Shown one piece after another: positions 1 to 62,813 of a stretch of DNA of 62,813 nt. The number at the start of each line of letters is the position of its first letter. The first letter of the stretch is position 1. The position numbers and the translations under genes were made by a program. The notes below the pieces were generated by a model. It searched no databases and was not told where the DNA came from. It was given only the letters and a program-made list of their open reading frames with translations. Where the stretch lies: assembly GCA_903953935.1 (NCBI GenBank), contig CAJBLF010000020.1, positions 1 to 62,813 on the forward strand, given 5' to 3'. The stretch is from an uncultured bacterium. GTDB lineage: Bacteria; Patescibacteriota; Gracilibacteria; Absconditabacterales; Absconditicoccaceae.

Positions 1-1190
1 AAATTTACGACTATGAAATCAAAATCTTTTGCATGAGCGACAAATTGATCATAGATTTCTTGTGCAGACATCTCAGGATCCAAATCATACGTTGCTACTT
101 TATGTGAAGGTACGAGAATATCTTTTTCTCCATCAAATACTATTTGTCTATCACCATTAAAGAATTTCGTGACGTGAGCAAATTTCTCAGTTTCCGCAAG
201 ATGCAATTGACGAAGCTCCTTATGTGAAATCACTTCAGGTAATGTATTTTTAAGCGTAATCTCTTTGATAAATGTTGGTCATTCGTATTCTTTGTACAAT
301 TTTGTCATCGTTGCAAAATAGATATTACTGAGTCTCTTGATTAAAAAATGTCTGTCTCGTGTAGGATATTCTTCAGCATTTTTTTTGTTGATAGATACCA
401 TGATTGCTTGGGCCATCTGTCTTGCTCTATCAGATCTGAAGTTGAGATGAAAAATTGCATCATCACTTTCTATCTGATCTCATCGTGTAAAACTCACGGG
501 TTTGATAAATTCATCGGTGATCAATTGTTCGTATTGTTTCGCAATATATTCACTTGGTGTATCACTTGTCTGTAATTGACCAAACATAATTTCATCATAT
601 GACTTCTGAACTCTTTCTCGGTTATTGTCTCTATCCATACCATAATATCTTCACGCTAAACTTGAAATCTTGACGTTGGGGAACTTGGTAATAAATTTCT
701 CAAAATCTTTCATAAGGTCTAACATACTATTTGGTGCAAGATCTCTTCCATCTCCAAAAAGATGTAAAGAAACATTTATTTCTTTGGGGATTATCTTGAT
801 TATTTTTTTCAAATGAGAATCCATCGCATGGACACCACCTGGTCAAAATAACTGAATCAAATGTAAGGTAGAATCATTTTCTTTGCAATGAGCTATCCCT
901 GCTTTAAATTCTGGTAATTTTGCAAAACTACCATCATCTAACATATCATCTATCTCGACTAAATTTTGTTTAATGACTCTTCCCGAACCGATGGTCATGT
1001 GTCCTACTTCAGAATTTCCCATCTGACCTATAGGTAAACCAACTGCTTTTTCACAAGCATCTAAGGCTGCATATGATTCAGAAAAAAGTTTTTTGAATAT
1101 AGGAGAATGTGCTTGGATGATTCCATTATGTTTAGGAGTTGTATTGTTTATTCAAAATCCGTCGAGGATAATCAGCGCAAGTTTTTTCAT
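1..1190 (-). CDS. gpmI: 2,3-bisphosphoglycerate-independent phosphoglycerate mutase, C-terminus cut by window edge
   Basis: Interconverts 3- and 2-phosphoglycerate in glycolysis; a cytosolic enzyme of the alkaline phosphatase superfamily using two Mn ions. It starts [13 protein letters not shown] (metal-binding Asp10) and carries [10 protein letters not shown] with catalytic Ser60, a GDGRD motif, [17 protein letters not shown] and [15 protein letters not shown] in family order. About 396 codons are present; the C-terminal metal-binding part lies beyond position 1. Five in-frame UGA codons fall on glycines, including the second Gly of DGFG and the Gly before RYYGMDRD, so this gene alone supports UGA=Gly. 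The ATG at 1190 gives the normal N-terminus. A promoter-like pair lies upstream at 1275-1302. Identification is very secure. Confidence 0.96.
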
Positions 1191-1274
1191 AACAAAAAGG
1201 AACGTAGTAAAAACAGGTATGCGGAAAGTATAGTCTTTGTCTATGTTTTTTCAATATCAAATATCACAAAATAT

Positions 1275-1302
1275 ATTATACCTATTTGTTGTTCTAAGTC
1301 CA
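1275..1302 (-). promoter_or_regulatory. Probable sigma70 promoter of gpmI
   Basis: On the minus strand TGGACT (1297-1302) and a perfect TATAAT (1275-1280) are separated by 16 bases, about 85 bases upstream of the gpmI start. The -10 is consensus and the -35 matches weakly. Confidence 0.5.
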
Positions 1303-1334
1303 CAACACAAAACCACATATTTAATAATTATTAC

Positions 1335-1362
1335 TTGACTTTGTTTTTCTTTTATATATAAA
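1335..1362 (+). promoter_or_regulatory. Possible sigma70 promoter facing the flotillin gene
   Basis: TTGACT (1335-1340) and TATAAA (1357-1362) are spaced by 16 bases on the plus strand, back to back with the gpmI promoter. It would give a ~225-base leader before the SPFH gene at 1593. The rest of the 1191-1592 gap holds no gene or RNA that I recognise. Confidence 0.4.
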
Positions 1363-1592
1363 ACCCACAACAAATACAAAACAACACAACAAAAAAAGTA
1401 TGAAAAACAGACGTATGATGAATAATGGCCCTTAACACAAGGTATGGCTATAGTGATTTGCCAATAAAAATCATTTGAGGTATTCGATAGACTGACCAAG
1501 ACTACCAACAGTTTCTCCTATTGCGGTGTTGACAAACCGTAGTAGTAAATGTCACAAACAAAAATAATACATAAAAATTAAACAGTAAAAGT

Positions 1593-3926
1593 ATGGAAAC
1601 ATTATTAATGATTTTAAGTTACTGGTGGATTTTGACAATCCCAATCGGATTGTTTATTCTTACCAAGTTCTGGGTAAATGTCGGTGCCGATGAAATCGCC
1701 ACGATTGAAGTACGTTATCTCGGAAAAGAAATGAAAGACGGACGTACGGTAGCCCTTTCGGGTGAAGTCGGTATCCAGGCCAAAATTCTTGGTTCAGGAT
1801 TACACTTCCTTATCCCTTTCCTACAGGTGGCCAAAAAGTCAAAATACCTGGTCATCGCAGATGATGAAATGGGTTTAGTTACCGCAATTACCGGTATCCC
1901 GATTCCACAAGGCGAGTTTATGGCAGCCCATGTTGAATGTAGCATCTTTCAGGATGGAGAAGCCTTCCTGCGAAATGGTGGACAAAAAGGACCTCAGATT
2001 GTTGTTATCCCTCCGGGAGAAACGAGAATCAACCCGCACCTCTTTGAGGTTCGCGTAGTGAAGGCACCATTTGTTCAACAAAACCAGGTAGCCACCGTTG
2101 AAGCTATTGCAGGAGCATCGATTGAGCCGGGTAAGATCATGGCCAAATCGGTCGAATGCGACCTCTTCAAAGACGGTGTAAAATTCCTCAAAAACGGTGG
2201 CCAGCAGGGACCACAGGTGGAGATTCTGACTCCGGGTATTAATCGTATCAATACCTATATGTTCAGAATCAATTATTCACCCGTAACTGTTGTACCCGGA
2301 GGATCCATTTGTATGGTAACTGCTATGGACGGCGCGCAGATCCCTGATGGCAGATTGCTCGGTGACAAAATTGAAGGACACTCCAACTATGAAATAGGGG
2401 AGGCATTCCTGAAAAATGGCGGCAAAAAGGGTCGTCAAATCCAACATCTCATGTCGGGTACTTACCGTATCAACAAGATGTTGTTTCTCATCAGTGATCC
2501 TCAACCAATGACAGATATCGCTTCAGACGAAGTCGGTATTGTTACTATCCTTGAAGGAAAGCCGATCGTTGACCCAAGCAAAATCGCTGCGGAAGAAGTT
2601 GGTCTGGATGTTCATCAAAATTTTCAGGATGCTGACGCTTTCTTGAAAGCAGGTGGACAAAAAGGTTTACAGATTCCCGTACTCCGAGCAGGATCTTATG
2701 CACTTAACCCATGGTTTGCCTCAGTAAAACATCAGAAAATGGTGGAGGTAGAAATCGGAGAATGTGCCGTTGTCACAGGTTTCGTTGGTGATGAGGGTGA
2801 AGATACATCAGAAAGCACTGTTAACGCCAAGATCGTTGAAAACGGCAAAAAAGGTATCTGGAAAGATCCTCTGGGCCCTGGACGACATGCACTCAACCTG
2901 GAAATCTGTAAGGTGGACATCGTTCCTACCACGCAGATACTCCTCAGCTGGGCAAATGACGAATCCAGTGCGCATAAATTTGATGCCAACCTGAAGACTA
3001 TTACCCTGAGAACTGCTGATGCATTCAATGTGAATATGGACGTTCGCGTCATCATACACATTGCCATGGCAGACGCACCAAAGGTGGTGGCCAACTTAGG
3101 TTCGGTAACCAACATGATCTCCCAGGTTTTGGAACCAGCAATCAGTTCGCATTTCCGTAACGCCGCACAGGCAGTACAGGCTCTTGAGCTCTATACCCAA
3201 CGTGCAGAATTACAACAGAAAGCGAAACTGCATATTCAGGAAGTACTTAAAGTACATCACATTGAGTCGAAAGACACAATGATTGCTGATGTTGTATTAC
3301 CGGAAGAACTGACCAAAACGGTTACTGACAGGCAGATTGCTAAACAGGAAAAAGAAACCTACAAGACCCAGCGCGAAGCTCAGGATGAGCGTAAGACTCT
3401 TGCAAATTCCACTGCTCAAGCAGATATGCAACCTGAGGTTGTTAAGTCTGAAAGGGGCGTTGAAATAAGCAAAAACTTCGCTGATTCCAAAATTAAGGAA
3501 GCAACCGGTCTTGCTGAATCCACAAAGATTAAAGTCAATGTGGATGCTACAAACATCGAAACCATGGCAAATGCAGAAGCTAAAGCCACAAAGGTTAAAG
3601 CTGGTGCTGAAGCCGAAAAGATTGATGTTATCGGTACCAAGGAAGCTGAAATTATTCTGAAGAAAGGTAAGGCTCAGGCTGAAACCAACAAACTGAATAT
3701 CGAATCCATGGGTGCTGATTATGCCAAATTAAAGATGATCGAAGAAATCGTTAAGGGCAACCTGAAACTGATTCCGGACAACATCATCGTAGGTGGTGGC
3801 GAAGGCGGTGGTTCTACCGTTGAGAGCTTCTTGGGCATCGCAATGCTTGAAAAACTTACCGGTAAACCCTTCACTGAACTGAAACAGCTTGCTGCTAAGG
3901 CTACAACTGAAGAAGAAAAGAAGTAA
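1593..3926 (+). CDS. Flotillin-like SPFH/band 7 protein with N-terminal tandem repeats (777 aa)
   Basis: Membrane-anchored scaffold protein. A hydrophobic segment (about residues 7-28) precedes tandem units of about 65 residues, each with a 'V-T-A...G..I..G', 'FL.NGG.KG.Q' and 'I.PG..RIN' pattern (roughly residues 90-385). A band 7/SPFH domain (about 390-560) and a long Ala/Glu/Lys-rich helix (about 560-735) follow, then a Gly-rich stretch. Flotillins form oligomers on membrane microdomains. The order repeats, SPFH, long helix also resembles the major vault protein. No in-frame UGA occurs although glycine is abundant, and CTG, GGC and GGT are common, unlike neighbouring genes; it ends in UAA. 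It precedes two other UGA-free genes and has its own terminator. The SPFH assignment is secure; the biological role is not known. Confidence 0.85.
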   Translation: METLLMILSYWWILTIPIGLFILTKFWVNVGADEIATIEVRYLGKEMKDGRTVALSGEVGIQAKILGSGLHFLIPFLQVAKKSKYLVIADDEMGLVTAITGIPIPQGEFMAAHVECSIFQDGEAFLRNGGQKGPQIVVIPPGETRINPHLFEVRVVKAPFVQQNQVATVEAIAGASIEPGKIMAKSVECDLFKDGVKFLKNGGQQGPQVEILTPGINRINTYMFRINYSPVTVVPGGSICMVTAMDGAQIPDGRLLGDKIEGHSNYEIGEAFLKNGGKKGRQIQHLMSGTYRINKMLFLISDPQPMTDIASDEVGIVTILEGKPIVDPSKIAAEEVGLDVHQNFQDADAFLKAGGQKGLQIPVLRAGSYALNPWFASVKHQKMVEVEIGECAVVTGFVGDEGEDTSESTVNAKIVENGKKGIWKDPLGPGRHALNLEICKVDIVPTTQILLSWANDESSAHKFDANLKTITLRTADAFNVNMDVRVIIHIAMADAPKVVANLGSVTNMISQVLEPAISSHFRNAAQAVQALELYTQRAELQQKAKLHIQEVLKVHHIESKDTMIADVVLPEELTKTVTDRQIAKQEKETYKTQREAQDERKTLANSTAQADMQPEVVKSERGVEISKNFADSKIKEATGLAESTKIKVNVDATNIETMANAEAKATKVKAGAEAEKIDVIGTKEAEIILKKGKAQAETNKLNIESMGADYAKLKMIEEIVKGNLKLIPDNIIVGGGEGGGSTVESFLGIAMLEKLTGKPFTELKQLAAKATTEEEKK

Positions 3927-3958
3927 ACTTCCTAACGGCTCAGAGCCGTACTCTATTT

Positions 3959-3992
3959 GGAGGCTCTCGTATATGAGAGCCTCCTTTTTTTT
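3959..3992 (+). terminator. Rho-independent terminator after the SPFH gene
   Basis: A perfect 10-bp stem (3959-3968 with 3975-3984) with a six-base loop is followed by eight T's, 33 bases after the SPFH stop codon. Confidence 0.9.
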
Positions 3993-4112
3993 AATCGAGA
4001 TACTACAAAAGGACAAACAATATATCATCCTTTTATGACCTCGAGCGTATCCTGACAGTTGTCAGTATATTACATCATTAATATACCATTAAAAAAACAA
4101 AATAACAAAAGT

Positions 4113-6452
4113 ATGAAAAAATTCTGGTTTGAAATGCTTCTGGTCATATTAGGAGTCATAGTGTTTTGCATTCCTGATCCTGACCCGAAAAATACGGTCA
4201 TCCTCCAAGCCATCGGTATCGTTATGATTTTGGTGGCTGCTATTTGGTTGTTTGTTCATCTCAAGATGATCAAAGCGAATAGTACGCAGAATACACAATT
4301 TCCGGTAAGACAGCGGATGCAAAGCAATAATCTTGGTGTCACACCCGGAGATACTCACTATACTGAGGAACCATATGTGCCTAAACAACGGGCATCACCC
4401 CCTACACCATCTAAACAACAGACCGTCTCTGTATCCAACAAAGAAGCTGAAAGAAGACAAGCTTTGGATGCGCAGATTGAAACATTCCGTACATCAACGG
4501 AAACAACGATTCTGGATGTGGATGATGTACACTATTCGATAAGTTTACGGATAAATGCAAATGAATCCCAATACCTCTGTGAACGAATCATATGTCCTGT
4601 ATTTGGCATGAATGCCACTGTCTGGGACATCAAACAAAAAATCGACTCATTCACTCTTTCCGATAAGGAAATAGTCGATATTCTTGACCATGGCACAGAA
4701 CGGCTTCAAAATCGATTGATGAATACCTGTGTATCCCGCGGTTGGACTATGTCAAATACTATGTTCGATACTCTCCTCAAAACCAATAAACTGCGCTTAC
4801 TGGAATTGCCTTATTGTACTTCAGATATGTTCAGAAAACTCATCAGTCAAATGGATCCATACGAACGCTTAGGCTATCGTATACGACCCAATGGACAACA
4901 TGAAGAACAGGATGGTATCTTGGAAAACGCACTCACTCAGGAAAGTATCCCCTATTATGAAGATATCAATACCGATATCGTCTATGTAGCAGAACAACAA
5001 TTCCCGAACGACAACGCTCTCCGCACCTATGCTTTCGATACCGTTTTTGCAGGTCCTTGTGATATAGTAGAAACCATCGGACGCCTGGATGATATCTCCA
5101 AAGAAGAAGTTCAAAAAATCTTTGGACGTGGGAATACCCAGGAGATGGATAAACTCCTTGAACGCAGTGATAGTGATACTATCGTGGATTATCTTCCACC
5201 TAAGTATGCCATCAAGGTAGTGCTCGGTGTGATACCATCAGAATACAGCGACTACATCCATGAGAATTTCGATTTCGATACAGTAGATCATACCGTATGG
5301 TTAGAACTTTTCGAAGAACTGACCCCGGATGAATTGACTGGACATCGTATGAATAAAATCTCTGACGATGAAGAGCCCGAAGGTTATCTCACAGAGGATG
5401 GAAAAGAAGATATCCCCTACTATGCTACCGGCGATCATGATATCATCAATCTGATCGAAGATCATGCCAGTGATGATGATGCCATCAGAAAACCTGCTTT
5501 TGCTAAAGTAGCTAAAGCTCGGTATATCAAAGATATCATCGAAGCACTCGACAATGTAAAAGATTATGAAGTCACTAACATCATGGAACGCAACAATGCC
5601 GAAGATATAGAAGCATTACTCGAAAGAAGCGATGCTGACGATATTATCGGTGATCTTCCTGATGAAGTGGCTATCAAAATCCGACTCCAACTCCTCTACG
5701 AATCTGCATCAAGCAATGTTGAAAACTATTATGAGTTCAACAACAGCGGCGCGTTTATTGCTATTATCAATGAACTTTCCCCTTATGAATTGCTTGGATT
5801 CCGTATGAAACCAAATACTTCTGATGAAGTTGCTACTTGTTCACTCACCAACCAGGAATATCCTGAAGAGAAAATTATGTTCTATAATGATGCTGATTAT
5901 GACATCATCACGCTCATTGAGAGTCAGATGAAAGATGATAAATATCTGCGACAACTTGCATTTGCGAAGCTTTGTGAGTCCAAGAATATGGATGACGCCA
6001 TCGGCCGTTGGGAGAACATCACCCAGGAAGAGGTGGCAGCTATCATCGCACGAGGATTCACAGATGAACTTGACGCGCTCATGGGAAGAGAAGATTTCGA
6101 TGCTAATATCGTGGATAAACTCCCCGATGAATTCGTTATCAAACAATTCCTCATTGGCGACAATGGAACGATTAACGAAGCATACAACAATCGTATCGAT
6201 GACAAAAAATTTCGGAAGAAGGTTGAATTACTCACCACTTCACTCTCTGACAAAATGACGGAAGATGAAGAGCAAGGTGACGTTAGTGACCTATCCGATG
6301 ATATTGTTATCAAGATTACGCTTTCGTTGATTGATCCTTCTGACCACCAATGCAGCTTCGATCACGATGACGTTACAAGCGAATTTGTGGAAAGGCTGGA
6401 GGGTGATGAATTCAAAACAAAAGTGGCAACACTTGTACAAAACCTTATGTAA
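4113..6452 (+). CDS. Membrane-anchored protein with three ~150-residue acidic repeats (779 aa), function unknown
   Basis: I do not recognise a named family. Two hydrophobic segments (about residues 5-20 and 28-50) precede a Pro/Gln-rich linker (about 55-110) and a largely acidic soluble region. That region contains three tandem repeats of about 150 residues starting near 247, 403 and 555, each with a 'PYE.LG.R' start, an 'IPYY'-like box, 'EV..I..R' and a 'LLERSD.D.I...LP' to 'AIK' end. The ATG at 4113 is chosen because an upstream in-frame ATG would add 18 residues before the hydrophobic start; both this gene and the previous one have AAAAGT before the ATG. There is no in-frame UGA and the stop is UAA. 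It belongs with the SPFH gene and the small gene downstream in an apparently imported cluster. Confidence 0.8.
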   Translation: MKKFWFEMLLVILGVIVFCIPDPDPKNTVILQAIGIVMILVAAIWLFVHLKMIKANSTQNTQFPVRQRMQSNNLGVTPGDTHYTEEPYVPKQRASPPTPSKQQTVSVSNKEAERRQALDAQIETFRTSTETTILDVDDVHYSISLRINANESQYLCERIICPVFGMNATVWDIKQKIDSFTLSDKEIVDILDHGTERLQNRLMNTCVSRGWTMSNTMFDTLLKTNKLRLLELPYCTSDMFRKLISQMDPYERLGYRIRPNGQHEEQDGILENALTQESIPYYEDINTDIVYVAEQQFPNDNALRTYAFDTVFAGPCDIVETIGRLDDISKEEVQKIFGRGNTQEMDKLLERSDSDTIVDYLPPKYAIKVVLGVIPSEYSDYIHENFDFDTVDHTVWLELFEELTPDELTGHRMNKISDDEEPEGYLTEDGKEDIPYYATGDHDIINLIEDHASDDDAIRKPAFAKVAKARYIKDIIEALDNVKDYEVTNIMERNNAEDIEALLERSDADDIIGDLPDEVAIKIRLQLLYESASSNVENYYEFNNSGAFIAIINELSPYELLGFRMKPNTSDEVATCSLTNQEYPEEKIMFYNDADYDIITLIESQMKDDKYLRQLAFAKLCESKNMDDAIGRWENITQEEVAAIIARGFTDELDALMGREDFDANIVDKLPDEFVIKQFLIGDNGTINEAYNNRIDDKKFRKKVELLTTSLSDKMTEDEEQGDVSDLSDDIVIKITLSLIDPSDHQCSFDHDDVTSEFVERLEGDEFKTKVATLVQNLM

Positions 6453-6473
6453 ATCACGTAAACACAACAGACT

Positions 6474-6752
6474 ATGTTTGAAACTATTATCCAAAAAATC
6501 ACCCAGCTTTCACAGCTCCCCCAGTTTTCTGGTGGGACTGTGGAGCACGGATTGTTTAGCGTCATTGTTATCGCTATAGCAATCTGCATAACACTCTTGA
6601 TCATCTTGGTGGTCAGAGTTATCGTAAAAGGACTCGTAGAAATCTGGAAATTGGGCTGTGACGTGCGTAAAAAATCGTTGGACACGAAAGTGCAGATCGA
6701 ACAGGAACGCACCAAAACATCACAAGCCGGAAGAAGACTCAGTAGTTCCTAA
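6474..6752 (+). CDS. Small single-pass membrane protein (92 aa)
   Basis: Unrecognised. An N-terminal amphipathic stretch is followed by one strongly hydrophobic segment (about residues 27-52) and a basic, charged cytoplasmic-type tail. It begins 21 bases after the stop of the repeat protein, so the two are probably co-transcribed, and it is followed by a strong terminator. It has no UGA and ends in UAA like the two genes before it. It could be a membrane partner of the SPFH protein, but it has no NfeD-like features; that link is inference from position only. Confidence 0.7.
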   Translation: MFETIIQKITQLSQLPQFSGGTVEHGLFSVIVIAIAICITLLIILVVRVIVKGLVEIWKLGCDVRKKSLDTKVQIEQERTKTSQAGRRLSSS

Positions 6753-6777
6753 GTACTTTACCAATGTTATTCTATTG

Positions 6778-6807
6778 AAGGCGCCGTTGTCACGGCGCCT
6801 TTTTTTT
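6778..6807 (+). terminator. Terminator closing the UGA-free gene cluster
   Basis: A 10-bp GC-rich stem (6778-6787 with 6792-6801) around a 4-base loop is followed by a T-run. It separates the cluster from the convergent comM gene. Confidence 0.9.
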
Positions 6808-6833
6808 GTTGTATTATTAGTGCCCGGGCGTTA

Positions 6834-8378
6834 CTACTCTGCTTCTACAAACATCGTCTTGCTTCTATATTGCAGTGCTTCTGCTAAGTGATTGATGCTA
6901 ACACATTCTTGTCATTGCATATCAGCTATTGTCCTTGCTAATTTCATGGTGCGATGTACGACTCTAGTCGACAAGGTTAATTTCTTTGATGCCTCGGAGA
7001 GAAAATGTTTACAATCGTCCGTTAATGGAATCAATTCACTGATATATTTTGCGGTGATCTGTGAATTGGATGTGATAGAAAATCAGATGAATCTTTGTTG
7101 TTGAATCTTCCGTGCGTTGACAACCTTTTCTTTTATACTACCTGAATTTTCTTCGATGATATTATTTAAAATTTTATCTATGTCTTCGCGTGGTATTTCC
7201 AAAATCATATCGATACGATCCAATAAGGGTCACGAAATTTTGCTTTGATAACGCTTGATATCTATGAGTGAACACGAGCAATATTTTTCGGAATCTTTGT
7301 AATATCCACACTTGCACGGATTCATTGCACCGACAAACATAAAATTTGCTGGATATTGAATCGTGCCTGCGACGCGCGAAATCACAACATATCTATCTTC
7401 AAGTGGTTGACGCAATACCTCTAACACTTCGCGCGGAAACTCTGTTACTTCATCGAAAAACAAAATTCACTTGTGCGCTAAACTAACTTCACCCGGCGTC
7501 AATTGTGATCCTCCTCCCACAATAGAAATCTTGGAAGCTGTATGGTGAACCTGACGAAATGGTCTCTTGATAATTAATGGAATATCTTTTGAAAGTTTAC
7601 CAACGAGTGAATATATCTGTGAGACCTCGAGAATTTCTTCGAACCCTAGTGGCGGCAAGATGCTCGACATGGCTTTGCTCAGCAATGTTTTTCCACTTCA
7701 CGGTGCACCGACCATGAGGACATTGTGGAGTCCTGCAGCTGCAATCGCTAGTGCCCTCTTTGCTATCAACTGTCCTTTGATCTGAGCGAAATCTACTTCA
7801 TGCGTATTGGTTTGCTCATACAAATTTTCAATATTTTTTGCTTGATTGATACCACATAATTCTTTTCCTTCTAAAAAATATTCTATCATCTGATCAAACT
7901 TTCCTATCGGATATATCTCTATCCCTGGGACATATTCCAATTCATAGACATTTTCTTCCGGCACGAAAAAATGTTTGTAGCCATGATGCATAGCGCTTAT
8001 TACTGAGGGCAAAAGTCCATTTACACGTTTTACATTTCCGTCTAATCACAATTCTCCGAAGTAAAGAAATTCTTTCTGTGGGATTTTTATTTTATCTTCG
8101 AATATCAAAAATAATATTGCTACCGCCATCGGCAAGTCAAAACTTGTCCCAACTTTTTTGATATCCGAAGGCGAAAGATTTAACACAATTTTTCTATTGG
8201 GAAGCTGGATGCCAGCATTACGAAAGGTACCTCTCAGGCGTTCTTTGGACTCTTTGATCGCGGCATCCGGTAGTCCAACAATTTCTATCGTGGGCAACGA
8301 TTTACTCGAATCTGCTTCAATGATAATCTCATGTCATTCGAGTCCTACGTTGGCGTACGTCTTGATTTTTTGGATCAT
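6834..8378 (-). CDS. comM: ComM/YifB family Mg-chelatase-like AAA+ ATPase (514 aa)
   Basis: YifB/ComM proteins are hexameric helicases that promote branch migration during natural transformation. The N-terminal domain shows the typical 'IEIVGLPDAAIKESKER' start, the AAA+ core has a P-loop GAPGSGKT (about residues 224-231), Walker B 'ILFFDEV', a Cys cluster 'NPCKCGYY', the 'DRIDMILEIPR' sensor region and a C-terminal lid. One UGA codes for a P-loop glycine and another for the Gly before ILFFDEV, so the standard code would destroy the enzyme. Length is normal for the family. The DUF559 gene lies immediately upstream on the same strand (10-base gap), so co-transcription is possible. Confidence 0.95.
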
Positions 8379-8388
8379 GATATGATAA

Positions 8389-8976
8389 CTAACTATATAA
8401 AAAATCTTTTCTTGTTGTAATAATTTCTTCTAATTCATTCACCACTCATGACAGATTTCTTTCTATATCTTCGTTTTTAAATCTGATGACGAGTATTCAT
8501 TTTTTGGATATTTCCGAATCTCTATATCTATCGTAATCGACTCTATCATTATGATATCACCCATCTAGCTCTATTCACAGTAATAGCTGTGAACAATAGA
8601 AATCCAATATGAATGGTCAGACAGCTTTTTGTCTTCTAAATTTGTATCAGAAAAATCTCTTCTCTTTTAGAAGCAAATGCCAAAAAAGTCATTCAACTCT
8701 TGTAGGAAAGATTCTATTTTCTCTCGCATATTTTGTTAAATTGGAATTATAGTTTATATAAACAACCCCCTTCCCGCCCTGGCGGGGATTCCCCCTATCA
8801 GGGGAACATTTAGTTTTTTTACTTATCAGCTGAGCCCCTGACGTTCCTCCCTGACAGGGGAGGTATTCGCCGACAGGCGATAGGTGGGGTTGTTTGCCTC
8901 CCCTAAGGGGAGGTCGGGTGGGGTGCTTTTTCGCCATACTACAAAAAAAAGATGCTAAAATTGGTGAGCATCTCAT
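8389..8976 (-). CDS. DUF559 endonuclease-like protein reading through a palindromic repeat at its N-terminus
   Basis: The C-terminal ~120 residues match DUF559 (Vsr/restriction-endonuclease-like fold): GYKFRRQ, 'VGPFILDFYC', 'IELDGGYHND', a 'D..R' pair, 'ILVIRFKNEDIERN' and a final helix. At least five UGA codons fall on conserved glycines, including one in ELDGG. The frame stays open upstream through a GC-rich palindromic repeat to an ATG at 8976, giving 195 aa; the homologous part starts only near 8757, where there is no in-frame ATG, GTG or TTG. Either the repeat is translated as an N-terminal extension, a non-standard start is used near 8757, or the true start was lost to repeat insertion. 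DUF559 nuclease activity is predicted from fold, not proven for this family. Confidence 0.75.
8761..8925. repeat. GC-rich palindromic repeat, copy 1
   Basis: Outer inverted repeats AACAACCCC (from 8761) and GGGGTTGTT (8885-8893) enclose several smaller hairpins, followed by a CCTCCCCTAAGGGGAGG hairpin. It is closely related to the copy at 25932-26100 and shares parts with 31561-31616. It sits inside the reading frame leading to DUF559. Confidence 0.85.
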
Positions 8977-9138
8977 TCCGTATATTTGTTGGCAACCAGA
9001 TGAATTGTAATAAATTCATGAAAAAATTCAAGACATGAAGTATGTGGTCTGTGAGAAGTTTTTTTCTTGTACTTGCTTTTGTGGACAACATCTCTACATA
9101 TACCACACTAATTTTTTATTTTTTTGTCATACAACACT

Positions 9139-9690
9139 ATGCATTTAGGCAGAGATATTGAACCATTTGTTGATCAAAAAAAATGAGTTATCAACGTCGT
9201 CGTAGATATTCCCAAATGATCCAACAATAAATATGAATATGATGAAGATCGCTGATGCTTTAAACTTGATCGCGTCATCCATCACAGTATGTACTATCCT
9301 TGTGATTATGGATTCATCCCCCAGACTTTATCAAAAGATTGAGATCCTTGTGATGTATTCCTCTTGGTAACCAATCCCACATTTCCATGATGTATCGTCC
9401 AAGCAAGACCTATCGGTATCCTCTATACTACGGATAATGCAGGTGAAGATCCCAAAATCATCGCTGTCCCTATTAGTAAAATAGATCCTAGACGAGATGA
9501 AATAAATCATATCGATGATCTCGGACAACATATGAAAAAAGAGATGCTGATGTTCTTCAAAGAAATAAAACTCCTTGAACATGATAAATACGATATGGTT
9601 GAGGTACATGGATTTGGAAGTGTCCTTGAAGCACAAGAAGAAGTTCTTACTGCAGCACAAAGATTTCAAGACAATGAACATCACGAATAA
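9139..9690 (+). CDS. ppa: Inorganic pyrophosphatase, family I (183 aa)
   Basis: Hydrolyses pyrophosphate to phosphate in the cytosol, pulling biosynthetic reactions forward. The sequence has KYEYDED, 'LDRVIHHSMYYP', DYGFIPQT and 'DGDPCDVFLL', with the metal-binding acidic residues of family I enzymes. Four UGA codons fall on glycines, including the Gly of the DGDP motif. Length (183 aa) is normal. The 8977-9138 gap upstream shows no gene. A hairpin flanked by A- and T-runs immediately after the stop serves this gene and the convergent one. Confidence 0.96.
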
Positions 9691-9722
9691 AAAAAACCCT
9701 CGCAATTCTGCGAGGTTTTTTT
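9691..9722. terminator. Bidirectional terminator between ppa and the convergent small gene
   Basis: A CCTCGC/GCGAGG stem is flanked by an A-run on the left and a T-run on the right, so it can act on both strands. Confidence 0.85.
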
Positions 9723-9993
9723 ATTGGTTAATCGTATATGCTTTTCCGAAAAGTTGTTGAAAAATATCTGAGATATCTTTAGGATTTTTTTTGTCCGTTA
9801 CTTTTTGTGTTTGAAAAAGCGATGGATTGTAGTATCTGGTATATGCTGTATAAAAGTCTTTGATATGTACTTTAATCCCCTTGCTGGTAAATGTATCCAC
9901 CTTGTGTTTCTTGATTATCTTTCTGACGATTGGTAAGGTAATTCAGAAGACATCTGCAATCTCTTCGGGTGAACGATACGACTTGATCATCAT
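9721..9993 (-). CDS. Small putative helix-turn-helix protein (90 aa)
   Basis: The N-terminal half (about residues 5-30, 'SYRSPEEIADVFGITLPIV' followed by 'RKIIKKHK') looks like an excisionase/MerR-type winged helix-turn-helix, with one UGA as the Gly of the turn. The rest is Lys/Tyr-rich without a recognised domain. Two adjacent ATGs (9993 and 9990) could start it; the outer one is used. The stop overlaps the shared terminator. DNA binding is an inference from the motif only. Confidence 0.6.
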
Positions 9994-10054
9994 CAGGCAT
10001 GAAGTACAAATAAATACATATAAAGTACTTTATAGAAGCACGATTGTTTTGCAA

Positions 10055-10082
10055 TAAAAAAAACCCTCCAATATGAGAGGGT
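10055..10082 (-). terminator. Terminator of the 10107-10616 gene
   Basis: On the minus strand ACCCTC/GAGGGT form a stem with an AT-rich loop followed by a run of T's. Confidence 0.8.
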
Positions 10083-10106
10083 GTTCCTGGTGATACCAGG
10101 CTGTTT

Positions 10107-10616
10107 TTAGTGACGATACCTGTTGAGTAAATCATCCAAGTAATGTCCTTGTTTGAATAATTCCTCAGGCAATTTGCCTCCGTCGCGTTTAATCTCATCA
10201 ATGATTTCATCAATCGATACGCCGGTAATCTTGGCTAAGATGATGATACTCACAACGGTATCTTCTTCTGCGGTGAGACCCGAAGTGGAAACGTGAAGTT
10301 CTTCATCCTCGAGATAAAAACTTACACATCCTCCGAACTTCATGTTCTTTACGTCCTCACTATCCAACGAAGTCTTGTGGGCATGTGATTCCGTCCGTAC
10401 TGACTTTTCTATCGCAAAGATCTTTGCATCTTTGGATGGTTTTCTAACAGAGAAAGAAACTTGATTCCTGGTTCCCAAAACTCTCACGAAGATTTCTATT
10501 CCCGTACGCGGTGTTTTGTCAGGACGAATATCCTTTGGCAAAGTTGTTAAATAATTAAACAATTTGTTTCCGAGATAAAGAATTACCCCCCTGTGTGATT
10601 CTACATTAATGTTCAT
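10107..10616 (-). CDS. Hypothetical soluble protein (169 aa)
   Basis: No family recognised. The N-terminal part is a beta-rich 'YLGNKLFNYLTTLP' region; the C-terminal 60 residues contain 'LTAEEDTVVSIIILAKITG' and 'IDEIIDEIKRDGGKLPEEL', likely helical. The start at 10616 (MNINVESH) is preferred over one 13 codons upstream. It contains no UGA although several glycines are present (all GGN) and it ends in UAA, so it may be a fairly recent acquisition or simply avoid UGA. It stands alone between two minus-strand terminators. Confidence 0.7.
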   Translation of the reverse strand: MNINVESHRGVILYLGNKLFNYLTTLPKDIRPDKTPRTGIEIFVRVLGTRNQVSFSVRKPSKDAKIFAIEKSVRTESHAHKTSLDSEDVKNMKFGGCVSFYLEDEELHVSTSGLTAEEDTVVSIIILAKITGVSIDEIIDEIKRDGGKLPEELFKQGHYLDDLLNRYRH

Positions 10617-10691
10617 ATTTTCTTTATTTATTTGTTTGGATTTTCTTATACACATTCCCCATTAAATGTCAATCACTATGCTTTTTTATAC

Positions 10692-10725
10692 AAAAAGCCC
10701 TGTACGGCATAGACCGTAGGGCTCT
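10692..10725 (-). terminator. Terminator of the DUF2892 gene
   Basis: On the minus strand AGCCCT pairs with AGGGCT around a second, shorter stem and is followed by five T's. Confidence 0.75.
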
Positions 10726-10747
10726 TGTTATCTACTAATTTTTTGTG

Positions 10748-10960
10748 TTATTTAGTCTTTTTGACTGGGCATGTTGTCATGCCTAATAATGTGTAGAGAC
10801 CACAAAAACGAGTAAGTGCAGTGATCAATGAAACGATTCCTACCACAAGCAATATGATACCTAGAGTACCTGTCACCGTCTTGGTGAAGTACAGTACTAC
10901 CAAAATAATGAAGATAAGTATTCTTACCATCTGATCTGCTGTGCCGATGTTTTTTTTCAT
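10748..10960 (-). CDS. DUF2892 small membrane protein (70 aa)
   Basis: Starts MKKNIGTADQMVRIL, has two hydrophobic helices separated by a Gly-rich turn, and ends 'ALTRFCGLYTLLGMTTC' then PVKK, exactly the DUF2892 (YgaP membrane domain-like) pattern with its two cysteines. The family forms a two-helix inner-membrane module often near sulfur or redox genes; its role here is unknown. The ATG at 10960 is chosen over upstream in-frame codons because MKKNIG is the standard family start. Confidence 0.88.
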   Translation of the reverse strand: MKKNIGTADQMVRILIFIILVVLYFTKTVTGTLGIILLVVGIVSLITALTRFCGLYTLLGMTTCPVKKTK

Positions 10961-11095
10961 GTATGCATAGGTAAATGAATAAAAAAAATCTTTATTTGTT
11001 TTTATGCTTCTGTGAGAGGAATACAAGTGAGGGTGAAATGCTTCGCTGGACTTACCTTTTCTTTTGATAACTTTTTAAAACTTAATTTTTCTTCT

Positions 11096-11274
11096 ATCGC
11101 CTCGCCGGCTAGGCGTTTCTTTTTTCCTCCCAGGTGAAAAAAGAAACCAAAAAAACCCTCGTCGCCATTAGGGCAATATCACATATTACCTTAGATCATA
11201 TTCTGATAGCGACCTATCCAGTTGGTAGGTCCCCCTACTCGACCTCCTTTTCACACTGATTCAATAATGGCGAC
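11096..11274. repeat. ~180-bp TIR element, copy A
   Basis: A perfect 12-bp hairpin (11115-11126 with 11136-11147) is followed by a unit bounded by GTCGCCATTA (11161-11170) and TAATGGCGAC (11265-11274), with an internal GACCTA/TAGGTC hairpin. Nearly identical to 19098-19276 over the TIR-bounded part. It fills most of the 10961-11315 gap, where no gene is seen. Confidence 0.9.
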
Positions 11275-11315
11275 ATAAAAAAACAATCTTTAACTTTTAC
11301 TCTCAACTTTCAATT

Positions 11316-11699
11316 CTAATTTTGAAATTCTTGTAGTATAGTGATAAGGTGAGTTTGAAGTTCTTTGAGTTTGTAGGTGGGTAAAGAGATACCGAGTTTA
11401 CCGTATCCACTGTAGGTAGGAGATTGTAGCCATTGCCTTATCTGAAAGCTTTTGATCCCTCTAAATTCACTAATGGAAATTTTAAATAGGTCTGTCCCCT
11501 TTTTGAGACTTCCATATTCCTTGAGTATATACTTCGTTGCATCGATGGCTTGTACGATATCATTGAGTAATTTCGTTTCTGATTGATTGAAAATTATTGT
11601 TGCAGCACTCTTGGAGATAATTAGTGAAGGCTCCGATTTGTATGGTTTCACCTCTAAGTTTACATAGGTATTTGGTGCTGTTTGGATTCTGTGAATCAT
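11316..11699 (-). CDS. PC4/p15-like single-strand DNA-binding protein (127 aa)
   Basis: The C-terminal half ('FKISISEFRGIKSFQIRQW', then 'GKLGISLPTYKLKEL') matches the transcriptional coactivator PC4/YdbC fold, which binds single-stranded DNA as a dimer: the F.G...IR strand and the G-I-S-L-P strand before a helix are the diagnostic parts. The N-terminal half has a similar strand-rich composition but no clear match. No UGA. It lies just upstream of the helicase gene on the same strand, which suits a DNA-metabolism role, but I assign it only from motif. Confidence 0.55.
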   Translation of the reverse strand: MIHRIQTAPNTYVNLEVKPYKSEPSLIISKSAATIIFNQSETKLLNDIVQAIDATKYILKEYGSLKKGTDLFKISISEFRGIKSFQIRQWLQSPTYSGYGKLGISLPTYKLKELQTHLITILQEFQN

Positions 11700-11729
11700 C
11701 TGTACAATACAACTAAAATGGAATATAGA

Positions 11730-11800
11730 GGCTGGAGAATTGAGTATGGAGAATTAAACAATTGAAAGGTGGAAAAATGGAAGTGTGGAAAGATGGAAAG
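11730..11800. repeat. Purine-rich degenerate repeat array
   Basis: Imperfect GGAGAATTGA and GGAAA(N)TGGAA units repeat between the PC4-like gene and the helicase stop. The same vocabulary recurs at 16795, 27729, 34668, 42881, 55630 and 57626. Confidence 0.7.
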
Positions 11801-11801
11801 A

Positions 11802-13235
11802 TTATTCAAAATAGTTGAGATAGTCTGCGAGTGATTGATGTGGAGTAGTTGATGTAGAAAGTACGGTCTGGATAAATGGTTTGATAGAAGGGTGAAAAAA
11901 TAAGTGTCTTCTCTCTATCTTGTTGAGTAAGGTTATACCAGCCAATGTCTTGGATCTACTCAATGCGGTATAGGCCTGTCCTCCGGTAAATGTATTGTGT
12001 AAATCTAGATTACATGCATCAAAAGTCATACCTTGTGATTTGTGAACGGTTATAGCATAGGCTAGTTTGAGCGGAAATTGATCGTAGGTCCCTAAAATAT
12101 TTTCAGTAATTTTACCTCTACCGGAAACCGTAATCTCTTTATTCGCCCATGTTTCTTGGGTCACTGCAATAATCTCTCCGTCTATATTTACTTCGACATA
12201 ATCCTCTCCGAGATCTTTGATGATTCACATAGATCCATTGATTCGTTTGCCAAAAATATCGTTGGTCACCATCATGACTTTGGCTCATTTTTTGAGTTTT
12301 AATATATCGTCCGTCTTCTTCATAGAGTCAGGAAAAAATCCATCAGTCCGTCATTCGTAGAGATATTCTTCTCCAGGAATCTGAGAAATTTTTTGGATAT
12401 TTATTTCGTCGACCTTGCCTCTGTGAGTAGATAGCATAATAGTATCTGCAGATGCTTTACCTATTTGACCATTGAGTTTGATGATATGTTCTTCGGAAAT
12501 AGTTTCGTTTCTTATAGCATCAAGGATATCTCAAAACACTATATCATCCCCTTGTCTATAATTTTTTTTGAGCTCTATCGTCGTGTAGATAAGTTTTTTT
12601 TGAAAAGTCTTGGAGTCGAAAAATCGTTCGCTCGCATATTCCTGACCGAATTTTTGTCTTCGTTCTTGAGTACTTACCGGTGGAAGTTGGAAGACATCAC
12701 CTACAAATATCATCTGCTTACCTCAGAATGGTTGTTTACTCAAACTCTCATCTCCCGTCTCTTTGGCAAGATAATATTTCATCAAGAGGTCGATACAGTC
12801 GATGGTATTTGCGTTGACCATACCGATTTCGTCGATGATAATAAAGGGTACGTTGAGTAACGTCTGTATCTTGGATTTTTTGAGTTTATATTTTCTATTT
12901 TTTTTGTCGACGAGATATGGCTTGATCTCTTTGGGAAATACATTGTCTATACCCAAAGAAAAAAATGAATGAATAGTCTGGCCCCCGATATTGAGGGCTG
13001 AAATACCTGTAGATCATAAGATCAACGGTGATGTATCTATCTCTTTACAAAAGCCTATAACATCCTTTACCAAGGTAGACTTACCCGTGCCCGCTTTCCC
13101 GGTTAAGAAACAAGAGTCATTCGTCTCGTCCAACGATTTCAAAAAATAGATAGCTTCTGGATTATCTTTTCGTTTGGTGAGTATCTCTTTGTAGCTTGCT
13201 TGCTCATCTTCTGAACACTCCTTGATATGCAACAT
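11802..13235 (-). CDS. Pif1/RecD-like superfamily 1B DNA helicase (477 aa)
   Basis: ATP-dependent 5'-3' DNA helicase. Motif I is 'CFLTGKAGTGKSTLVK' (about residues 42-57), motif Ia 'STGISALNIGGQTIHSFF', motif II 'IIIDEIGMV', motif III 'IFVGDVFQLPPV', and the C-terminal part has 'LAYAITVHKSQGMTFD' and 'GQAYTALSRSKT', the SF1B motifs V/VI. UGA encodes several glycines, including the first residue after 'DTSPLIL' that begins motif Ia. Length and lack of other domains fit bacterial Pif1-like proteins rather than RecD of RecBCD. It has its own consensus-like promoter (13283-13310). Substrate is unknown. Confidence 0.92.
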
Positions 13236-13282
13236 TTCTTCTCTCGCTAGGTAAAATAAAAAAAATTATGACTCCTTCGGTC

Positions 13283-13310
13283 TTTATACGTATCGCCACC
13301 CTATTGTCAA
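13283..13310 (-). promoter_or_regulatory. Promoter of the Pif1-like helicase
   Basis: On the minus strand TTGACA (13305-13310, consensus) and TATAAA (13283-13288) are 16 bases apart, about 48 bases before the ATG. Confidence 0.7.
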
Positions 13311-13377
13311 TCTTATTTTTGACAGAAAGGATGTGTCCTATTTTATTGCATATTTCATCTCTTTATTTGCATATATA

Positions 13378-13761
13378 TTACCCATTGAGGACTGCAAACA
13401 ATGTTTGAGAGAACCTCTTTTTATCCGCGGGTTTATATATGATTTCGTCAAATGCCTCAATATCTACTTGAGTATTGGGCAATAAGTCAGCCGTATAGGC
13501 AATGATCTTGGGTTTGTTTTCACTATAATGAGATTTTATCTCTTTAGATGCTGCAATACCGTCCATCCCTGGCATCCCGACATCCATAATAATAATATCA
13601 TATTTATTTTTTGTCGCCTCCTCTACTGCAGAAATTCAATTCATGACTACGGTAATATTATGAGATGCTATTCCCACATATTCTGTAAATTTTTGTGCTA
13701 ACATACAACTGTGAATATTATCATCAACCACCAATACTCTTTTCGCTGCCAATCCCCCCAT
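13378..13761 (-). CDS. Stand-alone response-regulator receiver domain (127 aa)
   Basis: CheY-like receiver: 'KRVLVVDDN' acidic pair, phospho-acceptor Asp in 'YDIIIMDVGMPGMDG', Thr in 'IIAYTAD' and Lys in 'EIIYKPAD'. One UGA encodes the Gly in 'VVMNGISAVEE'. No output domain follows, so it would act by protein contact or as a phosphorelay intermediate. The ATG at 13761 (MGGLAAKRVL) is used; upstream in-frame sequence is hydrophobic and AT-rich and is unlikely to be coding. No histidine kinase gene is in the window. Confidence 0.93.
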
Positions 13762-13838
13762 TTTTCTTGTATAAAAAAAATATAAAACGCACACATATAT
13801 ATATAATATTTCACTTATCAAGTATATTTTATCCTGAT

Positions 13839-14018
13839 CTATTTTTTCACGTTCTCTATCTTCCCATATTTCCATCTAATCAACAGCAATTCATCATTTT
13901 CTGGATCTTCGTCATCATCCTCATCATCGTCGTCATCATCCTCGTCATCATCTTTTTCTGCATGTATCTTGGTAGAGAGTTCATAAAGATATCTAGAATA
14001 CCATTCTGTGAAGATCAT
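13839..14018 (-). CDS. Very acidic small protein (59 aa)
   Basis: A plausible short gene: 'MIFTEWYSRYLYELSTKI' is followed by an uninterrupted tract of about 16 Asp/Glu residues (about 23-38), then a hydrophobic and basic tail ending in UAG. It ends 77 bases before the receiver gene on the same strand. Acidic tails of this type can mimic nucleic acid, but no function can be assigned. The Asp/Glu tract is encoded by a GAT/GAC run, so slippage of a simple repeat could also explain it. Confidence 0.45.
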   Translation of the reverse strand: MIFTEWYSRYLYELSTKIHAEKDDDEDDDDDDEDDDEDPENDELLLIRWKYGKIENVKK

Positions 14019-14082
14019 ACTATGTCCATCTGAAAAAATAAATATATCTTAGCATATACATGCCGAGAGCTTTTTCAACAAG

Positions 14083-14328
14083 ATGAGCAAAAAAAACCTA
14101 TTGAAATTTTGTAAGATATCTCTATATTTTGGACGATTTATTTCGTTATCGAAGCTATGTTATCTCTCTTCACTACAGCTAGGAGATGTCATCACTGTGA
14201 GCACACAGGAGCTTTTTCCGATAGCACAAATAGGTAAACCAAAACACTCTATTACCTTACGATATGCCTTCTGGAAACGTTCCAGAGGTTTTTTTTATAT
14301 GATGTACTATCCATGAATCCACCATTAG
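14083..14328 (+). CDS. Doubtful small open frame (81 codons)
   Basis: The frame runs from ATG 14083 to TAG 14328 with one UGA (Gly). The composition is not obviously unlike protein, but no family is recognised and a terminator hairpin (14267-14297) lies inside its last part. The region may instead encode a small RNA ending at that hairpin. The rest of the 14019-14456 gap holds a second terminator and a 22-codon frame (14313-14381) rich in Lys, Arg and Leu, neither convincing as genes. Confidence 0.2.
14267..14297 (+). terminator. Terminator of an unidentified plus-strand transcript
   Basis: A CCTTCTGGAA/TTCCAGAGG stem with a 3-base loop is followed by eight T's. No convincing gene ends here, which points to a small RNA or a tiny protein upstream. 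Confidence 0.7.
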
Positions 14329-14403
14329 CAAAATTACATATCAGACTCAGGAAGCTTAAAATCATTAGGCGATTGTTTTAGAGTACCCAAAAAAAACCTT
14401 AAT

Positions 14404-14437
14404 GGCTCTCTGACAATCGTCAGCAGAGCCTTTTTTT
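14404..14437 (+). terminator. Second terminator before the GNAT gene
   Basis: GGCTCT/AGAGCC with an inner GAC/GTC stem is followed by seven T's, about 20 bases before the GNAT start. Confidence 0.7.
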
Positions 14438-14456
14438 ATTCTTATTATATGTACGT

Positions 14457-14993
14457 ATGAAAACACCTAAGCAACTTCCTTTGATGGAAGATACCTTCCA
14501 ATACACCACTCATCTCACGCTTGAAGAATGCAAAACTATAGCATGATGGATACAAGAAGAGAATATACTCCATGGGAAACACATGCTAGAAAAAACACCT
14601 GAAGAATTATTTTCTCATTCAAAAAACTGATGTTGTATCATCAAAAAAAATAATGAACCCATATGATGTGTTTTTCTTATGCCAGTAGAACATTGATGAA
14701 TAACACTGTACGAATGGTGATCGTTATTTGTGAAACCCGAATATCGCGGGCAAAACATAAGTTACTTCCTTACACAGAAAATGTTAGATAATTGTGTGAA
14801 CCTCCCCCTGTATGCGATAACCAACGTACCTGCCGTCAAAAAAAATAACAAAAAATTAGATCAACATGAATATACCAAAGATATCATACCCAAAGAAATT
14901 CTTTCTGTACTTGAGGTACCATGAGAACTTTTGGACAATGATGTCGTCTATTGTAATGAACTTTTACATGTCTTACTCCAACAATATGCTTAA
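14457..14993 (+). CDS. GNAT-type acetyltransferase (178 aa)
   Basis: The central part 'NEPIGCVFLMPVEHGG' followed by 'SLFVKPEYRGQNISYFL' and 'TQKML' matches motif A of the GNAT fold, where the R-G-x-x-x loop binds the CoA pyrophosphate (here RGQNIS, a weak version). UGA encodes several glycines around it. The substrate cannot be predicted. It ends inside the start of the M20 peptidase gene, which begins 8 bases before this stop (ATGCTTAA), so the two are translationally coupled and may act in one pathway. Confidence 0.7.
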
Positions 14994-16062
14994 CCTCACC
15001 ATGAAACTTATCGGTTTCAATACCACACAAAATGAAAACGCAGCGATGCAATATATCGAACAGTACGTCAAAGAACAGTATGGCGATGTCCTTATCTATG
15101 AACACCAAGCTATCGGTGATACCGACAGATATAATCTGATTATTAAAAATACTGATCAACCTGACATCATCCTTGCAGGACACGTTGATACCGTACCAGA
15201 ACTTTCCAAGGAACAATTTATCCCAAAGATCGAAGGCAATAAATTGTATGGAAGATGAGCTGTCGATATGAAAGCCGGTGTAGCGATCAATATTCAGTTG
15301 ATAGATTTTATGATAAAAAATAACATACAATTTCGAGTTTTATGTTATGCGGATGAAGAATATAATTTTTTGTGAATGAAAAAGTTTGTAGAAACCTACG
15401 AAGGCAAAATTGCGCCCAAACTTACTATCGTTACTGAGCCTACGAACACTAAAATATTCACATGATTTAGAGGAATAGCAGCTATCAATCTTGAAATCAA
15501 AGGAAAGTCTGTCCACTCTGCAAGAAAACATCTCGGCATAAATGCCATAGAAGAATACGTACATTTTATGGATGCGCTCGAAAAATTTATGCAAACCAAA
15601 GACAAGCAATGATATCAATCACTCACCAATCTCGCAGGTATGAGCTGATGAATCTATAAAGACGGAAAAATCATCCGACAAGATAATATCGTCCCCTGTG
15701 TCGCCAAAGGAAAATTTTCTTTGAGATTAGGAAATGATTTTACGTATCAAGAATTTGAGATATTTATGAATTATTATTTTGCTACACAATGAATAGAGCT
15801 CATTGAAATCCAAAAGGAGATATGGTATAATCCACTCATACAATCATGACTAACAGAAAAATATGAGAAATATGGTATCGTAGAAAACGGTGCTACCTTT
15901 GGGTACTCCGATATACAATTGATAAAAGAAACTATTGGTGGCGACTGTTTACTCATCTGACCATGACCACGACAGCTTGCTCACCAAGCCGAAGAATATG
16001 TGGATATCGATAGCATAGAAAAAGCAAAATCTATCATCCAAAGTATCATTAAAGATATATAG
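14986..16062 (+). CDS. M20 family metallopeptidase/deacylase (358 aa)
   Basis: Zinc-dependent hydrolase of the ArgE/DapE/CPG2 family. Metal ligands are visible: 'LAGHVDTVPE', 'LYGRGAVDMKAG' (Asp bridging the metals, with UGA for the first Gly of GAVD), 'CYADEEYNF' for the catalytic Glu pair, and a C-terminal 'GPGPRQLAHQAEEYVDI' with the last His. A dimerisation insert ('GKSVHSARKHLGINAIEE') is present. UGA codes for glycine many times. The ATG at 14986 adds MLNLT before MKLIGF, the usual N-terminus, and overlaps the preceding gene. Substrate (acetylated amino acid or peptide) is not determined. Confidence 0.92.
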
Positions 16063-16089
16063 AAAAAATCCCCGAAGGGGGATTTTTTT
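16063..16089. terminator. Bidirectional terminator between M20 and GIY-YIG genes
   Basis: AAAAAATCCCC/GGGGATTTTTT forms a near-perfect stem around GAAG, flanked by A's and T's. Confidence 0.85.
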
Positions 16090-16414
16090 ATTTCTTTTCC
16101 TTTATTATCTTTGCTTTGCTTTTAGGTTTTTTTGGTGTCTCTGACAATCACTTTTTTTTCTTCGCCTTTACCTTTCCAATAATTACCTCCTCTTTTTTTG
16201 CTCTCGATAATCTCTTGGTTGCATACTCTACTTTCATCGCGGTGACTTTATCTTTCATTTTCTTTTTCCATACCAAAGTTACTGGGCGTCTGCTCTTGGT
16301 ATATCTCGCTCATGCTTTGGAAGTATTGTGTGCGTTTATTCTTTTCTCCACATCATTGGTGATACCAGTATATAGCGTATCATCGTTGCATCTGAGGATA
16401 TACACGTGTCGCAT
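16088..16414 (-). CDS. GIY-YIG nuclease family protein (108 aa)
   Basis: 'RHVYILRCNDDTLYTGITN' followed by 'DVEKRINAHN' is a standard UPF0213/YhbQ-type GIY-YIG domain: the VYIL and YTGI strands, the catalytic Arg of 'EKRI' and the His of 'AHN'. UGA encodes the Gly in 'SKAGARYTKSRRPV'. The C-terminal ~35 residues are Lys-rich, probably for nucleic-acid binding. The conserved domain and length fit; the cellular role of this family is poorly defined. Confidence 0.9.
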
Positions 16415-16469
16415 GCAAATTGGAAAAAATAAAATAATTTAATTATATTTCCTGCTTAATATTTTACGC

Positions 16470-16701
16470 TCCGCTTGGGTTACTTTTTGGCATCGCCCCA
16501 AAAACTAACGAAAAAACTCTAGCCAGATGCAAAACTCTGTGCATCTATTTCATATATGAATTTTCTACCAACTCGCCTCAAACCCCGCCTAGGCGGGTCC
16601 CCATTTCGGCTCATTTCAATCTGATTCTTCATCTACACATTAATCACTATCTCGTGGCGTGCATCTGGCGAATGTTATTTTAGTGATTTAATAATGGCGA
16701 T
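16470..16701. repeat. TIR element, divergent copy D
   Basis: A GTTACTTTTTGG/CCAAAAACTAAC hairpin (16479-16509, one mismatch) has the same position and size as in copies A to C; the right end TAATGGCGA (16692-16700) is retained. The left end is replaced by GCCAGATGC, which pairs with GCATCTGGC near the right end. A CCGCCTAGGCGG palindrome lies inside. Most of the 16415-16858 gap is this element. Confidence 0.6.
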
Positions 16702-16794
16702 ATATTTACTATTTAATTCCCATTTTCCGTTCTCCAATAGACATTGTCCCTTCAATGAAGGGAAGGGTCCTGCAAGTGGGTAGGGATTTATTTC

Positions 16795-16860
16795 CATGTT
16801 TCAATTTTCCATTCTCAATTCTCAATTCTTCACGTTTCCACTTTCAATTCTCAATTTTTT
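16795..16860. repeat. Pyrimidine-rich degenerate repeat array
   Basis: Units of CAATTCTCAATT and TTTCCA type repeat in reverse orientation to the array at 11730. They adjoin the stop of the glycosidase gene. Confidence 0.65.
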
Positions 16861-18187
16861 ATTCCAAGGTCTCTCTATAGATAGCTGCTTTATAAAGGAG
16901 AATAGCTGCTGCGCCTCTGGTGATATTGGCTTCAGGAGTGATGGTTCCGATAAGTCCTATTTCCTGTGCTTTCATGATGTAGTTGAATGAAAATGACCAT
17001 GATGGTTCAGGGAGTGATCCTACGACTACTCTCATAAGTACGGTGATTGCTTCTGCGTTTGTTAGGGTGTTTTTTGGCATAAATTTACCATCTGCACCTT
17101 TGAATATACCGAGTTTACATGCGGTCTGAATGTTGCCCGACAATGTTGGATCTGCACTGAGTAGGTCAGTGAAGTTACATGGAGTGTCTGTGTTTTCTAT
17201 TTTTTGAAATTCATTTTTAGCGAAAACTCCGAAGAATTTTGATGCTTCTTCCCTAGTCATTGTATTGTTGGGTAAGAATGTTTGTTTGGTATCATATTTA
17301 GTTAGTCCTGCGTTGTACATCCGAGTTATCGCTTTTTGTAATTCATCATTACTCAAGGTGAAGCCTACATTCGTAGTCGTTGACCCTGTTGATACTATAG
17401 CACCGACATTCGTTCCTTCGACAACAACAAAGGCATCCATAATATTTCTTCCTGGACCTAAGATATATTTTCCACTTGAGATCATTGCTCTACTTCCTCC
17501 ATTGTCTAACTGAATTGCGTTGTAACATTTGAACGTTGTAATGAGGTAATCACCAAATCCCGTGAAGGTAATATTTTCCACGACACCCATATAGACGATA
17601 CTTTTATCTTGGGTACTACAGATAAATGATTTTTGTGCGGCTTTGCTTTGCTTAGGATCTGCAAGCATTCCTGTATTTAATGAAGTCACATTTACTCCTG
17701 ATTTGACTATGGTCGGCATCATCATTCCATTGAAGATTGCATCGACTGCAGTATTTTGCCACATCCCATCTACTCGTGTCCTCGGCTCTTTTTGTGCCAT
17801 TGGCATTGGTATTCCTTGACTATCGAATCCAAATACACTATCAAAATCAGCGACATCTTTTCCTCGTTTGGAATATAATAATCCATTTGCTATCCTCAGA
17901 TTATCAGTCGTATTACCGACACATCAACTATATGCTGGTTCATCTGGACAAAAAAATCCACCATTGATTGCGGAAGATCATCCCACGTTTTGCATCAAAG
18001 TCTGTAATGACTGTGCAGGCATACCATTGTCTACCACAGATACTACGATCTTGGATTTTCCATCAAGTGTAACTTTTATTACCTTGTAGGCATGATTGTT
18101 TTGTGTCTTGGTGATATAGCTTGTAGTAGCAGAAGTGAATCAGATAAACATCATCAGAATAGATAATATAAGGAAGATTTTTTTCAT
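16859..18187 (-). CDS. Exported phosphodiester glycosidase (NAGPA/DUF2233) with C-terminal SLH-like repeats (442 aa)
   Basis: An N-terminal signal peptide (about residues 1-22) precedes a NAGPA-type domain: 'SSAINGGFFCPDEP', a central 'RTRVDG' strand, and 'YNAIQLDNGGSRAMI' with the Asp and GG active-site region. This family cleaves phosphodiester-linked sugars. Three SLH-like segments follow (about residues 270-440): 'FLPNNTMTREEASKFFGVF', 'FMPKNTLTNAEAITVL' and 'ITRGAAAILLYKA', which would attach the protein to the cell surface. UGA encodes many glycines. The gene is monocistronic. A similar SLH-like tail occurs on the subtilase at 50701. Confidence 0.88.
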
Positions 18188-18248
18188 AGGATGAAATAGT
18201 AGATAAAGTACTGTGAAGATACGAAAGCAATTCTTTTTTTCAACCAGT

Positions 18249-18280
18249 AAAAAAAACCACTGTACCCGGGCGCAAGTGGT
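18249..18280 (-). terminator. Terminator of the 18325-18933 gene
   Basis: On the minus strand CCACT/AGTGG with a GC-rich inner loop is followed by eight T's. Confidence 0.8.
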
Positions 18281-18324
18281 CATTATGTAGCTTCAGAAGC
18301 TAAGGAACTAAAAATCTCACCCGA

Positions 18325-18933
18325 TTAGTCTTCCTTGTATATATATCCTTTGATGTATGCCAAGACATCTTCATTAGTTACTCCTTTTGGTAAAATTCCT
18401 TTCTTCTTCTCCAAAAGTTTGGTAAAATATCGCAGTGCATATCTATTGCTTGTAGTTTCATCTTCAGCATATTCTTGTATATCTTCATCTACCGTTAATA
18501 AAATATGTTCCAGAATTTCCTCTCTCGTTTTTCCCTTGGGACCTTCGATCTCTTTAAAAAATTCTTCGGTACCGATACAAAACTTTCCTATAGTATAAAA
18601 CAGTATGGATGCATCCACCATATCTTTCGTGAAGGTATTAGTATCCATATCTTCGTTGATAAAATATTCCTCCACCGCATGAACAGCGTCAGGATGTGTC
18701 TTTGCAAATTTAGGATCATCACATTCCACCTGCAATTTTGCCATCGTAATCAGATGCGACATCTTCTCCAAAAATTGATTGGTTCTCTCCACAATAAAAG
18801 GAAGATAATTTGGACTAATACTGAAGATATCTGATAGTTGATCTTGAGTAATTCTTTTGACTCTATGTACTGCGACAAATGTATGTACAACATGGCTTTC
18901 GTCAATAGTACGTCTGAGTGTAGTAGCTTCCAT
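18325..18933 (-). CDS. Hypothetical soluble protein (202 aa)
   Basis: No family recognised. The protein is acidic and predicted helical; 'RITQDQLSDIFSISPNYLPF' (about residues 27-46) could be a small HTH-like segment and the rest resembles a helical bundle. It has no UGA although glycines occur (all GGN) and ends in UAA. It stands alone with its own terminator. Whether the lack of UGA reflects recent arrival or chance cannot be said for so few glycines. Confidence 0.7.
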   Translation of the reverse strand: MEATTLRRTIDESHVVHTFVAVHRVKRITQDQLSDIFSISPNYLPFIVERTNQFLEKMSHLITMAKLQVECDDPKFAKTHPDAVHAVEEYFINEDMDTNTFTKDMVDASILFYTIGKFCIGTEEFFKEIEGPKGKTREEILEHILLTVDEDIQEYAEDETTSNRYALRYFTKLLEKKKGILPKGVTNEDVLAYIKGYIYKED

Positions 18934-19097
18934 AACGTTCTTCTTATGAGTAAATATACCTATTATAGGTATTTATTTTAAAAAGTCAATTTTCATGAAA
19001 AATAAGAATAATCTGAATATTTTTCTTTAGAAAGATTCCTTTTTAAGGGTTTCGCTTGAAGTACATTTTCTCTTGATACTGCATAAGAAACTCTTCT

Positions 19098-19276
19098 ATC
19101 GCCTCGCCGGCTGGGCGTTCCTTTTTTACTTCCAGGTCAAAAAAGGAACCAAAAAACCCCTCGTCGCCATTAGGGGAATATCACATATTACCTTAGATCA
19201 TATTCTGATAGCGACCTATCCAGTTGGTAGGTCCCCCTACTCGACCTCCCTTTCACACTGATTTAATAATGGCGAC
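19098..19276. repeat. ~180-bp TIR element, copy B
   Basis: Same layout as copy A: a hairpin with arms GTTCCTTTTTT (19117-19127) and AAAAAAGGAAC (19139-19149), then GTCGCCATTA (19163-19172) to TAATGGCGAC (19267-19276). Hairpin arms differ from copy A by paired substitutions. The rest of the 18934-19311 gap shows no gene. Confidence 0.9.
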
Positions 19277-19311
19277 ATTTTAAAAAAATAACTCTTTTTA
19301 TACTTCTCTTT

Positions 19312-20094
19312 TTATACCAACTTTGGTAAGACATATTTTTCTCTAAAGGTATCTACGATAGTCCTTATTTTATCATCGAAATAAGTCCTTGCATTTTCTA
19401 TAATATACAATGGTATTTCTTTGTAAAATGCTTCTGCTATGGATCATGCCATACACGCAATCGTATCACTATCACCGCCTAATGCGACTGCCTTTCTAAT
19501 TGCATCTTCGTATCCCTTAGAGATAAGAAAACAGACAATAGCTTGCGGAACAGTGCCGTTACACGTCGAATCAAATTCATATGTTTTCTTGAACTCGTAA
19601 TAATCAAAATCCAATTCATATCCAAAGGTATCCTCTATATATCTTTTGATTTCTTCTTTGGATTTACCAGTTCTCGCAAGGAATATTGCGCTCGCAATGG
19701 CTTGTGCGCCCTTGATAGCATCAGGATGATTGTGCGTCACTTCTGCAGTTTTCTTTGCTCGTTCCAAGGTATCTTCTAAACTATTAAACATCCATCCTAC
19801 CGGAGAAACTCTCATCGCTGATCCATTTCCAAAACTGTTATACGGCCATGTCTGACCCTTTTGTACCCATTCAAAATAATTTGTTCCATATCCTCTATTG
19901 GGATAGTTTCTGGTATATTCCTGTAAGGTAGCCACGAGGTCTTTGTTGTTCATCAATGCATCAGCTACGGCAACTGTCAGCACGGTATCATCGCTGAATG
20001 CACTATTCGCATAAAATAGATCAAAATCTTCATGAGTAATGTTGTACTTTTCGTACCCCGAACCTATGATGTCTCATATAATCGCTCAAAGCAT
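19312..20094 (-). CDS. ADP-ribosylglycohydrolase family protein (260 aa)
   Basis: DraG/ARH-fold hydrolase removing ADP-ribose from proteins, nucleic acids or metabolites. It has the N-terminal 'MLGAIIGDIIGSGYE', the metal-binding 'FSDDTVLT' and C-terminal 'ALGGDSDTIACMAGSIA' motifs, with the acidic residues that bind two Mg ions. Two UGA codons encode the glycines of LGAI and IGDI. The ATG at 20094 is chosen because MLGAI.GD is the family start; an ATG at 20127 would add 11 residues. No ADP-ribosyltransferase is visible nearby. Confidence 0.93.
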
Positions 20095-20160
20095 ACAAGA
20101 AAAATTAGAAGATAAACTGATGTACATATATACAACGCACTCCTTTTTTCAATAAAAGTA

Positions 20161-20850
20161 TTATACTAAAGGCTTTTCTTGTTTCTTGTATTTTTCACTC
20201 ACTTTTTTGATACAATCAAATATATTGGCAGCAGCTCACAACTGACCATTGTTGGAAGTTGTACTTATATGAATACTTTCTATCGTCGCTGCATCTTTAA
20301 TAAGCGCAGTAACTACCTCATCTCACTCAAGGTTTTGCAATTCTTCTTTGGTAGTATGCCATCTCTCACAAAAATCCTTGCATTTGTATAGTCCTTCTGG
20401 TTCTAGTAATGTATTCTTTCGTTCTTTCGCCACGTCCTCCAAAAATCGAGATAAATCTCATGTATATGTCTGAAAGAAATCTTTCATCGCTTGAAGTTTC
20501 TGTGTCTGATAGTTTAATGCTCCATATTTTTCTTCTTCACTATAATATATGGGATTCAGATATCCTTTGGCGATATCATCTATCATCGTATGCATTTTCT
20601 CTACTACGATTTCATTATTTTCTTTGTAGTGTTGCAACAATATATCTTGCTGATGTTTGAGAAAATCTAATGCCTCTTGAGCATTCATAAATGTTACCTT
20701 AGGAAATACTATTTCTTTTCCTTGAAACGAAACATTCATTTCGTCTTGTATAGTAGCTAAGAGATCACCTTTTTTATCAGAAGATTGTGACTGAGTGATT
20801 TCTTCACCTGGCTTGATAATAATTTCGTTCATACGTGCGTAGTTTAGCAT
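20161..20850 (-). CDS. Hypothetical protein (229 aa)
   Basis: No family recognised. The sequence is acidic and helical with 'ALDFLKHQQDILLQHYK' and 'EEEKYGALNYQTQKLQAM'-type heptad-like stretches, suggesting a coiled coil between residues 45 and 125. Three UGA codons encode glycines. A second in-frame ATG at 20832 (MNEIIIKPGEE) is an equally likely start. It lies between the ADP-ribosylglycohydrolase and a TPR lipoprotein on the same strand. Confidence 0.7.
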
Positions 20851-20911
20851 AATAAATATGCTTAAGTATACTCGATAATAGATGAAAATGCAAATCTATC
20901 ACAAGCGATTC

Positions 20912-21463
20912 TTATTTACAATATACTTCCATAGCCTTTTCAAAAGCCACTTTTTCTGTTTCACCTTTTGTTCCAACAAAATCTAAGGTTAAAGCTTTCT
21001 GCAAATCATCACATCATTCCTGAATTTTATTTAATTCTATTTTTGCTATACCTCTTGAACCATATGCTTCAGAATTATTTGATTTGTATTCAATAGATTT
21101 ATCGAAATCCATTATTGCTCCAGTCAAATCAGACAATGTATTTCGTTTTTCCATAGCTCTAAACATATATGCCATTGGTTCACTTGGGTTTATTATTATA
21201 GCATCATTATAATCTTGCAACGCACCCTGATCATCTCATAATCTAGATTTCATTTCACCTCTCAATATATATGCCTCGGTATCATTAGGTTGAGATTGAA
21301 TTGCTTGATCAAAATATTGTATTGCTCACTGATAATCTCATACATTTACTTTTTCAACACCAGACATAGTATATACATTTAGTTGTTTTTTTGAGAACGA
21401 AGCACATCATGCAAATGAAAGAACAACTAAAGACATGAATATACTTAACGATATTTTTTTCAT
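20912..21463 (-). CDS. TPR-repeat lipoprotein (183 aa)
   Basis: A signal peptide ends in the lipobox LSFAGC, in which the Gly is encoded by UGA, so the protein is lipidated at Cys19 and anchored in the membrane. Three to four TPR units follow ('GDYQGAIQYFDQAIQSQPND', 'DDQGALQDYNDAIIINPSE' and the next copies), which normally bind partner proteins. A C-terminal Cys pair (CDDLQKAL and VYCK) is present. Partner unknown. Confidence 0.88.
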
Positions 21464-21547
21464 TGGTCCATGGTAAACACATATAAAATACCAGTAGCAT
21501 ATCCATACGGAAACGAAAATATTTTTCAATAATATAGCACCTGGGTA

Positions 21548-22261
21548 CTACTTCATCGCTTTCACTTTCCATTCCTTGGGCATTTTCTCTATCGCATATC
21601 TCAGCGCTGTTCTTGGCATAATTGCTTTATGTTTCATGACATAGTCGAAGACTTCTTGCTGATGCGTTTGACTCGCAACCTTGAGCATCCGACCGTATCC
21701 TTTCTGTACCATATCGTCCTCATCGATAAGTAAACTATCAGCGATCTCAAAGATATCTGCTAAGAATTTTCCTCTCCTTGCAGGGACAATCAATGATACT
21801 GCTGCTGCTCTTTTTACTCGTCTATTGGATGATTTCGTCCGCTTTTTGAGTTGAGCAAGATAGCTTGGGAACTGTTCAATGAACTCGCCCATGGTATGAT
21901 TACAAAAGGTATCGCACTTGGCTCGGTTGTTGATATAGTTTTCTATCCATTGGTAAAAAATGAGAAAATCTTTTTCCTCGTACTGGTATCTCAGCTCATA
22001 GGTCCAGTTGGATGCGATGAAAGATTCCTCACAATAATCTGATTGGAATAAGGTCTCGCAGAGTCAGAAAATAGTTTTTTTATCTAGAGTTTTGATTTCT
22101 TTTCGTGCTGATTTTGCAACAGTTTGTACGGCTGCACTTTTGACGCCATAGACGAGAATCGGCTCTTTGAAAAAACGTTCTGCGCTCTTCTTGGTCTGAG
22201 CGTCACTGAGCGATATGAGTTGCTGTCTGACAGTACTCACTATGTTTTTTGGATTACTCAT
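21548..22261 (-). CDS. AlkD-like DNA alkylation repair protein (237 aa)
   Basis: HEAT-like repeat DNA glycosylase of the AlkC/AlkD family that excises alkylated bases. It starts 'NIVSTVRQQLISLSDAQTKK' and has the tandem helical repeats 'RAAAVSLIVPARRG' and 'WTYELRYQYEEKDF' typical of AlkD, with length (237 aa) as expected. UGA encodes the Gly in 'TIFGLCETLFQS'. The catalytic Trp/Asp/Arg triad could not be placed with certainty by eye. Confidence 0.85.
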
Positions 22262-22321
22262 AGTATGAAATATCAGTAAAATAGTAACGGTAGTATGGTA
22301 AGTGATAGCTTGAATGTGTTT

Positions 22322-22630
22322 TTATTTTTTCTTTTGTTCGGTGTGGGTCTTGGCGTTTTTCTTATATTTGATTGCAAGAAATAGACATAATCGAGAGCCA
22401 ATAACTCCCACAACGAAACTCAAAATAAGTACAACATCATGGATGACGATACCTTACACCGTCCATATTGCCGTCCCTATAGCAAAGATCGTGAAAGTCG
22501 TCAGTGAAATATTTTCTGCTGATTTGGTTTTGTAAAATTTTCGTGCTTGAGGAAAATATCCTATGGACATTACAATCCCAACAATCGTTGTCAGTACTTG
22601 AAATATCTTCATCAGCATAACTTCTGTCAT
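22322..22630 (-). pseudogene. SemiSWEET sugar transporter interrupted by one in-frame UAA
   Basis: The frame encodes a three-helix SemiSWEET (MtN3 family): 'GYFPQARKFYKTKSAENIS' is the signature PQ-loop segment, and 'TIFAIGTAIWTV' the second helix. At 22454-22456 a UAA replaces the expected Tyr of the W-T-V-Y-G motif; the same frame then continues 'GIVIHDVVLILSFVVGVIG' through the third helix to a normal UAA at 22322. No frameshift is present. Causes are a recent nonsense mutation, readthrough, or a sequencing error. SemiSWEETs dimerise to carry sugars; the 58-residue truncated product would lack the third helix. Confidence 0.75.
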
Positions 22631-22657
22631 AATCTATACGTAAGAGTAAAGAGAGAT

Positions 22658-23344
22658 TTATTTTTGTACTTCACATAGTGATTTTGTAGTACAGATTACT
22701 TTTTTAATTTCCATACATTTATATGTACATTGTGGAGTCTGAGCATCTCGGAAATTGTTTATGATACTCTCTACTACTCCTGAGAAGCTTGTATTTACCG
22801 CTATCTGACATGGCAAAGGACATTTACCATAGATACCTACACAATCTGCATCCTTTTCACAATAGCTATATCTATCTATTATTGCGACTACTTCATCTTG
22901 GGTTGGTGTTGCTATTTTTTTGAGGTCATTGATAGTCACTACTTCATAGTAACGATTACCTGCTGCTGCATCAAGTGCTTTCACTTGACCATCAAATCTA
23001 ATGATATTGCCTGGGATAGCGTCTTGTTGGATATCAATATAATTGCTTCGCATCTGTCTAGGAAAAAATACATGATCTGAATGGTCATCAAAGGTTTTCT
23101 TGAGCGCCAAGGTATCGTCTGCTATTGTTTGTTCGAAACTTACTTTAGGTCCAACTCCAGCGACGATAAGATCACCTGAGTAATCCATAATAACCGTGAA
23201 CGTTCCTGTATTGACGATATCGGTTCCTGTGGTTATGGTAGCTCCCGTTGTCGGTGATGGTTGAGTATTGATTATGGTTTTGAGACTACATCCTGTGAAG
23301 AAAAGAAGAGAAAGGATGGAAAGCAGTCATAGCGTTTTTTTCAT
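22658..23344 (-). CDS. Lipoprotein with Cys-rich C-terminus (228 aa)
   Basis: A signal peptide with lipobox FFTGC precedes a Thr-rich linker, an OB-like strand region ('GDLIVAGVGPKVSFEQ') and a C-terminal domain with eight cysteines ('SYCEKDADCVGIYGKCPLPC', then further CxxxC pairs). The spacing suggests a disulfide-stabilised extracellular domain. UGA encodes the Gly after MKKTL. A perfect 14-bp palindrome lies 34 bases upstream of the ATG. No specific function is assigned. Confidence 0.8.
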
Positions 23345-23377
23345 GGTAGTGGTGATAAGGTGGTAAAAACTATTTTC

Positions 23378-23408
23378 TATTGTATACAATATGACTCGAT
23401 ATACAATA
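23378..23408. promoter_or_regulatory. Operator-like palindrome upstream of the 22658 lipoprotein gene
   Basis: TATTGTATACAATA (23378-23391) is a perfect 14-bp palindrome; a second, related half (GATATACAATA, 23398-23408) follows. This looks like a dimeric regulator site near the promoter. Confidence 0.35.
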
Positions 23409-23490
23409 TACGAAATATACTCCACTTAGATTCCGAGTGTAATTATTGATGCTGAAATGATGGACTACAGGATGGAATTCTCACAATAAT

Positions 23491-23515
23491 AAAAAAAATG
23501 GGCCTCGGCCCATTT
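23491..23515 (-). terminator. Terminator of the 23536-24531 gene
   Basis: On the minus strand AATGGGCC/GGCCCATT forms an 8-bp stem followed by a T-run. Confidence 0.9.
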
Positions 23516-23535
23516 CTGAGGCATGAGTATTTTTT

Positions 23536-24531
23536 TTAGTATCAGTTGTGCTCTTCGGAGAGGGTATTTAGGAGTGACTGATAGCCGGTACCGAGATATC
23601 TCTGAAGCACAGGTGTTTGATCGTATCTCTGTATCGCGACAAGATAGGTGTGCGTCTCGTCGTTTGGCTCATCGTATCTATCATACATATAATACAGGTA
23701 ATTTCCCTCAATATGTACTCCTATACTATTGAGATCTTTCAGAATCTGCGTCTCATGGATCCCATCGGGTCCTACATCGATAGCCAGGAGCCCAAATGTT
23801 CACTCCCCTGCGAATGAATCATCAGATCCCAGTATATAGAGCTTGTTTTGTTCCTTGTCATAGTGATCACTAGCACAATAATATTCCTTGTATCCTTGGT
23901 TGTCTATGCCCTGCACGACTATGCTTCAGCACCCTTCGTATGGTGATAGATAGTAGATAAATGCCCTTTTACCCTTAAGTATCTCATTTAATCATCAAAA
24001 ATTCGTCTTTTGTAGCTCCGCATCGCATATTCCACAATCTTTGCATGTTGACGACATACACTCATTCCAGCTCTTCCTGTTCTCTGCCACATAGCTTGTA
24101 GGCAGCGTCCATTCTCCTGTCCCCTCCTGGACGACAAAATGATCATCCACTCATCGGCCTGTTCCCGTATCTCCTTGCCAAGTAATACGTATCGATCCTG
24201 TCTCCATGATAGCCTTCTCGACCATCTCAACCCCATTCCTGCCAGCTATCTCTTCATCCTTCATCTTCTGAATCACGTTCTCGATCGCTTCTCAAACATA
24301 TCCACGATCGAACTCTCTTGCTCATTCAAAGGTCAATATCCCGCTTTGATACGCTATCACACCTTCTTCGATTCATCATATCATGTTCTGCCCTGTTGTT
24401 ATATTCGTGGATTTATTTTTTACACTAGACATTGCTTCTCATCTCTCTGTATTCCGCCTGAAATACCCAAATACACATCAGCCAATCACCATAAGTACTA
24501 AAACGAGTATGAGAACATGTATTCTTTTCAT
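23536..24531 (-). CDS. Lipoprotein of unknown function (331 aa)
   Basis: The N-terminus 'LVLMVIGGCVFGYF' contains a lipobox (GGC, one Gly by UGA), so it is likely a lipid-anchored surface protein. The mature region has a Cys cluster ('WNECMSSTCKDCGICDA', about residues 160-176) and beta-rich segments; no known domain. More than ten UGA codons encode glycines. It is followed by a terminator and is not obviously co-transcribed with the next lipoprotein gene. Confidence 0.75.
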
Positions 24532-24579
24532 GATTTCACCAAAAAAATAAAAGAAACATACTATATTATTAAAAAAAAT

Positions 24580-25893
24580 CTATTGTATTGTTTGTATCTT
24601 ACTCAAATATCTAGTCGCATAAAACAACACCATACTCTGCAATCCTAAATACACTAACACCAAAAAGAATATCAACTGCCCCGGTAAGTCCGTCTTGATC
24701 AACAATACGACATTGACGATCATCGCTCCTACACTCGCTACTATCCAATAGATATAATCCGTCTTGCTAAATATCTTGGCCAGCATCGGCACCTTATGCG
24801 CGTAAAATATCATCGATGCACTATAGATATTCCAGACGATTCATCGACCAACTACCGCGCCTACATCACCACTAAAATACGAGAATAAGCTCACGTAGAT
24901 AGCGAAATTGATCACGAGAAAAACGACAAGGTTCTGGATGATGCTATTGTAGCCTACTTTCTTGAGAAGAAATACATTGCTGATAAAGGTCGCTATCACT
25001 ACTCGATAGAGCAAATGATTGACCGTTGCAAAGTCTGCGAGATGCGTCATATAGTAAACGATGAGGATGAGAATAAGGATGACGTTGAACATCTCTAGTA
25101 CCTGCTTCGCTCGTCCTGGCATCGCTACCAAGAAGGAGTGAAGAAGCTCCGTAGATTTGGATGCAAAGACTTTTTTGGAAGCCGTCATTCTCTCACCTGC
25201 GAGGATACGTCTGACAGAGACATCTTTTTTCTTGTCCTCAGATTGTGGCTTGAATTGGAAGATTCTAGAGATCCCATAAAAGAGTCCAGTAAGGATGACA
25301 CTATTGATAGTCAATGCAAAATATATATTTTTTATCTGATCAAAGACGAAGAAAAATATCGCTCCCAAGGTCAGGATTCCTAATTTATATCGGATATATT
25401 TTTCTATCTCAGCATATTGTCCGACGATAAAGATAATAAAGGCGATGACACCAAGATGCAAGACCCGAAGCATCATAAATACATCAAAGAAAACTGCTCG
25501 TCCTCATAATGCTAAAGAGATGATAAGGAGTAATGCGATACAGAAATAGTAGCCGAGCTGGAAGACAGACTTTCCGTCGTCATACTTAGCGATATAGGAT
25601 CATACTCGAAGCAGTAAGTTGAGCCCGAGTAGTCCGAGTGCTGTCTGCGTCAAGTCCATACCAAATCGATTGAAAACACCGACGAGTCCTGCGAGGATGA
25701 TGGTCCATGCGACATAGAGTGAATATCTTTGGAGTACTTCAGATCATTTTACTTTGATGGTCTGCGTCGCTCCGTAGTATCAGAAAAAAAATCCTAAGAA
25801 GAGCAAAGGGATGAATGCAAAGTATCGGAGTCCTATCCCATAGAAGAAGAGAATGAATCCGAGGATGACTATAGAGAGCAGTAATAAAGCCAT
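24580..25893 (-). CDS. Polytopic membrane protein (437 aa)
   Basis: About twelve hydrophobic segments with short loops and a basic cytoplasmic loop in the middle ('RRILAGERMTASKKV', about residues 230-245). No transporter motif recognised. Eight or more UGA codons encode glycines. The following gene (26101-27243) is also a membrane protein on the same strand, separated by a palindromic repeat, so the two could form one unit. Confidence 0.75.
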
Positions 25894-25931
25894 GTAACTT
25901 TTTTTAATTTAAAATTTATTTAATTTTTTTT

Positions 25932-26100
25932 AACAACCCCCTTCCCGCCTTGGCAGGCTTTCCCCCTATCAGGGGAACATTTAGTTTTTAGTGTCCCTCC
26001 ATGACACGGAAGAAACTATGTATCTCCCTGCTAGGGGAGATGTCCGCTGATGCGGACAGAGGGGCTGTTTGCCTCCCCTATGGGGAGGTGGGGTGGGGAG
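25932..26100. repeat. GC-rich palindromic repeat, copy 2
   Basis: Starts AACAACCCC like copy 1, ends with CCTCCCCTATGGGGAGG, and contains GTCCGC/GCGGAC and CTCCC/GGGGAG hairpins. Sits between two membrane-protein genes. Confidence 0.85.
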
Positions 26101-27243
26101 CTATATCGCAAAATTACTCGCGACCATCCGCATCAAAAGGTAATGGGCTAGGATGGCGAGACCGATCAAAAGGATGAGTCTGCCGATATTTTTGGTTCTT
26201 CGTAGTCTTGCAAAAAAGATTACTAATCATCGAATACCTATTGTCACGAGCGCATACGCGAGTCCTGGTTCTGCAGTAGTTACGATGTAGATCTGGTTGA
26301 TGATGGTAGTGATACCGATCAAGGTCACGAGGATGAGCGCTATAAGTTCGGTAATATCATACAGCACATAAAATAATCCTGAGGTGTTTTCTAGTTTATG
26401 TCAAAATTCTCTCTGGATGAGTTTGAGGTAGACTGCGGATGCACCAAAGATTTTGTATTCTTGGTTTCTGAGTGGTACATTGGCATGAATGGATTGGAGT
26501 ATCTGTGTATATTCCAACTTCTCTGCCTCCTCTTGGATATCAAAATCCGTGATGATGCTTTCTCCATCGATAGCGACCGCTTGAGCTTTTTGACTTTCGT
26601 ATCGAGCAGCGTTTATCCTTTCGAGGATTGTAAAAAGTTCTTCTACCGTATCTCTAATGGTCTCGACGTTGGTTCCCATACGGAGCTTTTTGAGTTCTTC
26701 AGTCATATATTTGATCTTGTTCATATCCATGATAGGAATTTGTCCTACTGATCTCTTAACGGTAGCGTCTACTCTTTCAAAGACTCTAGCAAGAAATTCT
26801 TTTGCCTGATCCAATTTTTGATCGGCATAAATCTTCTTCTGTTTTGCCTTACTTTTTTCGAGCAACAATTTATCTTCGACCTTTCTCTTCTCTACTTCAG
26901 CTTTTGATTGTGCGATAATCTCTGCCATCTTCAGTGGCGATATCGGACTACTATACTTATTGATCTTTGCGATATCAAATCCCACAAAAGCAAAAAAATC
27001 ACATGCCTTTTGGATGTCGGTGAATTTGGTAACTATGTCTATATCTTCTAAATTGAGATTTATCGTAAAATAGATGTCTCAAAATGCCTTATGTTCCTGA
27101 CCATATTCATTGATCGAAAGGATTAGAATGTTTTGTTGTTCGAGAATATTTCTAGCGAGCATCAGTGAATCCACACAGACCAGGATATCGACAGCATGCT
27201 TCTCCTCTTTCTCTTGTTTGATACCATTTACGCTGAATGTCAT
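26101..27243 (-). CDS. Coiled-coil protein with C-terminal membrane helices (380 aa)
   Basis: A short soluble start is followed by a long charged helix ('AQSKAEVEKRKVEDKLL' onward, about residues 100-175) and three C-terminal hydrophobic segments (about 285-375) with a basic 'FARLRRTKN' loop, so the coiled coil is attached to the membrane at its C-terminus. No family is recognised. The ATG at 27243 is chosen; a GTG 11 codons upstream is possible. Confidence 0.7.
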
Positions 27244-27405
27244 CACAAAAATATTAGGTAAAAAGCCAGAACTCACTCTGATTTTATGCTTTTATATTGA
27301 AATTTCAAAAAAAATCAATATAAGTACCCCGTTAAAATAACCAATTTACTCATAATTGTATGTACGATTTTATATCATAGAAAATAAACTTCACTCACAC
27401 CACTA

Positions 27406-27436
27406 AAGGACGAAAATATGTGTAGGTCCTTTTTTC
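27406..27436 (+). terminator. Hairpin with T-run in the leader of the 27487 gene
   Basis: AAGGAC/GTCCTT (27406-27411 with 27426-27431) plus a T-run. No gene ends before it on this strand, so it may be an attenuator; a 21-codon frame (27418-27483) rich in Phe and Tyr overlaps it and stops 3 bases before the ATG at 27487. Confidence 0.5.
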
Positions 27437-27486
27437 TTCTACTGAATGAATATCGTTTTTTTTATCTTTACGTGAAGACCTAGACA

Positions 27487-27708
27487 ATGAACGAATCTGA
27501 GACCGACAAACTCAATATTGTCAACAACCCAAATTTCAAAGAGCTATGCAAATGTCGTGAATATAGAGACCAAGTCGCCACCTTATTGTGGGATATGCTC
27601 AAATGTAATGAACTTACCCAGGCAGAATATGATCGTATGATCGCCGAATGTAAATCACACTACCAACAACATGAACAAGAATTATTACCAAAGCAACAAC
27701 ATAATTAA
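27487..27708 (+). CDS. Small hypothetical protein (73 aa)
   Basis: Short, charged and helical ('ELCKCREYRDQVATLLWDM', then 'ELTQAEYDRMIAECKSHY'), with three cysteines. No family recognised and no UGA. A hairpin with a T-run lies in its leader. It could be a regulator or a partner of the exported proteins downstream, but only position suggests this. Confidence 0.6.
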   Translation: MNESETDKLNIVNNPNFKELCKCREYRDQVATLLWDMLKCNELTQAEYDRMIAECKSHYQQHEQELLPKQQHN

Positions 27709-27728
27709 CCACTACGAAACAAAAAAAC

Positions 27729-27863
27729 ATATGGAAACATGGAAACGTGAAAACATGGAAACGTGGAAACGTGGAGAATGGAGAATTACCCCTCATCTTT
27801 CAATTTTCAATCTTTCAATCTTTCAATTCTCTAGTTATCAATCTTTCAACTCTTTAATTTTTT
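27729..27863. repeat. Composite degenerate repeat (purine-rich then pyrimidine-rich)
   Basis: Units of GGAAACATGGAAACGTGG type run into CAATTTTCAATCTTTCAA units, so the two halves are rough inverse complements. Same vocabulary as 57626-57740. Confidence 0.75.
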
Positions 27864-27874
27864 AGTCGTTTGGT

Positions 27875-28702
27875 ATGAAAAAATTTCTTCGGCCCCTCGT
27901 GATTATTCTCCTTATTATTATTGGAATATTCTTCTATATTACAAAGAATCCTTCCATTCCTCTTTCTACAGAACTCTTGGATACCGTCTGAGTATCCGTC
28001 AAACAAGATACGCTCAGTACAGGCACAGAAGTTGATCTTACCAATTGTATCAGTTACTATAATGGATGTAATGTCTGTATGGTCTCTGGTGGTGTTGTCA
28101 ACTGATGTACGAAAATGGCTTGCCCGACCTTTGAAGAACCAAAATGTCTGGAATATGCAGCCACAGGAGTAGATTTACTTAGTGGTGCTCAAACCATTAC
28201 AGGTGACAATAGTATACCCACGGTACCAGCAAATATGACTGCCTTTTCAGATCCAGAACTCCGTATAGCATTTTACTATCCCAATACATGGTGAACACCT
28301 ATCAAACAATATGAAACCTGGAATCAATCGACTTATGGTATCACCCTCTCCAACGGAACACCAAATACGCTATTTCTCGCTGCCTACAATGGCAATCCTA
28401 TTGCTCCTAGATGAGCATATTGGTGAGATGCAGCACTACACATAAATAGTAGTACATTCATCAGTAATTTCTGTGCAGACAAAACTGCCTGCTCATGACT
28501 TATGAACAGTAATGGCGTACCATATATTAAATGGTATTTTGAACAGGGAGAAATGGGAAGCGATCAAACTACAACTATACTCCTCTATTATCTCTTTAAT
28601 CCCAATTCTAGTTTTCGTGGCGTAATTGTTTCCAACGAAAGAATGCTCAACGAACCGGAAGCAAATTTTGATGCATTAGTAAATAGCATTCAGTTCAATT
28701 AA
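27875..28702 (+). CDS. Exported Cys-rich protein, paralogue 1 of 4 (275 aa)
   Basis: An N-terminal hydrophobic anchor (about residues 4-21) is followed by a Cys motif 'NCISYYNGCNVC' and 'GCTKMAC' to 'EPKCLEYA', shared with the next two genes, then a beta-rich domain. It has two cysteines late in the chain ('NFCADKTACSG'). UGA encodes several glycines. It starts the tandem set 27875-31493, all on one strand with short gaps, so it is probably the first gene of an operon. Function unknown; the Cys pattern points to a disulfide-stabilised extracellular protein. Confidence 0.75.
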
Positions 28703-28729
28703 TATTTTTATATCTCTCTCTATTTTCCT

Positions 28730-29602
28730 ATGAAAAAGGTTCTTTGGATACTTATCATCATCATTCTCTTTATCGGTGGATGATTTGTGTTTGTTGTCAA
28801 AAATCCTTCATTGCCGATTGCTCAAACGATACTTACAAGCTTAGGCCTCTCTGTCGATACCCAACAAGAAGTGCCCCCACCAACAAGCACGGGAATTGAC
28901 CTTAGCAATTGTATCAGCTATTTCGATGGCTGCAACACCTGTATGGTCTCTGGTGGTGTTGTCTGATGATGTACAAGAATGGCTTGTCAGACGCTTGCTG
29001 AACCTAGTTGCCTACAATATGCAACTACATGAGCTGAAACAACTACAGGAATAGTCGATGAAAATACATGAACGACAACTACCTATACCAATACCCAATA
29101 CTGACTTTCTTTTGATTATCCCAACAACCGAATCATCGCTACAGAAATAGGTGATGATCCCGTCGACTGTAGTCTCAAGTTTACTGTACATGTAGCTGAT
29201 CCCTCCAAAACGCTCCAATGTTTTGAACCAAATTGTGTACCTAGCATACAACCAAATATCAATGTATATATACGAAAAACAACATCATGTACCTGGTTCT
29301 CTTCTACGTGTAGTGGATTAGATCAAAGTACCCAAGCAGTATGCCAACAATTAAAAAACCTATGAATACCTGAAGCAACTGCTGCTAAAACACTTTCACT
29401 CTGAGGAAGTAATGGCTCAGACTATGTCGTACTTCAAGGTACCTATGGATATATCGTTAGATGAATTTTTTCTGAAGGAATCAATACGGTCAGCAGAGCG
29501 TTTCTCCTAGAAAAAAATGGATATGGCGTCCAAATATTTGATGATGTCTGAATGTATACCGATGTCTTTGATGAATTTGTAAAAACATTTAATTATAACT
29601 AA
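28730..29602 (+). CDS. Exported Cys-rich protein, paralogue 2 (290 aa)
   Basis: The N-terminal ~85 residues are nearly identical to the next gene: anchor 'LFIGGGFVFVVKNPSLPIA' then 'NCISYFDGCNTC' and 'GCTRMACQTLAEPSC'. The rest ('QYGLSFDYPNNRII' onward) is a separate beta-rich domain with more cysteines and no known family. The gene starts 27 bases after the previous stop. UGA codes for the Gly at the start of 'GFVFVV' and many others. Confidence 0.75.
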
Positions 29603-29629
29603 ACATTTTATTTTTTCTTCTCTACTCCT

Positions 29630-30481
29630 ATGAAAAAAATTTTCTGGATACTTATCATCATTATTCTCTTCATCGGCGGATGATTTATGTTTGTTGTCAA
29701 AAATCCTTCATTGCCGATTGCTCAAACAATACTTACCACATTAGGCGTCTCTATCGATACCCAACAAGAAGTGCTTCCATCAACAACTACAGGAATTGAC
29801 CTTAGCAATTGTATCAGTTATTTCGATGGCTGCAACAACTGCACCGTAGAAAATGGCAAACCAAGTGCATGTACCCTTATGTACTGCGAAACTCCAGGTG
29901 AACCAAAATGTAATCAATATGCGACAGGTACATCACCTGCATTAGATCCCAATTGTATCAGTTACTCTGATGGGTGTAATACCTGTAGCAAGAGTCCCAA
30001 TGACTGACCAACTGCTTGTACCGAGATGTACTGCGAAACTCCAGGTGAACCAAAATGTAATCAATATGCAACATGAGTGCAAAATCCTGTAGGATTAGCA
30101 AATCCTGCATCTACCAATTGTATAAAAAACTGATGAACACTGAATATCGTCACCCAAGCAGATGGCGGTGAAGTAGGACAAGTAGGTATGTGTACTTTAC
30201 CTGATGGAACAGTTTGCGAAGAACGATCATATATGAGAGGTTTATGTTGATGAACAACAGCTAGTGGTGACGCATGAGTCAGTCCAGGAAATCCATGATC
30301 AACACCTGATAGTGAATGACCTATTGCATGTACTATGGAATATGCACCCGTCTGTGCTAGCATCCAAGTAGAATGTATCAAAGCACCTTGTCCTCCCATT
30401 CAGCAAACCTTTGGAAATAGATGCACAATGAACGCAAATAGACAAGCAAGATTTTTATATGATGGCGAATGTGCTAAATAA
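29630..30481 (+). CDS. Exported protein with two Cys modules, DUF333 and a Kazal-like domain, paralogue 3 (283 aa)
   Basis: After the anchor, two copies of the module 'NCISYxDGCN' to 'GEPKCNQYATG' occur. A DUF333 unit follows ('NPASTNCIKNGGTL', 'GQVGMCTLPDGTVCEE', 'YMRGLC'), then a Kazal-like serine-protease-inhibitor domain at the C-terminus ('ACTMEYAPVCASI', 'GNRCTMNANRQ', 'YDGEC') with six or more cysteines. Kazal domains inhibit serine proteases, and DUF333 is often fused to them. Together with the subtilase in this window, a self-protection or host-protease role is conceivable but unproven. UGA encodes glycines inside both domains. Confidence 0.82.
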
Positions 30482-30512
30482 ATAACTATTTTTTTATTTT
30501 TTTATTTCTTCT

Positions 30513-31493
30513 ATGAAAAAACTTCTCCGAATTCTATGAATCATAGTTGTCCTCGTTGTTGCTTTCTTTGTGATTACAACACAGACTCCACGATTTAAAG
30601 ATACTCCAACGGTTGCACTAGCAAATCCTGCGTCCGTCTACTGCCAGCAACAAAGCGGAACACTAGAAATTGTTTCCGATGCAAGTGGTGCTCAATCATG
30701 AATATGTCATTTATCTGGTTGAGTTGATTGTGAAGAACGAGCATATATGAGAGGCGAATGTCCTGTGTTTGTAGATACAGATAATCAACCCAAAGAAGAT
30801 ATTCCTGTAGGTTGGGAATCTTGTGATTTTAATGAGACATATGAAATCATAAATGCAAATGATCGTACTCAATGGATATCAACACCCCTCACCTGTAGTT
30901 CCTGATCACTATTACATTTTACCAAGATAGAAGAAGATAAACAGGGTATGGGTGTCAAAGTAGACCTCTACGATACTACTACGAAGATATTTGCTGGATT
31001 TCCTGCATCGTTCAATGCTATTTGAGATCAATGATTGACCAAACTTTATTACCAGCCAGAAAAAAAACTACTGTACCGAGAGGAGTGGTGATGAGATGTA
31101 TGTTATGGAATCACCAAACTTTTTCTCTATGATTTCGGTATGCAGAAATATCTTTTTTCAGGAATAAATGAAACCCTAGAATATGATACCGTAACATTAA
31201 CTAATCAACAGGGCAATCTTCATATGCAGTGACCTATCCCACTATGATGATTGAATACTCAAGTAAGTTTTGATGGACTACAAGCTACATACAATGGTAA
31301 TACATCATATATCTACAAACTTCCCCAAGCGGTATCTTTCACCTATGAAGGATGCTGAGGAGATCTTCCGTATTCATTATGAATGACCTTTGATTTATCG
31401 ACACTTACCGTTGCTATAAGCGATACCTACAAAAAAATTATCTATAATATTTATGACCTATCCAATCCAACAACAATAGAAGATATACAATAG
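30513..31493 (+). CDS. Exported DUF333-domain protein, paralogue 4 (326 aa)
   Basis: A signal/anchor segment (about residues 5-22) precedes a short DUF333 module ('LANPASVYCQQQSGTLEI', 'CHLSGGVDCEERAYMRGEC'), as in the previous gene, followed by a beta-rich C-terminal domain of unknown type. UGA glycines are frequent, including in the DUF333 motif. It ends the tandem set, 31 bases after the previous gene. Confidence 0.75.
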
Positions 31494-31560
31494 TTGATGC
31501 AACATTTTTACATAACGACAAATGCACTGCTAAATAGAAGAGGAAAATAATTCAACTACA

Positions 31561-31616
31561 TGTCTCCCTGCCAGGGGAGATGTCCGCCGATGCGGACAGA
31601 GGGGCTGAAACCCCGG
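31561..31616. repeat. GC-rich palindromic repeat, partial copy 3
   Basis: Contains CTCCCTG-CCAGGGGAG and GTCCGC/GCGGAC hairpins identical in design to part of copy 2 (about 26029-26068). Confidence 0.75.
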
Positions 31617-31646
31617 CTACACTAGCTTTATACCTTTTAAAACAAC

Positions 31647-33083
31647 ATGGAACAGATTATCTGAAATTCATTCCTCGATACTTACTTCGATGAAACAACG
31701 ATGTCACTTCATATCAAGGAAGGGCGTCCTCTACTAAGAAAAAAGGGTATGCCAGGAAATCGGAAACCAGAACTTGATACAAAATCTATGAACAGCGAAG
31801 AGATGAAAGCATTTATCAGTAGTATCTATGCGGAGATAGAAAGCAGAGACGACGGATTTATGGAGATTGATAGAAAGCTTTCCAAAGTCTTACAGCTCGG
31901 CCCGTATAGAATAGTAATTGTCTATCCTCCCCTTTCTGATGGATTGGAGATGACGATTGTCAAACCGATTAAAAAATTAGTAATGGATGATTATCACCTC
32001 GAAAAAGATGTCTTCGATTTATTGAGAAATGACGCTAAAGGTATTTTGATTTCATGATCACCAGGAAGTGGAAAAACCACCTTCGCTCAAGCGCTTATTG
32101 ATGTCTACCATAAAGACAACCACATTATCAAGACACTTGAATCACCTCGTGATTTACTTGTATCAGACGATATCGTACAATATAGTTTCACCTATGGAAC
32201 CCATGATGAAGTAAGAGATATCTTATTATTATCGAGACCTGATTATACGATTTATGACGAGGTAAGAAACAAAAGTGATTTCGAATTATACAAAGACTTG
32301 AGATTGACGGGTATCGGTTTAGTGGGAGTTATCCATGCAACCAGAGCCGTGGATAGTATCCAGAGATTTCTAGGGACTATCGAAATGGGAATCATTCCCC
32401 AAGTTATCGATACGGTCATCTATATAAACAAATGAGTGATTGAACAAATATATACCTTGCAGCTTACGGTCAAAGTTCCTGAGGGAATGGAGTCAGAAGA
32501 TCTCGCAAGACCCGTCATTGTCATCACAAGTTTCCTTACTAAACAAGTAGAATACGAAATCTATACCTTCGGAGAACAGATAGTTGTCATGCCACTTATT
32601 GGCGATATGCACGAAGAAGGAAAACTTCAGAGCAAAGGAAAATCAACAATATCTGAATATGCAAAAAACACGATTACACAAAAACTTCAGCAACTCTTGC
32701 CTTGTGATTTCTTACTCAAGATTAAGTGATCTTCCAATCTCGATATCTATGTCCCAGAAGAATCTAAGGGTCGTATCATCGGAAAGGCATGAGCCAATAT
32801 CACCAACCTAGAAAAAGATATGAAGCTCAAGATCAACCTCAAAAGCTTTGATGAACTTCCACTTCTCGATGTAAAGACCGAAATCAATGGAGGAAAGAAA
32901 AATAATATCACTGACATTCTCTTCCCGATTGAATTTGCTAACCAAAATATTTGCTTTTTGATTGAAGATGAAATCGCTTACTTCACCGCAGATGCTCGTG
33001 GTGTCGTGACCATCAAAGCCAAAGAATTGGTAAAGACTATGAATAGAAAATGATTTGTTATCGTAGATAGCAGTAAGTTATAA
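31647..33083 (+). CDS. PilT/VirB11-like ATPase with KH domain (478 aa)
   Basis: The N-terminal '[18 protein letters not shown]' segment and the P-loop '[14 protein letters not shown]' (about residues 133-146) followed by '[14 protein letters not shown]' resemble the secretion-type ATPase core found in archaeal PIN-ATPase-KH proteins, here without the PIN domain. A KH domain follows near the end ('[20 protein letters not shown]'), which binds RNA. UGA encodes the Gly just before SPGSGKT. The order ATPase then KH fits the archaeal-type 'PilT-like with KH' proteins also seen in candidate-phylum bacteria; RNA processing or ribosome function is a guess. Confidence 0.8.
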
Positions 33084-33089
33084 ATTGAA

Positions 33090-33206
33090 ACGTTCCTCCT
33101 TTACCTAAAGGAGGTGTTCGCCTAGGCGAACGGAGGATTTCGTAACTAAGTAAAATCTCCCATCCGCCTAGGCGGATCCCCCCTCTTTACAACAAAGAGG
33201 GAACAA
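33090..33206. repeat. GC-rich palindromic repeat, copy 4
   Basis: A CCTCCTTT/AAAGGAGG hairpin is followed by two palindromes with CGCCTAGGCG cores. The ends GTTCCTCCTTT and AAAGAGGGAAC pair with one another apart from one or two changes. Confidence 0.75.
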
Positions 33207-33256
33207 CAAAAAAAAAAAACGACATTACCCCTTTTAGCTTTTCATTGTATTGTAGT

Positions 33257-34663
33257 ATGAACAATTTTCATTTCTCAAAAATTATTGCCGGTGTAGGACC
33301 GACGTTAGCAAAAGAAACTGTGCTCTCAAAAGTCATCAACATGGTTGATATCTTTAGAATCTCTTTGTCTGGTGGATTCGACGATAATAATAAAAAATAT
33401 ATCGATACTATTATGAAGTTAGACAATAGTAAAACTATTATGATGGAGACGAGAGGTTCAGACATCAGAGTAAAAAACGTCTTGGATATCAAGGTTAAAG
33501 CCAAACAAACTATAGAGATCGAATATAGTGAATATGCACAAGAACACGATAAAAGAATTTTTGTCGATGCATCGTTTCTTAGAGAATTGAAGGTTGGTCA
33601 ACTTATCAAGTTTCAACAAAGTGGCGTCGTGATAAAAGTAAAATCCAATAAAGAACATGCGACAATGTGTGAAGTAGTTGAAGGTGGATGGATCATTCAG
33701 TTTGATAGAGTGTTTTTTCATAATTATGATCTCGATCTCCCCTTCCTCGGTGAAAGAGACAAAAAAGATATCTTACGATGATTGGAATATGGTGTGCATG
33801 TTATGGCTCCTTCATTGGTCAAAACAAGAGATGATATTATAGAACTCAAAGATTTCTTGAAGACTAAAAATGCTGGCAACATGAAAATCCTTGCGAAAAT
33901 AGAAACCGAAGAAGCTTTGGAAAACATAGATGAACTCTTGGATATCTCAGATGGATTGATTTTCATCTTCGAAAAGATTGAGAAAGCTATGAAAACAATG
34001 AAACTTACCGAAGAGATGCTTATCAAAAAATGTAAAATATTAGGTAAGCCCGCTATCGTCACCTTTGTAGGTAAAATTGAAAAAAATAAATATCAACTCA
34101 TCAACGAGTTACGATTAAAAAGATTTTCCAATCGAGCAGCTGATGGATATATGCTTGATACCTTGCTTCAAGAAGATGATCCGCTAAAAGTTATTACCGA
34201 ACTTTCTGATACTTTGGATACATTAGAACTGAAGATTGCACCACAAGAACTTGTTCGTTTCTATGCTAACAATGAATTTATGGTCAGAGATTATATCTTG
34301 TACAACGCACATAGAGCTACTCAAGAAGTCGATGTGAGAGCATTGGTATTGTATACGGAGAACTGATATTCCGCAGGAAGGTTATCAAGTCTCAAACCGA
34401 GAGTACCTATCATAGCCTTCACCAAGAGCGATGAAAATTACAGATATCTCAATATGCTTCGAGGCGTCAGAGGATATAAAATTTCCCAATCATTTAGTTA
34501 TGAAAATCTCAAAAGAATTGGAAAAGAGATGATCAGAATTATATTCAAAGGAAATATTTCACTTGACGATAAAATTATCATAGTACAAGCCAACGAAAAT
34601 ATCGGCGATGAAAAGACAGGTATGATCAACGGTTTGGAGCTGTATAAGTTTAAGAATATTTAA
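33257..34663 (+). CDS. Degenerate pyruvate-kinase-like protein (468 aa)
   Basis: It follows pyruvate kinase from end to end: 'FSKIIAGVGPTLAKETVL' (first strand), 'RISLSGG' where active enzymes have RLNFSHG, 'METRGSDIRVKN' for the DTKGPEIR segment, a B-domain, 'KILAKIETEEALENIDELL' with the catalytic Lys and Glu, 'SDGLIFIF' where the ARGDLG signature should be, 'AADGYMLDT', and the C-domain 'KPRVPIIAFTKSD'. Loss of the Asn/His of the first loop and of ARGDLG makes ordinary catalysis doubtful. Two UGA codons encode glycines. It may be a diverged enzyme or a regulatory pseudoenzyme. The usual ATG is at 33257; one four codons earlier is possible. Confidence 0.75.
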
Positions 34664-34667
34664 ATAA

Positions 34668-34722
34668 AAATGGAAACGTGGAAAGGTGAAAAGTTGAGAG
34701 TTGAGGGTGGAGAGTGTATAAG
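34668..34722. repeat. Purine-rich degenerate repeat array
   Basis: GGAAACGTGGAAAGGTG and GAGAGTTGAGGGTGGAG units directly after the pyruvate-kinase-like gene. Confidence 0.65.
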
Positions 34723-34808
34723 TAAATAGTAAATAAATATTTTAGAGTATAAAAAAGTCTGCTCGTGGTGAGTGGATTTTTTTTATAATAAAAACTTACA
34801 TTTTGAAT

Positions 34809-34968
34809 GTCGCCATCACGAAAGCAGCGTGAAAAGTAGGTCGAGAAGGCAACGTATTTGTATATGATACAATTCCCAACGTAATATTCCCCTGATGGTG
34901 ACGAGGGGTTTTTTGGTTTCTTTTTGGTCCTGGTAGCCAAAAAGAAACGCCCAGCCGGCGAGGCGATA
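34809..34968. repeat. TIR element, copy C (opposite orientation)
   Basis: Bounded by GTCGCCATCA (34809-34818) and TGATGGTGAC (34893-34902), then a GGTTTCTTTTTGG hairpin with arms pairing across 34915-34948 and a CGCC/GGCG unit. Sequence between the ends is diverged from copies A and B, but the layout is the same. With the array at 34668 it accounts for much of the 34664-35224 gap. Confidence 0.75.
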
Positions 34969-35068
34969 AAAAAGAAAGAAAAAGGCTTTTTTTGTTTATA
35001 AAAAACACCATCCCAAATTGTGCTTATAACATACATTTTTCTTACAATTTTTTTTAACGAATTTTCCG

Positions 35069-35096
35069 TTGCAATACCCCCCTGTTACTATATATA
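35069..35096 (+). promoter_or_regulatory. Probable promoter of nrdD
   Basis: TTGCAA (35069-35074) and TATATA (35091-35096) lie 16 bases apart. The -10 falls inside the first NrdR-type box, so a bound repressor would block it. Confidence 0.5.
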
Positions 35097-35133
35097 GTGT
35101 TCACAATCAATTTGATACCACAATATATTGTGT
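35085..35133. promoter_or_regulatory. Two NrdR-type boxes upstream of nrdD
   Basis: TTACTATATATAGTGT (35085-35100) and CCACAATATATTGTGT (35118-35133) both match the NrdR consensus ACACWATATATWGTGT at nearly every position. Their starts are 33 bp apart, close to the usual three-turn spacing for the ATP/dATP-responsive repressor NrdR. NrdR itself is not in the window. Confidence 0.75.
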
Positions 35134-35224
35134 ATTCTATATACTTTCTATAAATTGTAAATACAAAAATACTTATTAAAAAAGCTACTCCATCTTTTTT
35201 ATCATATAACACGATTTTGTAAGC

Positions 35225-37435
35225 ATGGCTATCTATAAAGTAAGGAAAAGGAATTGAGCGATTATCGATTTTGATATCAACAAAATAGAACATGCTATCA
35301 AAAAAGCAATAGAGGCTGTTGGCGGAACAGATTTCAAGGACGTGCCAGGGCTTGCAAAAAAAGTTAGTAAAGAAGTAGAAAAAAAGGTAGGAAAAGAAAT
35401 TCCCAATGTAGAAGCAATACAAGATACCGTGGAACAAATCTTGGTAAAAGAAGGCCATGATACTGTTGCTAAGGCATATATCTTATACCGCCAAAAAAGA
35501 TCTGAATCGAGAGCACAAGAAAGTGTCGTCGTTGAAGTAGGAAAGACCATGGATGAGTACTTGGATCAAAGTGACTGGAGAGTAAACGCAAATAGTAACC
35601 AATGATATTCACTTGGAGGACTTATTTTAAATATCTCAGGTAAGGTAATTGCCAACTATTGGCTAAGTCACGTCTATCCTGCTGATATTGGTACAGCACA
35701 TAGAACAGGAGATTTCCACATTCATGATCTCGATATGTTTTCATGATACTGTGCAGGACGAAGTTTGAGACAATTACTCGAAGAAGGATTCAATGGATTG
35801 ACCAATAGAGTACAATCAGCTCCACCAAAAAATCTTCAAGCTGCCGTCAATCAAATGATTAATTTCTTCTGAACCCTTCAAAATGAATGGGCTTGAGCAC
35901 AAGCATTTTCTTCTTTCGATACCTACTTGGCTCCCTTTGTACATAAATATAGAGTAGAACAAGAAAAGGAACTCGATGATATGGGGATGAAATTTGAAAG
36001 TCCTGAAGCAAAAAAAACATTTGTAAATAAAAAAGTATACAAATACGTTACCCAACAGATGCAAAACTTTATCTTTGGATTAAATGTTCCTTCACGCTGG
36101 GGAACACAGACGCCGTTTACCAACATCACGCTAGATTGGACCTGTCCCGAAGATTTGAAAGAAAAATCATTGATGCTTTGAGGTATAGAAAAGTGATATT
36201 ATCCAAAGAAATTCAGTGAGCTCGAAGAAGAGATGAAGCTTATCAATAGAGTTCTTATTGAAGTATATACCGCAGGAGATTGGACAGGATCAGTATTTAC
36301 TTTTCCTATCCCTACCTACAATGTAACTGAAGACTTTCCACGAGATGATCCAGATATAGACCTTCTCTTTGAAATGACAGCAAAATATGGAATCCCGTAT
36401 TTCCAAAACTTCGTAGGATCACAATTCAAAGTAACGAAAGACAAAGACGGTAATGTAAGCAAAGTAGATAATCCTGACGCCTATAAACCAGGAGCAGTAA
36501 GATCAATGTGTTGTAGATTACAGCTTGACCTTACTCAGCTTGAGAAAAGATGATGAGGGCTCTTTGGATCAGCAGAAATGACGGGTTCTATCTGAGTTGT
36601 GACCATCAATATGGCAAGAATCGGATACAACTTCAAGGGAGATAAAGAAGGATTCAAAAATCAGGTTCGTTATCTGATGAATTTGGCAAAAATATCGCTT
36701 GAACTCAAAAGGAAAGAGATTACAAAACGGTTAGACGCATGATTGTATCCATACACCAAAAGATATCTTCATTCATTCAGAAACCACTTCTCTACTATCG
36801 GACTCAATGGTATGAACGAAGCTATTCAAAACTTCACCAATGGTAAGGAAGATATTACTACAGAAGCTGGTAAGAAATTTGCAACGGAAATACTCGACTT
36901 CATGAGAGATGCCTTGAAACAATATCAAGAAGAGACAGAAAACCTCTACAATCTTGAAGCGACACCTGCAGAATGAACTACCTATAGATTCGCTAAAGAA
37001 GATAGAAAACAGATACCAGAAATCATCCAAGCAGGAACACACGATGCACCATATTATACCAATTCAACACAACTTCCTGTAGGATATACCGATGATCCAT
37101 TTGAAGCTTTAGAACAACAAAACGATCTACAATGTAAATATACCGGAGGAACTGTTCTTCATCTCTATATGGGAGAAAGAGTATCCAACGCCCAAGCATG
37201 TAAACAGTTGGTTAAAAAAGTTATCTCAAATTATCAGTTACCTTACATCACTATATCACCGGTTTTCTCTATCTGTCCAAAGCATGGATATGTAGTCGGA
37301 GAACATGATTATTGTCCAAAGTGTGATAAAGAACTTGGATATTCATGAGACGAATTCAATATCGATATCAGACAAAAACACACATCAGACCCAGATAAAC
37401 TCAGAATCATTAGAGAAAAACAATTTCAAGACTAA
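35225..37435 (+). CDS. nrdD: Anaerobic ribonucleoside-triphosphate reductase large part, lacking its glycyl-radical domain (736 aa)
   Basis: Class III ribonucleotide reductase makes deoxynucleotides anaerobically. An ATP-cone opens the protein ('KRNGAIIDFDINKIEHAI', one UGA), then the core has 'HIHDLDMFSGYCAGRSL' with the active-site Cys, 'MCCRLQLDLTQLEKRGGG' and 'SAEMTGSIGVVTINMARIGY'. The zinc region is 'CPKHGYVVGEHDYCPKCDKEL'. The protein stops ('EKQFQD') without the C-terminal glycyl-radical loop, which is on the next 75-codon gene. More than twenty UGA codons encode glycines. NrdR-type boxes and a promoter lie upstream. Activity would need the next polypeptide and the NrdG-like protein. 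Confidence 0.95.
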
Positions 37436-37465
37436 TCCCCTTTTATCTTCTTAATTTTTGTCGCC

Positions 37466-37693
37466 ATGCAAACATTCTTCAACAAAGACGGACAGGAAAT
37501 CCACAGAACTCCATGCCAAGTATTTACTCGTGTAATGGGATATCTTAGACCAGTAAGTCATTACAATATCGGTAAAAAATCAGAATTTTATAGCAGAAAA
37601 TACTTTGATGAAGGAAAGACCGCTAACTCAACATTTGTAAGACAATTTGGACAACAAGTATTTGTAGGTGGATGAGCATGTGGATGCAACTAA
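37466..37693 (+). CDS. Separate glycyl-radical domain of NrdD (75 aa)
   Basis: The sequence 'CQVFTRVMGYLRPVSHYNIG' followed by 'KKSEFYSRKYF' is the C-terminal glycyl-radical segment of NrdD (RVxGYLRP...GK..EF..RK), normally part of the same chain. The Gly in RVMGYL would carry the stored radical made by NrdG. The gene starts 30 bases after the nrdD stop and lies in the same frame, so readthrough of UAA would create a fusion, but the linker is not NrdD-like. A Gly/Cys-rich tail 'GGGACGCN' (one UGA) ends it. The protein most likely docks onto NrdD in trans, much as GrcA repairs PflB. Confidence 0.85.
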
Positions 37694-37721
37694 GATCAAT
37701 TTAGTTACAAAAAAACAAGGC

Positions 37722-38189
37722 ATGGTAGAAAACAATACTATAGGAGTTGGATTTGGAGTTATGATTCTCAGAAATGGGAAAGTTCTTCTTGGTCAAAGGC
37801 ATATGGATCCAGCCAAAGCCGATTCCGAACTTCATGGCGAATGAACACGAACGATGCCATGAGGAAAAATGCATTTCCATGAAAGTTTCGAAGATACCTG
37901 TTATCGTGAAACACTCGAAGAGACAGGATTGAATATCAACAAAGATACGATAAAGATTATAAGTATAACTAATGATATAGTGCCAGATAAACATTTTGTG
38001 ACCATTGGATTTTTATCAGAAGATGTTGTCGGAGAAGCTCAAGTCATGGAGCCAGATGAAATCACTCAATGGAAACGATTTGATCTCAATGACCTTCCTA
38101 CACCATTATTCTTTCCTAGTGAAAAGGTAATCAAAAATTATCTTGCGGGAACAATCTATATGAGAGACGCAGTAAAAGTTTGAATATAA
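37722..38189 (+). CDS. Nudix hydrolase (155 aa)
   Basis: The Nudix box is 'GGKMHFHESFEDTCYRETLE' then 'ETGL', with the REx2E-E-xG core (one UGA encodes the box Gly). It hydrolyses a nucleoside-diphosphate-linked substrate; in this operon, a role in (d)NTP cleaning is plausible. The ATG at 37722 is used; a GTG at the end of the preceding gene is an alternative. It ends 3 bases into a UAATG overlap with a short frame that is probably not a gene. Confidence 0.88.
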
Positions 38190-38253
38190 TGAAATCTTTT
38201 ACGACGTCGAACTTATGCCTATATGAATCGGTATAATCATTAACATAGACCTA

Positions 38254-38313
38254 AGTAAAGTTACAAAACAGAAACATAGAGAGAATATCTGTTTTATAAA
38301 GCTTTACTTTTTA
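38254..38313 (+). terminator. Large hairpin with T-run before the NrdG-like gene
   Basis: AGTAAAG/CTTTACT and AAAACAGA/TCTGTTTT pair in nested fashion, followed by T's. It sits between the Nudix gene and the GTG start at 38335, which argues against a longer N-terminus for NrdG. Confidence 0.65.
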
Positions 38314-38334
38314 TTTACTGGAAAAACACTAACC

Positions 38335-39045
38335 GTGAAGATTGCATGAATACAACAATCAACCATGATAGACTATCCAGGTAAAATCGCCTGTGTAGTT
38401 TTTACGCAATGATGCAATTTTCGCTGTCACTTTTGTCATAATCCTGAATGTGTATTACCCGAGAAGATGTTATTATTTCAAAATGACTTGATCCCTGAGG
38501 AAGCATTTTTCAATTTTCTAAAAGCGAGAAAATGATTGCTTGATGGCGTAAGTATATGTGGTGGAGAACCAACAATACGACCTGACCTGTATGACTTTGC
38601 CAAGAAAATAAAAGAGATGTGATTCTTAGTCAAGTTGGATACCAACGGCAGGGACTATCACATCGTCCAAAGAATGATTCAGGATAAAATTTTGGATTAT
38701 GTAGCGGTAGATCTAAAGCATTCAATGCATAGATATGAGGACGCTATCGGTCTTGCTCAGCCCCCAGAATTCTACAATAGTTTTCAGAAACTTTTACAAC
38801 TCTTGTTGGAGAGTAAAATAGACTATGAATACAGAACCACGATTGCAAAGGGGCTTCATACCGCTGACGATATTGAAAATATGGCCGTCTATATCAGAGG
38901 AGCTAAACATTACTATCTTCAGAATTATATCGGCGGAAATACCCTCGACCCAGATTTTTGAGGAACACCATTTACCGATGAAGAACTTGAAGAATTTAAA
39001 AAAATTGCTGAACGTCATGTCCAGCATTGCGAAATAAGAAAATAA
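38335..39045 (+). CDS. nrdG: Anaerobic ribonucleotide reductase activating protein, radical SAM (236 aa)
   Basis: Radical SAM protein that generates the glycyl radical on NrdD. It starts (GTG) 'VKIAGIQQSTMIDYPGKI', then 'TQGCNFRCHFCHNPEC' with the CxxxCxxC iron-sulfur motif, 'SICGGEPTIRPDLYDF' for SAM binding and 'KLDTNGR'. UGA encodes Gly in AGI and QGC. This resembles the NrdG-like TIGR02495 group, whose members start MKI.GI.K.SLIDYPGK, which fixes the GTG start; the upstream frame is interrupted by the hairpin and is rejected. It should act on the separate glycyl domain encoded two genes earlier. Confidence 0.92.
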
Positions 39046-39053
39046 TATTTTGT

Positions 39054-39554
39054 CTATTTTACGACAGGCATAGGAATCTGATCGTGAGGATATGATTGGT
39101 CTTTTTCGCCTTTTTCTTGCTCAGATTTTCACCATCTCCTTTTCAAAAATGAGGTGATTTTTTTTCGTATAGTTGCCTTCTTTTCTATAGACGACTTAGG
39201 TTTTCTACGTTCTGGTTTTTTTATCTTCAACTGTGTTTCTGGTAATGGCAACTTACGTCGACCATTATTATTCTTTACCCAATTATTATCTTTATCTCCC
39301 CGACCATGACCACCCCAATCACTATTGTCCTTGCCCCAATTATTCTGAGGATCAAACGTATCCAACTGTTTTTTGAATTCCTGTGCTTGATTATGTTGAT
39401 GTGCCTTTGTGTCAATTCTTTCTTGTTGGATGTGATTGTTCTCATGTCCTGTATCAGCAATATTTTTTCCTTCAGGAAATTCAGGAGTGTCCTCATGTAC
39501 AATCTCCTCTTGATCCAATACCTCTGTATTTTCATGTTCTCTTGATGTATTCAT
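39054..39554 (-). CDS. Low-complexity hydrophilic protein (166 aa)
   Basis: Asn/His/Gln/Gly-rich and charged, with a 'NNWGKDNSDWGGHGRGDKD' tract in the middle and a basic 'KPERRKPKSSIEKKATIRKK' region near the end; UGA encodes the Gly after KRRW. No family recognised and it is probably disordered. It ends 9 bases after the NrdG-like stop on the opposite strand. Confidence 0.6.
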
Positions 39555-39730
39555 ACTCTCTATTATCTAATAAATAGGTATAATAAGTATATTCACTTTT
39601 CTCTGTTTTTGCAAATATTGTACAAATATATTTTCATCAGATATTATTAAAAAAACGAACAATGATTGAAATATACACATATAGACTAGTATCGTAGTCT
39701 ATAAGAATACATTCATTTGCTCACTAGTAG

Positions 39731-40516
39731 TTATGTTGCGAAATGTTCTTTACAGTCTTTATATCCATCGAGATATGCCTTGTGCATATTTTTTTTGTTG
39801 ATATCTAGAATACTGAGTGGAATAGCTTTATAAAACAAATGATCAACATCTGACATAGTTTCTATGGTATGATTTCTGAGAAGAATTTCAAAAGAGACGG
39901 AAAGATTATGAAAAATTGTTTTTATTTTTTGATGCTCTTTAAATTTATTGAGTGCTATACCGATAATCTTATTGTTGGGATATTTCTTTTTTGCTCTATC
40001 TACAGGAAAGTTATTACTCGCTCATCCATCCATGAGGACATAATTTTGATACTGTACCACAGGAAATATCCCAGGTATTGCAATACTTCCAAGTAAGATA
40101 GGTATGAGGTCTCCTGTATCAAATAAACGAAACGTACCCGTATTAGTGTCTGTAGTTCAGATATATGTTTTTATTTTGAGGTCTGATAATCTATGAGGAA
40201 GATCTTGAGTAAATTTTTTTTCAAGATAATTGGGTCTTAATAAACTTTGTTTGGAGAAAATATTTATAGAAGAAAATCCAAAAGAACGCTCATCAAAAAA
40301 CATGTCGTAAATCTCTTGTGCAGAATATCCTGCTGACCAATAACTTCCTACAAGTGCTCATACACTCACGCCGTAGATTGCCTCTATTTTTTCTTTATAT
40401 CACAATTCTTCTAGTCATTTCAAAATCCCTAATGCATAAAATCCTCTGGTGCCTCATCATGAAATGACAAGTGTATATTTTTTCTTGCTGGAAGATAAGA
40501 ATGAAAAGAACTTCAT
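39731..40516 (-). CDS. Patatin-like phospholipase (261 aa)
   Basis: Serine lipid acyl hydrolase with a Ser-Asp dyad. The oxyanion box is 'LVISGGGTRGFYALGIL' (two glycines by UGA), the nucleophile elbow GVSVGAL (final Gly of GxSxG by UGA) and the Asp motif 'LMDGGASNNFP'. Bacterial patatins of this type hydrolyse phospholipids; no signal peptide is visible, so the protein may be cytosolic or exported by another route. Length is normal. Downstream is pduL on the same strand. Confidence 0.95.
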
Positions 40517-40574
40517 AAACGTAATGGAAAATTTAAAATCAATGAGTATGTATTATTTAATTGCTAGTTGTTTG

Positions 40575-41138
40575 TTATTTCGTCAGTTCCGCCCAATCAC
40601 CTGGTTTTACACCAGCAGCGTTTGCTTCTTCGATATCGATATGAAAATCGAGTGCGTAATCATCTCTAGACCTGACAGCAACATTTTCAAACATAACTCC
40701 TCTGACTCCTCATACATGGAGCTGTATAACATCACCATCTTGTATTCCCATTTCCTGTGCTTCCTTGACCGTACAATGCAAGTGTCTCTGTGACACCATA
40801 GCAAATGGACCATATACTTCTCCCACAGGTCAGAGGATTCTTATATATTCTAATCCGCTAATATCACCAGAGACTTTGATGGGTGCATTGATTCACAAGA
40901 CAAAATTATCACCAAGCATGATCTCTACTTGGGTAGTTTTTCTTGTCGGCCCAACTACTCTCACCTTTTCTATCTTTCATTTTTCTCATGATAAGGTAAC
41001 AGTTTCTTCACAGGCAAATTGTCCTGGCTGAGAAATATCCTTCAAAACCTTGAGTTCATATCATTTGCCAAACAACTTCTCTACGTCACTGGGAGAGAGA
41101 TGAATATGCCTATTGGAAATTCATAAAGGAATTCTCAT
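40575..41138 (-). CDS. pduL: PduL-type phosphate acyltransferase (187 aa)
   Basis: Transfers an acyl group between CoA and phosphate; replaces Pta in making acetate and ATP. Landmarks: 'GISNRHIHLSPSDVEKLFG' with the zinc His pair, 'DISQPGQFACEETVTL', 'VRVVGPTRKTTQVEI', 'LGINAPIKVSGDI', and the second His set in 'SQRHLHCTVKEA'. Multiple UGA glycines include that of GISNRH. It probably acts in acetyl-CoA to acetyl-phosphate conversion, as no microcompartment genes are present. Confidence 0.94.
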
Positions 41139-41215
41139 GAGAAATGATTAAACGATAAAATGATGAAACGACTAAACGACATGGGAATATATGCACATCT
41201 TTCAGTATAATTATG

Positions 41216-41773
41216 TTAGATATTGAATTGCTTTAATTTTTCTTCTATCTGGGTGTTGAGTTCTTCAATCGTTCAATTATTGATGAATAGATAATCAGCG
41301 AGCTGCATACATTTAGCGATATTCTGCTTGCTTGGATCAGTATTATTCATTTCCCTTTCTTCATTATTGATGAATTCATCGTAACTCACCTTGTCTGTTT
41401 CACTTCATCTCAATACTGCTCTTTCGTATCTTATCTTGGGGTCTGCATCGATAGCAAAGAGATGAAAATTTTCTTTCCCCTTCAATGCTTCCACCTCACC
41501 GAGTGCTCTAATACTTTCGATAATAGTATTCTTTTGACTTATTTTAGCTTGTTCATACAACTGTTCAACAATATGTGATGATCCATATTTTGAGCGTAAA
41601 TCATTGGCGACGATAACCATACTATCTCTATTGACTGGCATTCCTCTTTTTTCTATCTCCTGAATCAAAAAAGCTCTCACAGAAAAATGTTGAAATCATT
41701 TTTTCTGTACCAGATAGTCGACGATAGTACCCTTCCCTGCCCCGAGAGTTCAGGTGATTCATACAATGATCAT
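41216..41773 (-). CDS. P-loop kinase of the dephospho-CoA kinase/adenylate kinase type (185 aa)
   Basis: N-terminal 'MIIVGITGTLGAGKGTIVDY' is the P-loop (two UGA glycines), followed by 'FSVRAFLIQEIEKRG' and 'LFAIDADPKIRYERAVLRG' in the position of the lid Arg/Asp residues. The layout resembles archaeal or bacterial CoaE-like and nucleoside-monophosphate kinases, but the exact substrate cannot be set by eye. It stands on the minus strand after pduL with a gap of 77 bases, so a link to CoA metabolism is possible. Confidence 0.6.
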
Positions 41774-41970
41774 GATTTTGAAATAAGAATAAAGGGATGC
41801 GGTGTAAGGACCCAGAAACAATTTTTTATGTATTCCTCTCTAGTATAGTAATTTACCGAATGGAGTAAACAATATTTTTAGGTTTGAAAAACGCTCTCCA
41901 GTTGTATATACATAGAAACAACGAACCTTATCATGTATCTCTTGTTCCTTTTACCTTCTTCCTCATTTCC

Positions 41971-42867
41971 ATGCGAGAACAATTACAAACATATTATGCT
42001 GACAAAAAAATCTTCCGAAGAATTGTCATCGTCATCATCGTGATTCTCATCATCACTTTTCTCCTCAACGGAGAGAAAATATGAACGAATATACCGCAAA
42101 CCCATACACTTACTTTTGCTGGTGAGGTCATGCCAACGGAAGGCAAGTATGCATTAAATATTGAAAGATTTGATAGAGAGGTTGCTTTGCTTGAAGTGAA
42201 TCCTGCACAATTCATTATCATCTATAAAAGATGGAATCTGATCATGCCAACGATTGAAAAAGACCTTAAAAAGGCAGGTCTCCCTGATGACTTTAAGTAT
42301 ATCGCAATCATCGAAAGTGCATTAAGGGATAATGTTGTCAGCTCAGCTGGTGCAGCAGGATTATGGCAATTGATGTCCGGTACAGCGCAGAGATATGGAT
42401 TGATCGTAAATGAATTTGTAGATGAGAGATATGATGTTGCTAAGTCTTCGGCGGCGGCTATCAGCCATCTCAAAGGACTAAGTACGATGTTTGATAAGCC
42501 GACCCTGGTTGCCGCCGCCTACAATAGGGGCGCAAATGGTCTACAGAAAAGTATAGACAGCCAATATACCAATAACTTCTATGATCTTCGATTGAATACC
42601 GAGACTTCTAGATATGTCTTTAGATTATTGGCAATGAAATATGTACGAGAACATAAATATGACTTCTTTGATAAGAATACCTTGGGTGATATGTATCGCC
42701 CCCTCGTTACTAAAGATTTGAGCGTAAAAAATATTCCTGATATTGCAGACCGAGCAAGAAAAAATGGTTTTGGATATTATGAGATCAAGAAATTAAATCC
42801 ACGAATCAAAGGCAATACCTTGCCTGAAGGAAAATGGAATATTGAAGTAATAAAGACAGAGAAATAA
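41971..42867 (+). CDS. Membrane-bound lytic murein transglycosylase, SLT domain (298 aa)
   Basis: Cuts peptidoglycan strands between MurNAc and GlcNAc, forming 1,6-anhydro ends. A basic start and one hydrophobic segment (about residues 15-32) anchor it. The SLT domain shows 'FKYIAIIESALRDNVVSSAG', with the catalytic Glu in IIES, then 'AAGLWQLMSGTAQRYGL' and 'VAAAYNRGANGL'. A C-terminal segment may bind glycan. Only the membrane-proximal part contains UGA (one). Confidence 0.92.
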
Positions 42868-42880
42868 ACTTCATTAAAAA

Positions 42881-42927
42881 ATGGAAACATTGAAGGGTGG
42901 AGAGTTGAAAGTGGAGCATGGAGAATG
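42881..42927. repeat. Purine-rich degenerate repeat array
   Basis: GGAAACATTGAAGGGTGGAG and GTTGAAAGTGGAGCATGGAG units directly after the transglycosylase gene. Confidence 0.6.
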
Positions 42928-42993
42928 AATATAAAAAGATTCGGAGGTAAGTATACATATAAGAATCAGAGTATATTTTTTATAAAGATAAAA

Positions 42994-43017
42994 AGAGCCG
43001 ATGATGGCTCTTTTTTT
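42994..43017 (+). terminator. Terminator after the transglycosylase gene
   Basis: AGAGCC/GGCTCT stem with a six-base loop and seven T's. Confidence 0.85.
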
Positions 43018-43060
43018 AGTATGGTATACGTATTTTTCAGCTTTGAACTTTTAGCTCAAT

Positions 43061-43612
43061 CTAATTTGTTTCTCCTGTGAGCGTATTTAATGTTACGATA
43101 TCACCTTCGTTCTTATGAAGTGGAATCATTATTTCCATACCTGTTTCGAGCGTTGCTGGTTTTTTTCCTGCTTGTGCTCTATCTCATTTAACACCTGGAA
43201 CAGTAGATATAATCTTGTAAGAAACCGTCGGTGGTAAGATAACGCTTATAACATTACCCTTGTAGACCATTACGAAACAATCCATATTTTCCTTGAGATA
43301 TCCTGTAATGTCGTCGACCATATCTTTATTGAGATCATGCATTTCACCCGTATCATTTTCCATAAAGGTGTATGTGTCTCCAGCTCTATAAAGGAACACA
43401 GCGTTTTTGGTAATCACATCACCCTTTTCAAGTACGCTTCCAGATTTATAGGTAAATGTTTGCACACCACCTGTGATAAGGTTTTTCATTTTATAACTAT
43501 AACTTCCTTGTCTTTGTTGCATCTGCATAAATGCAAAATCAACTACTTTATATAACTGACCATCGATCTCGACAATCGTATTCTTTTTGATTTCTGATAC
43601 ATCTAACTTCAT
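43061..43612 (-). CDS. efp: Elongation factor P with an unusual tip loop (183 aa)
   Basis: EF-P rescues ribosomes stalled on poly-Pro. Domain order is normal: 'VSEIKKNTIVEIDGQLYKVV' (KOW-like), 'YKMKNLITGGVQTFTYKSG', and the OB domain ending 'STVPGVKGDRAQAGKKPATL'. In most EF-Ps a Lys or Arg at the loop tip is modified; here the loop reads 'FAFMQMQQRQGSYSYK', with no KPGK and apparently one residue fewer. The single Arg (QRQ) could be the modified residue. One UGA encodes the Gly of VPGVKG. Confidence 0.95.
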
Positions 43613-43713
43613 TACCCTATGATTAAAATATTAAAATATATAAAAGATTAAAAGATTTTATTTATTATTTAATTGGTCGACAAATCTTTTAATCTTAATA
43701 GTTTTGTAATGTT

Positions 43714-46700
43714 TTAATTTAGTTCAAATACCATCAACTGACTTCCTCCTCCTAAGCTTTGGCTGAGGATGTTGTTTACAAATTCCTGATATTGAGGATT
43801 TTTTGCTTTGAGTAAGTTTACAATTCCTATGTATTGTAACATAATCAAACGTTCATCCTGTGATAATGTTTCTACACTTTTCTTCAATTCATCAGGAGCT
43901 GATCACTGTTGTGCAATTAACGCTACTGCTGTAGTGAATACTTTTTGTTCATCAACAGTCTTACCAAATACATCAGCCATATCACCGATAACTTTACCAT
44001 TACCTATTCTGCTTGCGAATACTTCTCCTATAAAATTAAGTAATTCTTGTGCTTCTGCTTGAAAGAATCTCGCAATGGCAAGTTTTGATCTCAATAATAA
44101 GAGTTCATCCGCAGACATTGGTCAGAATTTTGCTATAAGATCTGCATCATCAAGTGTGAAGGCATATTTAGCTCCTAAGTTATTTGTTGAGAAAAGATTA
44201 ATATATCCTGCTTGCTGAAGTCTTACTAGGCTACTAATTGCTCCATCTTCTTGTATGGTTCCCTTTACCGGATCCAATTTAGCAAAGAATCTGTTGAAGA
44301 GTGATTCATTTCCTTCACCCATAACAACGGTTCAGATATTTGGATCTATAACGAGATATTTCAATTTGCTATTTTGAAGTCTCTGATATGATTTACAGAG
44401 ATTACCGTCACTATTTTGTTCTCGGAATCGATTGAGCATTCCATCTCACTTGATATTGTATTGATTATCTAAGAAATATTGAAGATAGGTTCCTGCAATC
44501 AATACTCCATCTTTATCTTTTCTATTTTTTACATAGTCGATGAATTTATTGTAATGAGGGAACTGAAGATCAAAGACATCTTTCTGACCATATCCCGCGT
44601 TGACAACTTCCTTTTGTTGAAGCGACGTATCGATATCCAAAAGTTTTCCATTATTCATTTTGTATCGAAGGAAAGGACCTCCTCCTCCTTGTGAAGATAT
44701 TCTTATAAAATTACATCCAAATTGAACTATTGCCCAGATAACAAACAAAAAGAGTATGATATACATCATGGTCTTCTCTTCTTCTTTCTTTGAGTGTTCA
44801 AACATATCTCTAATAATAAGTGCAACCGTTATTATAGTCCACACAATAAGTCCCATTCCATACCACAGGATACCTCATCCTATGATCCATCGAATTGCTC
44901 GTCCTACAAGTGTTATGCCTGCAAGTGAAACGAGATTCATATCTTCCTTATAACGTTTTGCGTTGGTTATTACATAAATAAATCCTAGTACCAAAAGCAT
45001 GAACACCATCAACCATACAAATCAAATGTCCGTATAATAACTACTAAGATTCTGTAAGGATCGATTGAATACAATATTAAATGGTACAACATATCTATAA
45101 GGAACATTTATTTTCCCTGGCTCTGTACTGATTGAATGTACCTGATAATAAGTTCTCAGCGCCATAATTTCATCTCTGAATTCGGCTGGATTTATCACTG
45201 ATCCACTACCCTTTATTTCATATGCAGCGAGTGCTCAACTTAAAAGATCATATGCCTTAGTCCCTGGCTTCATCTGAGTAAATAGCTTTTGAAGCGTCGG
45301 TACATTGAAATTTTCTATTGCCTGTGCATTGGTACATAATAATTTTGCTTGTTTATTTACTCCATAACAAATATTATCTTTTAGAGTGAATAACCTGAGT
45401 AAACCATACCCGATATTGAGACTACCCTCACTCTTGGTAACCTCCTTCCATCCATATCCCACATACCTTCACACATCTTCATTGGTTGCTATGGCTTTTC
45501 TTACATTAGCTGCTAATTCTTCTTTGGTGAATGGCGTCTGCTTACATTGTGCCAAAGAAAGTACGCTTTTGTTTATCACTGCTGTATCGATAGTGTTTTG
45601 TGCATCGATTCCTGTGGTGGTTGTTGCTGCTAAGAACACCTTTGGTTGAGTAGTATTCTTTATTAATAAGGTACTCCTAATAAATGTTCCTGGACTGAAT
45701 GTCCCTGCTTTGATTTGATTAATCAAGATATTTGGTCCCTTGAATACAAGAACGGTAGCTATCAATGTTGCTCCTCGAACAAGAATATAGGTAAACAATC
45801 TTTTCTTGTCTGATAAATTTCCTTGTGCTTTATCTTTATTTTTTAGCATCCTTGCTATTCCAACTACGACTACTACTAATCATATCAACACTATATATTT
45901 CCCTGCTGCAGGTGTCATCATATCTGGTGCGTTTGCAATTTTAAGAATACCAGTCATTCCTACCGTCATAATACCCAATCCTATAGCGATAATACTATCT
46001 ATCCAAAGTCCGACAAGTAATAATCCGAACAATGCTATATCAATAAATGCTGTCGGTTTTGACATTAGTGCCCACGCGAACATCACTCACGAAATGATGA
46101 TATATTTCAATGAATCCCAATGAAGTTTGAGACCCGTTTCACGATTATCTAAAATATGCTTGAGGAAAATAAATCCAGAAAGCATTGCTAAAATCGTTAA
46201 TGCCATAATTCCAAGATCTGTTTTGTTATCAACAAACACCAAGAAGGCACCCATTCAACTCGTAAGCCGAAATAACAACATCATCCATCATGTATACAAT
46301 CCGATAGTTGGCATAACATCATCCTCATGTTTTCTTGGAGCAAAATAATTGATTGCTTCTTTTATGAGTCCTGTTCCAAAAATCAGTACGAATATTCCAC
46401 TAAGGAAGTTCATCGCTACTGCTACTGTATCAGGTGCTATCCAAAATCGACTCTTGATAGGTTGAATTAATCCAAAAAAGAACGTTATGAAAATATGCCA
46501 AAGTCCTGGCGCCATATTTACTACTGATCATACATTTCCCCAGAGTACTCCATGATTTTCTGCAAGCACTTTAGGAACATACATATACTCATGATTAGCA
46601 TCCCAAGCAGTTGAATATGGGATATAAGACAATTGGAATCCATAGAGATAGTAAATGATAGAGATTGCTAACAACACAATACCTATCCATTTCCATCGAT

Positions 46701-47334
46701 TTTCCTTGAGCTTATTTCCTCTAAATTCATCAGCGATTTCCGTTATGATATGTTGGTAGGGAAGCAATGCATCTTTCATATATCGGACCATATATCCGAG
46801 TCACAAAAAGATAATCCATAATATTGCTCCTCGTAGTAAATGTACCATAGAAAACACATAAATGATGAGCAAAAATATTCCTAATCCCATTCAGAAATTA
46901 ATCAACATTTCTTGTCGTCTTGTCTCTTTGAATTTAATATATTTTTGAGATATTCGTGTTCCCAAAGCCGTCAATCCGAGTATGAAATACATCCCGAGAA
47001 AGTAAATGATTAATGTATTGATAATCAGAATAATCAATCCTGCAGATCATCCCATGATAGTGTCCTTGACCATAGTAGATGCAATGGTAAACAACAACAA
47101 TGCCACAGGCAAAACGTATACAAAAAATTTCTTGACTGAAAATACTTTGGATTTAATGATATATACCATAGGAATACAGACCGCAAGAATACTCCGAAGT
47201 ACTAACTGTCGGTTTATTCGACTTGCGAACATAGTTTGATAATACGTGTGATTTGCCATAAATTCATTGAATATTGATACTCAAAATACACTGAGCAATA
47301 CAATACCAATAGCTAAAAAGATTTTTTGTTTCAT
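43714..47334 (-). CDS. Large polytopic membrane protein (1206 aa)
   Basis: The first ~600 residues contain about fourteen hydrophobic helices; one extracytoplasmic loop ('TAWDANHEYMYVPKVLAE') carries acidic residues typical of GT-C glycosyltransferases. Two more helical stretches (about residues 780-920) and a soluble C-terminal region follow, with 'VLIAGTYLQYFL' and 'LKYLVIDPNIGTV'. No family is fixed by eye. UGA glycines are numerous. It directly follows secD on the minus strand (68 bases), which may mean one operon. The assignment as a glycosyltransferase is tentative. Confidence 0.7.
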
Positions 47335-47402
47335 TAATCCAAAGAGTAAAAGACTAAAAAAAGTAGTGATATATAAAGATTTGCGAAACTACACAATAGA
47401 GA

Positions 47403-49106
47403 TTATGCTTTTTTCTTAGGGTCGTAAAATGCGTGTAACAATAGTTTTGTCAATGGAACATTGAAGAACAAAGTAAGTAACACTGTTACCATCATCATAG
47501 ATCCGAATCCCTTGAATACATTGGTTCCCATAGAAAAGAGTACGAATGCTATCAAACCTGTACTTATCTGACCATCTCTAATTGCTGTTCGGCTTCTATC
47601 TTTCGCATGATCAATTGCTCAACCTATACTTTTACCCTCTTTCAACTCTTCACGAAGTCTTTCATACATCAAGATATTTGCATCTACTCACATTCCTATA
47701 GAGAGTATAATAACGGCTATACCACTTAGTGAAAGTGCATAATCAGTAAGCTTCATAAATGCAGCAAGTACCATCAAGAACGAAATCAATACTATACTCG
47801 TAAGTATTGTTTTTTTTACTCCATACATGAAATATAATAATACCATGATAGCTACGAAACCAATTAATCCTGCTCGTAATGCTCCTGTCAATGCATTATC
47901 TCCAAGTGATGGACTAATTTTTTCTTCTTGCATAAGAATTAATGGTGCAGGCAATGTTCCTTCATTCAAGGAATCAGCAAGTTGTTTTGCAGATTCTGTA
48001 GTGAATGATCAGTTGATCTCTGCTGTTCCTCCACAAATTTTACTTTGAATATTTGGTGCAGTAAGCAGATTACCTCCTACGAAGATAGCCATAGGCTTTC
48101 CTATATTTGCTGCAGTTATACTACAAAACACTTCCTTTCCTTTGTCATCTAGATTGATTACTACTACTGGCTCTCCCATCTGTGAAGCGCTAGCGTTAGC
48201 AAATTTGAAATATGCACCGTTGAGGATGTTTTGTCCATCGGTTGCTGCTACCCATGTTTCCCTATCTTGAATAAATATATCTTCAAACACATAGAGTTTT
48301 GCTGCATTTCCTGAACCATCTTTTCCCTGTTGTATAGCTGCTACACGAAACATGGTATATCCATTCAATGCTACTCCTGTGCCCTGAATAAGAGCATTTT
48401 CTCCTTGCTGATAAATAGTAGTATAATTACCTTCGATGAGTCCATAAATCTTTCCTGTCTGAGCCTCATCTAGGAGTTTTGGATTCTTTTTATAGATATC
48501 AGGCAACTGTTCTAATGTGTTTCCTGTATAGATAGTATGATAAATATTCTCTGACATTCTACCTTCAAGTAATTTCTGGATATTTGTTGAATCTTTTTTG
48601 ATTTCAGCTAGAACAGTATCTGCCAATGCTTTTCTCGTTGCTATAGTCTTTTTGGTTGGTTCTTCTGGATTCTGAAGTTTAAATTCAAGTTCAAGTGTTT
48701 TTCCAATCAATCCCTTTGCTTGCTCGAGATCTGCAATTCCTCCTATCTCTACGACAATATAATTTTGATTATCAAGTGTCTGGACGTATGCCTTATAATC
48801 GCTTACTCCAAGTTTGGAGATTCTATTATCTATGTTTTTCATAATAATCGTCTCAATAGTTTTTTTGACTGCAGCGAGTTCGATTGCGTTGGTGTATACC
48901 TTCTCATATTTGTCATATGAAATCTTATAGACAAGTTTCGTACCCCCTGAAACATCAAGTCCTTTCCTAAAATGAGTCAATCCGTTTGTTGTAAACATAA
49001 AACTCCTTGTTCCTGTCTGAGCATCAAAGTTTCTTCCCACGAAAAAAACGAATACCACCGATACAATGAACAATACGGTAAAAATCATTGATTTACTAAT
49101 TTTCAT
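47403..49106 (-). CDS. secD: Protein translocase subunit SecD (567 aa)
   Basis: SecD with SecF uses the proton gradient to help proteins emerge on the outside. It shows an N-terminal membrane helix, 'FRKGLDVSGGTKLVYKI' (periplasmic P1 start), the base domain, 'ISPSLGDNALTGALRAGLIG', and the last helices with 'IGMGVDANILMYERLREEL' (the D-A-N-I-L motif of RND proteins). UGA encodes glycines including one after TAEIN and one in GMGVD. SecF is not fused and not in the window. Confidence 0.95.
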
Positions 49107-49300
49107 CTGCTACAATAAAGATAAATAAAATTAAATAACAAAAAATATTTGAACGCTATTTTTTAGCTTTTTAATGATATAATGCAAGAGAAAAAATACC
49201 TCAATTTTCCAATTAAGAACTGGACAAAACAAGTAGACAGCAATGGACAAATCGAAAATATATACCCAACAAATTGATATATAGATATATACCTATATCT

Positions 49301-50593
49301 CTAGGCCCCTACCACTCTAACTATCTTGTATTGCTTTTTTCCTTTTCTGAGTAATATCACACCATTTACTCCCATATCTTTGGTGATCATCATCTGGGGA
49401 TCTTCCACCTTCACTTCATTAATGAACAGCGACCCTGATTGCATCATTTTTTTCGCATCTCCATTGGAGCTCGTCAATCCCGACTGGGTAAAGATATCTA
49501 CCACCTTTTCTTCTGTAGCTGCCATCGAGATACTTCATGTCTCCTCTGCCAATGCATCCAAATCTCCTGTAGCAAATCAGGTTATGGTTTCCATAATATC
49601 CGCACCACCAAAAAGAATCTTTGATATTTTCTCTGCCTGCTGTACCGCTTCTTTTCCAAACAAGACCTCTACTACTCGACTTGCAAGTTCTTTCTGACCA
49701 TAACGAAGCTCTGGTTTTTCCATATGTTTTTTTACTATGGTATCGATTTGTTCCAATGATTTGAGCGAGAATACTTTAAGAAGTTTTTCTACCAAAACAT
49801 CTTCCACATTCATAAAAAATTGATAGACAAAATACGGACTATTTTTCTTTTTATCTACTCGTACAGCATTTCCCTCCGACTTTCCATACTTTGCTCACGA
49901 TGCATCAGTGACTAATGGAATAGTGAGACAAAACACCTCTTTATCTAATTTTTTTCTAATGATTTCCATCCCTGTGGTGACATTTCCTCGCTGATCAGAT
50001 CATCAAAGTTGGATATTCACTCCATGGTTTTCAAAGAGATGAAGAAAGTCATATCATTGGATTAGCATATAACTAAATTCTGCATACGTGATACTTTTTT
50101 CTGGATCTTCTATCCTTTTCTTCACTGACTCTTTTGCCATCATCGTATTTACCGTCATATATTTTCCTACTTCACGAAGAAATTTGAGATAGTTCATATC
50201 TTTATAAAAATCATAATTATCTACCATCTCGTACTCGAAATCTATATCGTAATTTTTTTTTACATTTTCCAAAAATGTCTTGAGTTGATTGTAAATAGCC
50301 TGTTCGTTGTGTCTAAGTTGTTGTTCAGAAAGAAAAGATCTCTCTGCATTTTTAAGACTCGGATCACCTATCATACCCGTTGCTCCGCCCACAAGAAAAT
50401 AGCATTTGTTTCCATATTTCATGAGATGGATAGCTGCCATGACGGAAAACATATTCCCAATCTGGAGAGAATCTGCCGAAGGATCAAATCAGATATAAAA
50501 TTTTTGTCCTCATTTTCCTAACAGATCAAATACCTTTTCATTTGAAAATTGATTGACTATACCACGTTGTTCTCGTTCTTGACGTAAATTCAT
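49301..50593 (-). CDS. tyrS: Tyrosyl-tRNA synthetase (430 aa)
   Basis: Class I enzyme charging tRNA-Tyr. 'FDPSADSLQIGNM' is the HIGH-type motif, 'LVGGATGMIGDPS' the conserved loop, 'YDFLHLFENHGVNIQLGGSD' the tyrosine/tRNA contact region, 'GKSEGNAV' the KMSKS-type motif, and the C-terminal S4 RNA-binding domain is 'LFINEVKVEDPQMMITKD'. Several UGA codons encode conserved glycines such as that of GKGG and of IQGYDF. Length and domains are normal. Confidence 0.96.
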
Positions 50594-50659
50594 ATGACTA
50601 TGATAACAATATAAAATAATTAATTTTGAATTTTAAATTTTGAATTTAAAAACATTAAT

Positions 50660-50668
50660 ATTATAGCA
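50660..50668 (-). promoter_or_regulatory. Extended -10 promoter of tyrS
   Basis: On the minus strand TGCTATAAT is an exact extended -10 (TGnTATAAT), 67 bases before the tyrS ATG. No clear -35 is seen, as is usual for this type. Confidence 0.5.
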
Positions 50669-50700
50669 GGGTTTAAAATTGTAAATTTTCATTCTGTAGT

Positions 50701-53679
50701 TTATTCAGTGGCTCTCATCAACATCAACATAACATAGCCCCTCAATTCCTTATTTCCTGGAGCATCTATATACTTCATAATCTCTGCATTTTGAAGTGCA
50801 TTGAGATGATTACTATAAAATGGTTCACCTCCGTTATATTGATTGCCTCGCAAAGTTCTAGAAAGAACAGTACCAAATTGTGCCCTTGTCACTTCCTCGT
50901 TTGGATTGAAGGTAGCTACCTGCAGACCATTAGCATTCAAGCCCATGAGCCCAAGCTGACATGCTAATTTACTATAAAACCTCATCTCTATAGATTCAGA
51001 ATCCATATCGGTGAAATCACATATCATTCACGTATTAGGAATTTTATTTAACTGTTTGATTGCCAGATTACTAATCATCTTGGCAAGATGTTTTCTGATG
51101 AGTGTCCCGGTAAGGTCAGCTTGCTGAATGGTGGGTATGGTTGTAATACCTATTTCGTATGCGTAATTGTAGGCCTGTACTAATTCAGCAGAGAATCATC
51201 AAGTACTCATACTACTCGTAAAAAACTTATACGTCTTATTTTCACCTGTAGATAATGTTCAAGAAGATATTCATCACGTAAGTACACATGACTTTCCTGC
51301 ATTTCCTCATTCACACGATACTCATGGTTTGATGCTATAGATTCATCCGGTACAGATAAGTTGTGATAATGTACACGTAGGAATTGTTGGTGCCGCTCAT
51401 CAGCCTCATCAACCTCATCATCAACCACCTCATCATGATGGAGCGGCTTTTGTTGTAATGCTAAATGTTCATGTCAGGCCTCAGATAGTCAAGATAGCTG
51501 TCGTTTGACTACTATATGATGCTGATGATGTGAGTTGTATTTTTATAGTGTCACCAGAAACTATTGTTCATGTAGCACCTGTAAATACCCCAGTATTTAT
51601 ACTATATGTCCCTCAGACTATACTCACTTGTGATCCTGTTATAAGTCCTGATATACCTACCACATCCGATTGATAACTTGTAGAAAGCTCTTTATTATTT
51701 TGTGATGAAAAACTAAATGCTTGAGGAATATTTACTATAAATGTACCAGAAATAGATGATTCGCTATTATATCACATGGTATCGATTGCTTGGGCTTGCC
51801 AAGTATAATATGCATTACCTGTACTTCGAAAAATATCTACTCACGTAAAACTCGTTGTTCCTGTAATCATCGGAGATACTCATCCGCTTATATATATAGT
51901 ATAGAGATAATGATCTATTCCTGCTCACATATCGCTCGCTACAGACCAAGAGAATCTCTTGGTTCCATAACCTATGATATTCATGTCTATAGGACCAATC
52001 AATGTAACATTACTAGGTGCTGTACTATCTTTTGAAAAAGCAAGTGAAAGCGTTGTTCCTGTAGCGTTAGTTGTAAATAACGGATACACTGAAAACACAT
52101 ACTGTCACTCCTGATCAAGTCAGGATAGAAGAATTCCTGTGGTAGTTACCCAACCCGTTGTGAGAGTAGCTCAAGATATCGATATCACATATCAGCTTAA
52201 ACTTCCTGTAAACTGAGGTGGCATTCGGGTAAAATATATTTGATTGCCAGACATATATCAACCGCTCTGTATTCCCTGGGTCTTGCCAGTATCTGTATAT
52301 GCCAGCAATTGAGAAATGTTTTCTATTGAAAGGTATTTGAGTGTTGTATAGGCGTTAAGTCTTTTGCTGCCTGCAACATATCCACTTAATGTACCTATAA
52401 CATCTGCTTGGTCGATAATTGCATTTTTAATATCTAAATAACTGAGATTGGGTCTCATACTTCGTGCGAGTGAAGCGACTGCAACAACGAATGGTGTAGC
52501 CATAGAAGTTCATGCATCATAAGCATATTCATATCAACCACCTGAATATGTACTTAGAATATATTCTCCAGGGGCAGCGATATTTATATTGGATCAATAA
52601 TCAGAAAAAGACGCCTTCGCATCAACATTATTACTTGCAGCTACTGTTATTATATTATCTAATCAACTCCAACAAGAAGTATTGGTATTATAATCTGCAG
52701 GCAATACATATCGATTATTGAGATGTTGTTTTCCATCGTTTCCTGCTGCTGCAACAAACAATCCGGAAAACGTTTTGATTGTATTATATAAAATAGAATC
52801 TAATGCATCTGCACATCCTGTTGCTCATCATCATCGACTCGCATTGATTATTTTTGCACCATTATATTTTGCAAAATTAATAGCTGCAACAATATCTGTA
52901 GTAGTTAATTCACCACCACTTCCTGCTCTGATAGCCATAATTTTTGCTCATGGATTGGTTCCCGCTACACCCACGCCATTATTTGTTCTCGCTCCAATGA
53001 TACCAGCAACATGCGTGCCATGAGAATCATCTCAATGAGATATTGGATCTTTGTCTATATCAAACGTATCAAACCCATACATGCAGCCTCCAGTAAAAAT
53101 ATTTTGATAATCATAACAGCTTGACCCATTCCATAACTGTCCACTAAACTCAGCATGTGTATATCGTAATCCATCATCGATAACAGCTACAAGTGTACCC
53201 GTGGTATTTTGATTGTTATCTCCTGACCAAACATCCATAGCCTCACTTCGTTGAATATCAACCCCACTGGTTCCTCAATCTTGACCTATATTTTTCAATC
53301 ATCGTTGATGGGAGAATCCTGGATCATTAGGATCTGTTGCTTGTAATGTATAGATAAAATTCGGCTGAATATATTCTACGCCAGAATTATTTTGAAGGTC
53401 TTGAATTACTGTCATAACATCTTGGCCGTTTTCTATTTTCATGACAGTAATGTTTTGTGCTGGTATGCTTTCTTGCGGGATAAGATTTTCACCGGATGCA
53501 AAAATACGCATAGATTTTATTCCACTACTTTTCTTGATATTTATTTCTGGTGTAAATTTTACGATTACTTCATCAGCGACATATCTTTGACCATCTACAG
53601 AAACATTTCCCTGAGCCAAAGCCTGTGCTGAGAAAAAAAACAGCGCCAGTATTATTGTTCCGTATATAAATTTTTTCAT
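50701..53679 (-). CDS. Exported subtilisin-like protease (S8) with poly-Gly linker and SLH-like tail (992 aa)
   Basis: A signal peptide (residues 1-22) is followed by an inhibitor-type propeptide ('RYVADEVIVKFTPE'), then the S8 domain with Asp168 in 'VAVIDDGLRYTHAEF', His220 in 'SHGTHVAG', Asn of 'AAAGNDG' and Ser392 in GTSMATP. Beta-sandwich repeats fill the middle. A 13-Gly tract (51397-51435; nine of 13 codons are UGA) leads to a second region and a C-terminal SLH-like segment ('FNPNEEVTRAQFGTVLSRT'). It probably acts at the surface as a secreted protease. UGA glycines also lie beside the His and in other motifs. Confidence 0.93.
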
Positions 53680-53711
53680 AGGATCGTATATATAGTATAT
53701 AAATTTATGTT

Positions 53712-55607
53712 TTACATTCTGTGTACAAATATCATTCCGATAAGACCCATACTCTTTTTCAAAGTTTCTATTACTTTTTCTAACAAGGCGATTCTCGCAA
53801 TTTTTATATTTTCATCATCTACTAGTATCTTGGTATGTGCGTAATAGCTATTCACTAGCTGTGCAAGTTCAAAACAATATTTTGCTATATAATGAGGTGC
53901 CAACTCTTCTTTTGCCTTTGTAACTACATCATCTAAAGTAGAAACTTTTTTAATCAACGAAAACTCACTCTCCTCTTGAAGCAAGGAATAATCGACTTTC
54001 GTCATATCCAACTTACCTGCACTGTCTACAATACTTTGCACCCTTGCTCAGGTATAGAGAATATATGCTCAGGTTTCACCTTGCATATCCATTGCTTCAT
54101 CTAAATCGAAGACGATGTCTTTGGTAATATCACCTCTGATGAGAAAAAATCTCAAGGCAGATATTGCCATCGCTTCTGCTACAGTATGCAATCGACCATC
54201 ATCTTTTTCTGGATTTCTTTCTTTGGTCTCCGCATATGCTTTAGTATGGAGCATATCCAGCATATCATCTATGGTTACGGTCCATCATTTTCTACTCGCA
54301 AACGGCAATCTTTTTTCTAATTTTTCTTCTTCACTGAGCGTGAACTTCATATTAAGTAATGTCTGTGGAGTAAGAAAAACTATTCCATATCCAAGGGGTA
54401 AATATTTTTTTTCTCCTTGCACGTGTCAGAGCAACTTAAGCGCTGAAGCTACAATAGTCTGAGGAGGAATTTGTCTATAATCAATAACAGTAACTGCTTC
54501 GTCATAATTTCAGAAACCATGACTCTTGCCTTGAGTTGTATCCGTACTTGTGGTGTACATTTTTACGCCTCTTGGATCTTCTCGTGATTGTTCGTATCAA
54601 AAATCTTTAGTCATATAGCCAAGTTTTCGCATGGCAAGTGCAATATCTTTGGCAACATAGGTAGCTAGTCCATCGGATTTTATCATAATCTGATATTGTT
54701 TTTCTTCTTTTGCATATTCAGGAAGTGATGAAAGATCTAATATTCGACATCATTTTGCATCGCCCTCATCAGCAAATTTTACAAATCATTTTGTCTTGAG
54801 AATATCCATCGCTTCAGCGAAGAATTTCAAATGTAAGATGTGTGTTTCCCAAGCGACAAGGTCAAAATAGGCACCCATTCTCCGACAGCTCACCATTTGT
54901 TGGTGTGTACAATCCTGGGTATATTTCTGATGTAATGCATTTATTTCTGGATCAGTAGCTTCTTCTATTTTCAATAATGTCTCTGTCAATCTCTGCATAA
55001 ACACAGGATCTTCAGACAATCCTCTCATCTTCTCATAAATCTGTCCACAGTAATGATCAAACTTTTTTTCGGTCGTTACAGGTATATCATAATACAGATG
55101 ACCAACAATATTATATCCGATATTTACCCCGCTATCATCACCATAATCACAGGTGGTAGGTGTATATCCTAGGTATTCATATATTCTTCTTATACTATCA
55201 CCAACACAGACATTTCTCGCTTGTCCGATGTGCAATGGCTTGTTTGGGTTGGCAGACATATATTCTATCAAAATCTTCGATTTTGAATTTTCGATTTTGA
55301 ATTTTCAATTTTCAATATCTAATGAAAAATAATCATCTATGAATGTTTTTTTGTTTATGTGTGCATTGAGATATCAACTGACAGCTTCAAATCTTGTAAA
55401 AAAAGAAGAACTGAATTTTTCTGCGAATTGTTGTGCTAGAATGTTTGGTGATTGTTTTGCTTGTTTGGCGAGTTGAAAGCACGGAAATGCCAAATCTCCA
55501 GAAATATTTTCTGGTGGAATCTCTATTAACGCCAAAATATCTTCTAGAGGAAGATCGATATGTTTTGCTATCTCTTCAGCAAAATACTGTTTGTATATTC
55601 AGATCAT
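53712..55607 (-). CDS. argS: Arginyl-tRNA synthetase (631 aa)
   Basis: Class I enzyme. 'IEYMSANPNKPLHIGQARNV' is the HIGH region, 'YGDDSGVNIGYNIVGH' the next conserved block, 'DGLATYVAKDIALAMRKLG' and 'LPFASRKGWTVTIDDML' the KMSK-like part, and the C-terminal anticodon-binding helices end with 'LKKSMGLIGMIFVHRM'. The N-terminal Arg-S domain is present. A short lysine/asparagine-rich insert ('IENGKFKIENSKSK') precedes IEYMSANP and is encoded by an AT-rich repeat. UGA encodes the second-codon-side Gly in 'MIGIYKQYF'. Confidence 0.95.
55266..55320. repeat. AT-rich degenerate repeat inside argS
   Basis: TTTTGAATTTTCGATTTTGAATTTTCAATTTTC-type units coincide with the insertion before the ArgRS HIGH motif; the frame is kept. 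Confidence 0.55.
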
Positions 55608-55629
55608 GATGAAACAATTAAATGATTAA

Positions 55630-55672
55630 ATGTGGAAATGTTGAAACATGGAGAATGGAGAGTTGAAAGAAT
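55630..55672. repeat. Purine-rich degenerate repeat array
   Basis: GGAAATGTTGAAACATGGAG and AATGGAGAGTTGAAAG units upstream of argS. No gene is seen in the rest of the 55608-55854 gap. Confidence 0.6.
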
Positions 55673-55854
55673 ATATGATAAACAAAAAATATACGCTTTA
55701 AGCGTGTTCTATAGTAGTAAGTTGTCATCAGTTATCAAGGCAAAAATAAGACATATACACCTCGCTAAGAAATGTAATGTCATTTTTTCTGTAAGAATAT
55801 TTTACGATTTTTGTATGAAAATATAATGATGTTTTTTTTGATTATAAGACTATG

Positions 55855-56997
55855 TTATCCCCTATCAAATATTCCAAAAATCTTCCTGACTATTTTTTTC
55901 TTTATGGTATCTACGAATGTATAATCTCTAAATTCATATTCTGTATGTAGTGGATCTGCAAGCTCCTGAAGCTTCTTTTTTGCTATAGCTTCTTGCTGTT
56001 TGAGTTGAGATGCTGGCAATGCATGTCCTATACTCACTCCATAATTATTTTTGACAAGTCCTGCAAGTTCTTGCATAAATTTTTTCTCCTTGATAAGCTG
56101 ATCACACATTTCAGGCGTTAACTCTTTGAGCATTACATGTGTCGATCATTCTGTCCGAGAATGATTTTTTGCGTGTGTCTTACCCGGCGTCTTCATCGCT
56201 GCTTCATTGACTCCCGCAAGGATAATCATATTTCCCTGTTGAACGAAATTGTTGAGTACCCTGAGTGTGGTTTGTATACTTTCATCGTCAGCGAATGAAA
56301 TGCTTTGTATATCCTTGTATTGTGACCACTCAAGTACATCTCTTGTGCCTGTTGGTGCAAGTAAAAAAACATTTCCAGCTTCGGATCATGCCTTGGTAAA
56401 ATGTTTTATAAATTCTTTTTTGATCTTATGGAGTGGGTTTTCTGTAAGCTGACCTTTTTGTACCGCTTCATCAAATGCTGGTATCTCTGATTGTTTACTC
56501 GAAGGTATCGTTTTTCGAAGATTTGATATCGCTTGTCCCATCCTTTTCTGAGATTGTGTCAGCAATGCTGGTCCAACGATAGTGTTAATACGATCTCTTA
56601 CTCCTTTTCTGTTATATACCTTAGCATATTTATGTAACTCAGTTGTTAATATGGGAATATTAGCAAAGGTAGCATGGTTAGTAACTATAATTGCCGATTT
56701 AGTATCAAGTGTCGTGAATAACTTCTGCATCAATGCTTCATATTCCTCCCTATTATACGGAAGTATATTCGTATATGATTCTATTGCCTCCAATATAAGA
56801 CTCTGCAACATTTTCATTTTGCCTGGATTTCTTGGATATACCATCTGATTGACATCATCATCAATGAGTGAGGATTCCTTATATCCATTTTTCATATGAA
56901 TAGCATGTCGATGCTCATTGTAGAGACGATTGATATCTTCAGGGGTCAACGTTTCTTTTGTTATTTCTTGTAACTCCGATCAATTCGCGAGATTCAT
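55855..56997 (-). CDS. PlsC-like acyltransferase candidate (380 aa)
   Basis: 'SAIIVTNHATFANIPILTTE' resembles the H(x4)D acyltransferase box, though Asn replaces Asp, and 'GNVFLLAPTGTRDVLEW' is in the position of the P-E-G-T-R motif. The protein may belong to the glycerol-phosphate acyltransferase superfamily or be an inactive relative. The rest is helical and ends basic. UGA encodes the Gly in 'LANGSEL'. Membrane attachment is not obvious from the sequence. Confidence 0.45.
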
Positions 56998-57103
56998 AGT
57001 CTACAATCTCAAAAAATAAAACCATCATGTGATACCCATATTGCCCCTTAAGTCAATATTTTATTTTTTATATTGTTTTTTTGTCTTGAATGTTTTTTTA
57101 AAT

Positions 57104-57130
57104 AAAAAAAATCGATCTCACGGACCGATT
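57104..57130 (-). terminator. Weak terminator of arfB
   Basis: On the minus strand AATCGG...CGATT forms a short stem followed by eight T's. Confidence 0.5.
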
Positions 57131-57181
57131 CTCTCTATACTGATGTTTTAATTTTTCACGTTTCAATCTTTTCATTCTGCA

Positions 57182-57607
57182 TTATTCTTCTATCTTGGGT
57201 TTCTTTCTAGAGTCTTTCGTTTTGCTGGTAAATTTTTTGTCCATAATACGCGCTTCACGTTCAGCTTGTGGTATCTGAGTTGAAATTCTTTCTTTGGGCT
57301 GTGTCATTGCTTCGTTTACTACTTGTTTAAAATGGTGAATGACTTTTTCTTTGTTGGCGTTTTGATAACGTTCCTCTTTGCATGTCATAATAAGTATTCC
57401 TTCTTCATGATGCACCATGTGTCCAGCGATATCAATAAGTCTTTGTTTCTGTTCAAAAGTTAAACTATTTGAATCATGGATATTGAAATATAATTCTGCC
57501 TTGGTTTCTCTCTTGTTTACATTTTGTCCTCCTGGTCCTCAACTTTTGGAAAAATGAAAATGTACTTCACGTGCCAATATGTTTTCTATGGTGCTTTGTA
57601 TATCCAT
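57182..57607 (-). CDS. arfB: ArfB/YaeJ-type peptidyl-tRNA hydrolase release factor (141 aa)
   Basis: Codon-independent release factor that rescues ribosomes at the end of truncated mRNAs. 'FHFSKSGGPGGQNVNKRETK' contains the GGQ motif that triggers hydrolysis; UGA encodes the first Gly of GGPGGQ. The C-terminal basic tail ('DKKFTSKTKDSRKKPK') enters the mRNA channel. Length and layout are those of ArfB, not RF1 or RF2. Confidence 0.93.
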
Positions 57608-57625
57608 ACTTTACGAGAGCGTGTA

Positions 57626-57740
57626 AAAAATTGAGAGTTGAGAATTGAGGGTGGAAAATTGAAAGATTGAGGATGGAAAGTTGATAGTTGAGAATTAATT
57701 CTCCACGTTTCCATGTTTCCATATTTCCATGTTTCCATTA
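57626..57740. repeat. Composite degenerate repeat (purine-rich then pyrimidine-rich)
   Basis: GAGAGTTGAGAATTGAGGG units are followed by TTCTCCACGTTTCCATG units around a GAGAATTAATTCTC palindrome, so the two halves could fold back on each other. Confidence 0.75.
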
Positions 57741-57959
57741 TTAAGCAACCTTCTTATGCTTATCTATCTTTGCGTTTTCATAGGTATCAAGCTCTCTAGA
57801 AATTTGATTCCTAGCAAGGCTTTCTCATTTTATGCCTGGCTTTTTGGTTCCACTTACGGTACGGGAAAGCTCTTCTACTCATAGCCACAAGCCACTTCCT
57901 ATAGTGTTTGCTATATTGGTCTTGCGAGCCTGTTCAAACTTTTTTAGATCAGTAGTCAT
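57741..57959 (-). CDS. Small basic hypothetical protein (72 aa)
   Basis: Begins MTTDLKKFEQARKTNI, contains 'SGTKKPGIKGESLARN' and a charged helical end; UGA encodes two glycines. No family recognised. It is on the same strand as arfB, with a repeat between them. Confidence 0.6.
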
Positions 57960-58096
57960 GCGCGATAAGGGGAATAAAATAATAATATTCACAGATTAAG
58001 GTATGAAAAATAATCAGAAAATCAATGAATTTATTAGTTAATATTAATACTAATCTAATCTATTCCTTCTCTCAATACCCTTATTTTATTAAATTT

Positions 58097-59200
58097 TTAT
58101 GTGTTTTTATAATATCATATTCCCCCTCACTTCAAAACATTTACTATCTTATTTGGGGAATAGCGCACCAAAATACGTCAAACTCATATCAACTTTCCAT
58201 TTTTGTAAAACAAATGAGGACAAAAATCATAATAAAAATCAGATTCTACTATATGTTTATCTTGATACATAGATGTTTTCTTTGATGATATAGTAATATA
58301 TTCCTGAGCCAAATAATCATTATGAATGTTTTCTTCTATAAGAGACTCCCATTTGTTTTGACTCATATCAATTCATATATATACTCCTCTTCACTCATCA
58401 AGATTTGTAGGTTTTATAACATATTCATTTTTGTTTTTTGTCACTGTCTCTTTGTTGTCGGGATTTAATATACATGTATTCATGACCATAGGAGACTCTA
58501 TTCATGCAAGCAATGATTTATCACCGAATCATGCTATATCAAAAGTATTGATGAATCTCACGTGAGCAGATTTCAATAATACAAATTCAGATTTAGTAAA
58601 TCTACCTGCACTCATAGAAAGACGTATAACATCTATTTTTATATTTTCCCAAAAAACGTTTCCGTCTTTGAATTCTATATCATCGAATCATCAAATTCCA
58701 ACATTATATCAACACGCTTTCAATTTTTCATATTCCAAAAAATGAAGATCTTCAAATCATCCTTTTTCATAGAGAATGAAAATAAATTCGCTCTTATCAA
58801 AAAACTTCAAAAAAAGATCTAAATGTACCGTTGTTTTCGTTCATGACAAAGTAGAATACGTAATATCATGCATCAATAGTCAATCTGGTCGTTTTGTGTT
58901 AACCTCTACAACCTTAAGATTGTTTTTTGCGTCAAGCATACAATCAAAACGAACAATACCTGTATAATTTCACTCATAAAGGTCAGTGAATCATTTTCCA
59001 TATGCTATATCTGCTAATTCACGTGCTTGTTTTTCCTTTTTAAATATTTTTTGCATAATAACATCTAAATCTCATACTACTTTATTTACATCTATGTTAT
59101 TAAAAGTTTCTAAAGTGGTTGCGATTGGTATTTTTATTTCTCATTTGGTTAATGGATACGCTGGTTTAAGTTCCTCCCAAAATTGTTCATACGTTTTCAT
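58097..59200 (-). CDS. ATP-grasp family protein, glutathionylspermidine-synthase-like (367 aa)
   Basis: 'GIVRFDCMLDAKNNLKVVEV' and 'NTKRPDG' match the pre-ATP-grasp part of glutathionylspermidine-synthase-type enzymes, and 'EYVIKPTNLDEGRGVYIG' the Gly-rich ATP loop; the C-terminus 'LKGGGIGYYKNT' is the last nucleotide-contact strand. The Asn pair that binds metal is in EVN. ATP-grasp enzymes join a carboxylate to an amine; the substrate here is unknown. Many UGA glycines occur in both halves. No peptide or cofactor genes nearby give a hint. Confidence 0.75.
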
Positions 59201-59429
59201 ATTATTTTTGATAGATAAAAAAAAATATATAGATAAAGGAATTGGTAAATCAAATCTTTTGCGTGGATTTACTCCTCAGTATAAAAATAGGTTTCCTATG
59301 CATTTTTAGTTGATATTTTTTGCTCCATTCATATACTATCGACATATGTACCAACATAAATGTATCTAAGCAATTACTAGCATCCAAAATGATTGTATCA
59401 TTGCTTACTACTATTTTACTTTATTAGCT

Positions 59430-60638
59430 ATGTTGATGGCAAAAACAAAAAAAATATTCACCCTATGAATGATTACCGCACTAGGAATTATGTGATTTGC
59501 TTTATGAGCTAAAGTCACCTTACAACCTATCTATTCTGATGCAAGATTTACTCCTGCAGACAAACTCGCTGCATGATGTACTAATTCTGCTGATATCCTC
59601 TTTACTCCGCAAGGACAAGATATCAAAAAATTTACCTTGGTATTGTACTATAATCCTGACACTATGGAAATCCTTCGTATCCTTCCGACAAGCAAAAACG
59701 GAGAAGTGACTTCCAAGATAGAATACAATAAAATTATCTTCGAAGTGAACACCCCTATCTTCGACAAAAATAAAGATGCTACTACTTTTTTTCAACTTTC
59801 CTTCAAGAGCGATACTATCGGCAAAGAAACACTCGTACTAGGAACAGGTTCAGAAGCCATTACAGCAAGCAAATCATATCCACTCAATCAAACATTTACC
59901 TTAGACTTCGACAAAGTTCCAGAATGCGAACCGGATATCGTACCACCCAATATCAATCTCATATTTCCCAAAGATACCGAGCAGAATATCAATTTGGATC
60001 AGTATTTCATCTTTGATATCAAAGACATAGGAAAATGAGTTGATAAAAATAGTGTAACAATATCATTTGATGGGGAGCAATATTTCTATGGATCAGATAA
60101 CCTCAAACGAAATGGAAATTATCTGACTTTCTATCCCGGCAAACGGATTCCTATCAATAAAAATTTGGATATGAAGATTCTGGTTACCGACAAACAATCC
60201 TATGGATGATCCAACAAAGCACAAAGTACCTATAGTTTCCACTCAGCTACGGGGATGGCACTCAATAAAGATATCAACCCTATGCTCTTTAGACAAATAT
60301 CCCAAGAAGCAACAAAAATATCAGCATCTCCAAAAGAATGTGCTATTTTAGCTGATTGGTATTCAACAGCTGAACTGCCTTATCAAAAAAACATTAGTTC
60401 TATCATACAAAAAGTCTGATGTGATTTAGCTAGCGTAGATGCTGCTCTACTCGCATATGAAAATGATACCCCTACTGGAATGAATAACCAAGAGAAGCAA
60501 TATAGAAACCTTTCTGTCTTCGCTACACTCGGATGGATACTTTTTCTTCTCGCATTCACCCTCAAAATGCATTACCTCTTTTCATGCAGAAAGCATAAGC
60601 AAACCATAAAAACACTCAGCAAAAACATACATGAATAA
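59430..60638 (+). CDS. Surface protein with cohesin-like domain and C-terminal membrane helix (402 aa)
   Basis: An N-terminal signal segment is followed by a beta-sandwich domain ('ADILFTPQGQDIKKFTLVLY', 'FFQLSFKSDTIGKETLVLG', about residues 45-150) resembling a cohesin-type module, then a second beta domain with 'TEQNINLDQYFIFDIKDIGK', and a C-terminal hydrophobic segment plus basic tail ('LFLLAFTLKMHYLFSCRKHK'). This is the plan of a membrane-anchored surface protein. UGA encodes many glycines. A second ATG lies 6 bases downstream. The gene has no plus-strand neighbour upstream; the 59201-59429 gap shows no gene. Confidence 0.7.
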
Positions 60639-60769
60639 TGAATAATTATTAATGGATAATGATGGAAATATCCTGTCATGAACTGTCACATATTTATCAT
60701 AGGTCATAGGAAACACACCCTACATTTTTCATCATTAATCTTTCATCTTTAATTATTTTTTATTACATC

Positions 60770-61258
60770 ATGGCACTTGAAATCGAAAGAAAATTCTTAA
60801 TAAGAACGATACCTATGGATATCGAACAATTTCCTCGTTATGAAATCATCCAATGATTCCTTTCTGATCCTACTACAGGAAAGAGTATTAGAGTAAGACA
60901 TATCTGAGATGACTATAAAGTCACGAGAAAAAAATGACACGGACTCGTTAGAGATGAGGTTGAAGTAGATATTACCAAACAAGAATTTGACCAACTATGG
61001 CTCCAAGTGGAAAATCATTTTATCGAAAAAACACGTTATAACATAGCATACAATGATCTCACTATCGAACTCGATATCTACAAAAATCTTCATGGACTCA
61101 AAACTGCTGAAGTCGAATTCAAAACCAAAAGAGATGCTAAAAAATTCATCAAACCTGAACGATTTGGACAAGAGCTTACTACGATGAGAGAAGCTACAAA
61201 TGCTTATATAGCCAATCATGGACTCTCAGATGAACTCCTCTGATTATTAGATATTTAG
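60770..61258 (+). CDS. CYTH-domain (triphosphate tunnel) protein (162 aa)
   Basis: Starts with the defining 'MALEIERKFLI' (ExExK) and continues 'SIRVRHIGDDYKVTRKKGHG' and 'IELDIYKNLHGLKTAEVEFK', the strands of the triphosphate-binding tunnel. Enzymes of this fold hydrolyse inorganic triphosphate or make cAMP; activity here is probably a phosphatase. UGA encodes several glycines. A DUF or CHAD partner is absent. Confidence 0.92.
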
Positions 61259-61332
61259 ACTATTAGACGTTTAGATTATTAGATTCCTAAGCTTCTAAGG
61301 TTCTAAGCTTCTTTTATTATTTCTTTATTATC

Positions 61333-62256
61333 ATGAAAACTATTCTTCATTTTGGAAATACCGATCGGATACACCTTTTTGAACCACAGAAAGATGAGAT
61401 TAGTGAACTCGTTCAAAAATACGATCTCCATGAGTTGATTGAAGAAGACCTTTTTGAACTTACGAACCAAGAAAAGATTGATATTTATGAAGACTATATG
61501 TTTATCGTGGTCAACTTTCCAAAATATAACATTGAAACTAAAAAATATTTACTGAATGAATTTAGTATTGTACTAGGAAAAAACATCATTATCACGATGA
61601 CGAAATTTGACACTAACCATATCAAAACTATCATAGATGAATATTCAGAAGAACTTAAGACTAGAGAATCAGATGAAGATTTTAAAATATCTCCTTACTA
61701 TATCCTCTATAAAGTGTTGGATACCATGTATGACAAGAGTATCAAAATGCTCACTAACTCATCCAAAGATGTGGCGCTTCTCGAGGACCAACTCTTCAGC
61801 TCTCACAAACTTGAAAAAAACTTATTGGAAAATCTCACTATCAAAAAACGTAACGTTGTCTCACTCAAACATACCTTCGCTCCTCATAGAGAAATCATTG
61901 ATGAACTTCAGAATGCATTACCTAAATTCTATAAAGAGGATCTTGATGTGTACTTCGAGGATTTGGAATATAAGCTAGAAAAGATTATGAACACCATAGC
62001 TATAAGCTTCGAAAATGCTGAGTCACTTGCTGATACCTATAATTCTCTCATGAATATCAAAACCAATTCCATGATTGGTGTATTGACAATATTTGCAGCC
62101 ATCACCTGAATACTTACGATGATTAGTGGAATCTATGGAATGAATATCACTCTACCCGGACAAGAACATCCATATTTTTTCCTTATGCTCATAGGCTTCA
62201 TGTTGGTTGTTTGTTTCTGACTTCTTCGAATTTTCAAAAAGAAAAAACGAATATAA
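61333..62256 (+). CDS. corA: CorA family magnesium transporter (307 aa)
   Basis: A soluble N-terminal domain with a long stalk helix ('FSSHKLEKNLLENLTIKKRN') ends in two membrane helices around the signature YGMN ('GIYGMNITLPGQEHPYFF'), then a basic end 'IFKKKKRI'. CorA forms pentamers for Mg uptake. UGA glycines occur in both membrane helices (three in this gene). Confidence 0.95.
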
Positions 62257-62383
62257 ATCAACTCATGAAAAATTAATGATTAAGCATGAATGATGTATGA
62301 CTTGTATAGATATGAACTATTGTACCATCACAATTATCCACATCTATACATAATTCTATCATATTTTTTATGTAATATATTAA

Positions 62384-62411
62384 TTGACATTTACTTCAAA
62401 AAAATTATAAT
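62384..62411 (+). promoter_or_regulatory. Consensus sigma70 promoter of the last gene
   Basis: Exact TTGACA (62384-62389) and TATAAT (62406-62411) with a 16-base spacer, 26 bases before the ATG at 62437. It is the best promoter match in the window. Confidence 0.8.
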
Positions 62412-62436
62412 ATCTGTACAAAATAAAAACAATCTT

Positions 62437-62679
62437 ATGAAAAAAATGTTAGTTTTAGGGGTGGTTCTGTTCCTCATTGCTTGGGTTTTGCTTAATAATA
62501 TAACGGTTAAGGCAAAAAATGATATTGAGAAAATGGAGAAAATGATAGGTACAAAAGTGATCTTCGAAAAAGATACTTTAAGTATCATCAATTATTCATT
62601 TATTAATAAAACCTGCAAACTTTCAAACAACCAAGACATCAGCTTTATATTGGCTGAAAGACTCCAAGTGGTGAAATAG
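62437..62679 (+). CDS. Small membrane-anchored or exported protein (80 aa)
   Basis: An N-terminal hydrophobic segment ('MKKMLVLGVVLFLIAWVLL') is followed by a charged helical part with one cysteine and no known family. No UGA. It has its own strong promoter and terminator, so it is a separate, probably well-expressed transcription unit. Confidence 0.7.
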   Translation: MKKMLVLGVVLFLIAWVLLNNITVKAKNDIEKMEKMIGTKVIFEKDTLSIINYSFINKTCKLSNNQDISFILAERLQVVK

Positions 62680-62708
62680 TTATTCAATAGAGAATACTCT
62701 CCTACTAC

Positions 62709-62732
62709 GCCTCATTATTTGAGGCTTTTTTT
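62709..62732 (+). terminator. Terminator of the last gene
   Basis: GCCTCA/TGAGGC stem with a five-base loop and seven T's. Confidence 0.85.
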
Positions 62733-62813
62733 ATTTTAAAAAAATGGAAAGAATTTAATACCCATATCACCATCCTTTATGTAATATCCATATACAACTC
62801 TATTATTGTTGAC

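What the first reader, a model, noticed from the sequence alone, without database searches (positions are those of the whole stretch)
1593..6752. UGA-free three-gene membrane island, probably imported
Three consecutive genes totalling about 5 kb contain no in-frame UGA although the SPFH protein is very Gly-rich, while neighbours use UGA regularly. They also use CTG, GGC and GGT often and all end in UAA, the only safe stops here together with UAG. This fits transfer from a standard-code donor, which is the direction that works without recoding. The cluster is self-contained between terminators.
Basis: partly seen in the sequence, partly recalled or inferred. Interest (0 to 1): 0.7.

Follow-up and report, generated by a model that had tools for sequence, protein, structure and literature searches.

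The report
Imported vault-like membrane gene island
A bacterium that reads the stop codon UGA as glycine carries a three-gene membrane cluster with no UGA at all, apparently acquired from organisms or phages that use the standard code, and its main gene encodes a membrane-anchored protein predicted to be shaped like the eukaryotic vault shell protein, with its nearest known relatives in large crAss-like phages.

Summary
SPFH, rep and orf3 contain 100 Gly codons and no UGA, whereas the host writes UGA at 29% of Gly codons (binomial 2e-15; per-gene model 2e-3 for SPFH alone). GC is 41-45% (host 35%) and non-Gly codon usage is at host percentiles 1.5-7.6. Import from a standard-code source is well supported. 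The closest SPFH homologues outside the family (75%) are on crAss-like phage contigs, and the phage copy nests among the code-25 copies (one-clade tree rejected, AU p=8e-5). A homologue in a second code-25 genus has 0 of 60 Gly as UGA among genes using UGA at about 75% of Gly, and keeps an apparent old UGA-UGA stop before its terminator. A gene in a congener's island at the same gpmI-comM site has a similar relic. Bacteroidota chromosomes were barely searchable, so the direct donor (phage or Bacteroidota) is open; rep and orf3 have no known outside relatives. One complication: congener G006's SPFH copy is equally UGA-free but host-like in its other codons and shares a 5' leader. By predicted fold the SPFH protein is a membrane-anchored vault-protein-like repeat plus SPFH domain, probably a ring or dome scaffold.

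The parts
1..1190 (-). 5' part of gpmI (phosphoglycerate mutase), host gene flanking the island on the left; the window starts inside it
   Evidence: [15 protein letters not shown]... reading frame with 5 TGA=Gly; same gene next to comM in G003, G007, G008
1318..1592 (+). promoter (TTGACT 1335-1340, 16 nt, TATAAA 1357-1362) and long 5' leader of the SPFH gene with hairpins
   Evidence: 68% identical leader upstream of the SPFH gene in G006 only; no Rfam match; compensatory pairs TTGCGG/CCGTAG vs TTGTGG/CCACAA; fold z -2.2 in G000 but -0.1 in G006
1593..3926 (+). vault-like SPFH protein, 777 aa: N-terminal membrane helix (about 2-24), repeats of about 70 aa (four clear ones, 89-386; a weaker one on each side), SPFH/Band_7 domain (416-597), long C-terminal helix
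   Evidence: Pfam Band_7 2.2e-26; repeat scores; model and PDB search; 65 Gly, 0 TGA
3959..3984 (+). intrinsic terminator of the SPFH gene
   Evidence: 11-bp stem followed by T8
4113..6452 (+). rep protein, 779 aa: two N-terminal membrane helices, then acidic helical repeats of about 130 aa
   Evidence: no family above cut-off; only relative found is in congener G001 at the same site, 39%; helices predicted at low confidence
6474..6752 (+). orf3, 92-aa single-helix membrane protein, found only together with rep
   Evidence: only relative found is in G001, 40%, same locus
6777..6802 (+). intrinsic terminator closing the island
6834..8378 (-). comM (Mg-chelatase-like ATPase), host gene flanking the island on the right
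   Evidence: Pfam Mg_chelatase 1.7e-86; 7 TGA read as Gly, one in the Walker A motif GAPuSGKT

Best explanation
The island is a horizontally acquired set of membrane-protein genes from standard-code sources, inserted between the otherwise neighbouring host genes gpmI and comM. In a standard-code source UGA is a stop, so no in-frame UGA can be present on arrival, and the genes are readable at once by the code-25 host because they end in UAA. Shown: absence of UGA, foreign composition in G000, same-site but different islands in congeners, phage copy nested among the code-25 copies, apparent relic UGA stops in two related imports. Inferred: that the SPFH gene came from, or shares a pool with, crAss-like phages of Bacteroidota; that rep and orf3 came the same way. 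Function, inferred from the fold: the SPFH protein is anchored in the membrane by its N-terminal helix and assembles through SPFH and vault-like repeats into a ring or dome; rep and orf3 are membrane partners of such scaffolds, since homologues of both also sit beside a different flotillin (with an NfeD-like gene) in congener G001.
For: 0 of 100 Gly codons are UGA against 28.6% in the host; SPFH codon usage at percentile 1.5, rep 7.6, orf3 6.9 of host genes, GC about +2 to +3 sd. In G000, UGA-free genes as a class have poor codon fit (p 2e-4) and high GC. Host genes shared by G000 and G006 have UGA in at least one copy at 53 of 161 conserved Gly positions, SPFH at 0 of 60. Same gpmI-comM site: SPFH in G006; NfeD-like, flotillin, rep and orf3 homologues in G001; no island in G007 (78-bp gap), only a small ORF in G003 and G008. 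Closest outside relatives are IMG/VR phage contigs, 75% over full length, one broken copy at 82% over 130 aa; one of them has a Crassvirus capsid protein (7.8e-12), an array of 25 tRNAs including a CTA suppressor and late genes reading TGA as Trp. G433: 0 of 60 Gly as UGA in a neighbourhood whose host-like genes use it at about 75%, gene ending TGATGA 74 nt before a terminator; its TGA is Gly (Walker A). G001 311-aa gene: its only TGA sits just before a terminator hairpin. AU test rejects the tree that groups the three code-25 copies apart from the phage (p 8e-5). Fold search: major vault protein first (E 1.9e-17), MVP repeat crystal structure Z 13.6 over 321 residues.
Against: The G006 copy fits its own host's codon usage (percentile 72), shares the 5' leader with G000 and differs from the G000 copy as much as host genes do at fourfold sites, which looks like long residence; yet it has no UGA. 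Grouping G000 with G006 is only borderline disfavoured (AU p 0.053). The phage lacks the leader. High GC by itself lowers UGA use (rho -0.56), though host genes of 43-47% GC still use it. Rep and orf3 have no relatives outside the genus, so their donor is unknown. The SPFH model has mean pLDDT 57 and the rep model 40. The genome is an unnamed draft with 4% estimated contamination, but both flanks of the island are host genes in one contig.
Confidence: 0.8

Rival explanations
1. The SPFH gene is an old resident (one acquisition before G000 and G006 split) and UGA is kept out of it by selection, for example because UGA decoding is slow or error-prone in an abundant scaffold protein.
For: Shared leader and shared site in G000 and G006; synonymous divergence between them as saturated as in host genes; the G006 copy has host-like codon usage. 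A second UGA-free gene, a secreted protein beside rpsL, is also shared by G000 and G003 at 53% identity.
Against: Large essential genes such as rpoB and rpoC use UGA at about a quarter of Gly codons; G000 codon usage and GC are foreign; closer congeners G001, G003 and G008 lack this gene; the phage copy falls inside the code-25 copies; G433 still carries its apparent UGA stop.
Confidence: 0.15
2. The donor was a Bacteroidota cell, and the crAss-like phages took the gene from the same source, so phages are siblings and not donors. (This is a variant of the import explanation, not exclusive of it.)
For: Crassvirales infect Bacteroidota (PMC10136315); congener G003 carries a UGA-free protein with the Bacteroidota sorting domain Por_Secre_tail, so Bacteroidota-type genes do reach this genus; five of nine predicted dual-host Gracilibacteria phages also match Bacteroidetes spacers (PMC10746230).
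Against: The one scan of 84,980 species genomes gave no close relative except G006, and otherwise only Clostridium at about 30%; the next deeper relatives are also on virus records. That scan used only two short peptide patterns, so it is weak evidence of absence.
Confidence: 0.35
3. The lack of UGA is a by-product of higher GC or high expression in native host genes.
For: UGA share falls with GC (rho -0.56).
Against: Host genes of GC 43-47% use UGA (window 23536-24531: 12 of 40; comM of G006: 9 of 30); the G006 SPFH gene has GC 38% and 0 of 64.
Confidence: 0.04

Closest known systems
Major vault protein (MVP) of eukaryotic vault particles
   Same: Predicted order of tandem beta repeats, SPFH (shoulder) domain and long C-terminal helix; top Foldseek match over the full length
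   Different: About 12% identity, no MVP family hit by sequence, an N-terminal membrane helix, fewer repeats; assembly untested
'Flotillin family' proteins of Rhizobium plasmids and Clostridium (about 680-743 aa)
   Same: Homologous over most of the length (28-31%)
   Different: Distant, standard-code bacteria, different neighbours; I found no study of them
Prohibitin, stomatin, erlin and HflK/C membrane SPFH rings
   Same: SPFH domain (Band_7 2.2e-26) and N-terminal membrane anchor
   Different: They lack the N-terminal row of vault-like repeats
YbbJ-QmcA type NfeD-SPFH pairs
   Same: The congener G001 island pairs an NfeD-like protein with a flotillin; the SPFH-NfeD complex QmcA-YbbJ is a solved example
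   Different: The window island has no NfeD gene; it has rep and orf3 instead
Zeta-group crAss-like phages
   Same: Crassvirus capsid, many tRNAs, suppressor tRNA, TGA read as Trp in late genes (PMC12386605, PMC10136315)
   Different: They use the standard code in early genes, where their SPFH gene lies; the host here reads UGA as Gly everywhere

Membership tests
SPFH/Band_7 superfamily | Band_7 domain above the curated cut-off | tested here: met
   93.4 bits against a cut-off of 23.6
SPFH/Band_7 superfamily | Oligomeric ring at the membrane | not testable with these tools
   Only a monomer model with an N-terminal helix
Major vault protein | Vault repeat or shoulder families by sequence | tested here: not met
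   No vault family in Pfam for 7 relatives at E up to 5, none in PDB profile search
Major vault protein | MVP repeat fold followed by SPFH shoulder | tested here: met
   MVP first in Foldseek, E 1.9e-17; MVP R1-R7 Z 13.6, 4.8 A over 321 residues; but model pLDDT only 57
Major vault protein | Self-assembly into vault particles | not testable with these tools
   needs purified protein and electron microscopy
Flotillin (Pfam Flot) | C-terminal Flot domain | tested here: inconclusive
   Not among Pfam hits for the window protein; profile similarity to the flotillin-2 C-terminal half, E 8e-9
Import from a standard-code genome | No in-frame UGA while the host uses it | tested here: met
   0 of 100
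Import from a standard-code genome | Codon usage unlike the host | tested here: met
   Percentiles 1.5, 7.6 and 6.9 in G000; not met for the G006 copy
Import from a standard-code genome | Tree groups the gene with standard-code relatives against the species tree | tested here: met
   AU p 8e-5 against one clade of the three code-25 copies; order within G000/G006/phage unresolved; SPFH only, rep and orf3 untestable
Import from a standard-code genome | Relic UGA stop codon | tested here: met
   In related imports of G433 and G001; the window genes end in UAA, so not informative there

The most novel reading that the evidence does not exclude
Phages whose early genes are readable in both codes carry vault-like membrane scaffold genes between Bacteroidota and UGA-glycine Gracilibacteria repeatedly, some into one chromosomal hot spot, and the arriving genes are translated past their old UGA stop codons, giving C-terminally extended proteins; the UGA-free state may then persist because resident copies keep being replaced or because UGA is selected against in them.
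Probability: 0.3. Interest if true: 0.75.

Novelty: new variant of a known kind. Interest (0 to 1): 0.58.

Why it matters
Gene flow into a recoded lineage leaves a directional mark here: genes from standard-code sources arrive without UGA, and an old UGA stop becomes a readable glycine codon. The apparent relic stops in G433 and G001 make this testable by proteomics. The finding also links crAss-like phages to a small-genome bacterium that is not their recognised host, and shows a protein predicted to have the architecture of the eukaryotic vault shell in phages and Candidate Phyla Radiation bacteria.

Tried and rejected
Rfam search of the leader gave nothing at E up to 1; ARAGORN found no tRNA-like gene in the first 9 kb; the leader pattern is absent from viral contigs. 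Rep and orf3 were searched in viral contigs, rep also in phages, plasmids and 380 genomes of the phylum and both in 49 genomes of the family; only G001 answered. Shine-Dalgarno use does not discriminate, since the host itself has almost none (1 of 97 genes). Reading the phage late-gene TGA as Gly (which would have made it a code-25 phage) was rejected: same-protein Trp counterparts and the better lysozyme score with Trp, 115.8 against 108.1 bits; the long LRR protein scored slightly better with Gly. The review of RNA-repair systems that I recall as discussing TROVE and SPFH modules is not held. Rep folded as a single sequence gave a poor model. A sliding comparison of rep with itself showed divergent repeats, but several top rows were overlaps of a segment with itself. 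The first AU test used only two code-25 copies and did not decide.

Full report
The window is contig C20 of a 1.3-Mb draft genome of a bacterium in which TGA is sense. Its comM has TGA at conserved glycines, one in the Walker A motif (GAPuSGKT), so it uses code 25 like Gracilibacteria. Their 100 Gly codons include no TGA, against 28.6% in 131 host genes sampled from the window and 13 other loci of the genome. The simple binomial probability is 2e-15; allowing for gene-to-gene spread it is 2e-3 for the SPFH gene alone. GC is 0.45, 0.41 and 0.44 against 0.346 (sd 0.035), and codon usage outside glycine puts the genes at the 1.5th, 7.6th and 6.9th percentile of host genes. Zero-TGA genes in this genome are generally poor in codon fit and high in GC, which fits a class of imports.

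Position. In G007, comM is followed after a 78-bp gap by gpmI; in G003 and G008 only a small gene lies between them. In the window, in G006 and in G001 an island sits at this site. G006 has an SPFH gene 75% identical to that of the window, plus a second gene of its own that does use TGA. G001 has an NfeD-like gene, a different flotillin (Band_7 plus Flot), a rep homologue (39%), an orf3 homologue (40%) and two other genes. Since comM is about 90% identical between G000 and G001, rep at 39% is too divergent to be a simple vertical copy; this is a locus with turnover. Rep and orf3 occur only in G000 and G001 among 49 family members, and together.

Source of SPFH. The only close relatives found outside the family are on IMG/VR virus contigs (75% over the full length; a broken copy on another contig reaches 82% over 130 residues). 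The 178-kb contig has a Crassvirus major capsid protein, an array of 25 tRNAs including a CTA suppressor, and late genes in which TGA is sense. Trp is the better reading there, from same-protein counterparts (GNuIPIGN and GNWLPIGN) and a lysozyme profile score of 115.8 with Trp against 108.1 with Gly. This is how zeta crAss-like phages are described (PMC10136315, PMC12386605). The phage SPFH gene lies in a TGA-free region of its contig. More distant relatives are on other virus records and in Clostridium and Rhizobium.

A third code-25 copy is in G433, another genus of the family. It has 0 of 60 Gly as TGA, whereas neighbouring host-like genes use TGA at 75% of Gly codons, and TGA is Gly there by its Walker A motif. 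After the acidic tail the gene reads TGA TGA, and 74 nt further is an intrinsic terminator; in code 25 the frame runs on to a TAA behind the hairpin. I read this as the donor's stop codon. A 311-aa gene in the G001 island has the same signature: its only TGA, at codon 299, lies directly before a terminator hairpin. A tree that groups the three code-25 copies to the exclusion of the phage is rejected (AU p 8e-5), so there was more than one transfer between this family and that gene pool; the direction, from standard code into code 25, is indicated by the relic stops and by the lack of TGA.

A complication. Between G000 and G006, host genes have TGA in at least one copy at 53 of 161 conserved glycines, with much turnover, while SPFH has 0 of 60 at similar synonymous saturation. 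The two share a 5' leader, which suggests one arrival and long residence, and the G006 copy has host-like codons apart from TGA. Either two arrivals brought the leader along, or TGA is kept out by selection or repeated replacement. The AU test for G000 with G006 is borderline (p 0.053). A parallel case is a TGA-free secreted protein beside rpsL in G000 and G003, 53% identical, with a Bacteroidota-type sorting domain in the G003 copy. I leave this open.

Function. The SPFH model (mean pLDDT 57) matches major vault protein best, over the whole length (E 1.9e-17), and the MVP repeat crystal structure at Z 13.6 over 321 residues; prohibitin, erlin and stomatin follow through the SPFH domain. Sequence profiles do not find MVP. 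The N-terminal helix is hydrophobic, so I infer a membrane-anchored vault-like ring or dome. Rep has two membrane helices and an acidic helical repeat region, predicted poorly; orf3 is a small membrane protein. Their co-occurrence with two kinds of SPFH protein suggests that they are partners of the scaffold. In the phages the SPFH gene lies among an AAA ATPase gene, a gene with weak DUF2828 and DUF7788 matches, and a gene whose sequence (DVTGSMG) looks like a von Willebrand A domain, the last of these from reading the sequence, not a profile hit. What the scaffold protects or holds is unknown.

Weighing. Standard-code import is the best account (0.8 for the whole statement; the functional part alone I would put near 0.6). 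Phage as the direct donor is plausible but cannot be separated from a Bacteroidota cell here, because the only scan of cellular genomes used two short peptide patterns. Published work already argues that code-11-compatible phages reach Gracilibacteria and that several of them also match Bacteroidetes spacers (PMC10746230), which makes the route credible.

Noticed in passing
window 1318-1592 and L015:8560-8857: Conserved 5' leader of SPFH with hairpins and compensatory changes between G000 and G006, no Rfam match; possible uncharacterised cis-acting RNA.
   Followed up: partly
L071:44-1141 (G000 contig C13) and L029:13873-16981 (G003): UGA-free secreted repeat proteins beside rpsL; the G003 copy has a Bacteroidota T9SS sorting domain and is 53% identical to the G000 one; 0 of 32 and 0 of 88 Gly as UGA.
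   Followed up: partly
L063:17655-19284 (G000 contig C4): Two adjacent UGA-free genes that look like pyrF and pyrE from their sequences (0 of 27 and 0 of 15 Gly), one with foreign-like composition; probably another import.
   Followed up: no
L028:6149-7084 (G001): 311-aa protein whose only in-frame UGA lies directly before a terminator hairpin: apparently a relic stop codon.
   Followed up: yes
L092:6971-7411 and 10859-11656 (G433): Further UGA-free genes among genes that use UGA at most glycines, including one that reads like a 5'-nucleotidase.
   Followed up: no
L049 and L047 (178-kb phage contig): crAss-like phage with TGA read as Trp in late genes, a CTA suppressor tRNA among 25 tRNAs, and purA and guaB (by sequence) near its SPFH gene.
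   Followed up: partly
L037:5961-7703, 2213-3520, 12628-13521: Phage SPFH neighbours: a protein with weak DUF2828 and DUF7788 matches, an AAA ATPase and a von Willebrand-A-like protein; might be one functional unit.
   Followed up: partly
window 27875-31493: Row of four similar-looking membrane-anchored genes (MKKxLWILIIIILFIGGGF... type) with UGA at roughly 30 to 45% of Gly codons.
   Followed up: no
L040:8001-8859: SPFH gene of a second phage contig is broken and internally deleted, so the gene may be dispensable there.
   Followed up: partly
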